A stretch of DNA of 44,681 bases. It comes from Sphingobacteriia bacterium 24-36-13 (lineage in GTDB: Bacteria > Bacteroidota > Bacteroidia > Chitinophagales > Chitinophagaceae). Below are positions 1 to 44,681 of the stretch, one piece after another. The notes under the pieces were generated by a model, which saw nothing but the letters and a program-made list of their open reading frames with translations, did not search any database and was not told the origin of the DNA. The translations under genes and the position numbers were made by a program. How positions within the stretch are numbered: the stretch's first letter is position 1; every line of letters starts with the position of its first letter. The stretch lies in the NCBI GenBank assembly GCA_002281875.1, contig NCHN01000015.1, positions 67,996 through 112,676 of the forward strand. The letters run 5' to 3'.

Positions 1-62
1 TGCCACCAATTTTTCGGGTTTAATAAATACTCTACCAGGTTTCTTTTGAACATGAGGGGAAA

Positions 63-96
63 TTTTGGGCAAATATAATAATAAAGGATACATTTG
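63..96 (+). promoter_or_regulatory. Bacteroidota-type promoter of the norC-norB-rrf2 operon
   Basis: A -33-like TTTG (64-67) lies 21 bases upstream of TACATTTG (89-96), which matches the Bacteroidota -7 consensus TAnnTTTG exactly. Initiation just downstream would leave a leader of about 20 bases before the norC ATG at 125. The first ~60 bases of the window contain no recognisable gene. The assignment rests on consensus match and spacing only. Confidence 0.5.
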
Positions 97-101
97 TCCT
101 T
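84..101. promoter_or_regulatory. Dyad (AAGGA-N8-TCCTT) centred on the -7 box, candidate operator
   Basis: AAGGA (84-88) and TCCTT (97-101) form an inverted repeat whose 8-base spacer is exactly the -7 box TACATTTG. A protein bound here would occlude RNA polymerase. The left part (AAGGATACATTT) resembles the half-site AAGATGCATTT of enterobacterial NsrR. The operon encodes an NsrR-like Rrf2 protein, so autoregulation is a reasonable inference, not shown. Confidence 0.35.
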
Positions 102-124
102 AATTATTAGATAATTTAAATTTT

Positions 125-526
125 ATGTTTTCAGATAGAAATAAATATGTTTTGGCAATGTTTTTAGTGGGAGGTTTTATAATATATACATTTCAGCTGT
201 ACAACTCATTACCTGTTAAGCAAATAGCTGTTTCACAAGCAGCAGACGATGGAAAAATACTTTGGCAAAAAAAAAACTGTATTAGTTGCCATCAAATTTA
301 TGGGCTGGGTGGGTATTTGGGTCCAGATTTAACCAACGTTTATTCAAAAAAGGGGGCAGTCTATATAAGTGCAATACTTAGGGGTGGAACCAATATCATG
401 CCTAATATGGATTTGACTGATTCGGAAATAGAAGAATTATTGGCATACTTAAAGGATGTAGATCAATCAGGCAAAGCAGATCCTAGAACATTTACAATTA
501 ATACGAATGGAACCATACACCAATAA
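125..526 (+). CDS. norC: NorC-like membrane-anchored cytochrome c
   Basis: A 133-residue monoheme cytochrome c that probably passes electrons to the heme-copper subunit encoded next. One N-terminal membrane anchor (about residues 7-27) is followed by a periplasmic cytochrome domain. The heme motif CISCH (52-56) leads into YGLGGYLGPDLTN (59-71), a signature of NorC, the small subunit of cytochrome c-dependent nitric oxide reductase. A Met in MPNM (92 or 95) is the likely sixth heme ligand. The last 20 bases overlap norB, suggesting translational coupling. The NorC assignment is good; the electron acceptor is an inference from the neighbour, which is itself unusual. Confidence 0.85.
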   Translation: MFSDRNKYVLAMFLVGGFIIYTFQLYNSLPVKQIAVSQAADDGKILWQKKNCISCHQIYGLGGYLGPDLTNVYSKKGAVYISAILRGGTNIMPNMDLTDSEIEELLAYLKDVDQSGKADPRTFTINTNGTIHQ

Positions 527-1883
527 AGGAAAAAGCATTATTGATTTATATATATTGACTGCTTTGTGTTTGTTGATTTTTGGCCTTTTATGGGGTATAA
601 CTGGAAGTTTGCAATATATTTTTCCTGGATTAATGCGGGATCGTTTTTCTTTTCAAAAGGTTAGGCCACTTCATGTTTCTTCAGTGGTTTTTTGGATTAT
701 TTTAGCTGGATTGGGTAGTATGTTAACCTATCTGCAACAACATACTAAACGCGTTATTTATTCCTATCGACTACTCTTATTGCAATATTGCATTTTTCTA
801 TTGACAGTAGTTAGTATCATTATATCTTATTTCTTAGGACGATTTGGCGGAAGAGAGTACTGGGAACATCCCCCTTATTTGGCTTTGCCAATATTCTTTG
901 GTTGGATTTTTTTGTTATTCAATTTCGTAAAATCATTTGGGGGATTTAAAAATCAACCTGTTTATGTTTGGATGTGGTTAACTGGTATTGTGTTTTTTTT
1001 GTTCACTTATCTTGAGTCTTATTTATGGTTGCTACCTTATTTTAGGAATAATATCATCAATGATATGACTGTTCAATGGAAGTCTTATGGTTCAATGGTT
1101 GGCTCTTGGAATATGTTAATATACGGTTCAAGTATTTTTTTAATGGATAAAATCACTAACAATAAAGATATTAGTTATTCAAAAATTGCTTTTGTACTCT
1201 ATTTTACTGGTCTTTTTAATTTAATGTTTAATTGGGGACATCATATTTATACATTGCCAACTGCTCCTTATATAAAACATATCAGCTATACTGTTAGTAT
1301 GACCGAATTGTTTTTAATTGGTCGAATAATTTTCAATTGGAGGAATACCGTTTCAACCGCTAAAAGAAACTTTAATATTTTGTCTTTTCGGTTTTTAGCA
1401 GCTGCTGATTTTTGGGTTTTTTTGACCCTTCTATTGGCTGTTTTAATGTCGATACCAGGAATTAATTTATATACCCATGGCACTCATATAACTGTAGCGC
1501 ATACCATGGGTGCCACTATAGGTATTAATACTTTTTTATTATTGGCAATTGTAATTGATGTGTTTAATGATTCATGCATACGGGTAGAAAAATATAAGGC
1601 AATAATTATTAGGGGCTATTGGATTGTTAATATTTCCTTATTGGTATTTTGGTTGAGTCTAATTGGTGCAGGTTTAGAAAAATCTATGTGGCAAATGAGT
1701 AAATTACAAATAAGTTATTCTATAATGATGCAAAATTTGTCTCCCTATTTTATTGCCTTCTTTATCTCAGGATTTTTCTTGGCAATAGGATTATTCATGG
1801 TGGTTTATCCTTTAATTAGAATTAAATTCGTTTGTAAATTGAAACAAACGAAAAGCAGTTATTATGTTTTCCAAAGCAACTGA
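507..1883 (+). CDS. norB: NorB-like heme-copper oxidoreductase subunit I with non-canonical active site
   Basis: A 458-residue integral membrane protein with about 12 hydrophobic helices, the size of NorB. It is probably the catalytic subunit of a nitric oxide reductase or relative. Visible ligands are H56 (RPLH, low-spin heme), H245-H246 (WGHH, two non-heme metal ligands) and H332 (high-spin heme). Compared without gaps to Pseudomonas aeruginosa NorB (recalled), the third metal ligand H207 is Y194, the catalytic E211 and E215 are V198 and N202, and the second low-spin-heme His H349 is M334. It overlaps norC and the rrf2 gene by 20 bp each. It may belong to one of the alternative NOR families (eNOR, sNOR, gNOR, nNOR) or to an undescribed clade. 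Family is certain; NO reduction is inferred from NorC and the regulator. Confidence 0.8.
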   Translation: MEPYTNKGKSIIDLYILTALCLLIFGLLWGITGSLQYIFPGLMRDRFSFQKVRPLHVSSVVFWIILAGLGSMLTYLQQHTKRVIYSYRLLLLQYCIFLLTVVSIIISYFLGRFGGREYWEHPPYLALPIFFGWIFLLFNFVKSFGGFKNQPVYVWMWLTGIVFFLFTYLESYLWLLPYFRNNIINDMTVQWKSYGSMVGSWNMLIYGSSIFLMDKITNNKDISYSKIAFVLYFTGLFNLMFNWGHHIYTLPTAPYIKHISYTVSMTELFLIGRIIFNWRNTVSTAKRNFNILSFRFLAAADFWVFLTLLLAVLMSIPGINLYTHGTHITVAHTMGATIGINTFLLLAIVIDVFNDSCIRVEKYKAIIIRGYWIVNISLLVFWLSLIGAGLEKSMWQMSKLQISYSIMMQNLSPYFIAFFISGFFLAIGLFMVVYPLIRIKFVCKLKQTKSSYYVFQSN

Positions 1884-2292
1884 GTACGCCTTAAGAGCCA
1901 CTATATTTATTGCAAAAAATAGTTCTTTAAGCAAGAAGTTGGGTATTGAAGAAATCTCAGTTGCAATTAATTCTCCTCAATACTTTACCGCTAAAATTTT
2001 GCAAATTCTAACTAAAAAAGAGCTCATAAAATCAACCCCTGGACCAAATGGCGGTTTTTTTTTACTCAATGAATCAAAACAATTGCCAATTCGTACAATC
2101 ATAGATGCAATGGGTGAGAGTACTACTTTGGATAAATGTGTTTTAGGGTTGAAAGAATGTTCTGAAAAAAGCCCTTGCCCGATGCATGCTCAATATAAAA
2201 ATATAAAGCGCGAACTACAAGAACTTTTCGATTCCAAAACCATAGAAATGTTGGCTGCTGAGGTGAAAAGTGTAAAAAGTTTGAGGTATTAA
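1864..2292 (+). CDS. nsrR: Rrf2-family Fe-S regulator, NsrR-like
   Basis: A 142-residue winged-helix regulator opening with MFSKATEYALRA, the standard Rrf2 N-terminus. C92, C99 and C105 (spacing C-x6-C-x5-C) are placed as in NsrR and IscR, where they bind an Fe-S cluster. In NsrR the cluster reacts with NO and repression of NO-detoxifying genes is lifted. It is the last gene of the norC-norB operon and starts inside norB (20-bp overlap), so it probably reports NO to its own operon. A dyad on the operon's -7 box is the candidate operator. The NsrR role is inferred; another Rrf2 specificity is possible. Confidence 0.75.
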   Translation: MFSKATEYALRATIFIAKNSSLSKKLGIEEISVAINSPQYFTAKILQILTKKELIKSTPGPNGGFFLLNESKQLPIRTIIDAMGESTTLDKCVLGLKECSEKSPCPMHAQYKNIKRELQELFDSKTIEMLAAEVKSVKSLRY

Positions 2293-2313
2293 TTTTATAA
2301 TCTCGCTTGGATT

Positions 2314-2338
2314 GTCGGCTTCGTTTCACTGCGCCGAC
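2314..2338. repeat. Short inverted repeat downstream of the rrf2 gene
   Basis: GTCGGC (2314-2319) and GCCGAC (2333-2338) form a GC-rich hairpin with a 13-base loop, 22 bases after the regulator stop. No T-run follows, so it is a weak terminator candidate or a transcript-stabilising hairpin. Confidence 0.35.
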
Positions 2339-2392
2339 TTCCCACCGCATTGACCTTACCCAAATCTCTGTAAAATGATCAATTGCTTTTTT

Positions 2393-2518
2393 TAGTGTAA
2401 TAGTGTTCGCGGAAGTACTCGCTTCGCTCGCTGTACTGCAATTCGTTCAAGCTCAACCAAGCAAGCTTGTCTCGCTTTCACTCTTGCATTACGATTTCTT
2501 CCGCTCGCTTTAGCGCAT
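2393..2518. repeat. Hairpin-rich, locally GC-rich spacer beside tRNA-Lys
   Basis: No gene is supportable here. The stretch has repeated short motifs (cgcttcgctcgc, cgctcgctt) and nested inverted repeats, such as AGTAC (2414-2418) with GTACT (2433-2437), and GCGGAAG near 2409 with CTTCCGC near 2500. Composition is richer in GC than the flanks. It could be a dispersed repeat of the genome or the 3' trailer of the tRNA transcript. Confidence 0.35.
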
Positions 2519-2548
2519 AAAAAAAGCTCCGAATTTCTTCGGAGCTTT
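2519..2548 (-). terminator. Intrinsic terminator of tRNA-Lys
   Basis: An 11-bp perfect stem, AAAGCTCCGAA (2523-2533) and TTCGGAGCTTT (2538-2548), with a 4-base loop. On the minus strand it is followed by a run of T (complement of the A-run 2519-2525). It begins 2 bases beyond the tRNA 3' end. Confidence 0.85.
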
Positions 2549-2550
2549 GT

Positions 2551-2622
2551 GATCCCGCTGGGACTCGAACCCAGGACCCATACATTAAAAGTGTATTGCT
2601 CTACCAACTGAGCTACAGAATC
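2551..2622 (-). tRNA. tRNA-Lys (anticodon UUU)
   Basis: Read on the minus strand, the 72-base sequence folds as a complete cloverleaf. The acceptor arm is GATTCTG with CGGGATC (including G-T pairs), the D-arm GCTC/GAGC with loop AGTTGGTA, the anticodon stem ATACA/TGTAT with loop CTTTTAA, and the T-arm has TTCGAGT. The anticodon TTT specifies lysine. The 3' CCA is not encoded. A promoter lies upstream and an intrinsic terminator directly downstream, so it appears to be a single-gene transcript. Confidence 0.95.
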
Positions 2623-2659
2623 TTAAAGATTTCGTTACCGTTATCTTTAATTTGGGTTG

Positions 2660-2690
2660 CAAAAATAAGATAAATAAAACTTCAGCCAAA
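2660..2690 (-). promoter_or_regulatory. Promoter of tRNA-Lys
   Basis: On the minus strand, TTTG (complement of 2687-2690) is followed after 19 bases by TATTTTTG (complement of 2660-2667), a full match to the Bacteroidota -33/-7 pattern. The tRNA 5' end is about 37 bases downstream, leaving a short leader. Confidence 0.55.
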
Positions 2691-2743
2691 TTTTTATTGA
2701 TTTTTTTTAGATTTTTATTCTGCTGTTAAGGTTTTCTTTAATG

Positions 2744-2751
2744 TAATTTTG
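2744..2751 (+). promoter_or_regulatory. -7 box for the SDR gene
   Basis: TAATTTTG fits TAnnTTTG. Its position decides the gene start: transcription would begin near 2757, downstream of the in-frame TTG at 2749, so the ATG at 2773 is the probable start. Confidence 0.45.
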
Positions 2752-2772
2752 GTGTACATAAACAAATTAATC

Positions 2773-3579
2773 ATGTTCGAGTTCAAGAATAAAGTGGTGG
2801 TAATCACTGGTGGATCAGAAGGAATTGGGAAAGCATTGGTATCCTTATTTATAGAAGCAGGAGCAAAAGTGGCCACTTGTGGAAGAAACTATGATAAGTT
2901 ATATCAGTTACAATCTGCTTATTCTGGTAAGCCATTGGTGATTCATACTGCGGATGTGAGCAAGGAACAAGATTGCATCAATTTTATTCAATTGGCAGTT
3001 AAACAGTTTGGAACAATTGATATTTTAATCAACAATGCAGGGGTGTCTATGCGATCTGAAGTAGAAGAAGTAGAATTTGATGCTATTAGAAAAGTAATGG
3101 ATATTAATTTCTGGGGAACCGTTTACTGTACCAAATTGGCATTGCCATTTATTATGAAGAACAAAGGAACCATTGTGGGCGTTTCCTCTATTGCAGGTTA
3201 TAGAGGCTTGCCTGGTCGTAGTGGGTACTCTGCATCTAAATATGCAATGAATGGTTGGTTAGAAAGTTTAAGAACAGAATTACTCGATTCTGGAACAAAT
3301 GTGATGTGGGTTTGTCCTGGTTTTACTACTTCTAATATTCGCAATGCTGCATTGGATAAAGCAGGTAAGCCCAATGGGGAAACAAAAATGGCAGAAGATA
3401 AAATGATGCCTGCAGCGGAATGTGCTCAACATATAGCCAAAGCAATTGCAAAAAGAAAGCGAACGTTGGTACTTACTTTCACTGGAAAGCGTACTGTATT
3501 TATGAATAAATTTTTCCCTTCCTTAACCGATAAATTAGTTAGAAAATTTTTCTATAAAAACGGGGAGTTGGTAAAATAA
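2773..3579 (+). CDS. Short-chain dehydrogenase/reductase (SDR)
   Basis: A 268-residue soluble NAD(P)-dependent oxidoreductase of the classical SDR family. The nucleotide-binding motif TGGSEGIG is at 12-19, NNAG at 87-90, the catalytic Ser near 139, and the YSASK active-site motif at 152-156. The C-terminal part (KRKRTLVLTFTGKRTVFMNKFFP) is basic and hydrophobic, as in SDR members that act on lipid or keto-acyl substrates near the membrane. The substrate cannot be told from sequence. The start is set by the -7 box at 2744-2751. The SAM hydrolase gene follows 30 bp downstream on the same strand. Confidence 0.9.
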   Translation: MFEFKNKVVVITGGSEGIGKALVSLFIEAGAKVATCGRNYDKLYQLQSAYSGKPLVIHTADVSKEQDCINFIQLAVKQFGTIDILINNAGVSMRSEVEEVEFDAIRKVMDINFWGTVYCTKLALPFIMKNKGTIVGVSSIAGYRGLPGRSGYSASKYAMNGWLESLRTELLDSGTNVMWVCPGFTTSNIRNAALDKAGKPNGETKMAEDKMMPAAECAQHIAKAIAKRKRTLVLTFTGKRTVFMNKFFPSLTDKLVRKFFYKNGELVK

Positions 3580-3609
3580 TACAATAGGGTTTTTCGTTAG
3601 CATAAAAGC

Positions 3610-4431
3610 ATGCCTATACTGACCCTGAGTTCCGATATTGGCCAGCGAGACTTTATCGTTGGTGCCATCAAGGGGCAGTTTTTGCAATCGATTCCAGATT
3701 TGAATATTGCTGATATTTCGCATTATTTATCACAAACCAATCTGCCTTTAGCCGCATATATTTGCGGGAATGCCTTTAAATTTTATCCAACGGGCACTTT
3801 TCATTTGGTTTTGGTAAATGTATTTGAGTCTGAAACCAAGCATTTTTTAATTGCGCATTGGAATGGCCAGAATATTATTTGTGCAGACAATGGTTTGATT
3901 ACCATGATTACAGGCGTAAAGCCTGCTCAAATTATTCGAGTATCTGTTACGCCCAATGCAGGATTATTAACTATTACAGCCGATTTAGTAGCAGCAGTAA
4001 GCAATATTTTTAAACAGGGTAGGGTAACTGCTGCTGGAACAGTTACGCAAGAAATGGTAGAGAAATATCCTTTAAAGCCTACTGTTGGAGAGAACTGGAT
4101 TGAAGGACAAATATTATTTATAGACAATTTCGAGAATGTGGTGATTAATATTACCCAAAAAGACTTTGAAGAACATGGAAAAGGGAGGCGCTTTAAAATC
4201 ATGTTCAAACGCAATGAAATGATTGAAAGAATCAGCGATAACTATGCTTCTGTTGCAGAACATGGTAAAATTGCCTGGTTTAATTCGGCAGGATACCTAG
4301 AAATTGCCCTAAGAAATGGCAATATGGCTGGGCTTTTTGGATTACAGGGCTATAATGAACATATGCAACAATCGGGTGTTTCTAATGGAAATAAATGGTT
4401 TTACCAGACCATTCGCATATTCTTTGAATAA
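3610..4431 (+). CDS. SAM hydrolase / SAM hydroxide adenosyltransferase (DUF62)
   Basis: A 273-residue protein of the DUF62 family, which splits S-adenosylmethionine with hydroxide into adenosine and methionine. It is related to fluorinase and chlorinase. Family marks visible are LSSDIGQRD near the N-terminus, KGQFLQSIPDLNIADISH (about 21-38), CADNGLI in the middle, and IDNFENVVINI in the C-terminal barrel domain. The halogenase-specific region cannot be judged by eye, but a hydrolase is the usual function of chromosomal copies. It lies between an SDR gene and lpd on the same strand with short gaps and no obvious terminator. Confidence 0.85.
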   Translation: MPILTLSSDIGQRDFIVGAIKGQFLQSIPDLNIADISHYLSQTNLPLAAYICGNAFKFYPTGTFHLVLVNVFESETKHFLIAHWNGQNIICADNGLITMITGVKPAQIIRVSVTPNAGLLTITADLVAAVSNIFKQGRVTAAGTVTQEMVEKYPLKPTVGENWIEGQILFIDNFENVVINITQKDFEEHGKGRRFKIMFKRNEMIERISDNYASVAEHGKIAWFNSAGYLEIALRNGNMAGLFGLQGYNEHMQQSGVSNGNKWFYQTIRIFFE

Positions 4432-4490
4432 ACATAGTATTTTCGCATCCGCAAAACCAATATTTATCAATTTTAATTAATACTGTTACC

Positions 4491-5900
4491 ATGGCGTATG
4501 ATGTAATTGTTCTGGGAAGTGGTCCTGGTGGATACCCCGCAGCAATCCGTGCTTCTCAGCTAGGATTTAAAGTGGCCATCATTGAAAAAGAAAGTTTAGG
4601 TGGAGTTTGTTTAAACTGGGGTTGTATACCTACCAAAGCGCTTATTAAAAGTGCTCAAGTGTACGACTATATGAAACATAGTGCCAACTACGGAATCAAC
4701 GCTACAGGCGTTCAACACGATTTTGGTGCAGTAGTAAAAAGAAGTAGAGGCGTTGCCGATAAAATGAGCAAGGGTGTTCAATTTCTAATGAAAAAGAACA
4801 AGATTGATGTAATTATGGGCTACGGCAAAATTAAAGCCAAGGGCCAAATTGAAGTAACCGCAGCGGATGGCAGCAAGCAAGTTGTAGAAGGAAAGCATAT
4901 TGTAATTGCAACTGGTGGTAGAAGCCGCGCTTTGCCTAATCTTCCGCAAGATGGTAAAAAAGTAATTGGTTACCGTGAAGCAATGGTATTGCCTGAGCAA
5001 CCTAAGTCTATGATTGTAGTGGGTAGCGGTGCTATAGGTGTGGAGTTTGCTTATGTTTACAATAGCATGGGGACCAAAGTAACTATTGTAGAATTCATGC
5101 CAAGAATTGTTCCAGTAGAAGATGAAGATATTTCTAAGGAATTAGAGAAGCAATACAAGAAGCAAGGCATTGAAATCATGACCAATGCTTCTGTGGAGTC
5201 TTTAGATACCAGTGGGGCAGGAGTAAAAGCCACTGTTAAAAAACAAGATGGTTCAATTGTTGTATTAGAAGCCGATGTGGTATTAAGTGCAGTTGGTGTT
5301 ATTGCAAATATTGAGAATATTGGCTTAGAAGAAAACGGAATCAAAACCGAAAAAGGAAAAATCATTGTAGATAAGTTTCAGCAAACATCTGTTCCAGGAA
5401 TTTATGCGATCGGAGATTGTTCTCCTGGTCAAGCTTTGGCGCACGTTGCGGCTAAAGAAGGAATCAATGCTGCTGAGCATATTGGTTTTACTGAAAAGAA
5501 ATTCCATCATTTACCTGAAGCCATGGATTACAACAATATCCCTGGTTGTACTTATTGTATTCCTGAAATAGCCAGTGTGGGTTATACAGAAAAAGCAGCT
5601 AAAGATGCTGGATACGAAATTAAAGTAGGTAAGTTCCCATTCATGGCAAGTGGTAAAGCAAGTGCTGCTGGTGCAACCGAAGGTTTTGTAAAAGTAATTT
5701 ACGATGCTAAATATGGAGAGTTCTTAGGCTGCCATATGATTGGAACCAATGTAACCGAAATGATTGCAGAAGCAGTAGTTGCTCGTAAATTAGAAACAAC
5801 TGCGCATGAAATTTTAAATGCAGTTCACCCACACCCAACTATGAGCGAAGGCTTAAAAGAAGCCACTGCAGCGGCTTATGGTGAAGCAATTGACATTTAA
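4491..5900 (+). CDS. lpdA: Dihydrolipoyl dehydrogenase (E3)
   Basis: A 469-residue FAD flavoenzyme that reoxidises dihydrolipoamide in the 2-oxoacid dehydrogenase complexes and the glycine cleavage system, reducing NAD. The FAD-binding GSGPGG is at 9-14 and the redox-active disulfide C40-C45 is in GGVCLNWGCIPTK. A second dinucleotide motif, GSGAIGVEFA, follows in the middle, and the C-terminal HPHPTMSE supplies the catalytic pair H448 and E453. Length is normal. No E1 or E2 genes lie nearby, so this E3 is probably shared. A strong terminator follows at 5944-5974. Confidence 0.97.
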   Translation: MAYDVIVLGSGPGGYPAAIRASQLGFKVAIIEKESLGGVCLNWGCIPTKALIKSAQVYDYMKHSANYGINATGVQHDFGAVVKRSRGVADKMSKGVQFLMKKNKIDVIMGYGKIKAKGQIEVTAADGSKQVVEGKHIVIATGGRSRALPNLPQDGKKVIGYREAMVLPEQPKSMIVVGSGAIGVEFAYVYNSMGTKVTIVEFMPRIVPVEDEDISKELEKQYKKQGIEIMTNASVESLDTSGAGVKATVKKQDGSIVVLEADVVLSAVGVIANIENIGLEENGIKTEKGKIIVDKFQQTSVPGIYAIGDCSPGQALAHVAAKEGINAAEHIGFTEKKFHHLPEAMDYNNIPGCTYCIPEIASVGYTEKAAKDAGYEIKVGKFPFMASGKASAAGATEGFVKVIYDAKYGEFLGCHMIGTNVTEMIAEAVVARKLETTAHEILNAVHPHPTMSEGLKEATAAAYGEAIDI

Positions 5901-5943
5901 TTATAAGCCCTTTTACACGGAGGCTTTAATCAACCTATATCAG

Positions 5944-5974
5944 TCCCAGTTACATCAGTAACTGGGATTTTTTT
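5944..5974 (+). terminator. Intrinsic terminator after lpdA
   Basis: A perfect 10-bp stem, TCCCAGTTAC (5944-5953) and GTAACTGGGA (5958-5967), with loop ATCA, followed by a run of seven T. It ends the lpdA transcript. Confidence 0.9.
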
Positions 5975-6121
5975 GCCCCAGAGTCAATACCAGCTTATCT
6001 ACCAACTGGTTGGTATTTATTGTTTTTTATATATTTTATGCAGATTACTTGGTATCTTGTACTTGTAATCCTGCTGACTAGTGACCCCCTAGCTATAAAA
6101 TCAGCGCAACCGTACAAACCT

Positions 6122-7615
6122 ATGAGTCTATTGAAAGTAGATCAATTGCTTCCAGAGCAATTATTGAATTCATTGATTTTTTCTGTAGTCGTTACCGATT
6201 TAACAGGAAGGTTCTTGTATGTGAATCCTTTATTCCAACACAAGTTTGCACATATTTCTACTACACTTACGAATAATCATTTTGCTGATACGGTATATGC
6301 CGAAGACGTGAAAGCTTGTAATGAAGCTGCTAAAGAATGTATTCGTAATCCTGAGAAACCTGTGGCAATTACTGTTAGAAAAGCTTGCGAAGGAGATGAA
6401 TTTTTTTGGACCCATTGGGAAATTTCTGCCGTAAAAAATGAATTGGGATATGTTGTGGGGATTATGTCTGTAGGGCATGATATCACCACCACCGAAACCA
6501 ATAACAGTAAGGCAGTTGAATTGTCTCAAAGCAGGGCTTATTTAGATGAGCAGTCAGTTGAATCAATTCAAACTAATATAGTCAATAGCACTCCTTCAGT
6601 TCGTCAAGAAGAATTATCTGAGGAAGAAGTGACCAGGATGGCATTGGTGGCGCACAATACAACCAATGCAGTAGTGATTACCGATAAAGAAGAAAATATT
6701 ATCTGGGTGAACGAGGGTTTCAATAGAATCATCGGTTATACTGCTGAAGAAGCAAAGGGTAAGAATATATTTTTCTATTTAAATCAATCTGGAGTAGAAG
6801 AAAAAATAAATAAACGCATTCGTTATTCTATCGAAAATAAATTGGCTTTTGTTGAAGAGGTACAAGTAAGCAACAAAAACAATAAAACCATTTGGTTAGA
6901 GATTGATTGTAAGCCATTATTTGATGAAGCAGACAGGCATATTGGTTTCATGTCTATAGAAAACGATATTACCAAACGTAAGAATGCCGAGAAAGAACAG
7001 CAAGAAACATTGCAAAGGCTTTCGTTGGCCACCGACTCTGCACAAATTGGTGTATGGGAAGTAGACTTGGCAGATGGTACTACTTTTTGGGACGAGAAAA
7101 TGTATGATCTCTATGGCTTTGCTAAAGACACGCCTTTTCCTCCTTACAAAATTTTCAAAAAAGCCATGCACCCAGACGATAAGGAGATGATGAAGAATAT
7201 CCTTACTAGGTTGTCTGAAGGCAAAAAGTCGATTGATTCAACGGTGTATAGAATTACCATGCCGAATGGTAAGATCAGGTATATTGAAGCCCATGCGATT
7301 GTTCAGAAAAATGCAGAGGGAAAACCGATACGTTTGATTGGTACGAACCGTAATATCACTGATGATGTGGCAGTGCAAGAAAAAATGAAAACCCAAAACA
7401 AAGTATTAAGGGATATCGCTTTTATTCAGTCGCATGAAGTAAGACGTCCGTTGGCGAATATTTTAGGGGTAATTGAAGTACTCAACAGTAGTAACTCTGT
7501 TCACAATAAAGAAATCTTTGATCACTTAATTGAGAGTGCCAACGAATTAGACATGCAAATCAGAAGCATTGTTAAGAAGACCAATAACTTAGACGGTATA
7601 TTCTCTAACGGTTAA
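6122..7615 (+). CDS. Multi-PAS sensor protein ending in a kinase H-box stub
   Basis: A 497-residue cytoplasmic protein (ATG at 6122) with three PAS domains, roughly residues 12-125, 175-295 and 305-430, then about 70 helical residues containing SHEVRRPLANILG. This resembles the dimerisation and phospho-acceptor (HisKA) helix of sensor histidine kinases, but the ATP-binding HATPase domain is absent. The coding frame stops at 7615, 11 bp into the opposite-strand DUF4197 gene. The second PAS lacks the LOV cysteine motif. An upstream ATG at 6038 would add a hydrophobic segment, but the later start matches the paralogue at 27370-27990. It may act through a partner kinase or by heterodimerising; this is inference. 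Confidence 0.8.
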   Translation: MSLLKVDQLLPEQLLNSLIFSVVVTDLTGRFLYVNPLFQHKFAHISTTLTNNHFADTVYAEDVKACNEAAKECIRNPEKPVAITVRKACEGDEFFWTHWEISAVKNELGYVVGIMSVGHDITTTETNNSKAVELSQSRAYLDEQSVESIQTNIVNSTPSVRQEELSEEEVTRMALVAHNTTNAVVITDKEENIIWVNEGFNRIIGYTAEEAKGKNIFFYLNQSGVEEKINKRIRYSIENKLAFVEEVQVSNKNNKTIWLEIDCKPLFDEADRHIGFMSIENDITKRKNAEKEQQETLQRLSLATDSAQIGVWEVDLADGTTFWDEKMYDLYGFAKDTPFPPYKIFKKAMHPDDKEMMKNILTRLSEGKKSIDSTVYRITMPNGKIRYIEAHAIVQKNAEGKPIRLIGTNRNITDDVAVQEKMKTQNKVLRDIAFIQSHEVRRPLANILGVIEVLNSSNSVHNKEIFDHLIESANELDMQIRSIVKKTNNLDGIFSNG

Positions 7616-8324
7616 ATACTTTTTTCAATAAATCTGTTGCTCTTGCAGCTGGGTTCTGTCTAATATTTTTCTCTTCTAAAGCAATCTGCGAATAAATTCC
7701 AGTAAGTGCTTTTTCGGTTACATAATCACTTAAAGAAGGATTCAATTTTCTAAAACTAAATTTATTGTAAGCATTCACTAAAGTAGACCAGTGTTTAGTG
7801 GCTTCTGTTTTTTGTAAAGAAGTTTCTATGATGGGTTTAAATGCATTCGTTAATGGGGCAGTAGTGGCTATTTTTAAATAGGTGGTAGCAGCAGTATCTG
7901 TCCCTTTTAAAATATTTACTGCATCGTTTACGGTTAAATCTTTTATAGCAGATACAAAAATGGGTGCAGCCGTTTTGCATGCATCTTCCGCTGCTCTATT
8001 GATGCTTAAAATGGCTTCATCCACTTGCTTGCCCATTCCTACCGATCTCAGGGTAGATTCAATTTTTTGTGCTTCTGGTGGGAGCAAGATTTTTAATGCT
8101 GCGTTTTTGAAAAAACCATCTGGTTGGGCCAATGCTGCAGTTCCTTTTTCTGCACCAATTGTAAGGGCTTGTTTAAGGGCATTCGCAATTTCATTGCTAC
8201 TATTTGTTGGAGTTGATTGTTGAGTTAGCTGTTTACTCTTTTGTTGTATCAGTTCTTTTAATGTTTGGGCAAATAAAGGTTGGCCCCCAGTTGTAAACAG
8301 CAGGATGAATACTATTTTTTTCAT
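7605..8324 (-). CDS. DUF4197 family exported protein
   Basis: A 239-residue protein with a signal peptide (MKKIVFILLFTTGGQPLFAQ) and the DUF4197 pattern: ALKQALTIGAEKG, QPDGFFKN, the INRAAEDA helix, DAVNILKGTDTAATTYL, and the terminal IALEEKNIRQNPAARATDLLKKVF. The function of the family is unknown; it is probably periplasmic. The gene starts 7 bp after the kdsA stop, so the two are likely co-transcribed, hinting at an envelope role. Its 3' end overlaps the convergent PAS gene by 11 bp. Confidence 0.85.
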   Translation of the reverse strand: MKKIVFILLFTTGGQPLFAQTLKELIQQKSKQLTQQSTPTNSSNEIANALKQALTIGAEKGTAALAQPDGFFKNAALKILLPPEAQKIESTLRSVGMGKQVDEAILSINRAAEDACKTAAPIFVSAIKDLTVNDAVNILKGTDTAATTYLKIATTAPLTNAFKPIIETSLQKTEATKHWSTLVNAYNKFSFRKLNPSLSDYVTEKALTGIYSQIALEEKNIRQNPAARATDLLKKVFNR

Positions 8325-8331
8325 TGTCTAA

Positions 8332-9162
8332 TTATAATTTAGTCACTACCTCACGCAACTTAACTAGTTGCTCTAATAGGTTAGGTAGCAAATTCAATGC
8401 CAGCATATTGGCACCATCACTTTTAGCTACGGCAGGGTTGGGATGGGTTTCAATAAATAAACCCAATGCTCCAGTTGCTATGGCTGCTTTTGCAATGGTG
8501 CCTATCATTGCAGGGTTACCTCCTGTAACGCCGCTGGTTTGATTAGGTTGCTGTAAAGAGTGGGTACAATCCATTACTACTGGCGTTCCATGCGATTGCA
8601 TGATGGGAATATTTCTATAGTCAACTACTAAGTCTTGATATCCAAATGTATTGCCACGCTCTGTTAAAAGGATTTGTTGATTGCCCGCTTTTTGAATTTT
8701 TTCCACTGCAAATTTCATAGAAGCACCACTTAAGAATTGTCCTTTTTTAACATTTACTATTTTGCCTGTGATTGCAGCTGCTTCTAATAAATCAGTTTGT
8801 CTGCACAGAAATGCAGGTATTTGAAGTATATCAATGAATGGTGCAGCCATGGCAGCTTCTTCATGCGCATGAATATCGGAAGTGGTAGGAAGGCCATATT
8901 TTTGGCCTACTTTTTTAATTAAGGATAAACCATTTTCATCACCAATACCAGTGAAAGAATTGGCGCTGGTTCTATTGGCTTTTCTATAACTGGCTTTAAA
9001 TACGTAAGGGATGCCCAATTGTTTACAAGTGTTACTTACGGTATCTGCAATTTCCATTACAATTTCTTCAGACTCAACCACACAAGGGCCTGCAATTAGA
9101 AAAAAAGATTCTGGATTGTATTGCTGATTTTTAAATAAGTCTTGCAAAAAATTAGGCAACAT
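8332..9162 (-). CDS. kdsA: 3-deoxy-8-phosphooctulonate synthase (KDO8P synthase)
   Basis: A 276-residue enzyme that condenses phosphoenolpyruvate with arabinose 5-phosphate to KDO 8-phosphate, the first step of KDO synthesis for lipopolysaccharide. Diagnostic stretches are LIAGPCVVES, FKASYRKANRTS, the TTSDIH segment, DILQIPAFLCRQTDLL and VMDCTHSLQQPN. The chosen start (MLPNFLQ) is the first fitting ATG; a longer reading to 9213 adds residues unlike the family. A -7-like CAAAAGTA (9193-9200, TACTTTTG on the minus strand) lies upstream and supports this start. It heads a probable two-gene operon with DUF4197. Confidence 0.95.
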   Translation of the reverse strand: MLPNFLQDLFKNQQYNPESFFLIAGPCVVESEEIVMEIADTVSNTCKQLGIPYVFKASYRKANRTSANSFTGIGDENGLSLIKKVGQKYGLPTTSDIHAHEEAAMAAPFIDILQIPAFLCRQTDLLEAAAITGKIVNVKKGQFLSGASMKFAVEKIQKAGNQQILLTERGNTFGYQDLVVDYRNIPIMQSHGTPVVMDCTHSLQQPNQTSGVTGGNPAMIGTIAKAAIATGALGLFIETHPNPAVAKSDGANMLALNLLPNLLEQLVKLREVVTKL

Positions 9163-9250
9163 ATAATAAAATTTGTACTTGATTAGATAAAACAAAAGTA
9201 ACGGAATTGTCATTCATTTTTTCGTTTCTTTGCTGCCTAAACAAATTGCT

Positions 9251-10201
9251 ATGCCTGCTAGAAAAGATAAAATTTTGGTGATTGGTGCGTCTGGTCAAAT
9301 TGGGGTGGAGCTTACACTTGCTTTAAGAAAACAATACGGAAACAATAATGTAGTTGCATCTGATTTACGGGAAGAGAATCCTTTGTTAAAAGGAACTGGC
9401 CCATATGTTAGCATGGATGTGATGAACAAAGAGATGCTGCATGTACAAGTAATCAGACAAAATATTACCCAGATTTATTTATTGGCTGCTATACTTTCTG
9501 CAACAGGAGAGAAGAATCCTAATTTGGCTTGGCACTTGAATATGCAGGGTTTGTTGAATGTATTGGATATTGCCCGCGAAGAAAAGTTACATAAAGTTTA
9601 TTGGCCTAGTAGTATTGCTGTATTTGGTCCTACTTCTCCTAAGCAATTGTGTCCACAACAAACCGTTATTGAACCAACAACAGTTTATGGTATTAGTAAA
9701 TATGCTGGAGAGTTCTGGTGTAATTATTATTTTAATAGATATGGGGTAGATGTTAGAAGTATTCGCTACCCTGGATTAATCAGTTACAAATCTGCTCCAG
9801 GTGGGGGTACTACCGATTATGCTGTTGAAATTTATACTGAAGCCTTGGAACAAAAAAAGTACAACTGTTTTTTATCTGAAGATACTTATTTGCCAATGAT
9901 GTATATGCCCGATGCTATAAGGGCAACTTTAGAATTAATGAATGCACCTGCTGATCAAATTTCTGTTAGAACATCTTATAATGTTTCGGGCATGAGTTTT
10001 TCACCTAAAGAAATTGGGGCAAGCATTCAAGCGCATATACCAGATTTTACTATGACGTATAAACCCGATTCAAGACAACAAATTGCAGACAGTTGGCCGC
10101 AAAGCATTGACGATTCTGTCGCAAATAAAGATTGGGGCTGGAAGCCCCAATACGATTTGTCTTTAATGACGAAAGATATGTTAGAAAACCTGCGCAAATA
10201 G
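9251..10201 (+). CDS. tdh: SDR-type L-threonine 3-dehydrogenase
   Basis: A 316-residue NAD-dependent enzyme of the epimerase-like SDR superfamily. It is close to the bacterial and archaeal L-threonine dehydrogenases that oxidise threonine to 2-amino-3-ketobutyrate. The N-terminal GASGQIG binds NAD; YLLAAILSATGEKNP, WPSSIAVFG, TTVYGISK (catalytic Tyr and Lys) and RYPGLIS are typical of this group, as opposed to UDP-galactose epimerase. The ATG at 9251 is preferred over an in-frame TTG at 9230. Its stop codon lies in the loop of its own terminator hairpin. It is divergent from kdsA. Confidence 0.85.
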   Translation: MPARKDKILVIGASGQIGVELTLALRKQYGNNNVVASDLREENPLLKGTGPYVSMDVMNKEMLHVQVIRQNITQIYLLAAILSATGEKNPNLAWHLNMQGLLNVLDIAREEKLHKVYWPSSIAVFGPTSPKQLCPQQTVIEPTTVYGISKYAGEFWCNYYFNRYGVDVRSIRYPGLISYKSAPGGGTTDYAVEIYTEALEQKKYNCFLSEDTYLPMMYMPDAIRATLELMNAPADQISVRTSYNVSGMSFSPKEIGASIQAHIPDFTMTYKPDSRQQIADSWPQSIDDSVANKDWGWKPQYDLSLMTKDMLENLRK

Positions 10202-10215
10202 CGCAGGTTTTGTTT
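10185..10215 (+). terminator. Terminator overlapping the tdh stop codon
   Basis: An 11-bp perfect stem, AAAACCTGCGC (10185-10195) and GCGCAGGTTTT (10201-10211), loop AAATA, continues into TGTTTT. The tdh TAG stop (10199-10201) spans the loop and the first stem base, so the 5' arm is coding. Because the convergent gene ends at 10228 and the stem carries A on one side and T on the other, it may work in both directions. Confidence 0.85.
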
Positions 10216-10227
10216 TATTCAACAGCC

Positions 10228-10956
10228 TTAGAAACGAATTCCTAAACCTAAATTTAATCCTCTGATACCTGCCCATGGCCCGTCAGAAACAATTTGAGCA
10301 CCACTAGCATTTACTGTTGAAGTAAACTTAAATGGTTTTGCATCAATCTCGTTTAAATTCTTGCGCAATTCTTGTTCTTCAAATGGATTAAGCGCAGATG
10401 CAAAATTTAAGTCTCCTTTGCTGGTACCATAGTGTCCTCCAATGATTTGAAAGTCTAACACAATTTTAGTGGCAATTTGGAATTGGTATCCTATCATTAA
10501 ACCAGCACTGGTACTTTTAATTTTACCATTAAATACTGCTTCTTTTTCTATTAATGGGCTAGTTGACGCTGTGTACTTGATAGGAGCACCTAAATCGAAA
10601 GTGGCAAATCTTACATAAGGAGCTAAGTAAAATCCTTTCATTCTACCTAAGCTTAAATAGATGCGTAATTCTGGTGTAATGGCGGTATTGCCAATTTGGA
10701 AATTATCTAAATTGATATCATTGCTATTAATGGCTTCTTTAAACTGATCTTTAAATGGTAGGGCACCTTTACTCATGGTTCTATAACTTAATGAGAAAGA
10801 TATATTCTTTGTTAAGCTTCTTTCATAAGTCACATGAAAATTTCTTGCAGCCATGGAACCAACATTCCACTTGATAATATTTTTTCCGCCAATTAATTTC
10901 TGCGCATCGGCATTTAAAAAGGGCAGTAACATTGCTAAAAAAAGTAATTTTTTCAT
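10228..10956 (-). CDS. Outer-membrane beta-barrel protein
   Basis: A 242-residue exported protein. The signal peptide (MKKLLFLAMLLPFLNADAQ) is followed by alternating hydrophobic-polar strands, aromatic belts and a C-terminal segment ending GLNLGLGIRF, with the terminal Phe characteristic of outer-membrane barrels. There is no further family evidence and the substrate is unknown. It is the last gene of the minus-strand run that begins at parA, 23 bp after an Rrf2 regulator, which may control it. Confidence 0.7.
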   Translation of the reverse strand: MKKLLFLAMLLPFLNADAQKLIGGKNIIKWNVGSMAARNFHVTYERSLTKNISFSLSYRTMSKGALPFKDQFKEAINSNDINLDNFQIGNTAITPELRIYLSLGRMKGFYLAPYVRFATFDLGAPIKYTASTSPLIEKEAVFNGKIKSTSAGLMIGYQFQIATKIVLDFQIIGGHYGTSKGDLNFASALNPFEEQELRKNLNEIDAKPFKFTSTVNASGAQIVSDGPWAGIRGLNLGLGIRF

Positions 10957-10979
10957 TGGTGTAGTTTGATTGGTTAAAT

Positions 10980-11390
10980 TTATTGAGTTACTAAGTCTGC
11001 TATTGTTTGGTTTTCTAAAATACCTAAGGTTTTGTCTCTTACTTTAGCCATGATTTTGTTGAGACCACATTTTTTTTCGTTACAGTCTCCACATTTTTCA
11101 TAAAAATTTAAACTAACACAAGGTAATAAGGCAATTGGTCCTTCTATCAAACGCATAACAGCTGCTAAACTAATGCTATTTGGTTCTGCATTAAAATAAT
11201 AACCTCCGCCTTTTCCTTTCTTGCTATTTAAAATTCCGGCTTTTTTTAATTCCAATAAAATGGATTCAAGAAACTTGAGGGGTATTTTCTTTTTTTCTGC
11301 TATCTCAGCAATCAAGAACGGTCCAACATTTTTTTGCTCTGCCATATAGGTAAGCGCTTTAAATGCATATTGGGTTTTCTTCGAAAGCAT
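10980..11390 (-). CDS. Rrf2-family regulator with four cysteines (IscR-like)
   Basis: A 136-residue winged-helix Rrf2 regulator (MLSKKTQYAFKAL start, KGKGGGYY wing). Its putative cluster region carries C91, C100, C103 and C108, in the order C-x8-C-x2-C-x4-C, one more cysteine than standard IscR or NsrR. It is likely an Fe-S or redox sensor, but the ligand set and targets are unknown. It sits 18 bp after dapB and 23 bp before an outer-membrane barrel gene, which is a plausible target. Confidence 0.8.
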   Translation of the reverse strand: MLSKKTQYAFKALTYMAEQKNVGPFLIAEIAEKKKIPLKFLESILLELKKAGILNSKKGKGGGYYFNAEPNSISLAAVMRLIEGPIALLPCVSLNFYEKCGDCNEKKCGLNKIMAKVRDKTLGILENQTIADLVTQ

Positions 11391-11408
11391 CAGCTAAGAT
11401 ATTACTAA

Positions 11409-12131
11409 TTATGCTAATCCTAATACCTCTTTCATGGTATAAATGCCTTTCTTTCCAATAGCAAATTGAGCAGCAGTTACTGCTCCCCCTGCAAATCCGG
11501 TTCTATTGTGGGCAGTATGAATGATTTCTATATCATCTATAGCAGAAGTGTATTTTACATGATGGGTGCCTGGTGCAGGATCAATTCTTTCAGATTGAAT
11601 TTCTAATAGATTGCTATTGGAAGCAACAGGTTCATTGGTCCAACTTGTTTTTCTACTTAAGTTTTGCAGCACTTGTTCTGCCAATGTGATAGCAGTTCCA
11701 CTAGGTGCGTCTTTTTTCTGGGTATGGTGAATCTCTTTAAGCATTACATCATAACTAGGGTAATGCTCCATTAAACCAGCTAAAAATTTATTTACTTCAA
11801 AAAATAAGTTAACTCCTATGCTGTAATTGCTCGAGTAAATCAATGTGCCATTTTGTTCGGTACAATAATTAGATACTTTATCCCAATTCTCTAACCAACC
11901 AGTAGATCCACTTACCACAGGTATGCCGAAGGATAAACATTTCATGATATTCTCTACTGCGCTATGAGGTCCAGTAAACTCAATAGCTACATCGGCTAAT
12001 GCTAGTTTTTCCGCAGTAAAATCGGCTGCATTGTCTACATCAATTTTTAAAACGATTTCATGGTGTTGTTCCAATGCAATGGCTTCAATGGCTTTACCCA
12101 TTTTGCCATATCCTATTAGTGCTATTTTCAT
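11409..12131 (-). CDS. dapB: 4-hydroxy-tetrahydrodipicolinate reductase
   Basis: A 240-residue NAD(P)H-dependent enzyme of the lysine and diaminopimelate pathway, needed for peptidoglycan. It reduces hydroxy-tetrahydrodipicolinate to tetrahydrodipicolinate. The N-terminal ALIGYGKMGK binds the nucleotide, EFTGPHSAVENI and VSGSTGW follow, and KEIHHTQKKDAPSGTA is the catalytic signature with its His and Lys. Start MKIALIGY is preferred, as a longer reading adds seven residues before the Rossmann strand. It lies 10 bp after the DUF5683 gene in the parAB operon, a gene order conserved in Bacteroidota. Confidence 0.95.
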   Translation of the reverse strand: MKIALIGYGKMGKAIEAIALEQHHEIVLKIDVDNAADFTAEKLALADVAIEFTGPHSAVENIMKCLSFGIPVVSGSTGWLENWDKVSNYCTEQNGTLIYSSNYSIGVNLFFEVNKFLAGLMEHYPSYDVMLKEIHHTQKKDAPSGTAITLAEQVLQNLSRKTSWTNEPVASNSNLLEIQSERIDPAPGTHHVKYTSAIDDIEIIHTAHNRTGFAGGAVTAAQFAIGKKGIYTMKEVLGLA

Positions 12132-12141
12132 TTGAATGTAT

Positions 12142-12801
12142 TTATCTGGCAATCAGCAAAGGCTTCTTGCTTTTCTCTTTTATATTAAAAGACAAAGTTA
12201 GTGCAGGAGTTCTGGTATGCGGATTTAATTGTGGGTGAATTTGCATACTCAGGTTATTGCTTACATCAAAATGACGCAAATGCCCAAAAACAGTGGCGTC
12301 CACTACTTGAAGGCCCCACGCAAGTATAAACCAGAGAATAGAATAGTCTCGGTCTCTTCTAAATGAGTTTCTATAATTCTGCAATGAGCCAATGCTTAAT
12401 CCAGTTAACTCAGGATCTATCGATGCCACGTCTGAGCTATCTCCATTTTGTTCTTTAAAGCGAGCTTCGTAGGCAAATTTTGTTTTGTTATAGAAGGAAG
12501 TGTTGTAAAAATAAGTAATGGCAGGGATGGCTAACACACCATATACCAAGGGGATCTTCCAATATTCTCTATTGTATGCTTGACCCCATCCAGGTATCAT
12601 AGCAGACCGTCTGGTGGCACGTTGAGGAATATGGGTAGCCATCCAAGTAGAATCCTTTTCTTTCTTTTTTATTTTGGCTAATTCCTTCTCCGTTAAAGGA
12701 GGCAAAGGTTTTACTTCCGCACTATCAATAGTTGATTGTGCGTTGGCTGTAGCCCCTAAACAAAACACCACAACAAATAATAATACTAGCTTTTTGAACA
12801 T
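12142..12801 (-). CDS. DUF5683 membrane protein
   Basis: A 219-residue protein with a signal peptide (MFKKLVLLFVVVFCLGATANAQ), a charged stretch with TEKELAKIKKKEKDST, and the DUF5683 core: PQRATRRSAMIPGWGQAYNR, a hydrophobic helix (LVYGVLAIPAITYFY), then RRDYSILWFILAWGLQVVDA with a second helix. Function is unknown; the family is restricted mainly to Bacteroidota. It lies 6 bp after parB and 10 bp before dapB, consistent with an envelope or division-linked role, which is inference. Confidence 0.9.
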   Translation of the reverse strand: MFKKLVLLFVVVFCLGATANAQSTIDSAEVKPLPPLTEKELAKIKKKEKDSTWMATHIPQRATRRSAMIPGWGQAYNREYWKIPLVYGVLAIPAITYFYNTSFYNKTKFAYEARFKEQNGDSSDVASIDPELTGLSIGSLQNYRNSFRRDRDYSILWFILAWGLQVVDATVFGHLRHFDVSNNLSMQIHPQLNPHTRTPALTLSFNIKEKSKKPLLIAR

Positions 12802-12807
12802 GCCAAT

Positions 12808-13731
12808 TTAACCCACGGTTATATTCATTAAATCCAAAATCTTATTCAACTCATCTAATGAGTAGTACTCTATAGAGATACTTCCATAACCCTTTTTGTT
12901 ATGTGTCATATTCACTTTTGTTCCAAAATGAGAGGCAAGGTTGTCTTGAATCTTTTGGTAAGCGGGCGGAAGATCATTTTTAGTAGCAGCAGTTCCAGCA
13001 ACTGACTTATCTCCTTTGTATAGCTTTCTTACGAGTTCTTCCGTTTGTCTTACGCTTAGTTGCTTTTGCTGTATTTCTTTAAATACATAAAGTTGCTTAT
13101 CAATTGTGTCAATATTTACCAAAGCCCTAGCATGCCCCATACTGATGGTATTATTGCGCACAGCGGCTTGAATATCTGGAGGTAATTTTAATAAGCGGAT
13201 ATAATTGGTAACGGTACTTCTTTCTTTACCCATTCTTTCAGCAACCTGCTCTTGGGTATAGTTGAGCTCTTCCATCATTCGTTTAAAACTGAGGGCCATT
13301 TCAATGGCATTCAGGTTCTCCCGTTGAATATTTTCTAATAAAGCCAATTCCAATAATTGTTGGTCATTGGCCTGTCTTATATAGGCAGGAACGTCTTTTA
13401 ACCCAGCTAATTTAGAAGCGCGAAATCTTCTTTCACCAGCAATCAACTGGTATTTGCCATTGGGTAGTTTACTAACCGTTAGCGGTTGAATAATATCGTG
13501 CAGCTTTATAGAAGTAGACAATTCTTGTAATGCCTGTTCATCAAAATCTCTTCTAGGATTTTTAGGATTAATCTGAATATCGGCCAAAGGAATTCTAGAA
13601 CTAGTTGTTACTTGTTCCACAATTTCGTTCTTTAAACTACCACTGGTATTCTTAAGGTCTTGGTCTATATTTTGTAATAAGGACCTTAATCCTTTTCCTA
13701 TAAGGTCTTTATTTGGTTTTGAAGTACTCAT
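12808..13731 (-). CDS. parB: ParB chromosome-partitioning protein
   Basis: A 307-residue centromere-binding CTPase-type ParB. It carries an N-terminal GLRSLLQ motif (ParA contact), the ParB/Srx domain with NPKNPRRDFDEQALQELSTSI, and GERRFRAS for CTP/DNA clamp formation. A helix-turn-helix follows (YTQEQVAERMGKERSTVTNYI), then a C-terminal dimerisation segment. It binds parS and loads onto DNA to segregate the chromosome with ParA. It begins 3 bp after the parA stop. I did not see a parS palindrome in the window. Confidence 0.96.
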   Translation of the reverse strand: MSTSKPNKDLIGKGLRSLLQNIDQDLKNTSGSLKNEIVEQVTTSSRIPLADIQINPKNPRRDFDEQALQELSTSIKLHDIIQPLTVSKLPNGKYQLIAGERRFRASKLAGLKDVPAYIRQANDQQLLELALLENIQRENLNAIEMALSFKRMMEELNYTQEQVAERMGKERSTVTNYIRLLKLPPDIQAAVRNNTISMGHARALVNIDTIDKQLYVFKEIQQKQLSVRQTEELVRKLYKGDKSVAGTAATKNDLPPAYQKIQDNLASHFGTKVNMTHNKKGYGSISIEYYSLDELNKILDLMNITVG

Positions 13732-13734
13732 AAA

Positions 13735-14535
13735 TTATTCAATAATTCGATCTTGATTAGAAATTTTTGTCATCCCGTTGTTTTGCAGAATTTCTTTAGA
13801 CAAATTCAAGTAATTGACTGCACCCTTACTTTCCGCATCGTATAAAATAACAGGCTTGCCTACACTAGGCGCTTCACTTAAACGCGTATTTCTATGGATG
13901 ATGGTAGCAAAAACCATATCATCAAAATGGCGTCTAACTTCGCTCACCACTTGATTGCATAAACGCAAACGCCCATCGTACATGGTCATTAAAATACCCT
14001 CAATTTGCAAAGCAGGGTTTAACCTGTTCTGTACAATTTTAATGGTGTTCAATAATTTTCCTAATCCTTCTAATGCAAAAAATTCACACTGCACCGGAAC
14101 GATTACACTATCAGATGCAACTAAAGAATTTACGGTAATTAAACCCAAAGAAGGAGAGCAGTCGATGATGATAAAATCGTATCGATCTCTAACCGCATCT
14201 AAAATGCCTTTCATTACATTTTCTCTATTGGGGTAATTGATCATTTCAATTTCGGCACCTACTAAATCAATATGAGAAGGGATCAAGTCTAAATTGGGCA
14301 CATCACTTTTTAAAATGACTTCATTGGCCGTCACATTGTTCACCATACAGTCGTACAAACTATTGGTGATATTGTGCAAGTCGAACCCTACACCAGTAGT
14401 ACTGTTGGCCTGCGGGTCTGCATCTACCAACAGGGTTTTGTATTCTAATACAGCTAAACTTGCTGCTACGTTAATTGCAGTGGTGGTTTTACCTACTCCG
14501 CCTTTCTGATTGGCTACGCCAATAATTCTTGCCAT
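13735..14535 (-). CDS. parA: ParA chromosome-partitioning ATPase
   Basis: A 266-residue Walker-type ATPase that forms the nucleoid gradient used to move ParB-bound origins. The deviant Walker A motif KGGVGKTT is at 11-18, the Walker A' LLVDADPQANST follows, and the Walker B region is FIIIDCSPSLGLIT. Length and lack of an N-terminal extension mark it as a chromosomal Soj/ParA, not a plasmid regulator type. It is the first gene of the run parA-parB-DUF5683-dapB-rrf2-barrel and is divergent from a metallophosphoesterase. Confidence 0.96.
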   Translation of the reverse strand: MARIIGVANQKGGVGKTTTAINVAASLAVLEYKTLLVDADPQANSTTGVGFDLHNITNSLYDCMVNNVTANEVILKSDVPNLDLIPSHIDLVGAEIEMINYPNRENVMKGILDAVRDRYDFIIIDCSPSLGLITVNSLVASDSVIVPVQCEFFALEGLGKLLNTIKIVQNRLNPALQIEGILMTMYDGRLRLCNQVVSEVRRHFDDMVFATIIHRNTRLSEAPSVGKPVILYDAESKGAVNYLNLSKEILQNNGMTKISNQDRIIE

Positions 14536-14577
14536 AATTGCTATTCCTTTTCTCGGTTGCCAAAAATACGGCTTCGG

Positions 14578-14613
14578 TAACAGCTCTCAAACAATATTAT
14601 CCAATAGCTGTTA
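14578..14613. promoter_or_regulatory. Inverted repeat in the parA/metallophosphoesterase divergent spacer
   Basis: TAACAGCT (14578-14585) and AGCTGTTA (14606-14613) are perfect 8-bp arms separated by 20 bases, between divergent genes starting at 14535 and 14650. A TACATTTT near 14630 is a one-mismatch -7 box for the plus-strand gene. It is a candidate operator for either gene; no regulator can be named. Confidence 0.3.
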
Positions 14614-14649
14614 AGGTAGGGAGGTTATCTTTACATTTTATATACATAT

Positions 14650-15903
14650 ATGCGTAGTACCGGAACTTTGTTTTTTATAGCAGCCATTATGGTTTTGCTA
14701 GATTTTTATGTTTACCAAGCCATTAAAACCGTTACTCAGCCCTTATCGGAGCGGATGAGAATCTATATCCACGTTGGGTTTTGGATCATTTCGGTACTGA
14801 CGGTATTTTCATTAATGGCATTCCCTTTTGTGCCCGCATTGCAACAGTCTAAACTATTTAGGAACTATGTTTTTGCAATTTTGGCTGGATTATTCATCGC
14901 CAAATTAATAGCGGCTACCATTTTCTTAGTAGACGATATCAGGCGCACCGGCTGGTGGGCCATCAGTAAAGTGTATAAAAGTTCGGGCGGACAAATATTG
15001 GGCGATGGACAAATGGTGTCTAGGTCGGTATTTTTAAGCTGGATTGGGTTGGGATTGGGGTCTACTTTATTTGGAACCATGGTGTTTGGGTTCAGAAACA
15101 AGTATAAATACCAGGTTAAGAAAATGCAGCTGTCCTTTGCTAATTTGCCCAAGGCTTTTGATGGATTAAAGCTGGTTCAAATTAGCGATGTCCACAGTGG
15201 CAGCTTGCAGGATATTAGTGCGGTAAACAAAGGGATTGATTTGATCTTACAGCAAAACGCCGATATCATCTTTTTTACAGGAGACTTAGTAAATGATCGA
15301 GCTACTGAAATGGAACCGCTTAAAACGGCTTTCGCTCGTTTAAAAGCACCATTAGGGGTTTACAGTACATTGGGTAACCATGATTATGGAGATTATGTAC
15401 AATGGCCTAATACAGCGGCTAAGCAAGCCAACTTGGAGGCGCTAATCAACCTACAAAAAGAAATGGGATGGGATATCTTAATGAATGAACATCGCATCAT
15501 TGAAAAAGAAGGGGAAAAAATTGCTGTATTGGGTATAGAAAATTGGGGTGCGAAGGGACGGTTTCCGAAGTATGGCAAAATGGAAGATGCCATAAAAGGG
15601 ACTGAACAAATTCCGTTTAAATTGTTGTTGAGTCATGACCCAAGTCATTGGGATGCACAAGTAAAAACCAGTTATTCCGATATAGATATGATGTTCTCTG
15701 GGCATACCCATGGGATGCAGTTTGGCTTAGAAAATCCCTATTTTAAATGGAGCCCTGTTCAATGGATGTACAAGCAATGGGCCGGTTTATATGAAGATGG
15801 GAACCAAAAATTATATGTTAATCGCGGCTTTGGATTTATTGGTTACCCAGGTAGGGTAGGCATCATGCCTGAGATTACCGTGATTGAGTTTACCAAAGCT
15901 TAA
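14650..15903 (+). CDS. Membrane-anchored metallophosphoesterase
   Basis: A 417-residue protein with about four N-terminal membrane helices (roughly 5-25, 38-60, 72-94 and 127-147) and a calcineurin-like phosphoesterase domain from about residue 170. All metal-binding blocks are present: QISDVHSGS (D180, H182), FFTGDLVND (D212), LGNHDY (N243, H244), LLSHDPSHWD and FSGHTHG. It resembles YaeI/YkuE-type enzymes, some of which act on UDP-diacylglucosamine or other lipid phosphates, but the substrate is not known. Its stop overlaps the convergent DUF2805 gene by 4 bp. Confidence 0.9.
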   Translation: MRSTGTLFFIAAIMVLLDFYVYQAIKTVTQPLSERMRIYIHVGFWIISVLTVFSLMAFPFVPALQQSKLFRNYVFAILAGLFIAKLIAATIFLVDDIRRTGWWAISKVYKSSGGQILGDGQMVSRSVFLSWIGLGLGSTLFGTMVFGFRNKYKYQVKKMQLSFANLPKAFDGLKLVQISDVHSGSLQDISAVNKGIDLILQQNADIIFFTGDLVNDRATEMEPLKTAFARLKAPLGVYSTLGNHDYGDYVQWPNTAAKQANLEALINLQKEMGWDILMNEHRIIEKEGEKIAVLGIENWGAKGRFPKYGKMEDAIKGTEQIPFKLLLSHDPSHWDAQVKTSYSDIDMMFSGHTHGMQFGLENPYFKWSPVQWMYKQWAGLYEDGNQKLYVNRGFGFIGYPGRVGIMPEITVIEFTKA

Positions 15904-16175
15904 CGCTTCGCAATTTTATTCATTGAGATGGCCCTTTGCATGGTGCATTTAAAGCGATTGATGCCCTTTTCACGTAAGTTTTGGTGCTTAGTAGTTCTGC
16001 CGTTCATGCGTTTGCGCCACATTTTAAAGCTGGATGCTTTGCTGTTCAACCGCATGAATTCAATGACTTCTTTTTCAGATAACCCAAACTGAAATTGAAT
16101 GGCTTCAAAGGGTGTTCTGTCTTCCCAAGCCATTTCAATTATGCGGTCTCTGTCTTTTTCTTCTAGTACAATCAT
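15900..16175 (-). CDS. DUF2805 / TIGR03643 family protein
   Basis: A 91-residue basic protein that matches the TIGR03643 family along its whole length: RDRIIEMAWEDRTPFEAIQ, FGLSEKEVIEFMRL, SFKMWRKRMNGRTTKH. The N-terminal part has a helix-turn-helix look and the C-terminal tail is Arg/Lys rich, so nucleic-acid binding is plausible but unproven. Homologues often occur near photolyase or cryptochrome genes; none is here. Its end overlaps the metallophosphoesterase stop by 4 bp. Confidence 0.85.
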   Translation of the reverse strand: MIVLEEKDRDRIIEMAWEDRTPFEAIQFQFGLSEKEVIEFMRLNSKASSFKMWRKRMNGRTTKHQNLREKGINRFKCTMQRAISMNKIAKR

Positions 16176-16261
16176 TTTCTTTTAACATTTCATGTGTAAC
16201 ATTGGTTCAATTAAAATCGTCTATGGCATAAGTATTGAATAGATTAACTAAACCAATTGTT

Positions 16262-16837
16262 ATGCGTACGATTTTTTTATTTGCAGCTTTATTAATAGCT
16301 GGTACAACAGTGAATGCCCAAAAGGGTTTTAGATTAGGTGTAAAAGCGGGAGCCAACCTAAACAAGATTGAAGGTCAATCGTTCGACCAAGGATTTGATT
16401 TCTCTTATCATCTAGGCGCATTTGCTGAATATGATTTCAGTAAACGTTGGGGCATACAGCCCGAAGTAATTTGGAGCCAAACTTCAACAAAGCGAGGCAC
16501 TAATTTAGATGCCATTTATTCTACTTTACCTTCTGATGTTAAGTTAGATTATTTAATGGTGCCAGTGTTATTGCGATACAGCCCAATAGGACTATTGAGT
16601 TTTGTTGCAGGTCCACAGTTTGGCATTTTAATGAATAAGAACGACAATTTATTACAGAACGGTCAGCAGGCATTTAAATCTGGCGACTTATCGATGGTAC
16701 TAGGCGCTCAGGTAAATTTAAAAGTACTCAGGGTGTATGGTCGTTACAATGTTGGCTTACAGAATATCAATGATTTCTCCGACCAACAAAAATGGACCAA
16801 TCAACAAGTTCAATTAGGTATAGGATTAAAATTCTAA
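16262..16837 (+). CDS. Outer-membrane beta-barrel (porin-like) protein
   Basis: A 191-residue exported protein with the signal peptide MRTIFLFAALLIAGTTVNAQ. The barrel begins GFRLGVKAGANLNKIEG, the usual start of the Bacteroidota PorT-like/OMP_b-brl domain. It contains FGIQPEVI-like strands (WGIQPEVIWSQ, VPVLLRY) and ends VQLGIGLKF with a terminal Phe. An upstream in-frame start at 16235 is less likely because it precedes the signal peptide. The role is unknown. The 3' end overlaps the convergent DUF4954 gene by 4 bp. Confidence 0.85.
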   Translation: MRTIFLFAALLIAGTTVNAQKGFRLGVKAGANLNKIEGQSFDQGFDFSYHLGAFAEYDFSKRWGIQPEVIWSQTSTKRGTNLDAIYSTLPSDVKLDYLMVPVLLRYSPIGLLSFVAGPQFGILMNKNDNLLQNGQQAFKSGDLSMVLGAQVNLKVLRVYGRYNVGLQNINDFSDQQKWTNQQVQLGIGLKF

Positions 16838-19050
16838 ACCCCGATTTGCTTCTTTAAGGAACTGATTTCTTTCTTGAAAGATTTCAGTTCCATTATTTGT
16901 TCTTTAATGAAGCTGTTGTCTTCTAACTTGCCTACCACTTCATTCATTTCTGCAAAGCTTTCATATACCATTTTCCTAAAAGGATTGCTGTAATCTTTTG
17001 CTCTAGAATCGTGAATGCCTTTGGTAATCCATTCCATTGTGGCTATAGCACTGTTGAACAAATAACTTAATTGGTGTTCGTCTAATTTATTCAATGGAAG
17101 CCCAGCAATTTCTTTTAATGTGGCTAATCCGTGCAAGCATTTTTGGTTGGCGTATAAACAGCCTTTAATGGCATATTGTGCATGTAAATCGTCCCAGCCT
17201 TTTATTTTACCCGTATTGATTTTTTTGCGCAGTTCAGTTAAATCTGCTTCAGGCATTAATTGACCACCTAGATTGATCCACTTGTCTCTGGAAAGCTTAC
17301 TAGGCAACTGTTTGCGCAATTCAGCTAAACTAGTAGGGCCATTGGCTTTAATGAAACCAATCAATTCTTTTACTCCGTAGAATAACAACACGTCTTCAAA
17401 AACTTTGTAGGCTTGTCTTACTTTTACCAGTACTGTTTTTCTTTTGCTGTTTTCAATATCATCAGCAGTAATGAGTAAACTGTCTACCAATTTGTTGTTG
17501 CTCTTTAGTAAAAGTTTACCAACAGCAATGGCTTCAGTGATATCTGAATCGGTCTTTTTTTCTGAACGCAAATATGCTTTACCCGTGTACAGTTCAAGCT
17601 TCTCTAAAGCAGTAAAAATTTCATTGATACTATCAGGTGCTAAATAATTGTATTCGAGTTCTTGGGTTTTATCAAAACGTTTGTCTCTATGGGCATATTT
17701 CCAAGCATTTCTAGCTAATGCATACATATTGTACAAAAACCAATAAGCAGGCATAATGGTTAGCTGGTCATTTTTGGTATCGTTGCTGATTAAGCAAAAG
17801 GGGATGGGAATATTTAATTCAGCAGGATAGTCTCCTTTGTTAATCATGGTAAAAGAAGCAAAGATGGAATTGTGTTTTAGGCTAACACATAGACCAGGCC
17901 AAAATCCACGCCCCATAATGATTTCACCATCTGCGCTTCGGCTATTGTGGTTAGATCCAATGGTAGCACCCGCGGCAATATTACTTTGACCCATCACTAA
18001 AGCAGCACACAAAAATGAGTTGTTGTGGTGTTGTTCATGCGCAGGAAAAATGAGTGAGTTCAATACTTCGCAACAAGAAATGGTAGCGTTCTGACCTAAG
18101 TAAGAGTTAATTAATCGCGCACCATATTTTAATTGCGAATGATCGGCCATAATAAATCGAACTGCTTTTACGCCGTAGAAAATTCTACAGCCCAAACCAA
18201 TCGTGCCATTCACCATTTCGCATCCTTCCCCAATTTGCGTTCTACCTTCAGGCCCAGAATTCACCGTAAGGTTTTTCAATTTGTTGGCTCCTTTAAAATA
18301 AGCGTCGGAGCCTACCCACACATCTTTGATGATATTACAATTCTTGATCACCGTTCTATCACCTACTTTGCCGTAATAGCCACGTTTATTGTTGAATTTT
18401 TTTTCTGTAAACTCCACTAGTTTAGTCTGTAAAACTTTATCGTCTCTAAACCTGCTCCACAAAAAAGCATCACCTGGCAACATGCCATCAAATGGTAATA
18501 CTTTACGCCCTGTATTTTCATTGCATAATTCTAGCCAAATTCTAACTTCTTCTTTTTCATCTACTTTAATAATCCCATTTCCAAATTTGGAATGATTGGT
18601 AGTAACCAATTCATTCACATTTGTAATGATGGCTTCGCTTCCAATAATATAATGCGATAAATAGTTGACATTATTGATGACAACGTTGTCTCCAAAATCG
18701 CAACTGATGATGGTAGAATTGTATAAACCAACAGGTGTTTTTAAATCGCTAAAACCCAAACAGATGGGCTCTAGTTTTCCAATTCTCACCAAGCCATGAA
18801 ATTTACAATTCTTTACTAGGTCGGGGTTAAACGAATCGGAAACTAAAATATGGTTCCAGTTGTCGGTGGTATTACCATTGCGAACCAACTGCTCAATTTC
18901 GTAAGCAGTAAGGGTTCGGTAATGAATACCGTTTCGCATCTGCATATTGCGCAGATAATATTCGTCCTTACCCTTTGGTATATGGTGGTCTTTAATAAAT
19001 CCGTAACCTAATGCTTCAAGGGGGGTCTTGGTAATATTATTTTGCGCCAT
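16834..19050 (-). CDS. DUF4954 family left-handed beta-helix protein
   Basis: A 738-residue protein of the DUF4954 family. The N-terminal two thirds contain hexapeptide-type turns of a left-handed beta-helix (such as VIKNCNIIKDVWVGSDAYF, QIGEGCEMVNGTIGLGCRI, NIAAGATIGSNHN), as in sugar acyltransferases and nucleotidyltransferase tails. The last third is helical. The enzymatic activity is unknown. It starts 6 bp after glmS and is almost certainly co-transcribed with it, so a role in amino-sugar or cell-envelope precursor metabolism is a reasonable guess. Family assignment is firm; function is not. Confidence 0.85.
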   Translation of the reverse strand: MAQNNITKTPLEALGYGFIKDHHIPKGKDEYYLRNMQMRNGIHYRTLTAYEIEQLVRNGNTTDNWNHILVSDSFNPDLVKNCKFHGLVRIGKLEPICLGFSDLKTPVGLYNSTIISCDFGDNVVINNVNYLSHYIIGSEAIITNVNELVTTNHSKFGNGIIKVDEKEEVRIWLELCNENTGRKVLPFDGMLPGDAFLWSRFRDDKVLQTKLVEFTEKKFNNKRGYYGKVGDRTVIKNCNIIKDVWVGSDAYFKGANKLKNLTVNSGPEGRTQIGEGCEMVNGTIGLGCRIFYGVKAVRFIMADHSQLKYGARLINSYLGQNATISCCEVLNSLIFPAHEQHHNNSFLCAALVMGQSNIAAGATIGSNHNSRSADGEIIMGRGFWPGLCVSLKHNSIFASFTMINKGDYPAELNIPIPFCLISNDTKNDQLTIMPAYWFLYNMYALARNAWKYAHRDKRFDKTQELEYNYLAPDSINEIFTALEKLELYTGKAYLRSEKKTDSDITEAIAVGKLLLKSNNKLVDSLLITADDIENSKRKTVLVKVRQAYKVFEDVLLFYGVKELIGFIKANGPTSLAELRKQLPSKLSRDKWINLGGQLMPEADLTELRKKINTGKIKGWDDLHAQYAIKGCLYANQKCLHGLATLKEIAGLPLNKLDEHQLSYLFNSAIATMEWITKGIHDSRAKDYSNPFRKMVYESFAEMNEVVGKLEDNSFIKEQIMELKSFKKEISSLKKQIGV

Positions 19051-19056
19051 AATTAA

Positions 19057-20895
19057 TTATTCAACAGTTACACTCTTAGCTAAATTTCTAGGCTTGTCTA
19101 CATCAAGTCCTTTGTACAGACCAACATAATAGCTCAGTAGCTGGAGGGGAACTACACTTAATAGGGGAGCAATTGATTCGTCTGCATCTGGAACAAACAT
19201 GACGTCGTCGGCCATGCCAGGAATGATTTCGTCGCCAACAGTAGCCACCGCAATCACTTTACCTTTTCTGGCTTTGATTTCCTGAACGTTCGAAACAATT
19301 TTCTCGTAATAAGAATCTTTAGTAGCCACAAAAACAACTGGCAGTTTTTCATCTACTAAAGCAATAGGACCATGCTTCATTTCAGCAGCAGGATATCCTT
19401 CTGCGTGTATATAAGAAATCTCTTTTAATTTCAAAGCACCTTCTAAAGCAACAGGAAAATTGTATCCTCTTCCTAAGAATAAAAAGTCTGCAGCATCTTT
19501 GTATTTTTCTGCAATGCGCTCAATATTAGATGTGTCTGCTAAAATCTCTTTAATCTTTTCAGGAATGCTTTCTAAATCGTGCATCAATTGGGTGTAACGC
19601 TCTTTAGATAAAGTGCCTTTAGCATAACCGATCTTTAAAGCCATCATCATTAAAACAGCTAACTGACCTGTGAACGCTTTGGTACTAGCCACCCCAATTT
19701 CAGGGCCACTATGGGTATACGCACCAGCATGGCTTAAACGAGCAATACTGCTACCAACTGCATTAACCACGCCAAAAATAAATGCGCCTTTTTCTTTGGC
19801 ACTTTCTAATGCCACCAAGGTATCGGCCGTTTCTCCACTTTGAGAAATGGCAATGATAACATCTCCTTTATGAATGACTGGATTTCTATAACGGAATTCA
19901 GAAGCATATTCTACTTCCACAGGAATTCTGCAAAATTCTTCAATTAAATATTCAGCCACTAAACCAGCGTGCCAACTGGTACCACAAGCAACAATCATAA
20001 TGCGATTGGCATTAATGAAAGCCTCCATATTATTTTCAATACCACCCATCATGATTTGCAAACTCTGGGGCAATAAACGACCTCTTAAACAATCGTGAAT
20101 GGTATTGGGTTGCTCATGAATTTCTTTGAGCATGAAATGATCATAACCGCCTTTTTCAATAGCCGCCAATTCCATGTCTAGCTTCGTAATAAAAGGTGTT
20201 TGCTTTTCATTACCTAAGTTCTTTAGAATTAATTCGTCGGGCTTAACAATCGCAATTTCATAATCATTCACATACACTACTTCTTTGGTGTATTCAATAA
20301 TAGGAGAAGCATCACTCGCTAAAAAATGTTCGCCTTTCCCAATACCAATTACCAATGGGCTTCCTTTACGAGCAGCAATAATGGTGTCGGGCTCGTCCTT
20401 TGAAATCAATAGAATACAATAAGCACCCACAATACGTTTTAAAGCAATGCGCAGCGCTTCTTCTAAAGTACAGTTGTTATTGATTTTAATGTCTTCAATA
20501 AAATTCAATAAGACTTCGGTATCGGTATCACTTTTAAAATGATAACCCTTCGATTCTAGTTCCTTCTTAATTTGGGTATAGTTCTCAATGATGCCATTGT
20601 GAATCATGGCCAAATCACCACTTTGAGACTGGTGTGGGTGGGCGTTTCTATCGCTGGGTTCACCGTGGGTAGCCCAACGAGTATGGCCAATGCCAATATG
20701 TGCGTGCACATCTTGCCCAATAGTTGCTTCTTCTAATTCGGCAACTTTACCTTTTTTCTTGTAAACGTTAATATGATGATTGTGTAATAAAGCAACACCG
20801 GAACTATCATAACCGCGGTATTCCAACCTTTTCAGCCCTTTTAATACAATAGGATAAGCCTCTCTTGGCCCTATATAACCAACAATTCCACACAT
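19057..20895 (-). CDS. glmS: Glutamine-fructose-6-phosphate aminotransferase
   Basis: A 612-residue enzyme that makes glucosamine 6-phosphate from fructose 6-phosphate and glutamine, the entry to peptidoglycan and lipopolysaccharide amino sugars. The mature N-terminal nucleophile is C2 of MCGIVGYIG. The glutaminase domain has GHTRWATHGEPSDRNAHPH, and the two SIS domains carry ACGTSWHAGLVAEYLIE, SQSGETADT and STKAFTGQL. The terminal DKPRNLAKSVTVE is typical. The start at 20895 is forced by the catalytic cysteine. No glmS ribozyme is apparent upstream, as expected outside Firmicutes. It is followed by the DUF4954 gene at 6 bp. Confidence 0.97.
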   Translation of the reverse strand: MCGIVGYIGPREAYPIVLKGLKRLEYRGYDSSGVALLHNHHINVYKKKGKVAELEEATIGQDVHAHIGIGHTRWATHGEPSDRNAHPHQSQSGDLAMIHNGIIENYTQIKKELESKGYHFKSDTDTEVLLNFIEDIKINNNCTLEEALRIALKRIVGAYCILLISKDEPDTIIAARKGSPLVIGIGKGEHFLASDASPIIEYTKEVVYVNDYEIAIVKPDELILKNLGNEKQTPFITKLDMELAAIEKGGYDHFMLKEIHEQPNTIHDCLRGRLLPQSLQIMMGGIENNMEAFINANRIMIVACGTSWHAGLVAEYLIEEFCRIPVEVEYASEFRYRNPVIHKGDVIIAISQSGETADTLVALESAKEKGAFIFGVVNAVGSSIARLSHAGAYTHSGPEIGVASTKAFTGQLAVLMMMALKIGYAKGTLSKERYTQLMHDLESIPEKIKEILADTSNIERIAEKYKDAADFLFLGRGYNFPVALEGALKLKEISYIHAEGYPAAEMKHGPIALVDEKLPVVFVATKDSYYEKIVSNVQEIKARKGKVIAVATVGDEIIPGMADDVMFVPDADESIAPLLSVVPLQLLSYYVGLYKGLDVDKPRNLAKSVTVE

Positions 20896-21042
20896 AATAA
20901 TTAACTTGTTAAGCTGCAAGTTTAATTATATTTAATGAATAAATTGTTGTTTTGCAAGAACTTGCAGCAACTCAATGTCTAATCAGTGGCATTTGCGGTT
21001 TTTTGCGGAAATTAGAAAAGAGAAACAAACAAAAACGATAAA

Positions 21043-21582
21043 ATGAAACCAATGCAAATAGTAAAAGGGTTAACCAGCTTGGTGTTTTTATTTTTTGGGT
21101 GGAGTATAGCCGCCGCTCAAACCACCACAGTATGGATTGTTCGGCACGCCGAAAAAGACACGGCATTTGCAACAAGGGCCAATCCAGCTTTAAATGCAAT
21201 GGGCAAACAAAGAGCATTGGATTTAGCGGCTTACCTTAAGAAGGAGCCAATTGCCATGATTTATTCAACCGATACCAAGAGAACCAGGCAAACTGCGGAA
21301 CATTTTACAGCACCATTGGAAATATATAATCCAAGAAATTTAACGGATTTCGCTATTCAACTAAATGCAACTGCAAAGGGCAAAACCATATTATTAGTAG
21401 GTCATTCTAATACAGTATTAGAAACCATTGAAGCATTGGGTGGCCAACGGCCTGTTAAAGCCTTAAGTGATGAAGATTATGATTATATCTTTAAGGTAGA
21501 AATGGAAAGCAATAAGCCTGCTAAAGTTCAAGCATACCAGTTTGGACAATCACATAGAGGGGGTAATGCTATGATGCGTTAA
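21043..21582 (+). CDS. Exported histidine phosphatase (phosphoglycerate mutase/SixA-like)
   Basis: A 179-residue protein with an N-terminal signal sequence (up to about IAAAQ) and a histidine-phosphatase domain. The catalytic motif is VRHAEKD, an arginine pair follows in the TDTKRTRQTA helix, and a second histidine is in LLVGHSNTV. It therefore hydrolyses phosphate esters, probably in the periplasm. SixA acts on phosphohistidine, but the substrate here is unknown. The next gene, an unknown exported protein, starts 33 bp downstream on the same strand. Confidence 0.85.
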   Translation: MKPMQIVKGLTSLVFLFFGWSIAAAQTTTVWIVRHAEKDTAFATRANPALNAMGKQRALDLAAYLKKEPIAMIYSTDTKRTRQTAEHFTAPLEIYNPRNLTDFAIQLNATAKGKTILLVGHSNTVLETIEALGGQRPVKALSDEDYDYIFKVEMESNKPAKVQAYQFGQSHRGGNAMMR

Positions 21583-21615
21583 GTTGTAATTTTGAATTAA
21601 GAAAATGATTAGACG

Positions 21616-22395
21616 ATGAAAAGACTATTGTTTGCATTAGTGATATTGGTGATGGGTTCAAGCTTTATGCAAGAAGATAATTTTTATGTTATTTATATTA
21701 AGGGAGGCGCAATCAATACCGTATCCAATCGAGGCGTTCGCATGGGCGATATGCTTAAGCCTACAGATAAATTAATCTTGAGAGATGCCAACTCTAAATT
21801 GGTATTGATTCATCCTAAAAAGGGAAGATTAGAAATTACCCCGAAGTCGGCGGGTAAAGATTTAAGTGTAAAAGACCAAGCAGTATCTATTTCTAGTGAA
21901 TATAAAATTGTTTCGAGGCCTATCAATTATGAAGGCTATAATCCTAGGACCTATTTTCATTCACCTGAAACCAATTATCGAGTATTGTTGGTAACAGGGT
22001 TGCCTCTAAAAATTATTCCATTTTATAAATTAGACGTACAAAATTTTTTCTACTTACAATGGGAAAAAGAAGGGGCAGTAATAGTTAGAAAAATACCTGC
22101 ATCGGATAGGGGAATTTATTTTAATCAAACCGTTATCAGTAATGTTGATCAATTAGCCGAAGGGCAGAAGGTTAAGTTTTGCTATCAACACTATGAATAT
22201 GGGGTATTAAAAAATGATGTGTTGGCTGAATTTGTTCCAGTTGTTGCTTCACTGAGTGAGATTAATCGGCAGGTAGCCCTCATTAAAAAATACAGTTCAC
22301 AAAAAGAATCCCGTGTAGTAAATGCTTTAGTAACTGCACATTTAAACGATAATTACGGAAAAGTAGGCAGTGAATATTTACATAATATTCGATAG
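21616..22395 (+). CDS. Unknown exported protein
   Basis: A 259-residue protein that I do not recognise. The N-terminus (MKRLLFALVILVMGSSFMQ) is a signal sequence. The following region (YIKGGAINTVSNRGVRMGDMLKPTDKLILRDANSKLVLIH) is beta-rich and reminiscent of FecR-like sheets, though similarity is weak. The C-terminal part is mixed. It follows the histidine phosphatase with a 33-bp gap and ends 14 bp from the convergent phosphatase-like gene. Coding status is supported by length, signal peptide and codon pattern. Confidence 0.7.
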   Translation: MKRLLFALVILVMGSSFMQEDNFYVIYIKGGAINTVSNRGVRMGDMLKPTDKLILRDANSKLVLIHPKKGRLEITPKSAGKDLSVKDQAVSISSEYKIVSRPINYEGYNPRTYFHSPETNYRVLLVTGLPLKIIPFYKLDVQNFFYLQWEKEGAVIVRKIPASDRGIYFNQTVISNVDQLAEGQKVKFCYQHYEYGVLKNDVLAEFVPVVASLSEINRQVALIKKYSSQKESRVVNALVTAHLNDNYGKVGSEYLHNIR

Positions 22396-22409
22396 CATGC
22401 TGCCTAAAA

Positions 22410-23657
22410 TTATTTGGGCGCTGCGTAGTTGTGAATCCAGTATGTATTGATTGTATTGTGCTTCCCTTCTAAAACAATTTTAGCAAAACTATATTCTGAA
22501 GGTAGTTTAAATGCAAAACGTTCTTCTTGAACTCTAGTGTTGCCAAGCTTTTCATAAGCATCTGCATTTCCTGTTTTAAACAAATTAGTATAGCTGATTA
22601 AGATATTGACTTTAGTATTTTTCTCATAAGCTTTCCAATGTACAATTAAACTATCCTGCTTCATTTCAACAGTGGGGTGGGATATTGATACATCACCAAT
22701 CATTGGCACTCCATCTAATTCGTATTTGTTCATTGTAGGAATCGAAATCTTTTGAAATCTTGCCATGGTTGGTAATAAGTCTACAATAGCTGGTGTGTTT
22801 TGTTGAAAATATTCATTTGTGTTTTTACTATTTGCAATCATCCAAGTGGTTCTTTCTGCATCCGATTGACCACCATGATTTTTTCCCGTAACAGCGTCTC
22901 TTCCATGATCGGTAGTAATAATGAAGAGCCATTCTTCTTTAAAATTTTGTTCTCTGTATTGAATGGCATCCCAAATAGTCCCCATCTGTTGATCTAAATA
23001 GGCTATGGCTTTTTCCATTTGAGGACTATTCCCAAAACGATGCCCAATATCGTCGGTATGTTGTAAATAAATCCAAGATAAATCAGGGGCTGCAAATCGA
23101 ATGGTACTATCAGCTTTGGCAATTACGTATTGGTCAATTAAATGCGTATAGTTGGCTAGTTTATCGTGTGGAAATTGGAGAGTGTCTAATTCATATCCAT
23201 CAAAAGCATAGTCCATTTTAAAACCACCTGTTTCTTGTAACCCATCTCCAACAAGTTTGGTGCGATTGTCTTGCCAAGTAGAAAATATAGCAGTTGTTTT
23301 TTTAGGATGCTGTTCTTTTAAAAATCGGAAGATGGTATAATAATTATAATTAGGGTTCTTGATATTGTTGTCTACTACCTGATGTTTGTTGGCCCATGTG
23401 CCGGTAATTAAGTTATTATAGCCCGGCGCAGAAATAGTGGGGGTTTGATTGTAGGCGTTTTTAATCCCCCCAACAAAAGCTCTTTTATAAAAACCATGGG
23501 CAATAATTTTATTCAAGTTGGGCTTTGACGATTTTTCTATTAAATCAGCGGGAATTCCATCGGCAATAACGAAAACAATTTTCAACTTTTTTTGTTGAGC
23601 ATTTGTTGTGCAAAAAGCCGCAAAAGTTAATAGAAATAGTAAAAATGAATGATGCAT
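22410..23657 (-). CDS. Exported alkaline-phosphatase-superfamily (NPP-type) hydrolase
   Basis: A 415-residue secreted enzyme of the type I phosphodiesterase/nucleotide pyrophosphatase branch. A signal peptide ([21 protein letters not shown]) precedes [14 protein letters not shown], which supplies the first metal Asp. [14 protein letters not shown] carries Ser at the nucleophile position where many NPPs have Thr. [12 protein letters not shown] and [16 protein letters not shown] give the remaining metal ligands. All expected metal sites are visible, so it is likely active on a phosphodiester or phosphomonoester in the periplasm. It is convergent with the unknown gene at 21616 and divergent from katG. 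Confidence 0.85.
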
Positions 23658-23709
23658 TTTGAACCCAATTTTTCAATTAAAATAAACACTGATAATGCAA
23701 GTTTAGGTG

Positions 23710-23717
23710 TAATTTTG
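23710..23717 (+). promoter_or_regulatory. -7 box for katG
   Basis: TAATTTTG fits TAnnTTTG 37 bases before the katG ATG. No clear -33 TTTG is seen at the right distance, which may mean activator dependence, as expected for a peroxide-responsive gene (inference). Confidence 0.4.
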
Positions 23718-23738
23718 CACTCTAATTATAAACCGTAA

Positions 23739-25976
<2,238 letters not shown>

Positions 25977-25997
25977 AATTTAGTTGTGTTATTTTCA

Positions 25998-26025
25998 AAG
26001 CCTCGAGTTTACTCGGGGCTTTTTT
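25998..26025 (+). terminator. Intrinsic terminator after katG
   Basis: AAGCCTCGAG (25998-26007) pairs with CTCGGGGCTT (26012-26021) with one G-T pair and a 4-base loop, followed by a T-run. It ends 6 bp before the left end of the IS element. Confidence 0.85.
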
Positions 26026-26071
26026 ATTGGGTGTCTCGTCCTGAAAAAAGTTGACTACAAAATCAATTTGT

Positions 26072-26326
26072 ATGCAACAGTTAAGCATCAAGCTAAAAAG
26101 TACAAAGCCCCCGAAAAGGTTTAGTGAAGAAGGTATATTAATAGGTCGTCCGATGAAAGATCCTCAACAACGTATCAAGGAACTTGAAACCCAACTTAAG
26201 CAGTCTGAGTTAAAGGTTAAGGTTTACGAGAAATTGATTGAAGTAACCAATCGTGAACTGGATACTGATATCATAAAAAAAATAGAGGCCAAGTTGTCCG
26301 AGAACTGGCAACAGAAAAAGGACTAA
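26072..26326 (+). CDS. IS3-family OrfA (short; DNA-binding part apparently missing)
   Basis: An 84-residue OrfA beginning MQQLSIKLKSTKPPKRFSEE. It passes straight into GILIGRPMKDPQQRIKELETQLKQ, the leucine-zipper coiled coil that OrfA uses for oligomerisation. IS3 OrfA proteins usually have a helix-turn-helix of about 40-50 residues after the KRxFSEE-like start; here it is not visible, suggesting an in-frame internal deletion. The frame contains the slippery A8 run (26275-26282), where a -1 shift would continue into OrfB. The element could be defective in end recognition. Confidence 0.65.
   Translation: MQQLSIKLKSTKPPKRFSEEGILIGRPMKDPQQRIKELETQLKQSELKVKVYEKLIEVTNRELDTDIIKKIEAKLSENWQQKKD
26275..26281 (+). 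promoter_or_regulatory. Programmed -1 frameshift site (A AAA AAA)
   Basis: Eight consecutive A (26275-26282) are read in orfA as ATA AAA AAA ATA, giving the slippery heptamer A AAA AAA used by IS3-type elements. The orfB frame is open from 26269, just after a stop at 26266-26268, so a -1 shift here yields an OrfAB fusion transposase. Confidence 0.65.
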
Positions 26327-27222
26327 ACATAAGCGCTGTATGTTGGCAACTTGGCTATAGTAAACAAGCTTACTATAAAACGAAGAAATTAAATCACCAA
26401 AAGCAGCATCAAAAGGAAATTGCAAAACAAAAGGTATTGGCAATCCGAACAATGATGCCTCGTCTTGGTACCAGGAAGCTTTATTTTTTGTTAGAAGAGG
26501 AGTTTAAAAAAGAAGGGATTAAAATTGGAAGAGACGGCTTGTTTACATTGCTAAGAGAGGAGTGTTTATTGGTTCTTAAGAAAAAGAGATATACCATAAC
26601 GACTAATTCTAAACATTGGATGCGGAGGTACCCCAACCTGATTAAAGACATTATAGTTGAAAGACCTGAGCAGGTATGGGTAGCTGATATTACTTATGTG
26701 CCAGTAGCAAAAGGGTTTAACTACTTGCATATAGTTACAGATGCATATTCAAAAAAAATCATGGGTTTTAATTTAAGTCCCTCACTGGCAGCAATAGAAA
26801 CAAAACAAGCGTTAGACATGGCAATAAAATCTAGAAGCTATACTGGAGAGTTAATACATCATTCTGACAGAGGACTTCAATACAGTAGTGCAGTATATAC
26901 AGATTGCAATAAGGACAATAACATAAAAATTAGCATGACTGAGAATGGTGATCCATACGAAAATGCCGTAGCTGAACGCATTAACGGTATACTTAAAGAC
27001 GAATTTGGGTTAGATGAGGTTATACCCTCTGCTGAGATAGCAGAAAAGTTGATTAAACAGTCTATTGACATTTACAATACCCAAAGACCACATTTAAGTA
27101 ATTCATACAGAACACCACAAGAAATGCATCAACAAAGCGCAATTAAACCAAAATTATGGCACAAAAAAAACAGGGGCTCAGTAAATACCGCCCCTGTTTT
27201 TGTACCTTCAATTATTAATTAA
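26278..27222 (+). CDS. IS3-family transposase OrfB (DDE integrase domain)
   Basis: The catalytic half of the transposase, produced by -1 frameshifting from orfA. The part before the first ATG (26452) reads NRGQVVRELATEKGLNISAV and CWQLGYSKQAYYK, the usual HTH-like OrfB start (HTH_21 region). The DDE triad is visible: D in WVADITYVP, D in HHSDRGLQYSS, and E in the segment ENAVAERINGILKDE. The C-terminal RPHLSNSYRTPQEMH is typical. All catalytic residues are present. Its last 17 codons lie in the first copy of the 78-bp duplicated end. Confidence 0.88.
   Translation, partial: KNRGQVVRELATEKGLNISAVCWQLGYSKQAYYKTKKLNHQKQHQKEIAKQKVLAIRTMMPRLGTRKLYFLLEEEFKKEGIKIGRDGLFTLLREECLLVLKKKRYTITTNSKHWMRRYPNLIKDIIVERPEQVWVADITYVPVAKGFNYLHIVTDAYSKKIMGFNLSPSLAAIETKQALDMAIKSRSYTGELIHHSDRGLQYSSAVYTDCNKDNNIKISMTENGDPYENAVAERINGILKDEFGLDEVIPSAEIAEKLIKQSIDIYNTQRPHLSNSYRTPQEMHQQSAIKPKLWHKKNRGSVNTAPVFVPSIIN
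27171..27202 (+). terminator. Hairpin terminator inside the 3' end of orfB
   Basis: CAGGGGC (27171-27177) pairs with GCCCCTG (27190-27196), followed by TTTTTG. The stem is within orfB coding sequence, 26 bases before the stop. The second 78-bp copy contains the 3' arm again and a shortened 5' arm (CAGGG at 27250-27254), so the hairpin is essentially duplicated. Confidence 0.55.
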
Positions 27223-27329
27223 AATCAGTCAACCTAATTTAGGACAAGACAGGGCTCAGTAAATACCGCCCCTGTTTTTGTACCTTCAATTATTAATTAA
27301 AATCAGTCAACCTAATTTAGGACAAGACA
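27174..27329. repeat. Perfect tandem duplication (2 x 78 bp) of the IS right end
   Basis: Positions 27174-27251 and 27252-27329 are identical over 78 bp. Each copy starts GGGCTCAGTAAATACC and ends in the terminal inverted repeat GGACAAGACA. Both copies are followed by GGG, which also equals the target duplication and the first bases of the unit. Slippage or unequal crossing at GGG would explain the pattern. Confidence 0.95.
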
Positions 27330-27341
27330 GGGTCAAACTCC

Positions 27342-27349
27342 TATATTTG
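27342..27349 (+). promoter_or_regulatory. -7 box between the IS and the short PAS gene
   Basis: TATATTTG fits TAnnTTTG exactly and lies 20 bases before the ATG at 27370. The position of a -33 box falls inside the IS terminus (TTTAG at 27316-27320), so the insertion may have replaced the native upstream element. Confidence 0.45.
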
Positions 27350-27369
27350 GTATGCCTTTAACCTCCTGA

Positions 27370-27990
27370 ATGACCCAAACCGAAATAAACCAATTACTGC
27401 CAGCATTCTTGCGGAATTCGTCTACCTATTCATTAGTAGTTACAGACTTGGCTGGCAAATACGTTTACGTTAATGAATTATTTGAAAAAAGATTTTCTTT
27501 TTTATGCGCGCAATTTGTTGGTGAACATATATCCTTAGCCATACATCCAGAAGACTTGGCTAAATGTGATGCAGTGGTGGAGCAATGTTTTTTACATCCT
27601 GATAAAGCTTTCCCTATTGAAATAAGAAAGCCTAGCAATGTAGCGAATGAATATCATTGGACACATTGGGATTTCTCCTTGTTTAAAAATGCAAGTGGTG
27701 AGCCTATTGGAATTCTTTGTTTAGGACATGATATAACAGTTGGTAAGGAAAGAGAAAATAAAATTGTTCAGCAAGATGAGCGCTTGAAACAAATTACTTG
27801 GCAACAATCGCATGAAGTGAGAAGGCATATGGTGAATATCATGGGGTTGTATAATTTAATAAAAAAGGATTCTGTATTAACAGAGTCTGAAAAGCTGGAA
27901 CAATTAGATTCATTGCTACAAGAAACCAAAGAGTTGGATCAAATTATACATGCCATTGTAGAAAGAAGTGTGGGGAAGGAAAAGGGATAA
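27370..27990 (+). CDS. Single-PAS protein ending in a kinase H-box stub
   Basis: A 206-residue cytoplasmic protein. One PAS domain (about 10-130) is closely similar to the first PAS of the protein at 6122-7615: both share an N-terminal LLP, VVTDLxGxxxYVNxLF, HWTHWxxS-like (THW) and GHDIT. It then has a short helix pair with QQSHEVRRHMVNIMGLY, matching a HisKA H-box, and ends about 50 residues later. There is no ATPase domain. It may be a decoy or an adaptor for a kinase, or a phosphotransfer module; this is inference. An IS element is inserted immediately upstream. Confidence 0.8.
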   Translation: MTQTEINQLLPAFLRNSSTYSLVVTDLAGKYVYVNELFEKRFSFLCAQFVGEHISLAIHPEDLAKCDAVVEQCFLHPDKAFPIEIRKPSNVANEYHWTHWDFSLFKNASGEPIGILCLGHDITVGKERENKIVQQDERLKQITWQQSHEVRRHMVNIMGLYNLIKKDSVLTESEKLEQLDSLLQETKELDQIIHAIVERSVGKEKG

Positions 27991-28009
27991 TTCAAAATAT
28001 AAATCGAAT

Positions 28010-28645
28010 ATGAACCGCTTTAGTAATATTTTTTTGCTTTCGCTTGTTTTTGCAATCCTTTTATTTGGATGTGCTAGGTCTAGTTTTAAACAAAAATGGT
28101 TAAAAGAAGAATCGCCTTCCAATTATATTGCCCGATTCGAAACAAGTAAGGGCGTGTTTGATGTTGAAATCACCAGAGCTTGGTCTCCATTAGCAGCAGA
28201 TCGGTTTTATCAAACGGTTAAGCATCGGTTTTATAATGGTACCCTGTTTTATAGAGTGGTTCCCAAATTTGTAGTACAATGGGGTAATAACGATACAACC
28301 TTTTTTCCTAAATGGAGGCCCTACAAATTACCAGATGAGCCAGTTGTGCAGAGTAATTTAAGGGGGTATATGAGCTATGCCAGAAGTGGTAAAGAAACCA
28401 GGGGAAGTACTTTGTTTATCAATTTAAATGACAATACACGATTAGATACAGTGATGGCTAATGGCGTAAAAGGATATCCTCCTTTTGGAAAAGTAATTAA
28501 AGGAATGGAAGTGGTTGATTCTTTATATGCAGGATATGAAGGCAAGACCATGAGTAAATTGGATACCTTGCAAAAATATCCTGCATTATTTATGAAACAG
28601 TTTCCAAAATTAGACAAGATTAACAAAGCGTATGTCCTTCGTTAA
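28010..28645 (+). CDS. Cyclophilin-type peptidyl-prolyl isomerase, lipoprotein
   Basis: A 211-residue exported protein. The N-terminus ends in a lipobox (ILLFGC, C21), so it is probably anchored in the envelope as a lipoprotein. The cyclophilin core is recognisable: ARFETSKGVFDVEI, ADRFYQTVKHRFYNGTLFYRVVPKFVVQWG, YARSGKETRGSTLFINL and FGKVIKGMEVVD. Some usual active-site residues are altered (LFINL for the QFFI motif), so isomerase activity is likely but not assured. The start is the ATG before the signal peptide. Its stop overlaps the convergent NTF2-like gene by 4 bp. Confidence 0.85.
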   Translation: MNRFSNIFLLSLVFAILLFGCARSSFKQKWLKEESPSNYIARFETSKGVFDVEITRAWSPLAADRFYQTVKHRFYNGTLFYRVVPKFVVQWGNNDTTFFPKWRPYKLPDEPVVQSNLRGYMSYARSGKETRGSTLFINLNDNTRLDTVMANGVKGYPPFGKVIKGMEVVDSLYAGYEGKTMSKLDTLQKYPALFMKQFPKLDKINKAYVLR

Positions 28646-29133
28646 TTTGCAGGCTGTGGAGCAAGATCTGAATTTGCAATATCTCTTATGATTTTCCATT
28701 GACCGCCTAGTTTTTTCCAAAGCACAATGAATTTTTCTTGACCAACTATTTGTTCTCCAACATAAATAGTTACCGCGCCTTCTTCGGCTAATAAATCTTC
28801 TGAGCCCCAAACCTCATTGGTTTTAAGTTCAATTTTGCTTACACCACCTTTAATATATCCACCGAATACAGACTGAATACCCGCTTTGCCAATAACTGCT
28901 GGCATGCCCGTGAACATGAGCTTGGCATCATCTGCATACATATTGGCAATAGCAACAGAGTCGCCTTTTGCAAAAGCATCCATGGTTAGTTTATTGGCTG
29001 CTTCAATTTCAGTTTTTGCAGTAACCAAGTCAAATGTTGATTTTGCAGGAGCTTCAGATTCTGCGTTTTTGCAGCTGAAAAATAGGGTGGAGGATAATAA
29101 TGTTGTTACTAGAAAAGTTTTGAGTGTTTTCAT
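28642..29133 (-). CDS. NTF2-like (SnoaL/DUF4440) lipoprotein
   Basis: A 163-residue protein with a lipoprotein signal (LFFSC, C21) and a cone-shaped NTF2-like domain: EIEAANKLTMDAFAKGDSVAIANMYADDAKLMFTG, then a strand-rich part ending KKLGGQWKIIRDIANS. Such domains bind small ligands or act as isomerases or dimerisation modules; no specific activity can be inferred. It is convergent and overlapping (4 bp) with the PPIase gene. Confidence 0.8.
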   Translation of the reverse strand: MKTLKTFLVTTLLSSTLFFSCKNAESEAPAKSTFDLVTAKTEIEAANKLTMDAFAKGDSVAIANMYADDAKLMFTGMPAVIGKAGIQSVFGGYIKGGVSKIELKTNEVWGSEDLLAEEGAVTIYVGEQIVGQEKFIVLWKKLGGQWKIIRDIANSDLAPQPAN

Positions 29134-29179
29134 TGTAAAAGGTTTTAGGTGAAATAAGGTACGAATTATTTAACAAAAC

Positions 29180-29863
29180 CTAAAAATGATAAGCCACCCC
29201 TAAACCGAATAAGTTGGTGATATTTCTGAATCGATCGTTTTGTGCTGGAAGGGTTTGAACTTTAGATGCAGTAGTGAGTTCAGTGAAGAAATGTTGGTAG
29301 GCCAATTTCAACCCTATTTTATTATTGACTTTATAGCGTAAGTAGAATTCAGAGTTAAGGGTGCCACGGTCATTGTTGCCTACTAATAATACGTTCATGC
29401 GGGTTGGCTCTGCTGTGGTAGTGGTAGAGGTTCCGTTACCGCTGAATAGTTTGATTCTCGATGGTCCAAATGAAACCCCAATCAAATCAATATTGAACCC
29501 TACATCTAATTTGGGCGAAATATGGTATCCTAGGTTGAGAATAGCATTTAAGGCATAAGTGCTGGCTGAAGTGCTAAATAAACTGTCTTTATTAGCTGAA
29601 TTAGCTGCAAGACTTGCTGGAGCAGAAGTAAATATTTGATTCTTACCAAAAGCGTTACTTAATCGTACACCTGTTCCAATATAAAAGCTTTGTTTTTTTC
29701 CTAAGTTCCAGTTCTTGAAATACCCAAAGGAAATGGTTGATTGTCCAGTACCAAAACCAAGTGTAAAGTCTGCTAATTGTTCTGATTTTTTAGTGGATGC
29801 ATCTTGTGCATTTGCAGAAAAGTGGATGATGGTTAAAAGAGATAAAGCGTAAAATAATTTCAT
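29180..29863 (-). CDS. Outer-membrane beta-barrel protein
   Basis: A 227-residue exported protein with signal peptide MKLFYALSLLTIIHFSANAQ. Strands alternate (FTLGFGTGQSTISFGYFKNW, FYIGTGVRLSNAFG, LNAILNLGYHISPKLDVGFNIDLIGVSFG) and the protein ends NLFGLGVAYHF with terminal Phe, as in outer-membrane barrels. The family is not identified. It lies 10 bp downstream of the YceI gene and is probably co-transcribed. Confidence 0.75.
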   Translation of the reverse strand: MKLFYALSLLTIIHFSANAQDASTKKSEQLADFTLGFGTGQSTISFGYFKNWNLGKKQSFYIGTGVRLSNAFGKNQIFTSAPASLAANSANKDSLFSTSASTYALNAILNLGYHISPKLDVGFNIDLIGVSFGPSRIKLFSGNGTSTTTTAEPTRMNVLLVGNNDRGTLNSEFYLRYKVNNKIGLKLAYQHFFTELTTASKVQTLPAQNDRFRNITNLFGLGVAYHF

Positions 29864-29873
29864 AATAGTTGGT

Positions 29874-30416
29874 TTAGTTTTTATTCGAAGTAATGTCTAA
29901 GTTAACAGTTAGCATATCTGATAAAGGAAGGCTTTTACCACCCACATTAAAATCTCTCCGGTTAATGGTAAATGAACCTTTAAAGGAGAAGCCATTATTG
30001 GTAGGAGTTGCGGTAAAATCAAATTCAATGGGCTTGGTTGTTCCTTTCATCGTCAGATTCCCTGCAACCGTGTATTTACCTGCAGTTCCAGTTTTGCTGA
30101 TCTTTGTACTTGCAAAGGAAATGGTGGGGAATTTTTCTACATGAAAATAATCTTCTTTGCGCAAGTGTTTGTCTCTTGCACTGTTGTCTGTATTAATGGT
30201 ATTGGCATTTACTGAAACATTGAATGCACTGTTGCTTAGTGCGTTGGGATCAAAACTGATGGATCCTTTAATCCCCTTTAATTGACCATCTACTTTTAAT
30301 CCAAAGTTTTTGATTACAAAAGATACTTTGCTCTCTGCATCTATTGGCGTAAATTTTTGTGCAGTAGTAATACTGATGGTAAAGAAAAGCGAAACAATAA
30401 GTAATATTCTATGCAT
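29874..30416 (-). CDS. YceI-family periplasmic lipid-binding protein
   Basis: A 180-residue exported protein with signal peptide MHRILLIVSLFFTISITTAQ. The YceI lipocalin-like fold is marked by ESKVSFVIKNFGLKVDGQLKGIKGSISFDP, ARDKHLRKEDYFHVEKFPTISFASTKI, a GNLTMKGTTKPIEFD strand, and a short basic end. YceI proteins bind polyisoprenoids or other amphiphiles. The prenyltransferase operon begins on the opposite strand just upstream, which may or may not be related. Confidence 0.88.
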   Translation of the reverse strand: MHRILLIVSLFFTISITTAQKFTPIDAESKVSFVIKNFGLKVDGQLKGIKGSISFDPNALSNSAFNVSVNANTINTDNSARDKHLRKEDYFHVEKFPTISFASTKISKTGTAGKYTVAGNLTMKGTTKPIEFDFTATPTNNGFSFKGSFTINRRDFNVGGKSLPLSDMLTVNLDITSNKN

Positions 30417-30534
30417 GGTATGTTTGGTTGAAACTGTATAAAATTTGATGAAAGTTCAACAGCTTTACAAGGAAAAGCGCCATTTGTTTTATAAGTAGAA
30501 ACTTTTAACAAATATTACCGTATCTTATCATAAG

Positions 30535-31395
30535 ATGCAAAAATCAACCATTCAGCTGCTTCGATTTCATTTTTCCTTTTTCTTAATGCCCATTTATTGG
30601 TTTGCATTAAGTCAGGTGCCTGAAATCAATTGGTTGAATGCAGTCATCGTATTCATTGTATTGCATGTATTGGTGTATCCTGCAAGCAATGGGTACAATT
30701 CATACATGGATCAAGATGAAACACCTATTGGTGGATTAGAGCAGCCGATGCAACCCACCCGCCAATTGTTTTTCGTAACAGTTGTAATGGATTCGTTGGC
30801 GGTTTTATTGAGTTTGTTGGTGAGTAATTATTTCTCCATAGGAGTGTTGTTGTACATTCTTGTTTCTAGAGCCTACAGCTATAGAGGCATACGCTTAAAG
30901 CAATATCCATTTATTGGGTTTTTAACGGTGGTGATTTTTCAAGGAGGAGTAACGTATTGGTTGGTCTATCATGGATGCAGTGAAACCCTTACTACTTCTG
31001 TGCCATGGCCTACCATACTAGCTGCCAGCTGCTTAATCGGAGGCTTTTATCCGCTCACCCAAATATACCAGCACGAAGCCGACAAAGCCGATGGTGTAAC
31101 AACCATTAGTTATGTGCTTGGTTATAGAGGCACTTTTATTTTTTCCGCTATTATTTATATTGTTTCTTTTGGTTTATTGGCATATTGGTTTGTGAGCAGT
31201 TTGCAAATAACCGGCTTTGTTTTGTTGCAACTGTTTTTTATACCTACCTTACTGTACTTCTTCTATTGGGCAAATAAGGTTTGGAAAGACAGCGCGGCAG
31301 CTAATTTTAAGCATACCATGCAAATGAATTTGATTGCTTCGGTATGCACCAATTTGGCATTTATCACTATATTAATCTTGAATCTTTTTGAGTAA
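30535..31395 (+). CDS. UbiA-family prenyltransferase
   Basis: A 286-residue membrane protein with about eight to nine helices. The first Asp-rich motif is in SNGYNSYMDQDE (N55, D59, D61) and the second is in YQHEADKADGVTT (D183, D186), both needed for Mg-prenyl-diphosphate binding in UbiA enzymes. It would transfer a prenyl group to an aromatic acceptor. It begins a four-gene operon with a type III polyketide synthase (8-bp overlap), so the acceptor may be the polyketide. Other UbiA roles (menaquinone, heme) are less likely in this context. Confidence 0.85.
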   Translation: MQKSTIQLLRFHFSFFLMPIYWFALSQVPEINWLNAVIVFIVLHVLVYPASNGYNSYMDQDETPIGGLEQPMQPTRQLFFVTVVMDSLAVLLSLLVSNYFSIGVLLYILVSRAYSYRGIRLKQYPFIGFLTVVIFQGGVTYWLVYHGCSETLTTSVPWPTILAASCLIGGFYPLTQIYQHEADKADGVTTISYVLGYRGTFIFSAIIYIVSFGLLAYWFVSSLQITGFVLLQLFFIPTLLYFFYWANKVWKDSAAANFKHTMQMNLIASVCTNLAFITILILNLFE

Positions 31396-32482
31396 AATCA
31401 TTTCCATAGGAACCGCAGTGCCTGCATTTAAACACGAGCAAAATCGCATTTTAACTTTCATGCAAGAAGTGTATCAGTTAGATGCAGTAGAAGCAAGAAA
31501 ATTGAAATTCTTATATAGACAAAGTGGAATAGATTACCGCTATTCGGCCATTGCCGATTTTAGTAAAGACGCTGCTGATTGGAATTTCTTTCCGCCTGTA
31601 GGATCTGCTGATCCAATTCCTTCTATTGAAAAGCGAATGAATTTATATGGTGCAACTGCTGCACCCATGGCAAAGGAAGCAATTGAAAAATGTTTAACCA
31701 ATCAAATGGCTTGCGATTCAATCACTCATTTAATAACGGTGAGTTGTACAGGAATGAGCGCGCCAGGCTTAGATTTGGAGTTGATTGAATTATTGAATCT
31801 GCCTAAAAATATTTATAGAAGCAGCATCAATTTCATGGGCTGTTATGCAGCTATTCATGCATTAAAAATGGCTCATGCCATTTGCCAATCTGAATCGAAT
31901 GCGAGAGTAATGTTGGTATGTACAGAATTGTGTACGCTGCATTTTCAGGATATGGCTAGTGCCGATAATATTGCTTCTAGTTTATTGTTTGGCGATGGGG
32001 CAGCAGCAGTGCTAGTAGCGTCTGATGATGTGGATATGCAAGGGTTGTATATCAAAAGTTTCTATTCAGAGATTGTTCCCAAAGGAAAAGACGATATGAG
32101 TTGGGTGATTGCATCCACCGGTTTTTTAATGACCCTGAGTGGATATGTTCCCGACTTAATTCAAGCAGATTTTGAAAGCTTAATGAATAAAGCGATGAAA
32201 AAAGCGGGCATTACAAAAGAAGATATTCAATATTGGTGCATACATCCAGGTGGGAAAAGAATTCTAGATGCTATTTCGAAAAGCCTTGATTTTAAAGGTG
32301 CAGAATTGGAACATAGTTTAGCAGTGCTAAAAGAATATGGCAATATGTCTTCACCAACTGTATTGTTTGTGTTGAAGAAAATTATGGAACAATTGCAAGC
32401 AGGTGAGTCGGCCAATATTTTTGGTGCTGCATTTGGGCCTGGTTTAACAATGGAAACTTTTATTGCATCAACCCATGCCTAA
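31388..32482 (+). CDS. Type III polyketide synthase (chalcone synthase-like)
   Basis: A 364-residue homodimeric condensing enzyme that extends a CoA-activated starter with malonyl-CoA and cyclises the product to a pyrone, resorcinol or phloroglucinol type ring. The catalytic triad is complete: C152 in NFMGCYAA, H286 in CIHPGGK and N319 in GNMSSPTV. FGDGAAAVLVA is also typical. The start is a TTG at 31388 overlapping the ubiA stop by 8 bp; the next ATG would remove the conserved N-terminal strand (KIISIGTAVP). The next gene overlaps by 8 bp. Starter and chain length cannot be read from sequence. Confidence 0.92.
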   Translation: MSKIISIGTAVPAFKHEQNRILTFMQEVYQLDAVEARKLKFLYRQSGIDYRYSAIADFSKDAADWNFFPPVGSADPIPSIEKRMNLYGATAAPMAKEAIEKCLTNQMACDSITHLITVSCTGMSAPGLDLELIELLNLPKNIYRSSINFMGCYAAIHALKMAHAICQSESNARVMLVCTELCTLHFQDMASADNIASSLLFGDGAAAVLVASDDVDMQGLYIKSFYSEIVPKGKDDMSWVIASTGFLMTLSGYVPDLIQADFESLMNKAMKKAGITKEDIQYWCIHPGGKRILDAISKSLDFKGAELEHSLAVLKEYGNMSSPTVLFVLKKIMEQLQAGESANIFGAAFGPGLTMETFIASTHA

Positions 32483-33194
32483 TTTTAGCAAAAGATCATA
32501 TCAAAAAGAATTGCTTGATCAGGATGATATTCCTTTTGAAGCCATTCAACAAAATATGAAAGAGCTGGATCGCATTAATACCTTATTGGGTGGGCATGAT
32601 ATCACGATTGCAGGTTTGAAATATGTATTGGATTATGCTGACACAAAACTGCCAGTTCGAATTTGTGAAATTGGATGTGGGGGAGGAGATAATCTTCGTG
32701 TTATTCGCGATTGGTGCAGGCAACACCAAATTGAAGTGGAACTGATGGGAGTAGATATTAACCCGCATTGCATTGCGTATGCGCAAAGCAGAAAGGAGAA
32801 TGCAGGCATTGAATTTGTTTCTTCCGACTATTTGCTAGCACCTCTTAAACAACAGCCGCATATTATTTTCTCTTCTTTGTTTTGTCATCATTTAACTGAT
32901 GAACAATGCATTCAGATGTTGCAATGGTGTAAATCCAATGCATTGGTTGGGCATTTCATTAACGATTTACAAAGACATCGGTTGGCTTATCATTCTATCA
33001 AAATATTAACCAGTATTTTTTCGAATAGTTACTTAGTAAAAAATGATGCACCGCTTTCGGTGTTGCGAGGATTTAGTAAAGAAGAATTGGAAAATTTGTT
33101 TTCATCTGCTGCTATAAAGCATTATGAATTGCAATGGAAATGGGCATTCCGATGGTTAGCTTGTTCCATAACCAAAATGACCAACCATGTATAA
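32475..33194 (+). CDS. SAM-dependent methyltransferase
   Basis: A 239-residue class I methyltransferase. Motif I is CEIGCGGGDN (about 64-73), with an acidic loop at MGVDINPHCIAYAQ and a motif II region near IIFSSLFCHHLT. Start ATG at 32475 overlaps the polyketide synthase stop by 8 bp, and its own end overlaps the next gene by 8 bp. By position it probably O- or C-methylates the type III polyketide product, comparable to SrsB in Streptomyces phenolic lipid synthesis (analogy, not homology shown). The long region 40-160 is Cys- and His-rich but no metal site is clear. Confidence 0.85.
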   Translation: MPNFSKRSYQKELLDQDDIPFEAIQQNMKELDRINTLLGGHDITIAGLKYVLDYADTKLPVRICEIGCGGGDNLRVIRDWCRQHQIEVELMGVDINPHCIAYAQSRKENAGIEFVSSDYLLAPLKQQPHIIFSSLFCHHLTDEQCIQMLQWCKSNALVGHFINDLQRHRLAYHSIKILTSIFSNSYLVKNDAPLSVLRGFSKEELENLFSSAAIKHYELQWKWAFRWLACSITKMTNHV

Positions 33195-34323
33195 TATGCG
33201 TTACGATATAGCCATTGTGGGCGGTGGATTGGCAGGATTGGCATTGTCTATTCAATCTGCTAAAGCGGGTTTTAAAGTGGTCTTGTTTGAGAAAGAACAG
33301 TATCCATTTCATAAAGTATGTGGAGAGTACATCAGTTTAGAAAGTTGGGATTTTATTGAAAGTTTAGGGGTGCCGTTAAGTAAGATGCAATTGCCCATAG
33401 TGAATCGCTTAATGGTAACTGCACCTAATGGCAATAGTGTTGAGCAGCCATTGGATTTAGGAGGATTTGGCATTAGTAGGTACACCATCGATAAGGCATT
33501 ATATGATTTGGCAAAGGGCTTGAGAGTTAGGGTTGAAGCAGGGGTAAAAGTTGATGATATTGTTTTTGAAGCAGATATGTTTAGTGTGCATTCTTCAGTT
33601 GGCATTATTCAATCTCGAGTAGCAGTTGGGAGTTTTGGGAAGCGAAGCAATTTAGACGTGAAGTGGAAGCGGCCTTTTATTTTAGGTAAGCAAAAACAGT
33701 TGGATAATTTTATTGGGGTAAAATACCATATTGATATTGATTGGCCCAAAGACCTAATTGCACTGCATAATTTTAAAGATGGTTATTGTGGTATTTCCGC
33801 CATTGAAGAAGGTAAAACCTGCTTGTGTTATTTAACTACTGCGCAAAATTTAAAAACACATGGTGGATCTATTCCATTTATGGAAGAAGCTGTGTTAAAA
33901 GCCAATCCTCACTTAAAGAAAATTTTAGAAAAAGCCATTCACTTGTATGAAGCACCAGTAACCATTGCACAGATTTCTTTTGAACGAAAATCATTAATTG
34001 AACATCATGTATTAATGGTGGGCGATGCGGGAGGTATGATAACCCCTTTGTGTGGGAATGGTATGAGCATGGCATTGCATGGATCTAAGCTAGCTTATGA
34101 AGCCATTGCGCCGTTTTTGCGTAATGAACTTAGTAGAGAAGCTATGGAGCAACGCTATGAGCGTGTTTGGACTAACACTTTTGGAAAGCGTTTAACAGTA
34201 GGTAGATGGGTGCAACGCTTTTTTGGTAAAACTTGGATGACCAATTTGTTTATTTCAATACTTAAACCCTTTCCTTTCTTGGTGCGCGCTATTGTGAAGC
34301 AGACGCATGGGGAGCGGTATTGA
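33187..34323 (+). CDS. FAD-dependent oxidoreductase/monooxygenase
   Basis: A 378-residue flavoprotein of the geranylgeranyl-reductase / aromatic-hydroxylase type. YDIAIVGGGLAGLALSIQSAKAG (6-28) binds FAD, FHKVCGEYIS follows, and the GD motif is in LMVGDAGGMITPLCGNGMSMALHG. In the operon it could hydroxylate an aromatic ring to a hydroquinone or quinone, or reduce prenyl double bonds. An alternative start at 33196 is possible. It is the last gene of the cluster, ending 8 bp from the convergent HTH gene. Confidence 0.85.
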   Translation: MYNMRYDIAIVGGGLAGLALSIQSAKAGFKVVLFEKEQYPFHKVCGEYISLESWDFIESLGVPLSKMQLPIVNRLMVTAPNGNSVEQPLDLGGFGISRYTIDKALYDLAKGLRVRVEAGVKVDDIVFEADMFSVHSSVGIIQSRVAVGSFGKRSNLDVKWKRPFILGKQKQLDNFIGVKYHIDIDWPKDLIALHNFKDGYCGISAIEEGKTCLCYLTTAQNLKTHGGSIPFMEEAVLKANPHLKKILEKAIHLYEAPVTIAQISFERKSLIEHHVLMVGDAGGMITPLCGNGMSMALHGSKLAYEAIAPFLRNELSREAMEQRYERVWTNTFGKRLTVGRWVQRFFGKTWMTNLFISILKPFPFLVRAIVKQTHGERY

Positions 34324-34330
34324 TTTATTT

Positions 34331-34837
34331 TTAAAACGGTTCACTCAGTTTTACTTGTTTTTCTATACCGGGTCTCCATTTTTCTTGGTTAAACATTGTG
34401 TCAGCAATTTTTTCTTGAAAATATACTTGATACCAAGTTTTCTTTTGAAAATCGCCCACATTCTTAAAAACTTTTTCTGAATGGATCATTAGTTTTAATA
34501 AAAATTCTTCTTTTGGGTCGCGGTGGTTATTGATAACTTGGCTTAAAAAAACCGGAGTAATATTCATATCCTCAGCAAATTTACTTCGATGAGAATAAAT
34601 AGTATCAATATACATTTTTAGAAAATTTGTAAAATGGTTGTCCTCAGTATTATTTTGCTCGATGAGGTAATTTTCCATTTTTAATTTTAATTGCAAAAGT
34701 TTGGCTCTTACAATTTGCTCTTTAGGGAGATTTTTCATCCTTTCTAAACGCGCTTGCATTAAAGAAATGGCATCAGCCTCTCGCTCTCTCTTATTCTTAT
34801 ATCTAGACTCTACCCCAAATTCAAAATCATGTGTCAT
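34331..34837 (-). CDS. HTH (XRE-like) regulator paired with a GNAT gene
   Basis: A 168-residue protein. The N-terminal region has coiled-coil-like charged helices (RYKNKREREADAISLMQARLERMKNLPKEQIVRAKLLQLKLKME, shown here only as the helical stretch) and the middle has a helix-turn-helix, KFAEDMNITPVFLSQVINNH (about 88-107). It follows the GNAT-like gene with an 8-bp gap. The organisation suggests a toxin-antitoxin-like pair or a self-regulated acetyltransferase operon, the regulator being second. A 17-bp palindrome upstream of the pair is the likely binding site (inference). Confidence 0.65.
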   Translation of the reverse strand: MTHDFEFGVESRYKNKREREADAISLMQARLERMKNLPKEQIVRAKLLQLKLKMENYLIEQNNTEDNHFTNFLKMYIDTIYSHRSKFAEDMNITPVFLSQVINNHRDPKEEFLLKLMIHSEKVFKNVGDFQKKTWYQVYFQEKIADTMFNQEKWRPGIEKQVKLSEPF

Positions 34838-34845
34838 AATATTTT

Positions 34846-35316
34846 TTACGGTTTTTTATCAAATTGATTAATTAGGTCTAATATTTCTGGTACTTCTAAA
34901 CTCAATGTAACCCCAGTTATATTCATCCCATATTTGTCTATATAATGTTGAGCTAATTCTGTTTTAGGTTTTAGTGAAATGCATGCAAACTCACCAAATT
35001 CTGCGACAGCAATTTTTGCTGCGTGAGTAATTAAATTAGCAGCAATTTTATCATATTTCTTTTGACTCCCTTTATTTTCTTTTGAGACGGTTAGTAATCT
35101 AATGTGCACTCTCCATTCTGTGGGGATTCTCTCTAATGAAATAAGTCCTAAAATTGCTTGTTCCCCTTTAATGACTAATTTATAAACCTCTTCATTTTGC
35201 TCGTCTTTCCAATCAAAGAAAAAATGGCTTTTTACTAAAAGTTTATAGTCCGCTTTCTCAACAGGAAATATTTCTATTGGAAAAATTTTACCAGAAGATG
35301 CTTCTGTAATAGTCAT
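34846..35316 (-). CDS. GNAT-like acetyltransferase
   Basis: A 156-residue protein with a GNAT look: an N-terminal strand and helix, LGLISLERIPTEWRVHIRLLTVSKENKGSQKKYDKI with the Q/R-x-x-G-x-G/A-like cofactor loop weakly preserved (NKGSQKKY), a helix ANLITHAAKIAVAEFG, and the terminal LKPKTELAQHYIDKYGMNITG. The acetyl-CoA-binding loop is not classic, so function is uncertain. It starts the two-gene unit with the HTH protein, with a palindrome 53 bp upstream. It could be a toxin acting by acetylation, as with TacT and AtaT, but no similarity to those is evident. Confidence 0.6.
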   Translation of the reverse strand: MTITEASSGKIFPIEIFPVEKADYKLLVKSHFFFDWKDEQNEEVYKLVIKGEQAILGLISLERIPTEWRVHIRLLTVSKENKGSQKKYDKIAANLITHAAKIAVAEFGEFACISLKPKTELAQHYIDKYGMNITGVTLSLEVPEILDLINQFDKKP

Positions 35317-35368
35317 CAGATTAAAGATAATTAAAGTTTACAATTATTGCAAACATTTATTAATAAAG

Positions 35369-35385
35369 TTTCCAAAATTTGGAAA
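35369..35385. promoter_or_regulatory. Perfect 17-bp palindrome between the GNAT-HTH pair and DUF547 gene
   Basis: TTTCCAAA (35369-35376), A, TTTGGAAA (35378-35385) is a perfect palindrome in the 102-bp divergent spacer. Its arms contain TTTG on both strands, placing a -33-like element of both promoters inside the site. It is the natural operator candidate for the HTH protein encoded at 34331-34837. Confidence 0.6.
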
Positions 35386-35418
35386 TATTGATATATGTCT
35401 GCTTCTGTATCTTAGAAT

Positions 35419-36327
35419 ATGCCAACGGCACTTAAATACAATCTAAAATATCAGTTTAATTTGATATCATTATTAGACGAAATTCTAAATTTAGGTAGTT
35501 TGAAAATTAAAATTTACGTTTTGAAGCTCTTAGTTCTTTTACTTGCATTGTGCTGTTTTATTGCCGTTTGGTGTTATGGAGCTCAACCTGTAAATAAATC
35601 GCAAATGGATTCTTGTAACACGGCCTCTATGATCAACCCAATGGCTGATTCTATGTTGAAACTTTCAGGGGAGTTGTTGTATAAAGTAAAGATAAAGGCG
35701 GATAGCAAGGCAGTAGAAAAAGCGTTGTCTGGTTTAACTTATAATCAACTATTCAAAGGGCTTAAGAATGATGCTGCTAAAAAAACTTTCTGGGTAAATA
35801 TGTACAATGCCTGGTATCAAATTTTGGCGATTCGTTTAAATAAGACTAGGCCTAAAATTTTTACAGAACAATTAATTCCAGTGGCTGGGTTAAGCTTGAG
35901 CTTAGATGATATAGAGCATGGCATTCTTCGTAAATATCGATGGAAGTGGAGTATGGGTTATTTACCACAGTTTTTACCGCAAAAAACTATCAAAGAATTA
36001 GCAGTTGATTCAATTGATTATCGGATTCATTTTGCATTGAATTGTGGAGCCAAGAGTTGTCCACCGATTGCGTTTTATCGTTACGATAAAATAGACCAAC
36101 AATTAGATATGGCTACAGTATCATTTATGAAAGGGGAGTCAGTAATTGATGATGATAAAAAAATATTGACTGTCAGTAAAATTTTATCCTGGTTTAAACG
36201 AGATTTTGGTGGGTCTAATGGAATTAGGGCGCTTATGACTAAAGTTTTTAAACGCGACTTTACAGGGTATTCAATTCAATTTAATGATTACAATTGGGAT
36301 AAGGACTTGGGAAATTTTGACGAATAG
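35419..36327 (+). CDS. DUF547 domain protein
   Basis: A 302-residue protein with the DUF547 signature: KKTFWVNMYNAWYQILAIRLN, LDDIEHGILRKYRW, and SIDYRIHFALNCGAKSCPPIAFYRYDKIDQQLDMA, whose Cys pair is characteristic. Function of the domain is unknown. An N-terminal hydrophobic segment (about 33-52) precedes it. A TTG at 35521 would convert the segment into an ordinary signal peptide, so the true start could be there; no decisive start signal is visible. It is divergent from the GNAT-HTH unit. Confidence 0.85.
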   Translation: MPTALKYNLKYQFNLISLLDEILNLGSLKIKIYVLKLLVLLLALCCFIAVWCYGAQPVNKSQMDSCNTASMINPMADSMLKLSGELLYKVKIKADSKAVEKALSGLTYNQLFKGLKNDAAKKTFWVNMYNAWYQILAIRLNKTRPKIFTEQLIPVAGLSLSLDDIEHGILRKYRWKWSMGYLPQFLPQKTIKELAVDSIDYRIHFALNCGAKSCPPIAFYRYDKIDQQLDMATVSFMKGESVIDDDKKILTVSKILSWFKRDFGGSNGIRALMTKVFKRDFTGYSIQFNDYNWDKDLGNFDE

Positions 36328-36345
36328 TGATTATTTAAAACAGCA

Positions 36346-36379
36346 AGGTCTGTATGTTTTTGAATCAACATACAGACCT
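36346..36379. terminator. 13-bp inverted repeat between convergent genes, possible bidirectional terminator
   Basis: AGGTCTGTATGTT (36346-36358) and AACATACAGACCT (36367-36379) are perfect arms with an 8-base loop, between convergent genes ending at 36327 and 36420. There is no strong T-run on either side, so it could be a bidirectional terminator or a transcript-protecting hairpin. Confidence 0.55.
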
Positions 36380-36419
36380 CCTGCTAATCTATAACTTTCT
36401 ATCAGTTATCTATTCTAAT

Positions 36420-37658
36420 TTATTTTAGAAAAGAATCAAACCAAGGTTTTACATTTATTACAGAGTAAATATAGGTTGCTCTATGGTCGGCTTTAGGGCC
36501 AGCAGAAATTGCTTTTGTGTTACTTCCTCCCCCTAAAACTTGGTGAAAGCCTTCAGGTAATTTGGCTATGTACACAGGCACCACTTCGTCGCTATCTCCG
36601 TAATAGTTAATGAGTGGAGTGCGGCATCTCCATCTATATGCTTGCATATCTTCTAGTAGTTTCCAAAATGGTTCATTGGCAATATTGCCAGTAGCCATGA
36701 ATGCTGGATTCAATATTTCATATATTTTCCCTTTGGTTCTTGCATAGTAAGTGGGCCAATCAATTTTAAACTCATAGAAATCTTTGGCTGCTTGATAATA
36801 TTCTGGTTTGATTGCTCTTGCGGCTAATCCTGGGAAATTATATTGGTCTTTAGCAAAAATAAAATTGGTTGCACAAGCAGGTAACCAAACAGCGTCAATT
36901 GGCTGATAATTATTCATCCACCTGTTTACAATCACCGCACCATCCACTGGGGCACTAGCAGTAGCAGCTGCTACAACAGGAATATTCAATGATTCCAATT
37001 TTCTTAAGAAAGTCATATTGGTCCATCCTCCTTGCGACCAGCCATGCACAAATAAAGGGCCCTGTTTAATTTTATTGGCTGTTAGTACATTCTTAGCTGC
37101 AAACAACATGTCTAAACAGGCTTGTTCACTACTTTCTTTTACCAAATAAGAATTGGGCATGGTTGATATACCTAATCCAAAATAATCTGCACCAGTAACA
37201 ATGTAACCTTGTGAAGCAAAAACGGCAATCATCATTTTGGTTTCCATGGATTCGTCGGGGAAAGAGGGTATTTGTGTTTTACCAAATACGGTGCCATGCT
37301 GATAAGAAACAATGGGCATAGAATCTTTGCCATTTTCAGGTATAGCTACTAAACCAGATGCAATGGTTGGTTGGTTGTTTAGTTCTGGAACTACAGAATT
37401 GTATTTTACCCTATAAAGTTTTACAGGGTACTTAGGTGCAACAAATTTTCCTTTGAAATTTTCAAAGGGCATAGTAGATCCATTTAAGAATTCATTTAAC
37501 TCTGAATCTAATATTTTATTCAATTTTGCTAAATCGAAAGTGGTGATATACTGGTATTGTACACTGCCTCCAGCGTCTTTATATTGATTGTTTGTTTGGG
37601 CATTTGCTGAGAATGAAATGACCAGCAATAGTACTAAATGAAGAAAATTCTTTTTCAT
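36420..37658 (-). CDS. Exported alpha/beta hydrolase
   Basis: A 412-residue secreted esterase or lipase-like enzyme. A signal peptide (MKKNFLHLVLLLVISFSANAQ) leads to an alpha/beta-hydrolase fold with HGWSQGG around S208 (nucleophile elbow G-x-S-x-G), oxyanion-type YQHGTVFG, an acidic residue in YYGDSDEVVP and a likely catalytic His in PKADHRATY. It resembles secretory-lipase and prolyl-oligopeptidase-like hydrolases of Bacteroidota. The substrate is unknown. The next gene upstream (unknown exported protein) is separated by 10 bp, suggesting one operon with PsiE. Confidence 0.85.
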   Translation of the reverse strand: MKKNFLHLVLLLVISFSANAQTNNQYKDAGGSVQYQYITTFDLAKLNKILDSELNEFLNGSTMPFENFKGKFVAPKYPVKLYRVKYNSVVPELNNQPTIASGLVAIPENGKDSMPIVSYQHGTVFGKTQIPSFPDESMETKMMIAVFASQGYIVTGADYFGLGISTMPNSYLVKESSEQACLDMLFAAKNVLTANKIKQGPLFVHGWSQGGWTNMTFLRKLESLNIPVVAAATASAPVDGAVIVNRWMNNYQPIDAVWLPACATNFIFAKDQYNFPGLAARAIKPEYYQAAKDFYEFKIDWPTYYARTKGKIYEILNPAFMATGNIANEPFWKLLEDMQAYRWRCRTPLINYYGDSDEVVPVYIAKLPEGFHQVLGGGSNTKAISAGPKADHRATYIYSVINVKPWFDSFLK

Positions 37659-37668
37659 GTTTTAATTT

Positions 37669-38205
37669 TTAATAGTTGTAGCAGAACGCTTTTTTTATTT
37701 CTTGGATAGCACCCCAGCTTTTGATTAATCCATTGTAAACAGTTGCTCTGTCGAAGTTGATTAGTATGAATGGACAGTTTAGTTTGGCCGCTTCTCTCTT
37801 TAATTTTTCAGTGACTTTGTTATTGCCTGAATTGGCGGTATGCAGATTAATGAATTTAGTGTGCGCATTAATATCTGAAATTCTTTTCAATCCCGTACGT
37901 TGTTCTTTATCTTCCAGTATAATCACTTTTTCCCAATCCTCTTCTCCTTGGATGCTTATCTTTTCGGTAATCATCTGTGTTCGGCCCGATTCAAACTGAA
38001 TTTGCTTAATTGCAAAATTGCTCAGTTGTTGTTCCGTATTTTCATTAGTGTATTTAAAGCTAACGGTATAATGGTTGATGCTAGTAACAGCCCCCATTAT
38101 CATATTTCCATTGTGGAGCACCAATGTGTCTTCTAATGCATATCCTGATTGGAGAAAAAAAGTGAACGCTATGAATAATATAAATCCTTTTAATTTTCCC
38201 ATCAT
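37669..38205 (-). CDS. Unknown exported protein
   Basis: A 178-residue protein not assignable to a family. The start MMGKLKGFILFIAFTFFLQSGYALE gives a signal peptide. The next part (DTLVLHNGNMIMGAVTSINHYTVSFKYTN) is beta-rich, as in small SH3- or LSm-like domains found in envelope proteins. The C-terminal half contains a helix and a Cys pair (C144, C175). Its ATG overlaps the PsiE stop as TAATG, implying translational coupling, and it precedes the hydrolase by 10 bp. Confidence 0.7.
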   Translation of the reverse strand: MMGKLKGFILFIAFTFFLQSGYALEDTLVLHNGNMIMGAVTSINHYTVSFKYTNENTEQQLSNFAIKQIQFESGRTQMITEKISIQGEEDWEKVIILEDKEQRTGLKRISDINAHTKFINLHTANSGNNKVTEKLKREAAKLNCPFILINFDRATVYNGLIKSWGAIQEIKKAFCYNY

Positions 38206-38627
38206 TATGCTTCACTTTCTTTGCTGAAAAAGAAAAATGTAATGCCAATAGATAACAAAACCGCACTCAAGCCTAATAACATATTTACATTCAAATGTTC
38301 TAAGTCTATAGTGATTATTTTATTGGCAATCGCAATTGCTGCAATTTTCAGTATAGATTTTACCGGAATATTTTCGTGGTTTAGTAGAAGTGTGATCGAC
38401 TTAAAGAGTTCGTGACCTACCAACATGACAAGTAATACGCTAAAAAAAACATGTAAGTCTTTTATATTAACTAGGAAAGGATAAGGGTCTGGTGATACTA
38501 TTGCTTGGAAGAATAATAATAGAATATGGCCTGTTCCAAGGAACATGCTCGTTACTAATAAAACCAGTAATATTAGGATGATATAGTTGGAAAATTTCTT
38601 TAAAGACTTGACTAATTTTTCTTGCAT
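38205..38627 (-). CDS. psiE: PsiE-family phosphate-starvation-inducible membrane protein
   Basis: A 140-residue protein with four hydrophobic helices in the PsiE pattern: YIILILLVLLVTSMFL, VFFSVLLVMLVGHELFKSI, ENIPVKSILKIAAIAIANKIITIDLEHL, and a C-terminal helix ending in FFFFSKESEA. PsiE proteins are induced by phosphate limitation in Enterobacteria; their molecular function is unknown. No Pho-box equivalent is visible. Its stop is joined to the next ATG (TAATG). Confidence 0.8.
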   Translation of the reverse strand: MQEKLVKSLKKFSNYIILILLVLLVTSMFLGTGHILLLFFQAIVSPDPYPFLVNIKDLHVFFSVLLVMLVGHELFKSITLLLNHENIPVKSILKIAAIAIANKIITIDLEHLNVNMLLGLSAVLLSIGITFFFFSKESEA

Positions 38628-38748
38628 AGCAGGACTGAAAGGGTTGATTATTCAATCCGGCAAGGTATCTATGTTAGTGATTATTTAATTATAATAAATC
38701 ATCATGTTTTTGTGATTTTAAAGAGTAGTACGTTATGTTGATATGTAT

Positions 38749-40278
38749 TTATCTCATCAACATCAATGCCGCCATGGTTTCTATGCCTTCAAAGAAATTC
38801 TTCAAGCGAATGTTTTCGTTCTCGGCGTGTTGGTTATTGTCGTGATTGGCAATTGGCACAGTGATGGTTCTTGCTTTCAAAATCTGTTCGAATAAATAGA
38901 GTGGGAGGCTACCACCCATGGTAGGTTGTAATACCACTTGATCTGCTGTAGTAGACTTCACGGCTTTAATTACTTTTTGTGCCATCGGCAAATCCATTGG
39001 CGTCCGCTGTGCATTCATGCCATCTGCGCCTGGGGCTATTTTGATTAGTTTAGCGTATTGTTTTCTTTCAGCTTCAGTTGGTTCATTATTGATTACATGA
39101 AAGCCTTGTGCTTTAATATGATCAATTACTTTTTGTTGTTGTCTTTTCCAGTCATTGCCCAATACCAATCTTAAGTCTAATACTGCAGTGGCAAATGTGG
39201 GGATTTGATTAGATGCTAATTTGCCTACATTGCCACTCTGAATTCCATTGATGTTTAAAGAAGGAAGGTTGATAGATTCGCCCAGTGATAAGCCTTGCAT
39301 TTCCGGCGAATTAAATCCCAACTCTGCCTTCATTTGTTCATCTACTGGAGGCACTTCTTGTAATGCTTTTTTCTCGGTAGGGGTTAATGGTGTTACATCA
39401 TCATAAAATCCCTTAATGGTTACCCTACCTTTTTCGTTTTTCATACTAGCTAATAAAGTAGCCAATTGCATTGCAGGATTGGGTGCCCAATTGCCATAGT
39501 GCCCACTGTGCAAAGGACGCTTAGAAGCATAGACCGTTAAGTCTAAATGGGTATCGCCCCGAACGCCAAATACTATTTGTTTTTTTCCTGATTGATGAAC
39601 GGGTCCATCGCAGATAATCCATAAATCGGATTGTAGTAGCGGGGCATATTTTTTTAGTATCTGGTCTAAGTGCGGAGAACCTGCTTCTTCTTCACCTTCA
39701 AAGAAAAATTTAAGGTTGTATTGTAAGGGTAAGTTCGATTCTTTAATAGCGGCATAAGCATTTAAAATGGCAGCTACGCCTGCTTTATCATCGGATGCTC
39801 CTCTTGCATAAATTCGGTAGTCTGGTTGGTAGGCATTGTTGTTGGGGAATTCAATTGGTTCACCTTTTTTATCTAAAGCATTGGTGTATAGTTTCGGTTC
39901 AAAGGGTTTTAATCCTTTTGCCCATTGCGCTGGGTTTACTGGTTGCCCATCGTAGTGTGCATAAAAGATCAGTGTTTTAGTTGCACCAGGAGTTTTTACT
40001 TCCCCATAAACAACAGGTGCAGTATTGGGCGTATTGGCATGTAGCAGTTGAATATTTTGAATTCCTCTTTGCTGCATCATTTCTTGAATGAAGTCGGTAT
40101 TCTTTCTTAGTCCTATTGTATCATTCGCCGTGTTGGGTATGGTGAGGAATGAAACATACTCCTTCATGATAGCGGCTGTGTTGGCTTGCCTATATTTTTG
40201 GATGGTTAGTGTTTCGTTGGATTGGGCGAAGGTTTGGGTAAGTATGGTTAGGGCTAAGCAGGTGAGGAGTTGTTTCAT
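38749..40278 (-). CDS. M20-family exported metallopeptidase
   Basis: A 509-residue exported dipeptidase or carboxypeptidase. The signal peptide runs to about residue 19 (TFAQ). Metal and catalytic residues are visible: H108 and D110 in FYAHYDGQPV, D163 in ARGASDDKAG (bridging), and the Glu pair in FFEGEEEAGS (about 194-199). The dimerisation domain follows, with VRGDTHLDLTVYASKRPLHSGHYGN. The C-terminal His is in IANHDNNQHAENE. The substrate is probably peptides. Its start overlaps the fic stop by 4 bp, so it could be read from the same transcript. Confidence 0.92.
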   Translation of the reverse strand: MKQLLTCLALTILTQTFAQSNETLTIQKYRQANTAAIMKEYVSFLTIPNTANDTIGLRKNTDFIQEMMQQRGIQNIQLLHANTPNTAPVVYGEVKTPGATKTLIFYAHYDGQPVNPAQWAKGLKPFEPKLYTNALDKKGEPIEFPNNNAYQPDYRIYARGASDDKAGVAAILNAYAAIKESNLPLQYNLKFFFEGEEEAGSPHLDQILKKYAPLLQSDLWIICDGPVHQSGKKQIVFGVRGDTHLDLTVYASKRPLHSGHYGNWAPNPAMQLATLLASMKNEKGRVTIKGFYDDVTPLTPTEKKALQEVPPVDEQMKAELGFNSPEMQGLSLGESINLPSLNINGIQSGNVGKLASNQIPTFATAVLDLRLVLGNDWKRQQQKVIDHIKAQGFHVINNEPTEAERKQYAKLIKIAPGADGMNAQRTPMDLPMAQKVIKAVKSTTADQVVLQPTMGGSLPLYLFEQILKARTITVPIANHDNNQHAENENIRLKNFFEGIETMAALMLMR

Positions 40279-41237
40279 ATATTATTAGTGCGTTTGTATT
40301 TGGTATTGTTTTTATCTCCAATCTTTAAAATTAGTTCTTCTTTTACAGCTTTGTTTAAATCTCTGCTAGCAGTTGCAGTTGAAATGTTTTTAAAATAATT
40401 TAAATAGTCTTTTCGAGAAAATTCATTTGCGTTTTCTGCTATAAAAATTTGCATTCTGTCATAACTGGATACTGGGCCAATTCTTTCTTTAAGAAGTTCA
40501 TCAAGAGAAGTATTGATGGTGGAAAGTATAAAAGTGATGAACTGGGTTGACTCGTCTGATTTGTCGCTATTAGCGAGTGCTTTATAATAGGCTTTCTGAT
40601 TTTTACTTATTAAAGTTTCAAATGGTAGAAATTCAAATAATGGGAATTCTTGCACGAGCAATAGTGTTTGCCAAAGTCTTCCCATTCTGCCATTTCCGTC
40701 AGCAAATGGGTGTATAAATTCCATCTCGTAATGGAACACACAACTTTTAATGAATATATGGTCATCACTTGTTTTTAGATAATGAAATAGGTCTTTCATT
40801 AAATAGGGAATATTCTTTGCAGGAGGAGCTACATGTGTTAATTGATCTCCCTTAACTATACCAACTCCTGTTTTTCTATATTGCCCTGACTGAGGAATAA
40901 GTCCCTGCATCAAAATATTGTGTGCTGATAAGAATGACTTTTCAGAATTCGGTTTTAATTGGTGTAGTTGATTATAAACAGCTACTGCATTCGTGACTTC
41001 TTTAATGTCTTTAACCGGCCCTAAAACCCTTTTGTTTTCTATGATTGCGGTAATCTGATCAATAGACAAAGTATTGCCTTCAATAGCCAATGATGCTTGT
41101 ATGGTTCTAATTCTATTACGCTTACGTAAAGCAGGTGCTTGTTTAATTAATAGTGAACTATTTAGTTCCCCAATTTTTTGGGAAATCTCAATTATTAATT
41201 GAATTATAGGGGCATTAATGGTGTAGGGTGGTTTCAT
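40275..41237 (-). CDS. fic: Fic-family AMP-transferase with self-inhibition and C-terminal winged helix
   Basis: A 320-residue Fic protein. The inhibitory motif S49-x3-E53-G-N (SLAIEGN) lies in the N-terminal helix, so it is class II, self-inhibited. The full active-site motif HPFADGNGRMGR (176-187) is intact, meaning NMP transfer from ATP is expected. The last 70 residues (FSRKDYLNYFKNISTATASRDLNKAV) look like a winged helix, a known architecture that can bind DNA. A 28-bp perfect palindrome overlaps its start codon. The target protein is unknown. The 3' end overlaps the M20 gene start by 4 bp. Confidence 0.92.
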   Translation of the reverse strand: MKPPYTINAPIIQLIIEISQKIGELNSSLLIKQAPALRKRNRIRTIQASLAIEGNTLSIDQITAIIENKRVLGPVKDIKEVTNAVAVYNQLHQLKPNSEKSFLSAHNILMQGLIPQSGQYRKTGVGIVKGDQLTHVAPPAKNIPYLMKDLFHYLKTSDDHIFIKSCVFHYEMEFIHPFADGNGRMGRLWQTLLLVQEFPLFEFLPFETLISKNQKAYYKALANSDKSDESTQFITFILSTINTSLDELLKERIGPVSSYDRMQIFIAENANEFSRKDYLNYFKNISTATASRDLNKAVKEELILKIGDKNNTKYKRTNNI

Positions 41238-41264
41238 TTGATAGTATCATATGATACTATCAAA
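41237..41264. promoter_or_regulatory. Perfect 28-bp palindrome at the fic start codon
   Basis: Each arm reads TTTGATAGTATCAT; the second is its exact reverse complement with no spacer, from 41237 to 41264. The first base of the fic ATG (41237 on the minus strand) lies in it. It can serve as an operator for the Fic winged helix, or as an RNA hairpin that hides the start. Its complete symmetry, at 28 of 28 positions, makes chance unlikely. Confidence 0.8.
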
Positions 41265-41279
41265 AATAGGGTTATTTCT

Positions 41280-41633
41280 TTAATAAATGATTTGTGCCCA
41301 CTTGATTTGATTGAAGGTATTTTTTCTAGTTTGAGTTTGTTCTGAGTGATTATAAATCAATTCGATTTTTTCTAGGTCGTTATCATAATAGGTTAGCCAG
41401 GGAGAAACTATTTCATCAGCTAATGCAATGCATTGGTGGATTATAGTTGCCGTGTTGCTATCCGGCAGTATTTTTTCTAGATTGATTGCAAAAGCGCTCT
41501 CAAATTTTGAGTAAGGTTCTATGGATTGTATGATCGTGTTTTCTCCTAATTCGTTCAGGAGTAGTTTACCTAATTCTTGAGCTTCTTCTATGCTTTGTTG
41601 GTTTTGGGTTACTATGGTTAATTGAAGTTTCAA
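41280..41633 (-). CDS. Unknown small protein between fic and doc
   Basis: A 117-residue acidic protein, not recognised. It has beta-alpha alternation (MKLQLTIVTQNQQSIEEAQELGKLLLNEL) and no signal peptide or motif. It lies 42 bp upstream of fic, and 18 bp after the doc stop on the same strand, in a stretch dominated by toxin-antitoxin genes. It could be an antitoxin for Fic, or unrelated cargo. Codon pattern and length support it as a real gene. Confidence 0.6.
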   Translation of the reverse strand: MKLQLTIVTQNQQSIEEAQELGKLLLNELGENTIIQSIEPYSKFESAFAINLEKILPDSNTATIIHQCIALADEIVSPWLTYYDNDLEKIELIYNHSEQTQTRKNTFNQIKWAQIIY

Positions 41634-41651
41634 GGGTTGTATTGAGTAAGC

Positions 41652-42035
41652 TTATTTGTTCTTTTTAATTGTATGTAATGACAGCCAACTTACTATTGTA
41701 TCAAAATTTAATTTGCCAGATGCAATATCAATAACAAATGAGTATTTCTCATCTTGTGTAGCGATTATATCATAGTTATGTCTTAAAAGTGTAAGACGCA
41801 TTAATACATATCCTGTCCTTTTGTTGCCATCAATAAATGGGTGATTGATAAGAATACTTTCTATAAGTGAAGCTGCTTTTTCAATAGGAGTAGGGTAGAG
41901 TTCCTTATTATCAAAAGTTTGTAGTGGTCTTTTTAATGCAGAATTTAACAAGCCAACATCTCTTATTCCATCGGCGCCACCAAATTCAACTATAAGAATT
42001 TGATGAATTTCTTTAACTTCTGTTAAGGATATCAT
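41652..42035 (-). CDS. doc: Doc-like toxin (death on curing)
   Basis: A 127-residue Fic-fold toxin of the Doc type. The catalytic motif HPFIDGNKR (65-73) is the Doc variant, with Lys replacing the second Gly found in canonical Fic; Doc proteins use it to phosphorylate EF-Tu. The rest (GGADGIRDVGLLNSALKRPL at the N-terminal side, NKRTGYVLMRLTLLRHNYDI) matches the family. Length is normal. It overlaps the 62-residue upstream gene by 4 bp, typical for an antitoxin-toxin pair. Confidence 0.92.
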   Translation of the reverse strand: MISLTEVKEIHQILIVEFGGADGIRDVGLLNSALKRPLQTFDNKELYPTPIEKAASLIESILINHPFIDGNKRTGYVLMRLTLLRHNYDIIATQDEKYSFVIDIASGKLNFDTIVSWLSLHTIKKNK

Positions 42036-42220
42036 TGAGCTAGTTTAGCTAATAATTCTTTGTCTTCTAAAAGTATTTGCTTTATTGAGCTGGAAATAGA
42101 GAAATCATTATCATTTTGATTATCTAAATCTTTTAAAAATGTTAGTAGTTCAGCCAATGCCTTATCAGAAAAATGATCAAGAACCTTGCTTATTTCAAAT
42201 TTGATTTCTTCTTTAGACAT
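42032..42220 (-). CDS. Putative antitoxin partner of Doc
   Basis: A 62-residue acidic, helical protein (MSKEEIKFEISKVLDHFSDKALAELLTFLKDL, ending in LLEDKELLAKLAQ). It has no recognisable Phd/YefM DNA-binding N-terminus, so it is not a standard Phd. The gene order, the 4-bp overlap with doc and the small, acidic, helical C-terminal part all fit a Doc-neutralising antitoxin of another family. This is a contextual assignment. Confidence 0.65.
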   Translation of the reverse strand: MSKEEIKFEISKVLDHFSDKALAELLTFLKDLDNQNDNDFSISSSIKQILLEDKELLAKLAQ

Positions 42221-42294
42221 TTTTCATATTTTGTTTAGTAAATATACATTTTTTTATAAAAAATATAACTTGCTTAATTGGTGTGGGGAGCATT

Positions 42295-42924
42295 TTAATT
42301 CTTTTTAAAAACTAGCGTTAAGATTCTAGGAATATTATTCCTGTTGTTATCGTCGAAGTATTCGCTGATATTGATTAGTTCAAAATCATTGTTTTTTGCA
42401 GCATTTACAAAGTCGGTAATATGGTGATTGAAGCAGGTAACCACTTGTACTCCTTCACTGGTTTCAAAGCGCGCTTTTGATCCATTGTATTGCTTAAATG
42501 GGTGTAATTCGCCTATATATACAATGCCATCTGTTTGAATGACTTTGTTAAGCTTCGCAAAGATTGTATCAAGGTCTTCAATATGCTCTAAGACTAAACT
42601 AAATGTGGCTAAATCAAATTGATTACCATTGGTGAAGCTCCAGTCTTGGGTAATATCTGCTTGTATGAATGCTACATTAGGGGCACTAATTTTCTGTTTG
42701 GCTTTTGTTAACATTTCTTCTGAAAGGTCTACCGCTAAAACTTTTTTGGATTTGGTAATTAACCATGCTGTATTTTTTCCTGTGCCGCATCCTATTTCTA
42801 AGCAGTGTTCAAATTCACCGCCTTTAATATGTTCTCTTAATGAAATGGCTTCCAGGTCTCTGGTTTTATTTTCATTGGTGTCGTATTGTGCTGACCAGCT
42901 ATTGTATGCTTGTTGGGTGTTCAT
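42295..42924 (-). CDS. SAM-dependent methyltransferase
   Basis: A 209-residue class I methyltransferase starting at MNTQQAYNSWSAQYDTNENKTRD, an ordinary N-terminus for the UbiE/BioC-like group (TxxxYDxxA-like). Motif I is CLEIGCGTGKNT, motif II DLSEEMLTKAKQKI, and NQFDLATFSLVLEHI follows. The ATG at 42924 is used because upstream sequence is unlike the family. The substrate is unknown. It is 10 bp downstream of the thiamine-binding-like gene on the same strand. Confidence 0.88.
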   Translation of the reverse strand: MNTQQAYNSWSAQYDTNENKTRDLEAISLREHIKGGEFEHCLEIGCGTGKNTAWLITKSKKVLAVDLSEEMLTKAKQKISAPNVAFIQADITQDWSFTNGNQFDLATFSLVLEHIEDLDTIFAKLNKVIQTDGIVYIGELHPFKQYNGSKARFETSEGVQVVTCFNHHITDFVNAAKNNDFELINISEYFDDNNRNNIPRILTLVFKKN

Positions 42925-42934
42925 GTAAGGCAAT

Positions 42935-43225
42935 TTAACTGATTTTACTTTCAAATTTATTGTCTTCCCCTGCTTTGCTGTGCATGCGTATGTTGATGAT
43001 GAGTTCATCAGCACCATTATTTTCGGTTAATTGTTTTAGTTCTGCTATTAATGCTAATACCTGTTCTGTGGTTCCGTTTACAACTGTTTCAAATGGAGTA
43101 ATGGTATAGGCTAGACCTGATTGGCGTATATGGTCGATTGCTTTGTCAATGATTGCATAACTAGGGTCTACTATATTAATGGGAACTATTTGGATGCCTG
43201 CGTTGATGATGTATTGTTTGGTCAT
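42935..43225 (-). CDS. Thiamine-binding (MTH1187/YkoF-like) protein
   Basis: A 96-residue ferredoxin-like-fold protein of the DUF77/thiamine-binding family. Visible features are INAGIQIVPI, the helix DKAIDHIRQSGLAYTITPFETVVNGTTEQVLALI and ELIINIRMHSKAG. Relatives bind thiamine or its hydroxymethylpyrimidine part. No thi genes are near, so its use here is unclear. The start at MTKQY is preferred. It is followed by the methyltransferase at 10 bp; both look like cargo between toxin-antitoxin loci. Confidence 0.85.
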   Translation of the reverse strand: MTKQYIINAGIQIVPINIVDPSYAIIDKAIDHIRQSGLAYTITPFETVVNGTTEQVLALIAELKQLTENNGADELIINIRMHSKAGEDNKFESKIS

Positions 43226-43260
43226 GGGGTTGGTGTTGTGGGAGTGGAGTTGCCGATTTA

Positions 43261-43710
43261 TCAAAAAGCCTTTGCTATTTTAGTGGGACGCTTTAGTGGT
43301 TTGCGTTTGATTATTTTCAGTGGTAAAAGAGATTTTAGTTTATACGGTCTATTAAATGCTTCTTGACTGACTTTGAATTTTTGGGATAGAATTCGAATAG
43401 TGTCTTTTGATAGACCTTTTTTATAGTTTAGCATGTCTGAAACAAGCCCTTCACTTACATTTAGTAATGCTGCTAAATCAACAGATTTCATTTGATGATC
43501 GCTCATTAAATATTTGAGTAGCTCAATGGGGTCGGCATCACCGAAACTATTATGTTCTGCATCATATTTTTCAATGAGTAAATAGAGTAATTCAATTTCA
43601 TCTTGAATTGCCTTGTTTTTTTTGTTGCTATCAACTAGAGTTTCCAAAATGCTGCAATACCTTTTGTATTGGGTGTCGGACTTGATTATTGTATATGGTA
43701 AGTGAGGCAT
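43261..43710 (-). CDS. higA: HigA antitoxin
   Basis: A 149-residue antitoxin of the HigA/XRE type. The N-terminal half (IQDEIELLYLLIEKYDAEHN) is a helical toxin-binding region like that of HigA from Bacteroidota. The DNA-binding helix-turn-helix is MKSVDLAALLNVSEGLVSDMLNYKKGLSKDTIRIL (about 74-108). The C-terminal tail is very basic. It follows higB by 10 bp, in the toxin-first order characteristic of hig, and likely represses through the dyad at 44076-44100. Confidence 0.85.
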   Translation of the reverse strand: MPHLPYTIIKSDTQYKRYCSILETLVDSNKKNKAIQDEIELLYLLIEKYDAEHNSFGDADPIELLKYLMSDHQMKSVDLAALLNVSEGLVSDMLNYKKGLSKDTIRILSQKFKVSQEAFNRPYKLKSLLPLKIIKRKPLKRPTKIAKAF

Positions 43711-43720
43711 TGGGTAATAT

Positions 43721-44053
43721 TTAAAAATCAGTTATAGTATATTGTTTATTGTTGTTACAAATTTTTGAATATTCAGCATGGGTTCCAATCCACTTTACGT
43801 ATAAATAGATTTGCTTTTCTCCAAAATGATATTTACAAATCATTCTAAAATTATTGCCTGCAATATCAAATACAACTCTATTGCTTCCGTTGCCTAGCAA
43901 ATCAGCTGAACCAAAAGTTTCACATATATCACTAGGTTCGTCCCAATCATCCATTTTTATAAGTGTTAACCACTGCTTTAATGCGCTTCGACTCTTTGCG
44001 TGTTGGGCAGCAAAGTCATGGATAGACTTTTTACTGATTAGCCTTATTTTCAT
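43721..44053 (-). CDS. higB: HigB toxin (ribosome-dependent mRNase)
   Basis: A 110-residue RelE/HigB-superfamily toxin. It shows the HigB pattern: MKIRLISKKSIHDFAAQHAKSRSALKQWL, then the NRVVFDIAGNNFRMICKYHFGEKQIYLYVKWIGTHAEYSKI core containing the His-Tyr-Lys-Arg residues of RNase active sites. The terminal segment is intact, so it is probably active. It precedes higA, and the gap of 10 bp indicates one operon. A dyad operator lies 23 bp upstream. Confidence 0.9.
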   Translation of the reverse strand: MKIRLISKKSIHDFAAQHAKSRSALKQWLTLIKMDDWDEPSDICETFGSADLLGNGSNRVVFDIAGNNFRMICKYHFGEKQIYLYVKWIGTHAEYSKICNNNKQYTITDF

Positions 44054-44075
44054 TAATCCTATTGTAAATGTACAT

Positions 44076-44100
44076 AAAAGTTCACTTTTCGTGAACTTTT
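44076..44100. promoter_or_regulatory. Operator dyad of higBA
   Basis: AAAAGTTCAC (44076-44085) and GTGAACTTTT (44091-44100) are perfect 10-bp arms with a 5-base spacer. On the minus strand a one-mismatch -7 box (TACATTTA, complement of 44065-44072) lies between the dyad and higB, so a bound HigA would block the promoter. Confidence 0.75.
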
Positions 44101-44150
44101 AAAAATAATTTTATTTACTTGAAATTACCCTTTTGAGTGGGTGTATTGTT

Positions 44151-44164
44151 AGGTATTTATACCT
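44151..44164. repeat. Short inverted repeat AGGTAT-TT-ATACCT
   Basis: A 6-bp perfect dyad 3' to the small unknown gene at 44190-44393 and upstream of higBA. Too short and without T-run for a firm terminator; it may be a second operator half for higBA or chance. Confidence 0.25.
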
Positions 44165-44189
44165 GAAAGCAAGGTGATTTAATGTTAGC

Positions 44190-44393
44190 TTACAAACCCC
44201 ACAATTGCTCCCCATGGTAATAAAACACTCCATTTTTGATTGCTTCCGGAATATTAGTCTTTGTGTGTAAGGCCTTTTCTGTTAGGTTAGATTGATAGGT
44301 GTCGTCTATTTCATTGTATATATCGAATCGTTTGGTTTGTTCATCGTAATGGATTTCTTTTGATGATCTGCATAGTCCTCCGAGTAGGAGCAT
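44190..44393 (-). CDS. Unknown small protein, perhaps truncated
   Basis: A 67-residue frame that reads as a real protein from its second third (KEIHYDEQTKRFDIYNEIDDTYQSNLTEKALHTKTNIPEAIKNGVFYYHGEQLWGL, here quoted only to indicate its acidic, Tyr-rich character). The first 11 residues are less convincing. No motif or family is recognised. It lies between the nucleotidyltransferase fragment and higBA on the same strand. It may be an intact small gene, or the end of a longer one whose start has been lost. Confidence 0.4.
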   Translation of the reverse strand: MLLLGGLCRSSKEIHYDEQTKRFDIYNEIDDTYQSNLTEKALHTKTNIPEAIKNGVFYYHGEQLWGL

Positions 44394-44473
44394 TGGTTTG
44401 GGTTTGGGGGGAGTATAGCTGTTGTGTGAGGGAGGTGGCTCAGTTTGTCGGAATGTGTATATTCCATTAATCC

Positions 44474-44681
44474 TTAGATATAGACAATATTTTGTAAAAT
44501 TTGAGGACCTATGTATTTGCTTAGTCCATTCTTAGTAAGTACTTCTACCTTCTCTCCAATGAAGATATTTTCAAAAAGGTCGTATGCGGCCATTAGGTTA
44601 TCAAAATTTTCTTTGCCTGGCTCAAAGTCAATCAATAGATCAATATCACTATTTGGTGTCTGTTGATCACGCAAATAGGAA
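44474..44681 (-). CDS. MNT-type nucleotidyltransferase (partial, runs off the window)
   Basis: The frame continues beyond the window edge, so the N-terminus is not seen. The visible part begins SYLRDQQTPNSDIDLLIDFEPG, the catalytic stretch of the minimal nucleotidyltransferase fold (the two Asp of SDIDLL bind metal; GS precedes outside). Such proteins are the antitoxin-like MNT partner of HEPN toxins, or stand-alone. No HEPN gene is visible downstream; it would have to be upstream, outside the window. Confidence 0.8.
   Translation of the reverse strand, partial: SYLRDQQTPNSDIDLLIDFEPGKENFDNLMAAYDLFENIFIGEKVEVLTKNGLSKYIGPQILQNIVYI

Follow-up and report, generated by a model that had tools for sequence, protein, structure and literature searches.

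The locus described here raises the question of what a NorB-like protein can do once several residues of the NOR active site have been replaced. The window, meaning the whole stretch of 44,681 nucleotides that was analyzed, comes from Sphingobacteriia bacterium 24-36-13 (contig NCHN01000015.1), whose genome measures 3.07 Mb. Close to its beginning, three plus-strand genes called as open reading frames (ORFs) at 125-2292 each overlap the next, with the central gene sharing 20 bases with each neighbor (Table 1). The central ORF encodes a NorB-like subunit I, referred to here as NBL, and is flanked by genes for a NorC-like cytochrome and an Rrf2-family regulator. A first-pass annotation had proposed that NBL is a NorB-like protein in which H207, E211, E215 and H349 of NorB are replaced, that it functions in NO metabolism, and that it belongs to an alternative NOR family (eNOR, sNOR, gNOR or nNOR) or to a new one. 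Judged from its sequence, NBL is a genuine and widely distributed variant within a known superfamily and constitutes a separate conserved Bacteroidota family, which probably handles NO through an active site that is not described in the literature searched. A protein identical to NBL was found in two named records (L012 and L013), both of them Bacteroidota MAGs.

Table 1. Features of the NBL operon and its promoter region; positions are those of the window.
Feature	Position	Strand	Basis
NOD-type (qNOR-like) divergent gene, 5' end of longest ORF; start codon unsettled	1..53	-	Match G000:C1:65694-67928 minus; rest upstream of window
Operator-like palindrome AAGGATACATTTGTCCTT, between divergent NOD-type gene and norC-like gene	84..101	.	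Sole exact pattern match in genome
NorC-like membrane-anchored mono-haem cytochrome c, 133 aa; CxxCH, invariant Met92	125..526	+	ORF, Pfam, loci comparison
NBL: NorB-like haem-copper-fold subunit I, altered active site, 458 aa	507..1883	+	ORF, Pfam, PDB matches, alignments, trees
H56 (NorB H60), predicted low-spin haem ligand, kept	672..674	+	Alignment
Q190-N202, helix of NorB H207/E211/E215, without His or acid	1074..1112	+	Alignment, register-free scan
H245-H246 (NorB H258/H259), predicted metal-B histidines, kept	1239..1244	+	Alignment, tblastn reading
E267 (NorB E280), kept; proposed third metal ligand	1305..1307	+	Alignment, tblastn reading
H332-T-M334 (NorB H347-G-H349): predicted high-spin haem His retained, invariant Met in place of the low-spin haem His	1500..1508	+	Alignment, tblastn reading
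Rrf2-family regulator, 142 aa, three Cys (Cx6Cx5C)	1864..2292	+	Pfam Rrf2, loci comparison

NBL matches Pfam COX1 (E=1.6e-31) and has the subunit I fold, no NCBIfam model came near its cut-off, and the closest solved structures by sequence are the cNOR NorB chains 4xyd_A and 3o0r_B. Alignment to P. aeruginosa NorB (3o0r_B) confirmed the earlier observation that H56, H245, H246 and H332 are kept (as the equivalents of H60, H258/H259 and H347), placed E267 at E280, and showed replacement of E215 by N202 and of H349 by M334. The proposed equivalence of H207 and Y194 stood only in part. An ungapped register pairs E211 with V198 and H207 with Y194, while MAFFT pairs H207 with G195; hhalign, as read from its printed alignment, retains V198/E211 and N202/E215 and opens a one-residue gap between Y194 and G195, at H207 itself, so that Y194 represents one possible register. 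No register yields a His, however, and a register-free scan of the 17-residue QWK helix segment found His, Asp or Glu in 0/99 NBL members; the idea that the helix might supply the lost His from another position was therefore rejected. Within this segment Q190, W191, K192, G195, V198, G199, W201 and N202 are invariant among the 99 members; position 194 varies (Y in 78, N in 16, L in 4, G in 1), and Tyr is therefore not a fixed substitute ligand. The reported loss of the catalytic glutamates likewise needs amendment: E211 and E215 are replaced, but the E280 equivalent, which had been overlooked, is kept in 99/99 members, so that two, not all three, FeB-site glutamates are lost. The histidine pair H245/H246 is also kept in 99/99 members, and the equivalents of NorB E135 and E138 in 97/99 each.

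The best 80 of 203 relatives were taken as loci, five of which were left out of the alignments because they were identical to the window (L012 and L013), interrupted (L038) or partial (L085 and L087). The phylum-wide search used 66 NBL rows and one cNOR row as input, and its matches, in which cNOR and NBL are mixed, were excluded from the counts. As 23 rows of the 99-member set were chosen by a motif filter that includes M334, it is important to note that M334 and N202 also occur in 76/76 members of a set picked without the filter. Two loci that failed the motif pick were dropped from the larger set; read filter-free, L100 agrees and L117 ends before M334. A tblastn reading of 29 loci, again without the filter, found Q190, W191, K192, V198 and N202 in 29/29, H245, H246 and E267 in the 28/28 covering them, and H332 with M334 in the 27/27 covering them; these loci include the window itself, and some organisms overlap with the 76-member set. 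The substitutions are fixed in relatives down to approximately 40% identity, which indicates selection rather than decay. In one relative, Sediminibacterium sp. C3 (L038), the NBL reading frame is broken, which may reflect a sequencing error or a real loss. One locus labeled Competibacteraceae (L045) is probably the result of mis-binning, since the genes flanking its NBL match Bacteroidota loci.

Four of the six histidines of the haem-copper superfamily sextet, given as the signature of these enzymes in the available text of PMC3413370, are kept in NBL, the exceptions being the helix-VI His and one haem-b His. Ligand roles were assigned from the A. xylosoxidans qNOR structure, for which the available part of PMC13087809 gives His331/His631 to haem b, His629 to haem b3, His486/537/538 to FeB, and also describes three glutamates close to FeB; the third is the only one that NBL retains. 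On this basis the low-spin haem of NBL would apparently have His-Met rather than His-His ligation, as the first-pass annotation suggested.

The cytochrome matches Pfam cytochrome c and, over 125 aligned columns, shares 32% identity with the NorC encoded next to the true cNOR in L090, in line with its earlier designation as NorC-like. In 77 of the best 80 of 203 relatives, the gene immediately preceding NBL encodes a NorC-like protein; of the remaining three loci, L085 and L087 start at a contig end and no NorC-like gene was called in L022. The NorC-like gene extends beyond the start of the NBL tblastn match in 63 of these 77 loci, and CxxCH and an invariant Met are kept across the NorC-like proteins of NBL loci.

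In phylogenetic trees NBL forms a separate clade (100/99) outside cNOR, qNOR and NOD, as the first-pass annotation had left room for, and placement within cNOR was rejected (NBL+cNOR union, p-AU 0.003). Although unrooted, one tree sets NBL between the C-family oxidases and the NORs. Another, from which an intended caa3 row dropped out, separates it (98*) from six B-type-like rows whose labels are by our reading; both trees carry long-branch warnings. No B-family chain appeared among 18 PDB profile matches to NBL at E<=0.001. The suggested membership in eNOR, sNOR, gNOR or nNOR is thus not upheld, because the available text of PMC11388526 places all four with the B-family oxidases while NBL falls on the side of cNOR, qNOR and the C family and has a partner of the NorC type; a new family is the better of the alternatives originally offered. 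The available part of PMC8756737 gives sNOR, gNOR and eNOR a cupredoxin second subunit. Some NBL genomes also hold B-type-like oxidase genes with altered helix-VI motifs (L175 5622-7091 and L179 3142-4881; GHTIAN, GHSSQQIN), which by our motif reading are candidate sNOR and eNOR members. No description of the NBL family was found in the literature searched, which did not reach the main NOR-diversity paper (Murali 2024).

NorQ is, according to the available text of PMC9976466, essential for FeB insertion in cNOR and unnecessary for qNOR, and cNOR without FeB is stable and hemylated but inactive. NorQ was found in 21/21 cNOR genomes and in 0/26 NBL genomes; it adjoins cNOR in 11/15 cNOR loci retrieved with short flanks. 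Of the best 80 of 203 NBL relatives, L090 and L091 alone have NorQ, close to the true cNOR that each carries. The absence of NorQ from NBL genomes suggests that NBL either has no FeB or is loaded with metal differently. Given that FeB-less cNOR is inactive, the loss of ligands and glutamates in NBL means that the protein may not be a catalyst.

The regulator matches Pfam Rrf2, and the general Rrf2 model is the one NCBIfam model for which it exceeds the cut-off. Its earlier label as NsrR-like therefore holds at the level of the Rrf2 family but not beyond, as the NsrR score (28 bits) is lower than that of IscR (54.5 bits) and both are below cut-off. The pattern Cx6Cx5C occurs in 32/32 linked Rrf2 proteins of NBL loci, which would be consistent with an Fe-S sensor. 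In 46/76 loci a palindrome, AAGGATAnnTTTGTCCTT, with a score of at least 11/14 precedes the norC-like start by 15-50 bases; the other 30/76 lack it. With a near-identical template, 49/76 loci score 11 anywhere in 200 bases compared to approximately 1.65 in base-shuffled sequence; this excess is not a probability, because the template was taken from the same upstream stretches that were scored, the two scorings used right halves with a one-letter difference, shuffling preserves nothing beyond single-base content and the loci share ancestry. Where at least 1.5 kb of downstream sequence was available, a linked Rrf2 gene is present in 28/44 with the palindrome versus 2/28 without it (p=1.4e-6). 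Looser matches in the window's own genome were fewer than those of a reversed control pattern, so that the regulator looks local, without a wider regulon. Two sites with one mismatch were rejected, as they fall inside ORFs (C69:5241 within L010 5026-6372; C4:20746, at L201 1501-1518, within ORF 1305-2435). A second Rrf2-headed cluster (G000:C69; L010 436-7896) encodes subunit I of a divergent C-family oxidase and a cytochrome c with two haems, together with two proteins that by sequence reading are ScdA-like and hemerythrin-like. A third NO-stress-like cluster (G000:C77; L009 6299-10288) encodes a membrane protein of 429 aa with a weak COX1 match and, by reading, another Rrf2-like regulator.

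The palindrome also lies in a promoter region common, in the window's own genome, to the NBL operon and a divergent NOD-type gene (L004) that is almost wholly outside the window. This gene resembles qNOR in sequence, with HH replaced by HN and the third Glu by Gln; the available text of PMC3413370 names changes from His to Asn and from Glu to Gln as marks of putative NO dismutases, and what is available of PMC10286720 also gives His560 to Asn for NOD. All 20 NOD-type genomes of the order sample have HN and keep the helix-VI His and Glu pair, whereas two more distant matches (G182 and G168) keep qNOR-type motifs. Of the best 80 of 203 relatives, 13 (12 by motif) have NOD in the neighborhood of NBL, and none was found in the fetched flanks of the other 67, some of which end at contig ends. 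In a separate observation, 20/20 NOD-type genomes among the 298 sampled carry nosZ over cut-off, which would be odd if NOD yields N2 rather than N2O.

Other genes recur beside NBL among the best 80 of 203 relatives. In 34/80 loci (e.g., L037 2594-3028), the gene immediately after NBL is 6-pyruvoyl-tetrahydropterin synthase/QueD-like. A family of proteins of approximately 600 aa is found near it in 25/80 loci (L084 12842-14653; by reading, L008 5043-6848), with no Pfam match for its representative, and a tyrosine phenol-lyase-like gene in 20/80 (L040 7601-8983, which passes TIGR02618; by reading, L008 3663-5036). Labels of neighbor clusters that have no family call, such as truncated globin, are not counted as evidence.

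Of the 298 genomes of the order examined, 26 contain NBL (a cut of our own at an identity of at least 39%, applied to 53 listed at E<=1e-10), 21 contain cNOR, 20 NOD, 35 nirK over cut-off and 118 nosZ over cut-off. By Fisher tests that ignore kinship, a higher proportion of NBL genomes carry nosZ (21/26 compared to 97/272 others, p=1e-5) and NOD (8/26 compared to 12/272, p=7e-5). With the same test, neither nirK (6/26 versus 29/272, p=0.10) nor cNOR (0/26 versus 21/272, p=0.23) is significantly associated with NBL in this sample; L090 and L091 carry both NBL and cNOR. By our count, 14/35 nirK genomes contain no cNOR, NOD/qNOR or NBL, and NBL therefore does not explain them. Among 11 genomes of the window's genus, 6/7 with nosZ have NBL, cNOR or NOD, one of them by an interrupted NBL alone, compared to 0/4 without nosZ.

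Whether NBL could be the missing NOR of particular genomes depends on what else they encode. NBL need not be the NOR of genomes that also carry NOD (8/26) or other candidate NORs. A PF00115 search took in 17/18 NBL genomes without NOD (G277 was left out), and in four nosZ genomes without nirK over cut-off (G237, G177, G162 and G140) it yielded two large oxidase subunits and NBL only; by the same search and sequence reading, other NBL genomes hold further candidate NORs. The idea that NBL is the missing NOR of genomes with both nirK and nosZ was rejected, as those without NOD (G245 and G271) carry other candidates, and the argument is kept for the four genomes above. NBL is the sole candidate NOR in G273 as well, but its frame is interrupted there and this genome was left out.

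In the reading that we prefer, and to which we give about even credence, NBL and the NorC-like cytochrome would make up a two-subunit, NO-responsive membrane haem enzyme, a new family beside the classical NORs that likely removes NO. Electrons would enter at the NorC-like haem c, move on to a low-spin haem with H56 and M334 as ligands, and then reach a high-spin haem ligated by H332; the high-spin haem would face a metal-B site of H245, H246 and probably E267 (2-His-1-Glu), or no metal. It is most likely that NO would be removed, probably by reduction to N2O usable by NosZ, and the enzyme would operate without the NorQ/NorD FeB-loading machinery needed by cNOR. The linked Rrf2 protein probably senses NO via an Fe-S cluster, acting at the 84-101 palindrome. 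A role in NO metabolism, as originally suggested, is thus favored by the NorC-like partner, the regulator, the palindrome and the association with NOD and nosZ. More tentatively, and with some doubt on our part, the His/Met low-spin haem and a centre rebuilt as haem plus 2-His-1-Glu (or haem alone) may support an NO mechanism unlike that of classical NORs, with NorQD-free loading, and provide the NO-consuming step in many nosZ-containing Bacteroidota scored as NOR-less.

There are several potential alternatives to an NO-removing enzyme. The serious rival, although rather unlikely, is that NBL is an NO-binding sensor or scavenger, a hemylated, FeB-less NOR remnant that captures NO at the high-spin haem to report or buffer it, while NorC only sets the redox state. 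The loss of H207, E211 and E215, the lack of NorQ in 26/26 NBL genomes and the stable, hemylated but inactive state of FeB-less cNOR (available text of PMC9976466) would all fit such a protein; however, its cytochrome c gene is conserved (77/80 loci, best 80 of 203), E267 and both HH histidines are invariant, and the nosZ association better fits turnover. A minor and improbable rival is an NO oxidase that converts NO to nitrite at the high-spin haem and passes electrons out to NorC through a high-potential His/Met haem. His/Met ligation would be expected to raise the haem potential, and NBL lacks the two glutamates linked to proton delivery, but no nitrite-handling gene is consistently linked among the neighbor clusters listed and the association with nirK is weak.

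It is quite improbable that NBL is an accessory of NOD that, for example, donates electrons or channels NO to the divergently encoded NOD. The divergent promoter common to both in the window's own genome, the 13/80 loci with NOD (best 80 of 203) and the enrichment of NOD in NBL genomes (p=7e-5) speak for a connection, yet no NOD was found in 18/26 NBL genomes or in the fetched flanks of 67/80 loci (best 80 of 203; some flanks end at contig ends), and on the latter count a NOD-dependent accessory function was rejected as the main role. A divergent C-family oxygen reductase is very improbable: the unrooted tree position, a weak ccoN match (49.5 bits against a cut-off of 583) and a Z to cbb3 tied with that to cNOR are offset by much better PDB sequence matches to cNOR (4e-67 versus 1.5e-21 for cbb3), by the absence of one of three CuB His and one haem His, and by the NO-related genome context. 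Finally, there is next to no probability that NBL is a decayed pseudogene or an alignment artefact. One relative (L038) does have an interrupted frame, but the substitutions are fixed down to approximately 40% identity, and the 76/76 alignment, the 0/99 scan and the filter-free tblastn reading refute this explanation, with MAFFT, hhalign and the register-free scan all without the His.

These findings bear on how NO and N2O metabolism is predicted from genomes. According to the available text of one survey (PMC12569097), Bacteroidota account for 53% of genomes with nosZ but no nir, and among those of its Bacteroidota that carry denitrification genes, 9% combine nir and nosZ with no recognized NOR. 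NOR screens might miss NBL, or discard it for its absent conserved ligands, and a family overlooked in this way would alter predictions of which organisms make and consume N2O. However, NBL does not fill every NOR gap, given the 14/35 nirK genomes without a candidate among those searched. A natural, fixed His to Met swap at the low-spin haem, together with a lost FeB ligand, allows the true requirements of the NOR centre to be tested. In addition, the promoter shared with the NOD-type gene provides a handle on putative NO dismutases, which, in the available part of PMC13386854, had not been isolated.

Compared to known systems, NBL most resembles cNOR (NorBC; 3o0r, 4xyd) in its fold, its NorC-type partner and its equivalents of H60, H258, H259, H347, E135, E138 and E280, but differs in lacking H207, E211 and E215, in having Met at H349, in the absence of NorQ from its genomes and in its separate clade. 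It shares the NOR superfamily with qNOR, which likewise needs no NorQD (PMC9976466, available text), but at 458 aa, with a separate cytochrome c gene, it is not a single long chain bearing a cytochrome-like domain at its N-terminus; it lacks the N-terminal extension and belongs to a different clade. In contrast to cbb3-type CcoN, NBL is without one CuB His and one haem His, and its sequence match to that group is far weaker than to cNOR. As in eNOR, sNOR, gNOR, nNOR and bNOR, an alternative NOR active site is present, but those families are B-family-related in the available text of PMC11388526, and NBL is set apart from them on the basis of such descriptions. NOD is similar in being NOR-related, in having lost one FeB His, in its NO context and in its enrichment in NBL genomes; however, NOD is a qNOR-type single chain with H560 changed to Asn and Glu to Gln that keeps the helix-VI His and Glu pair, whereas NBL, with 458 aa, has lost the helix-VI set and a haem-b His and keeps HH in 99/99 members.
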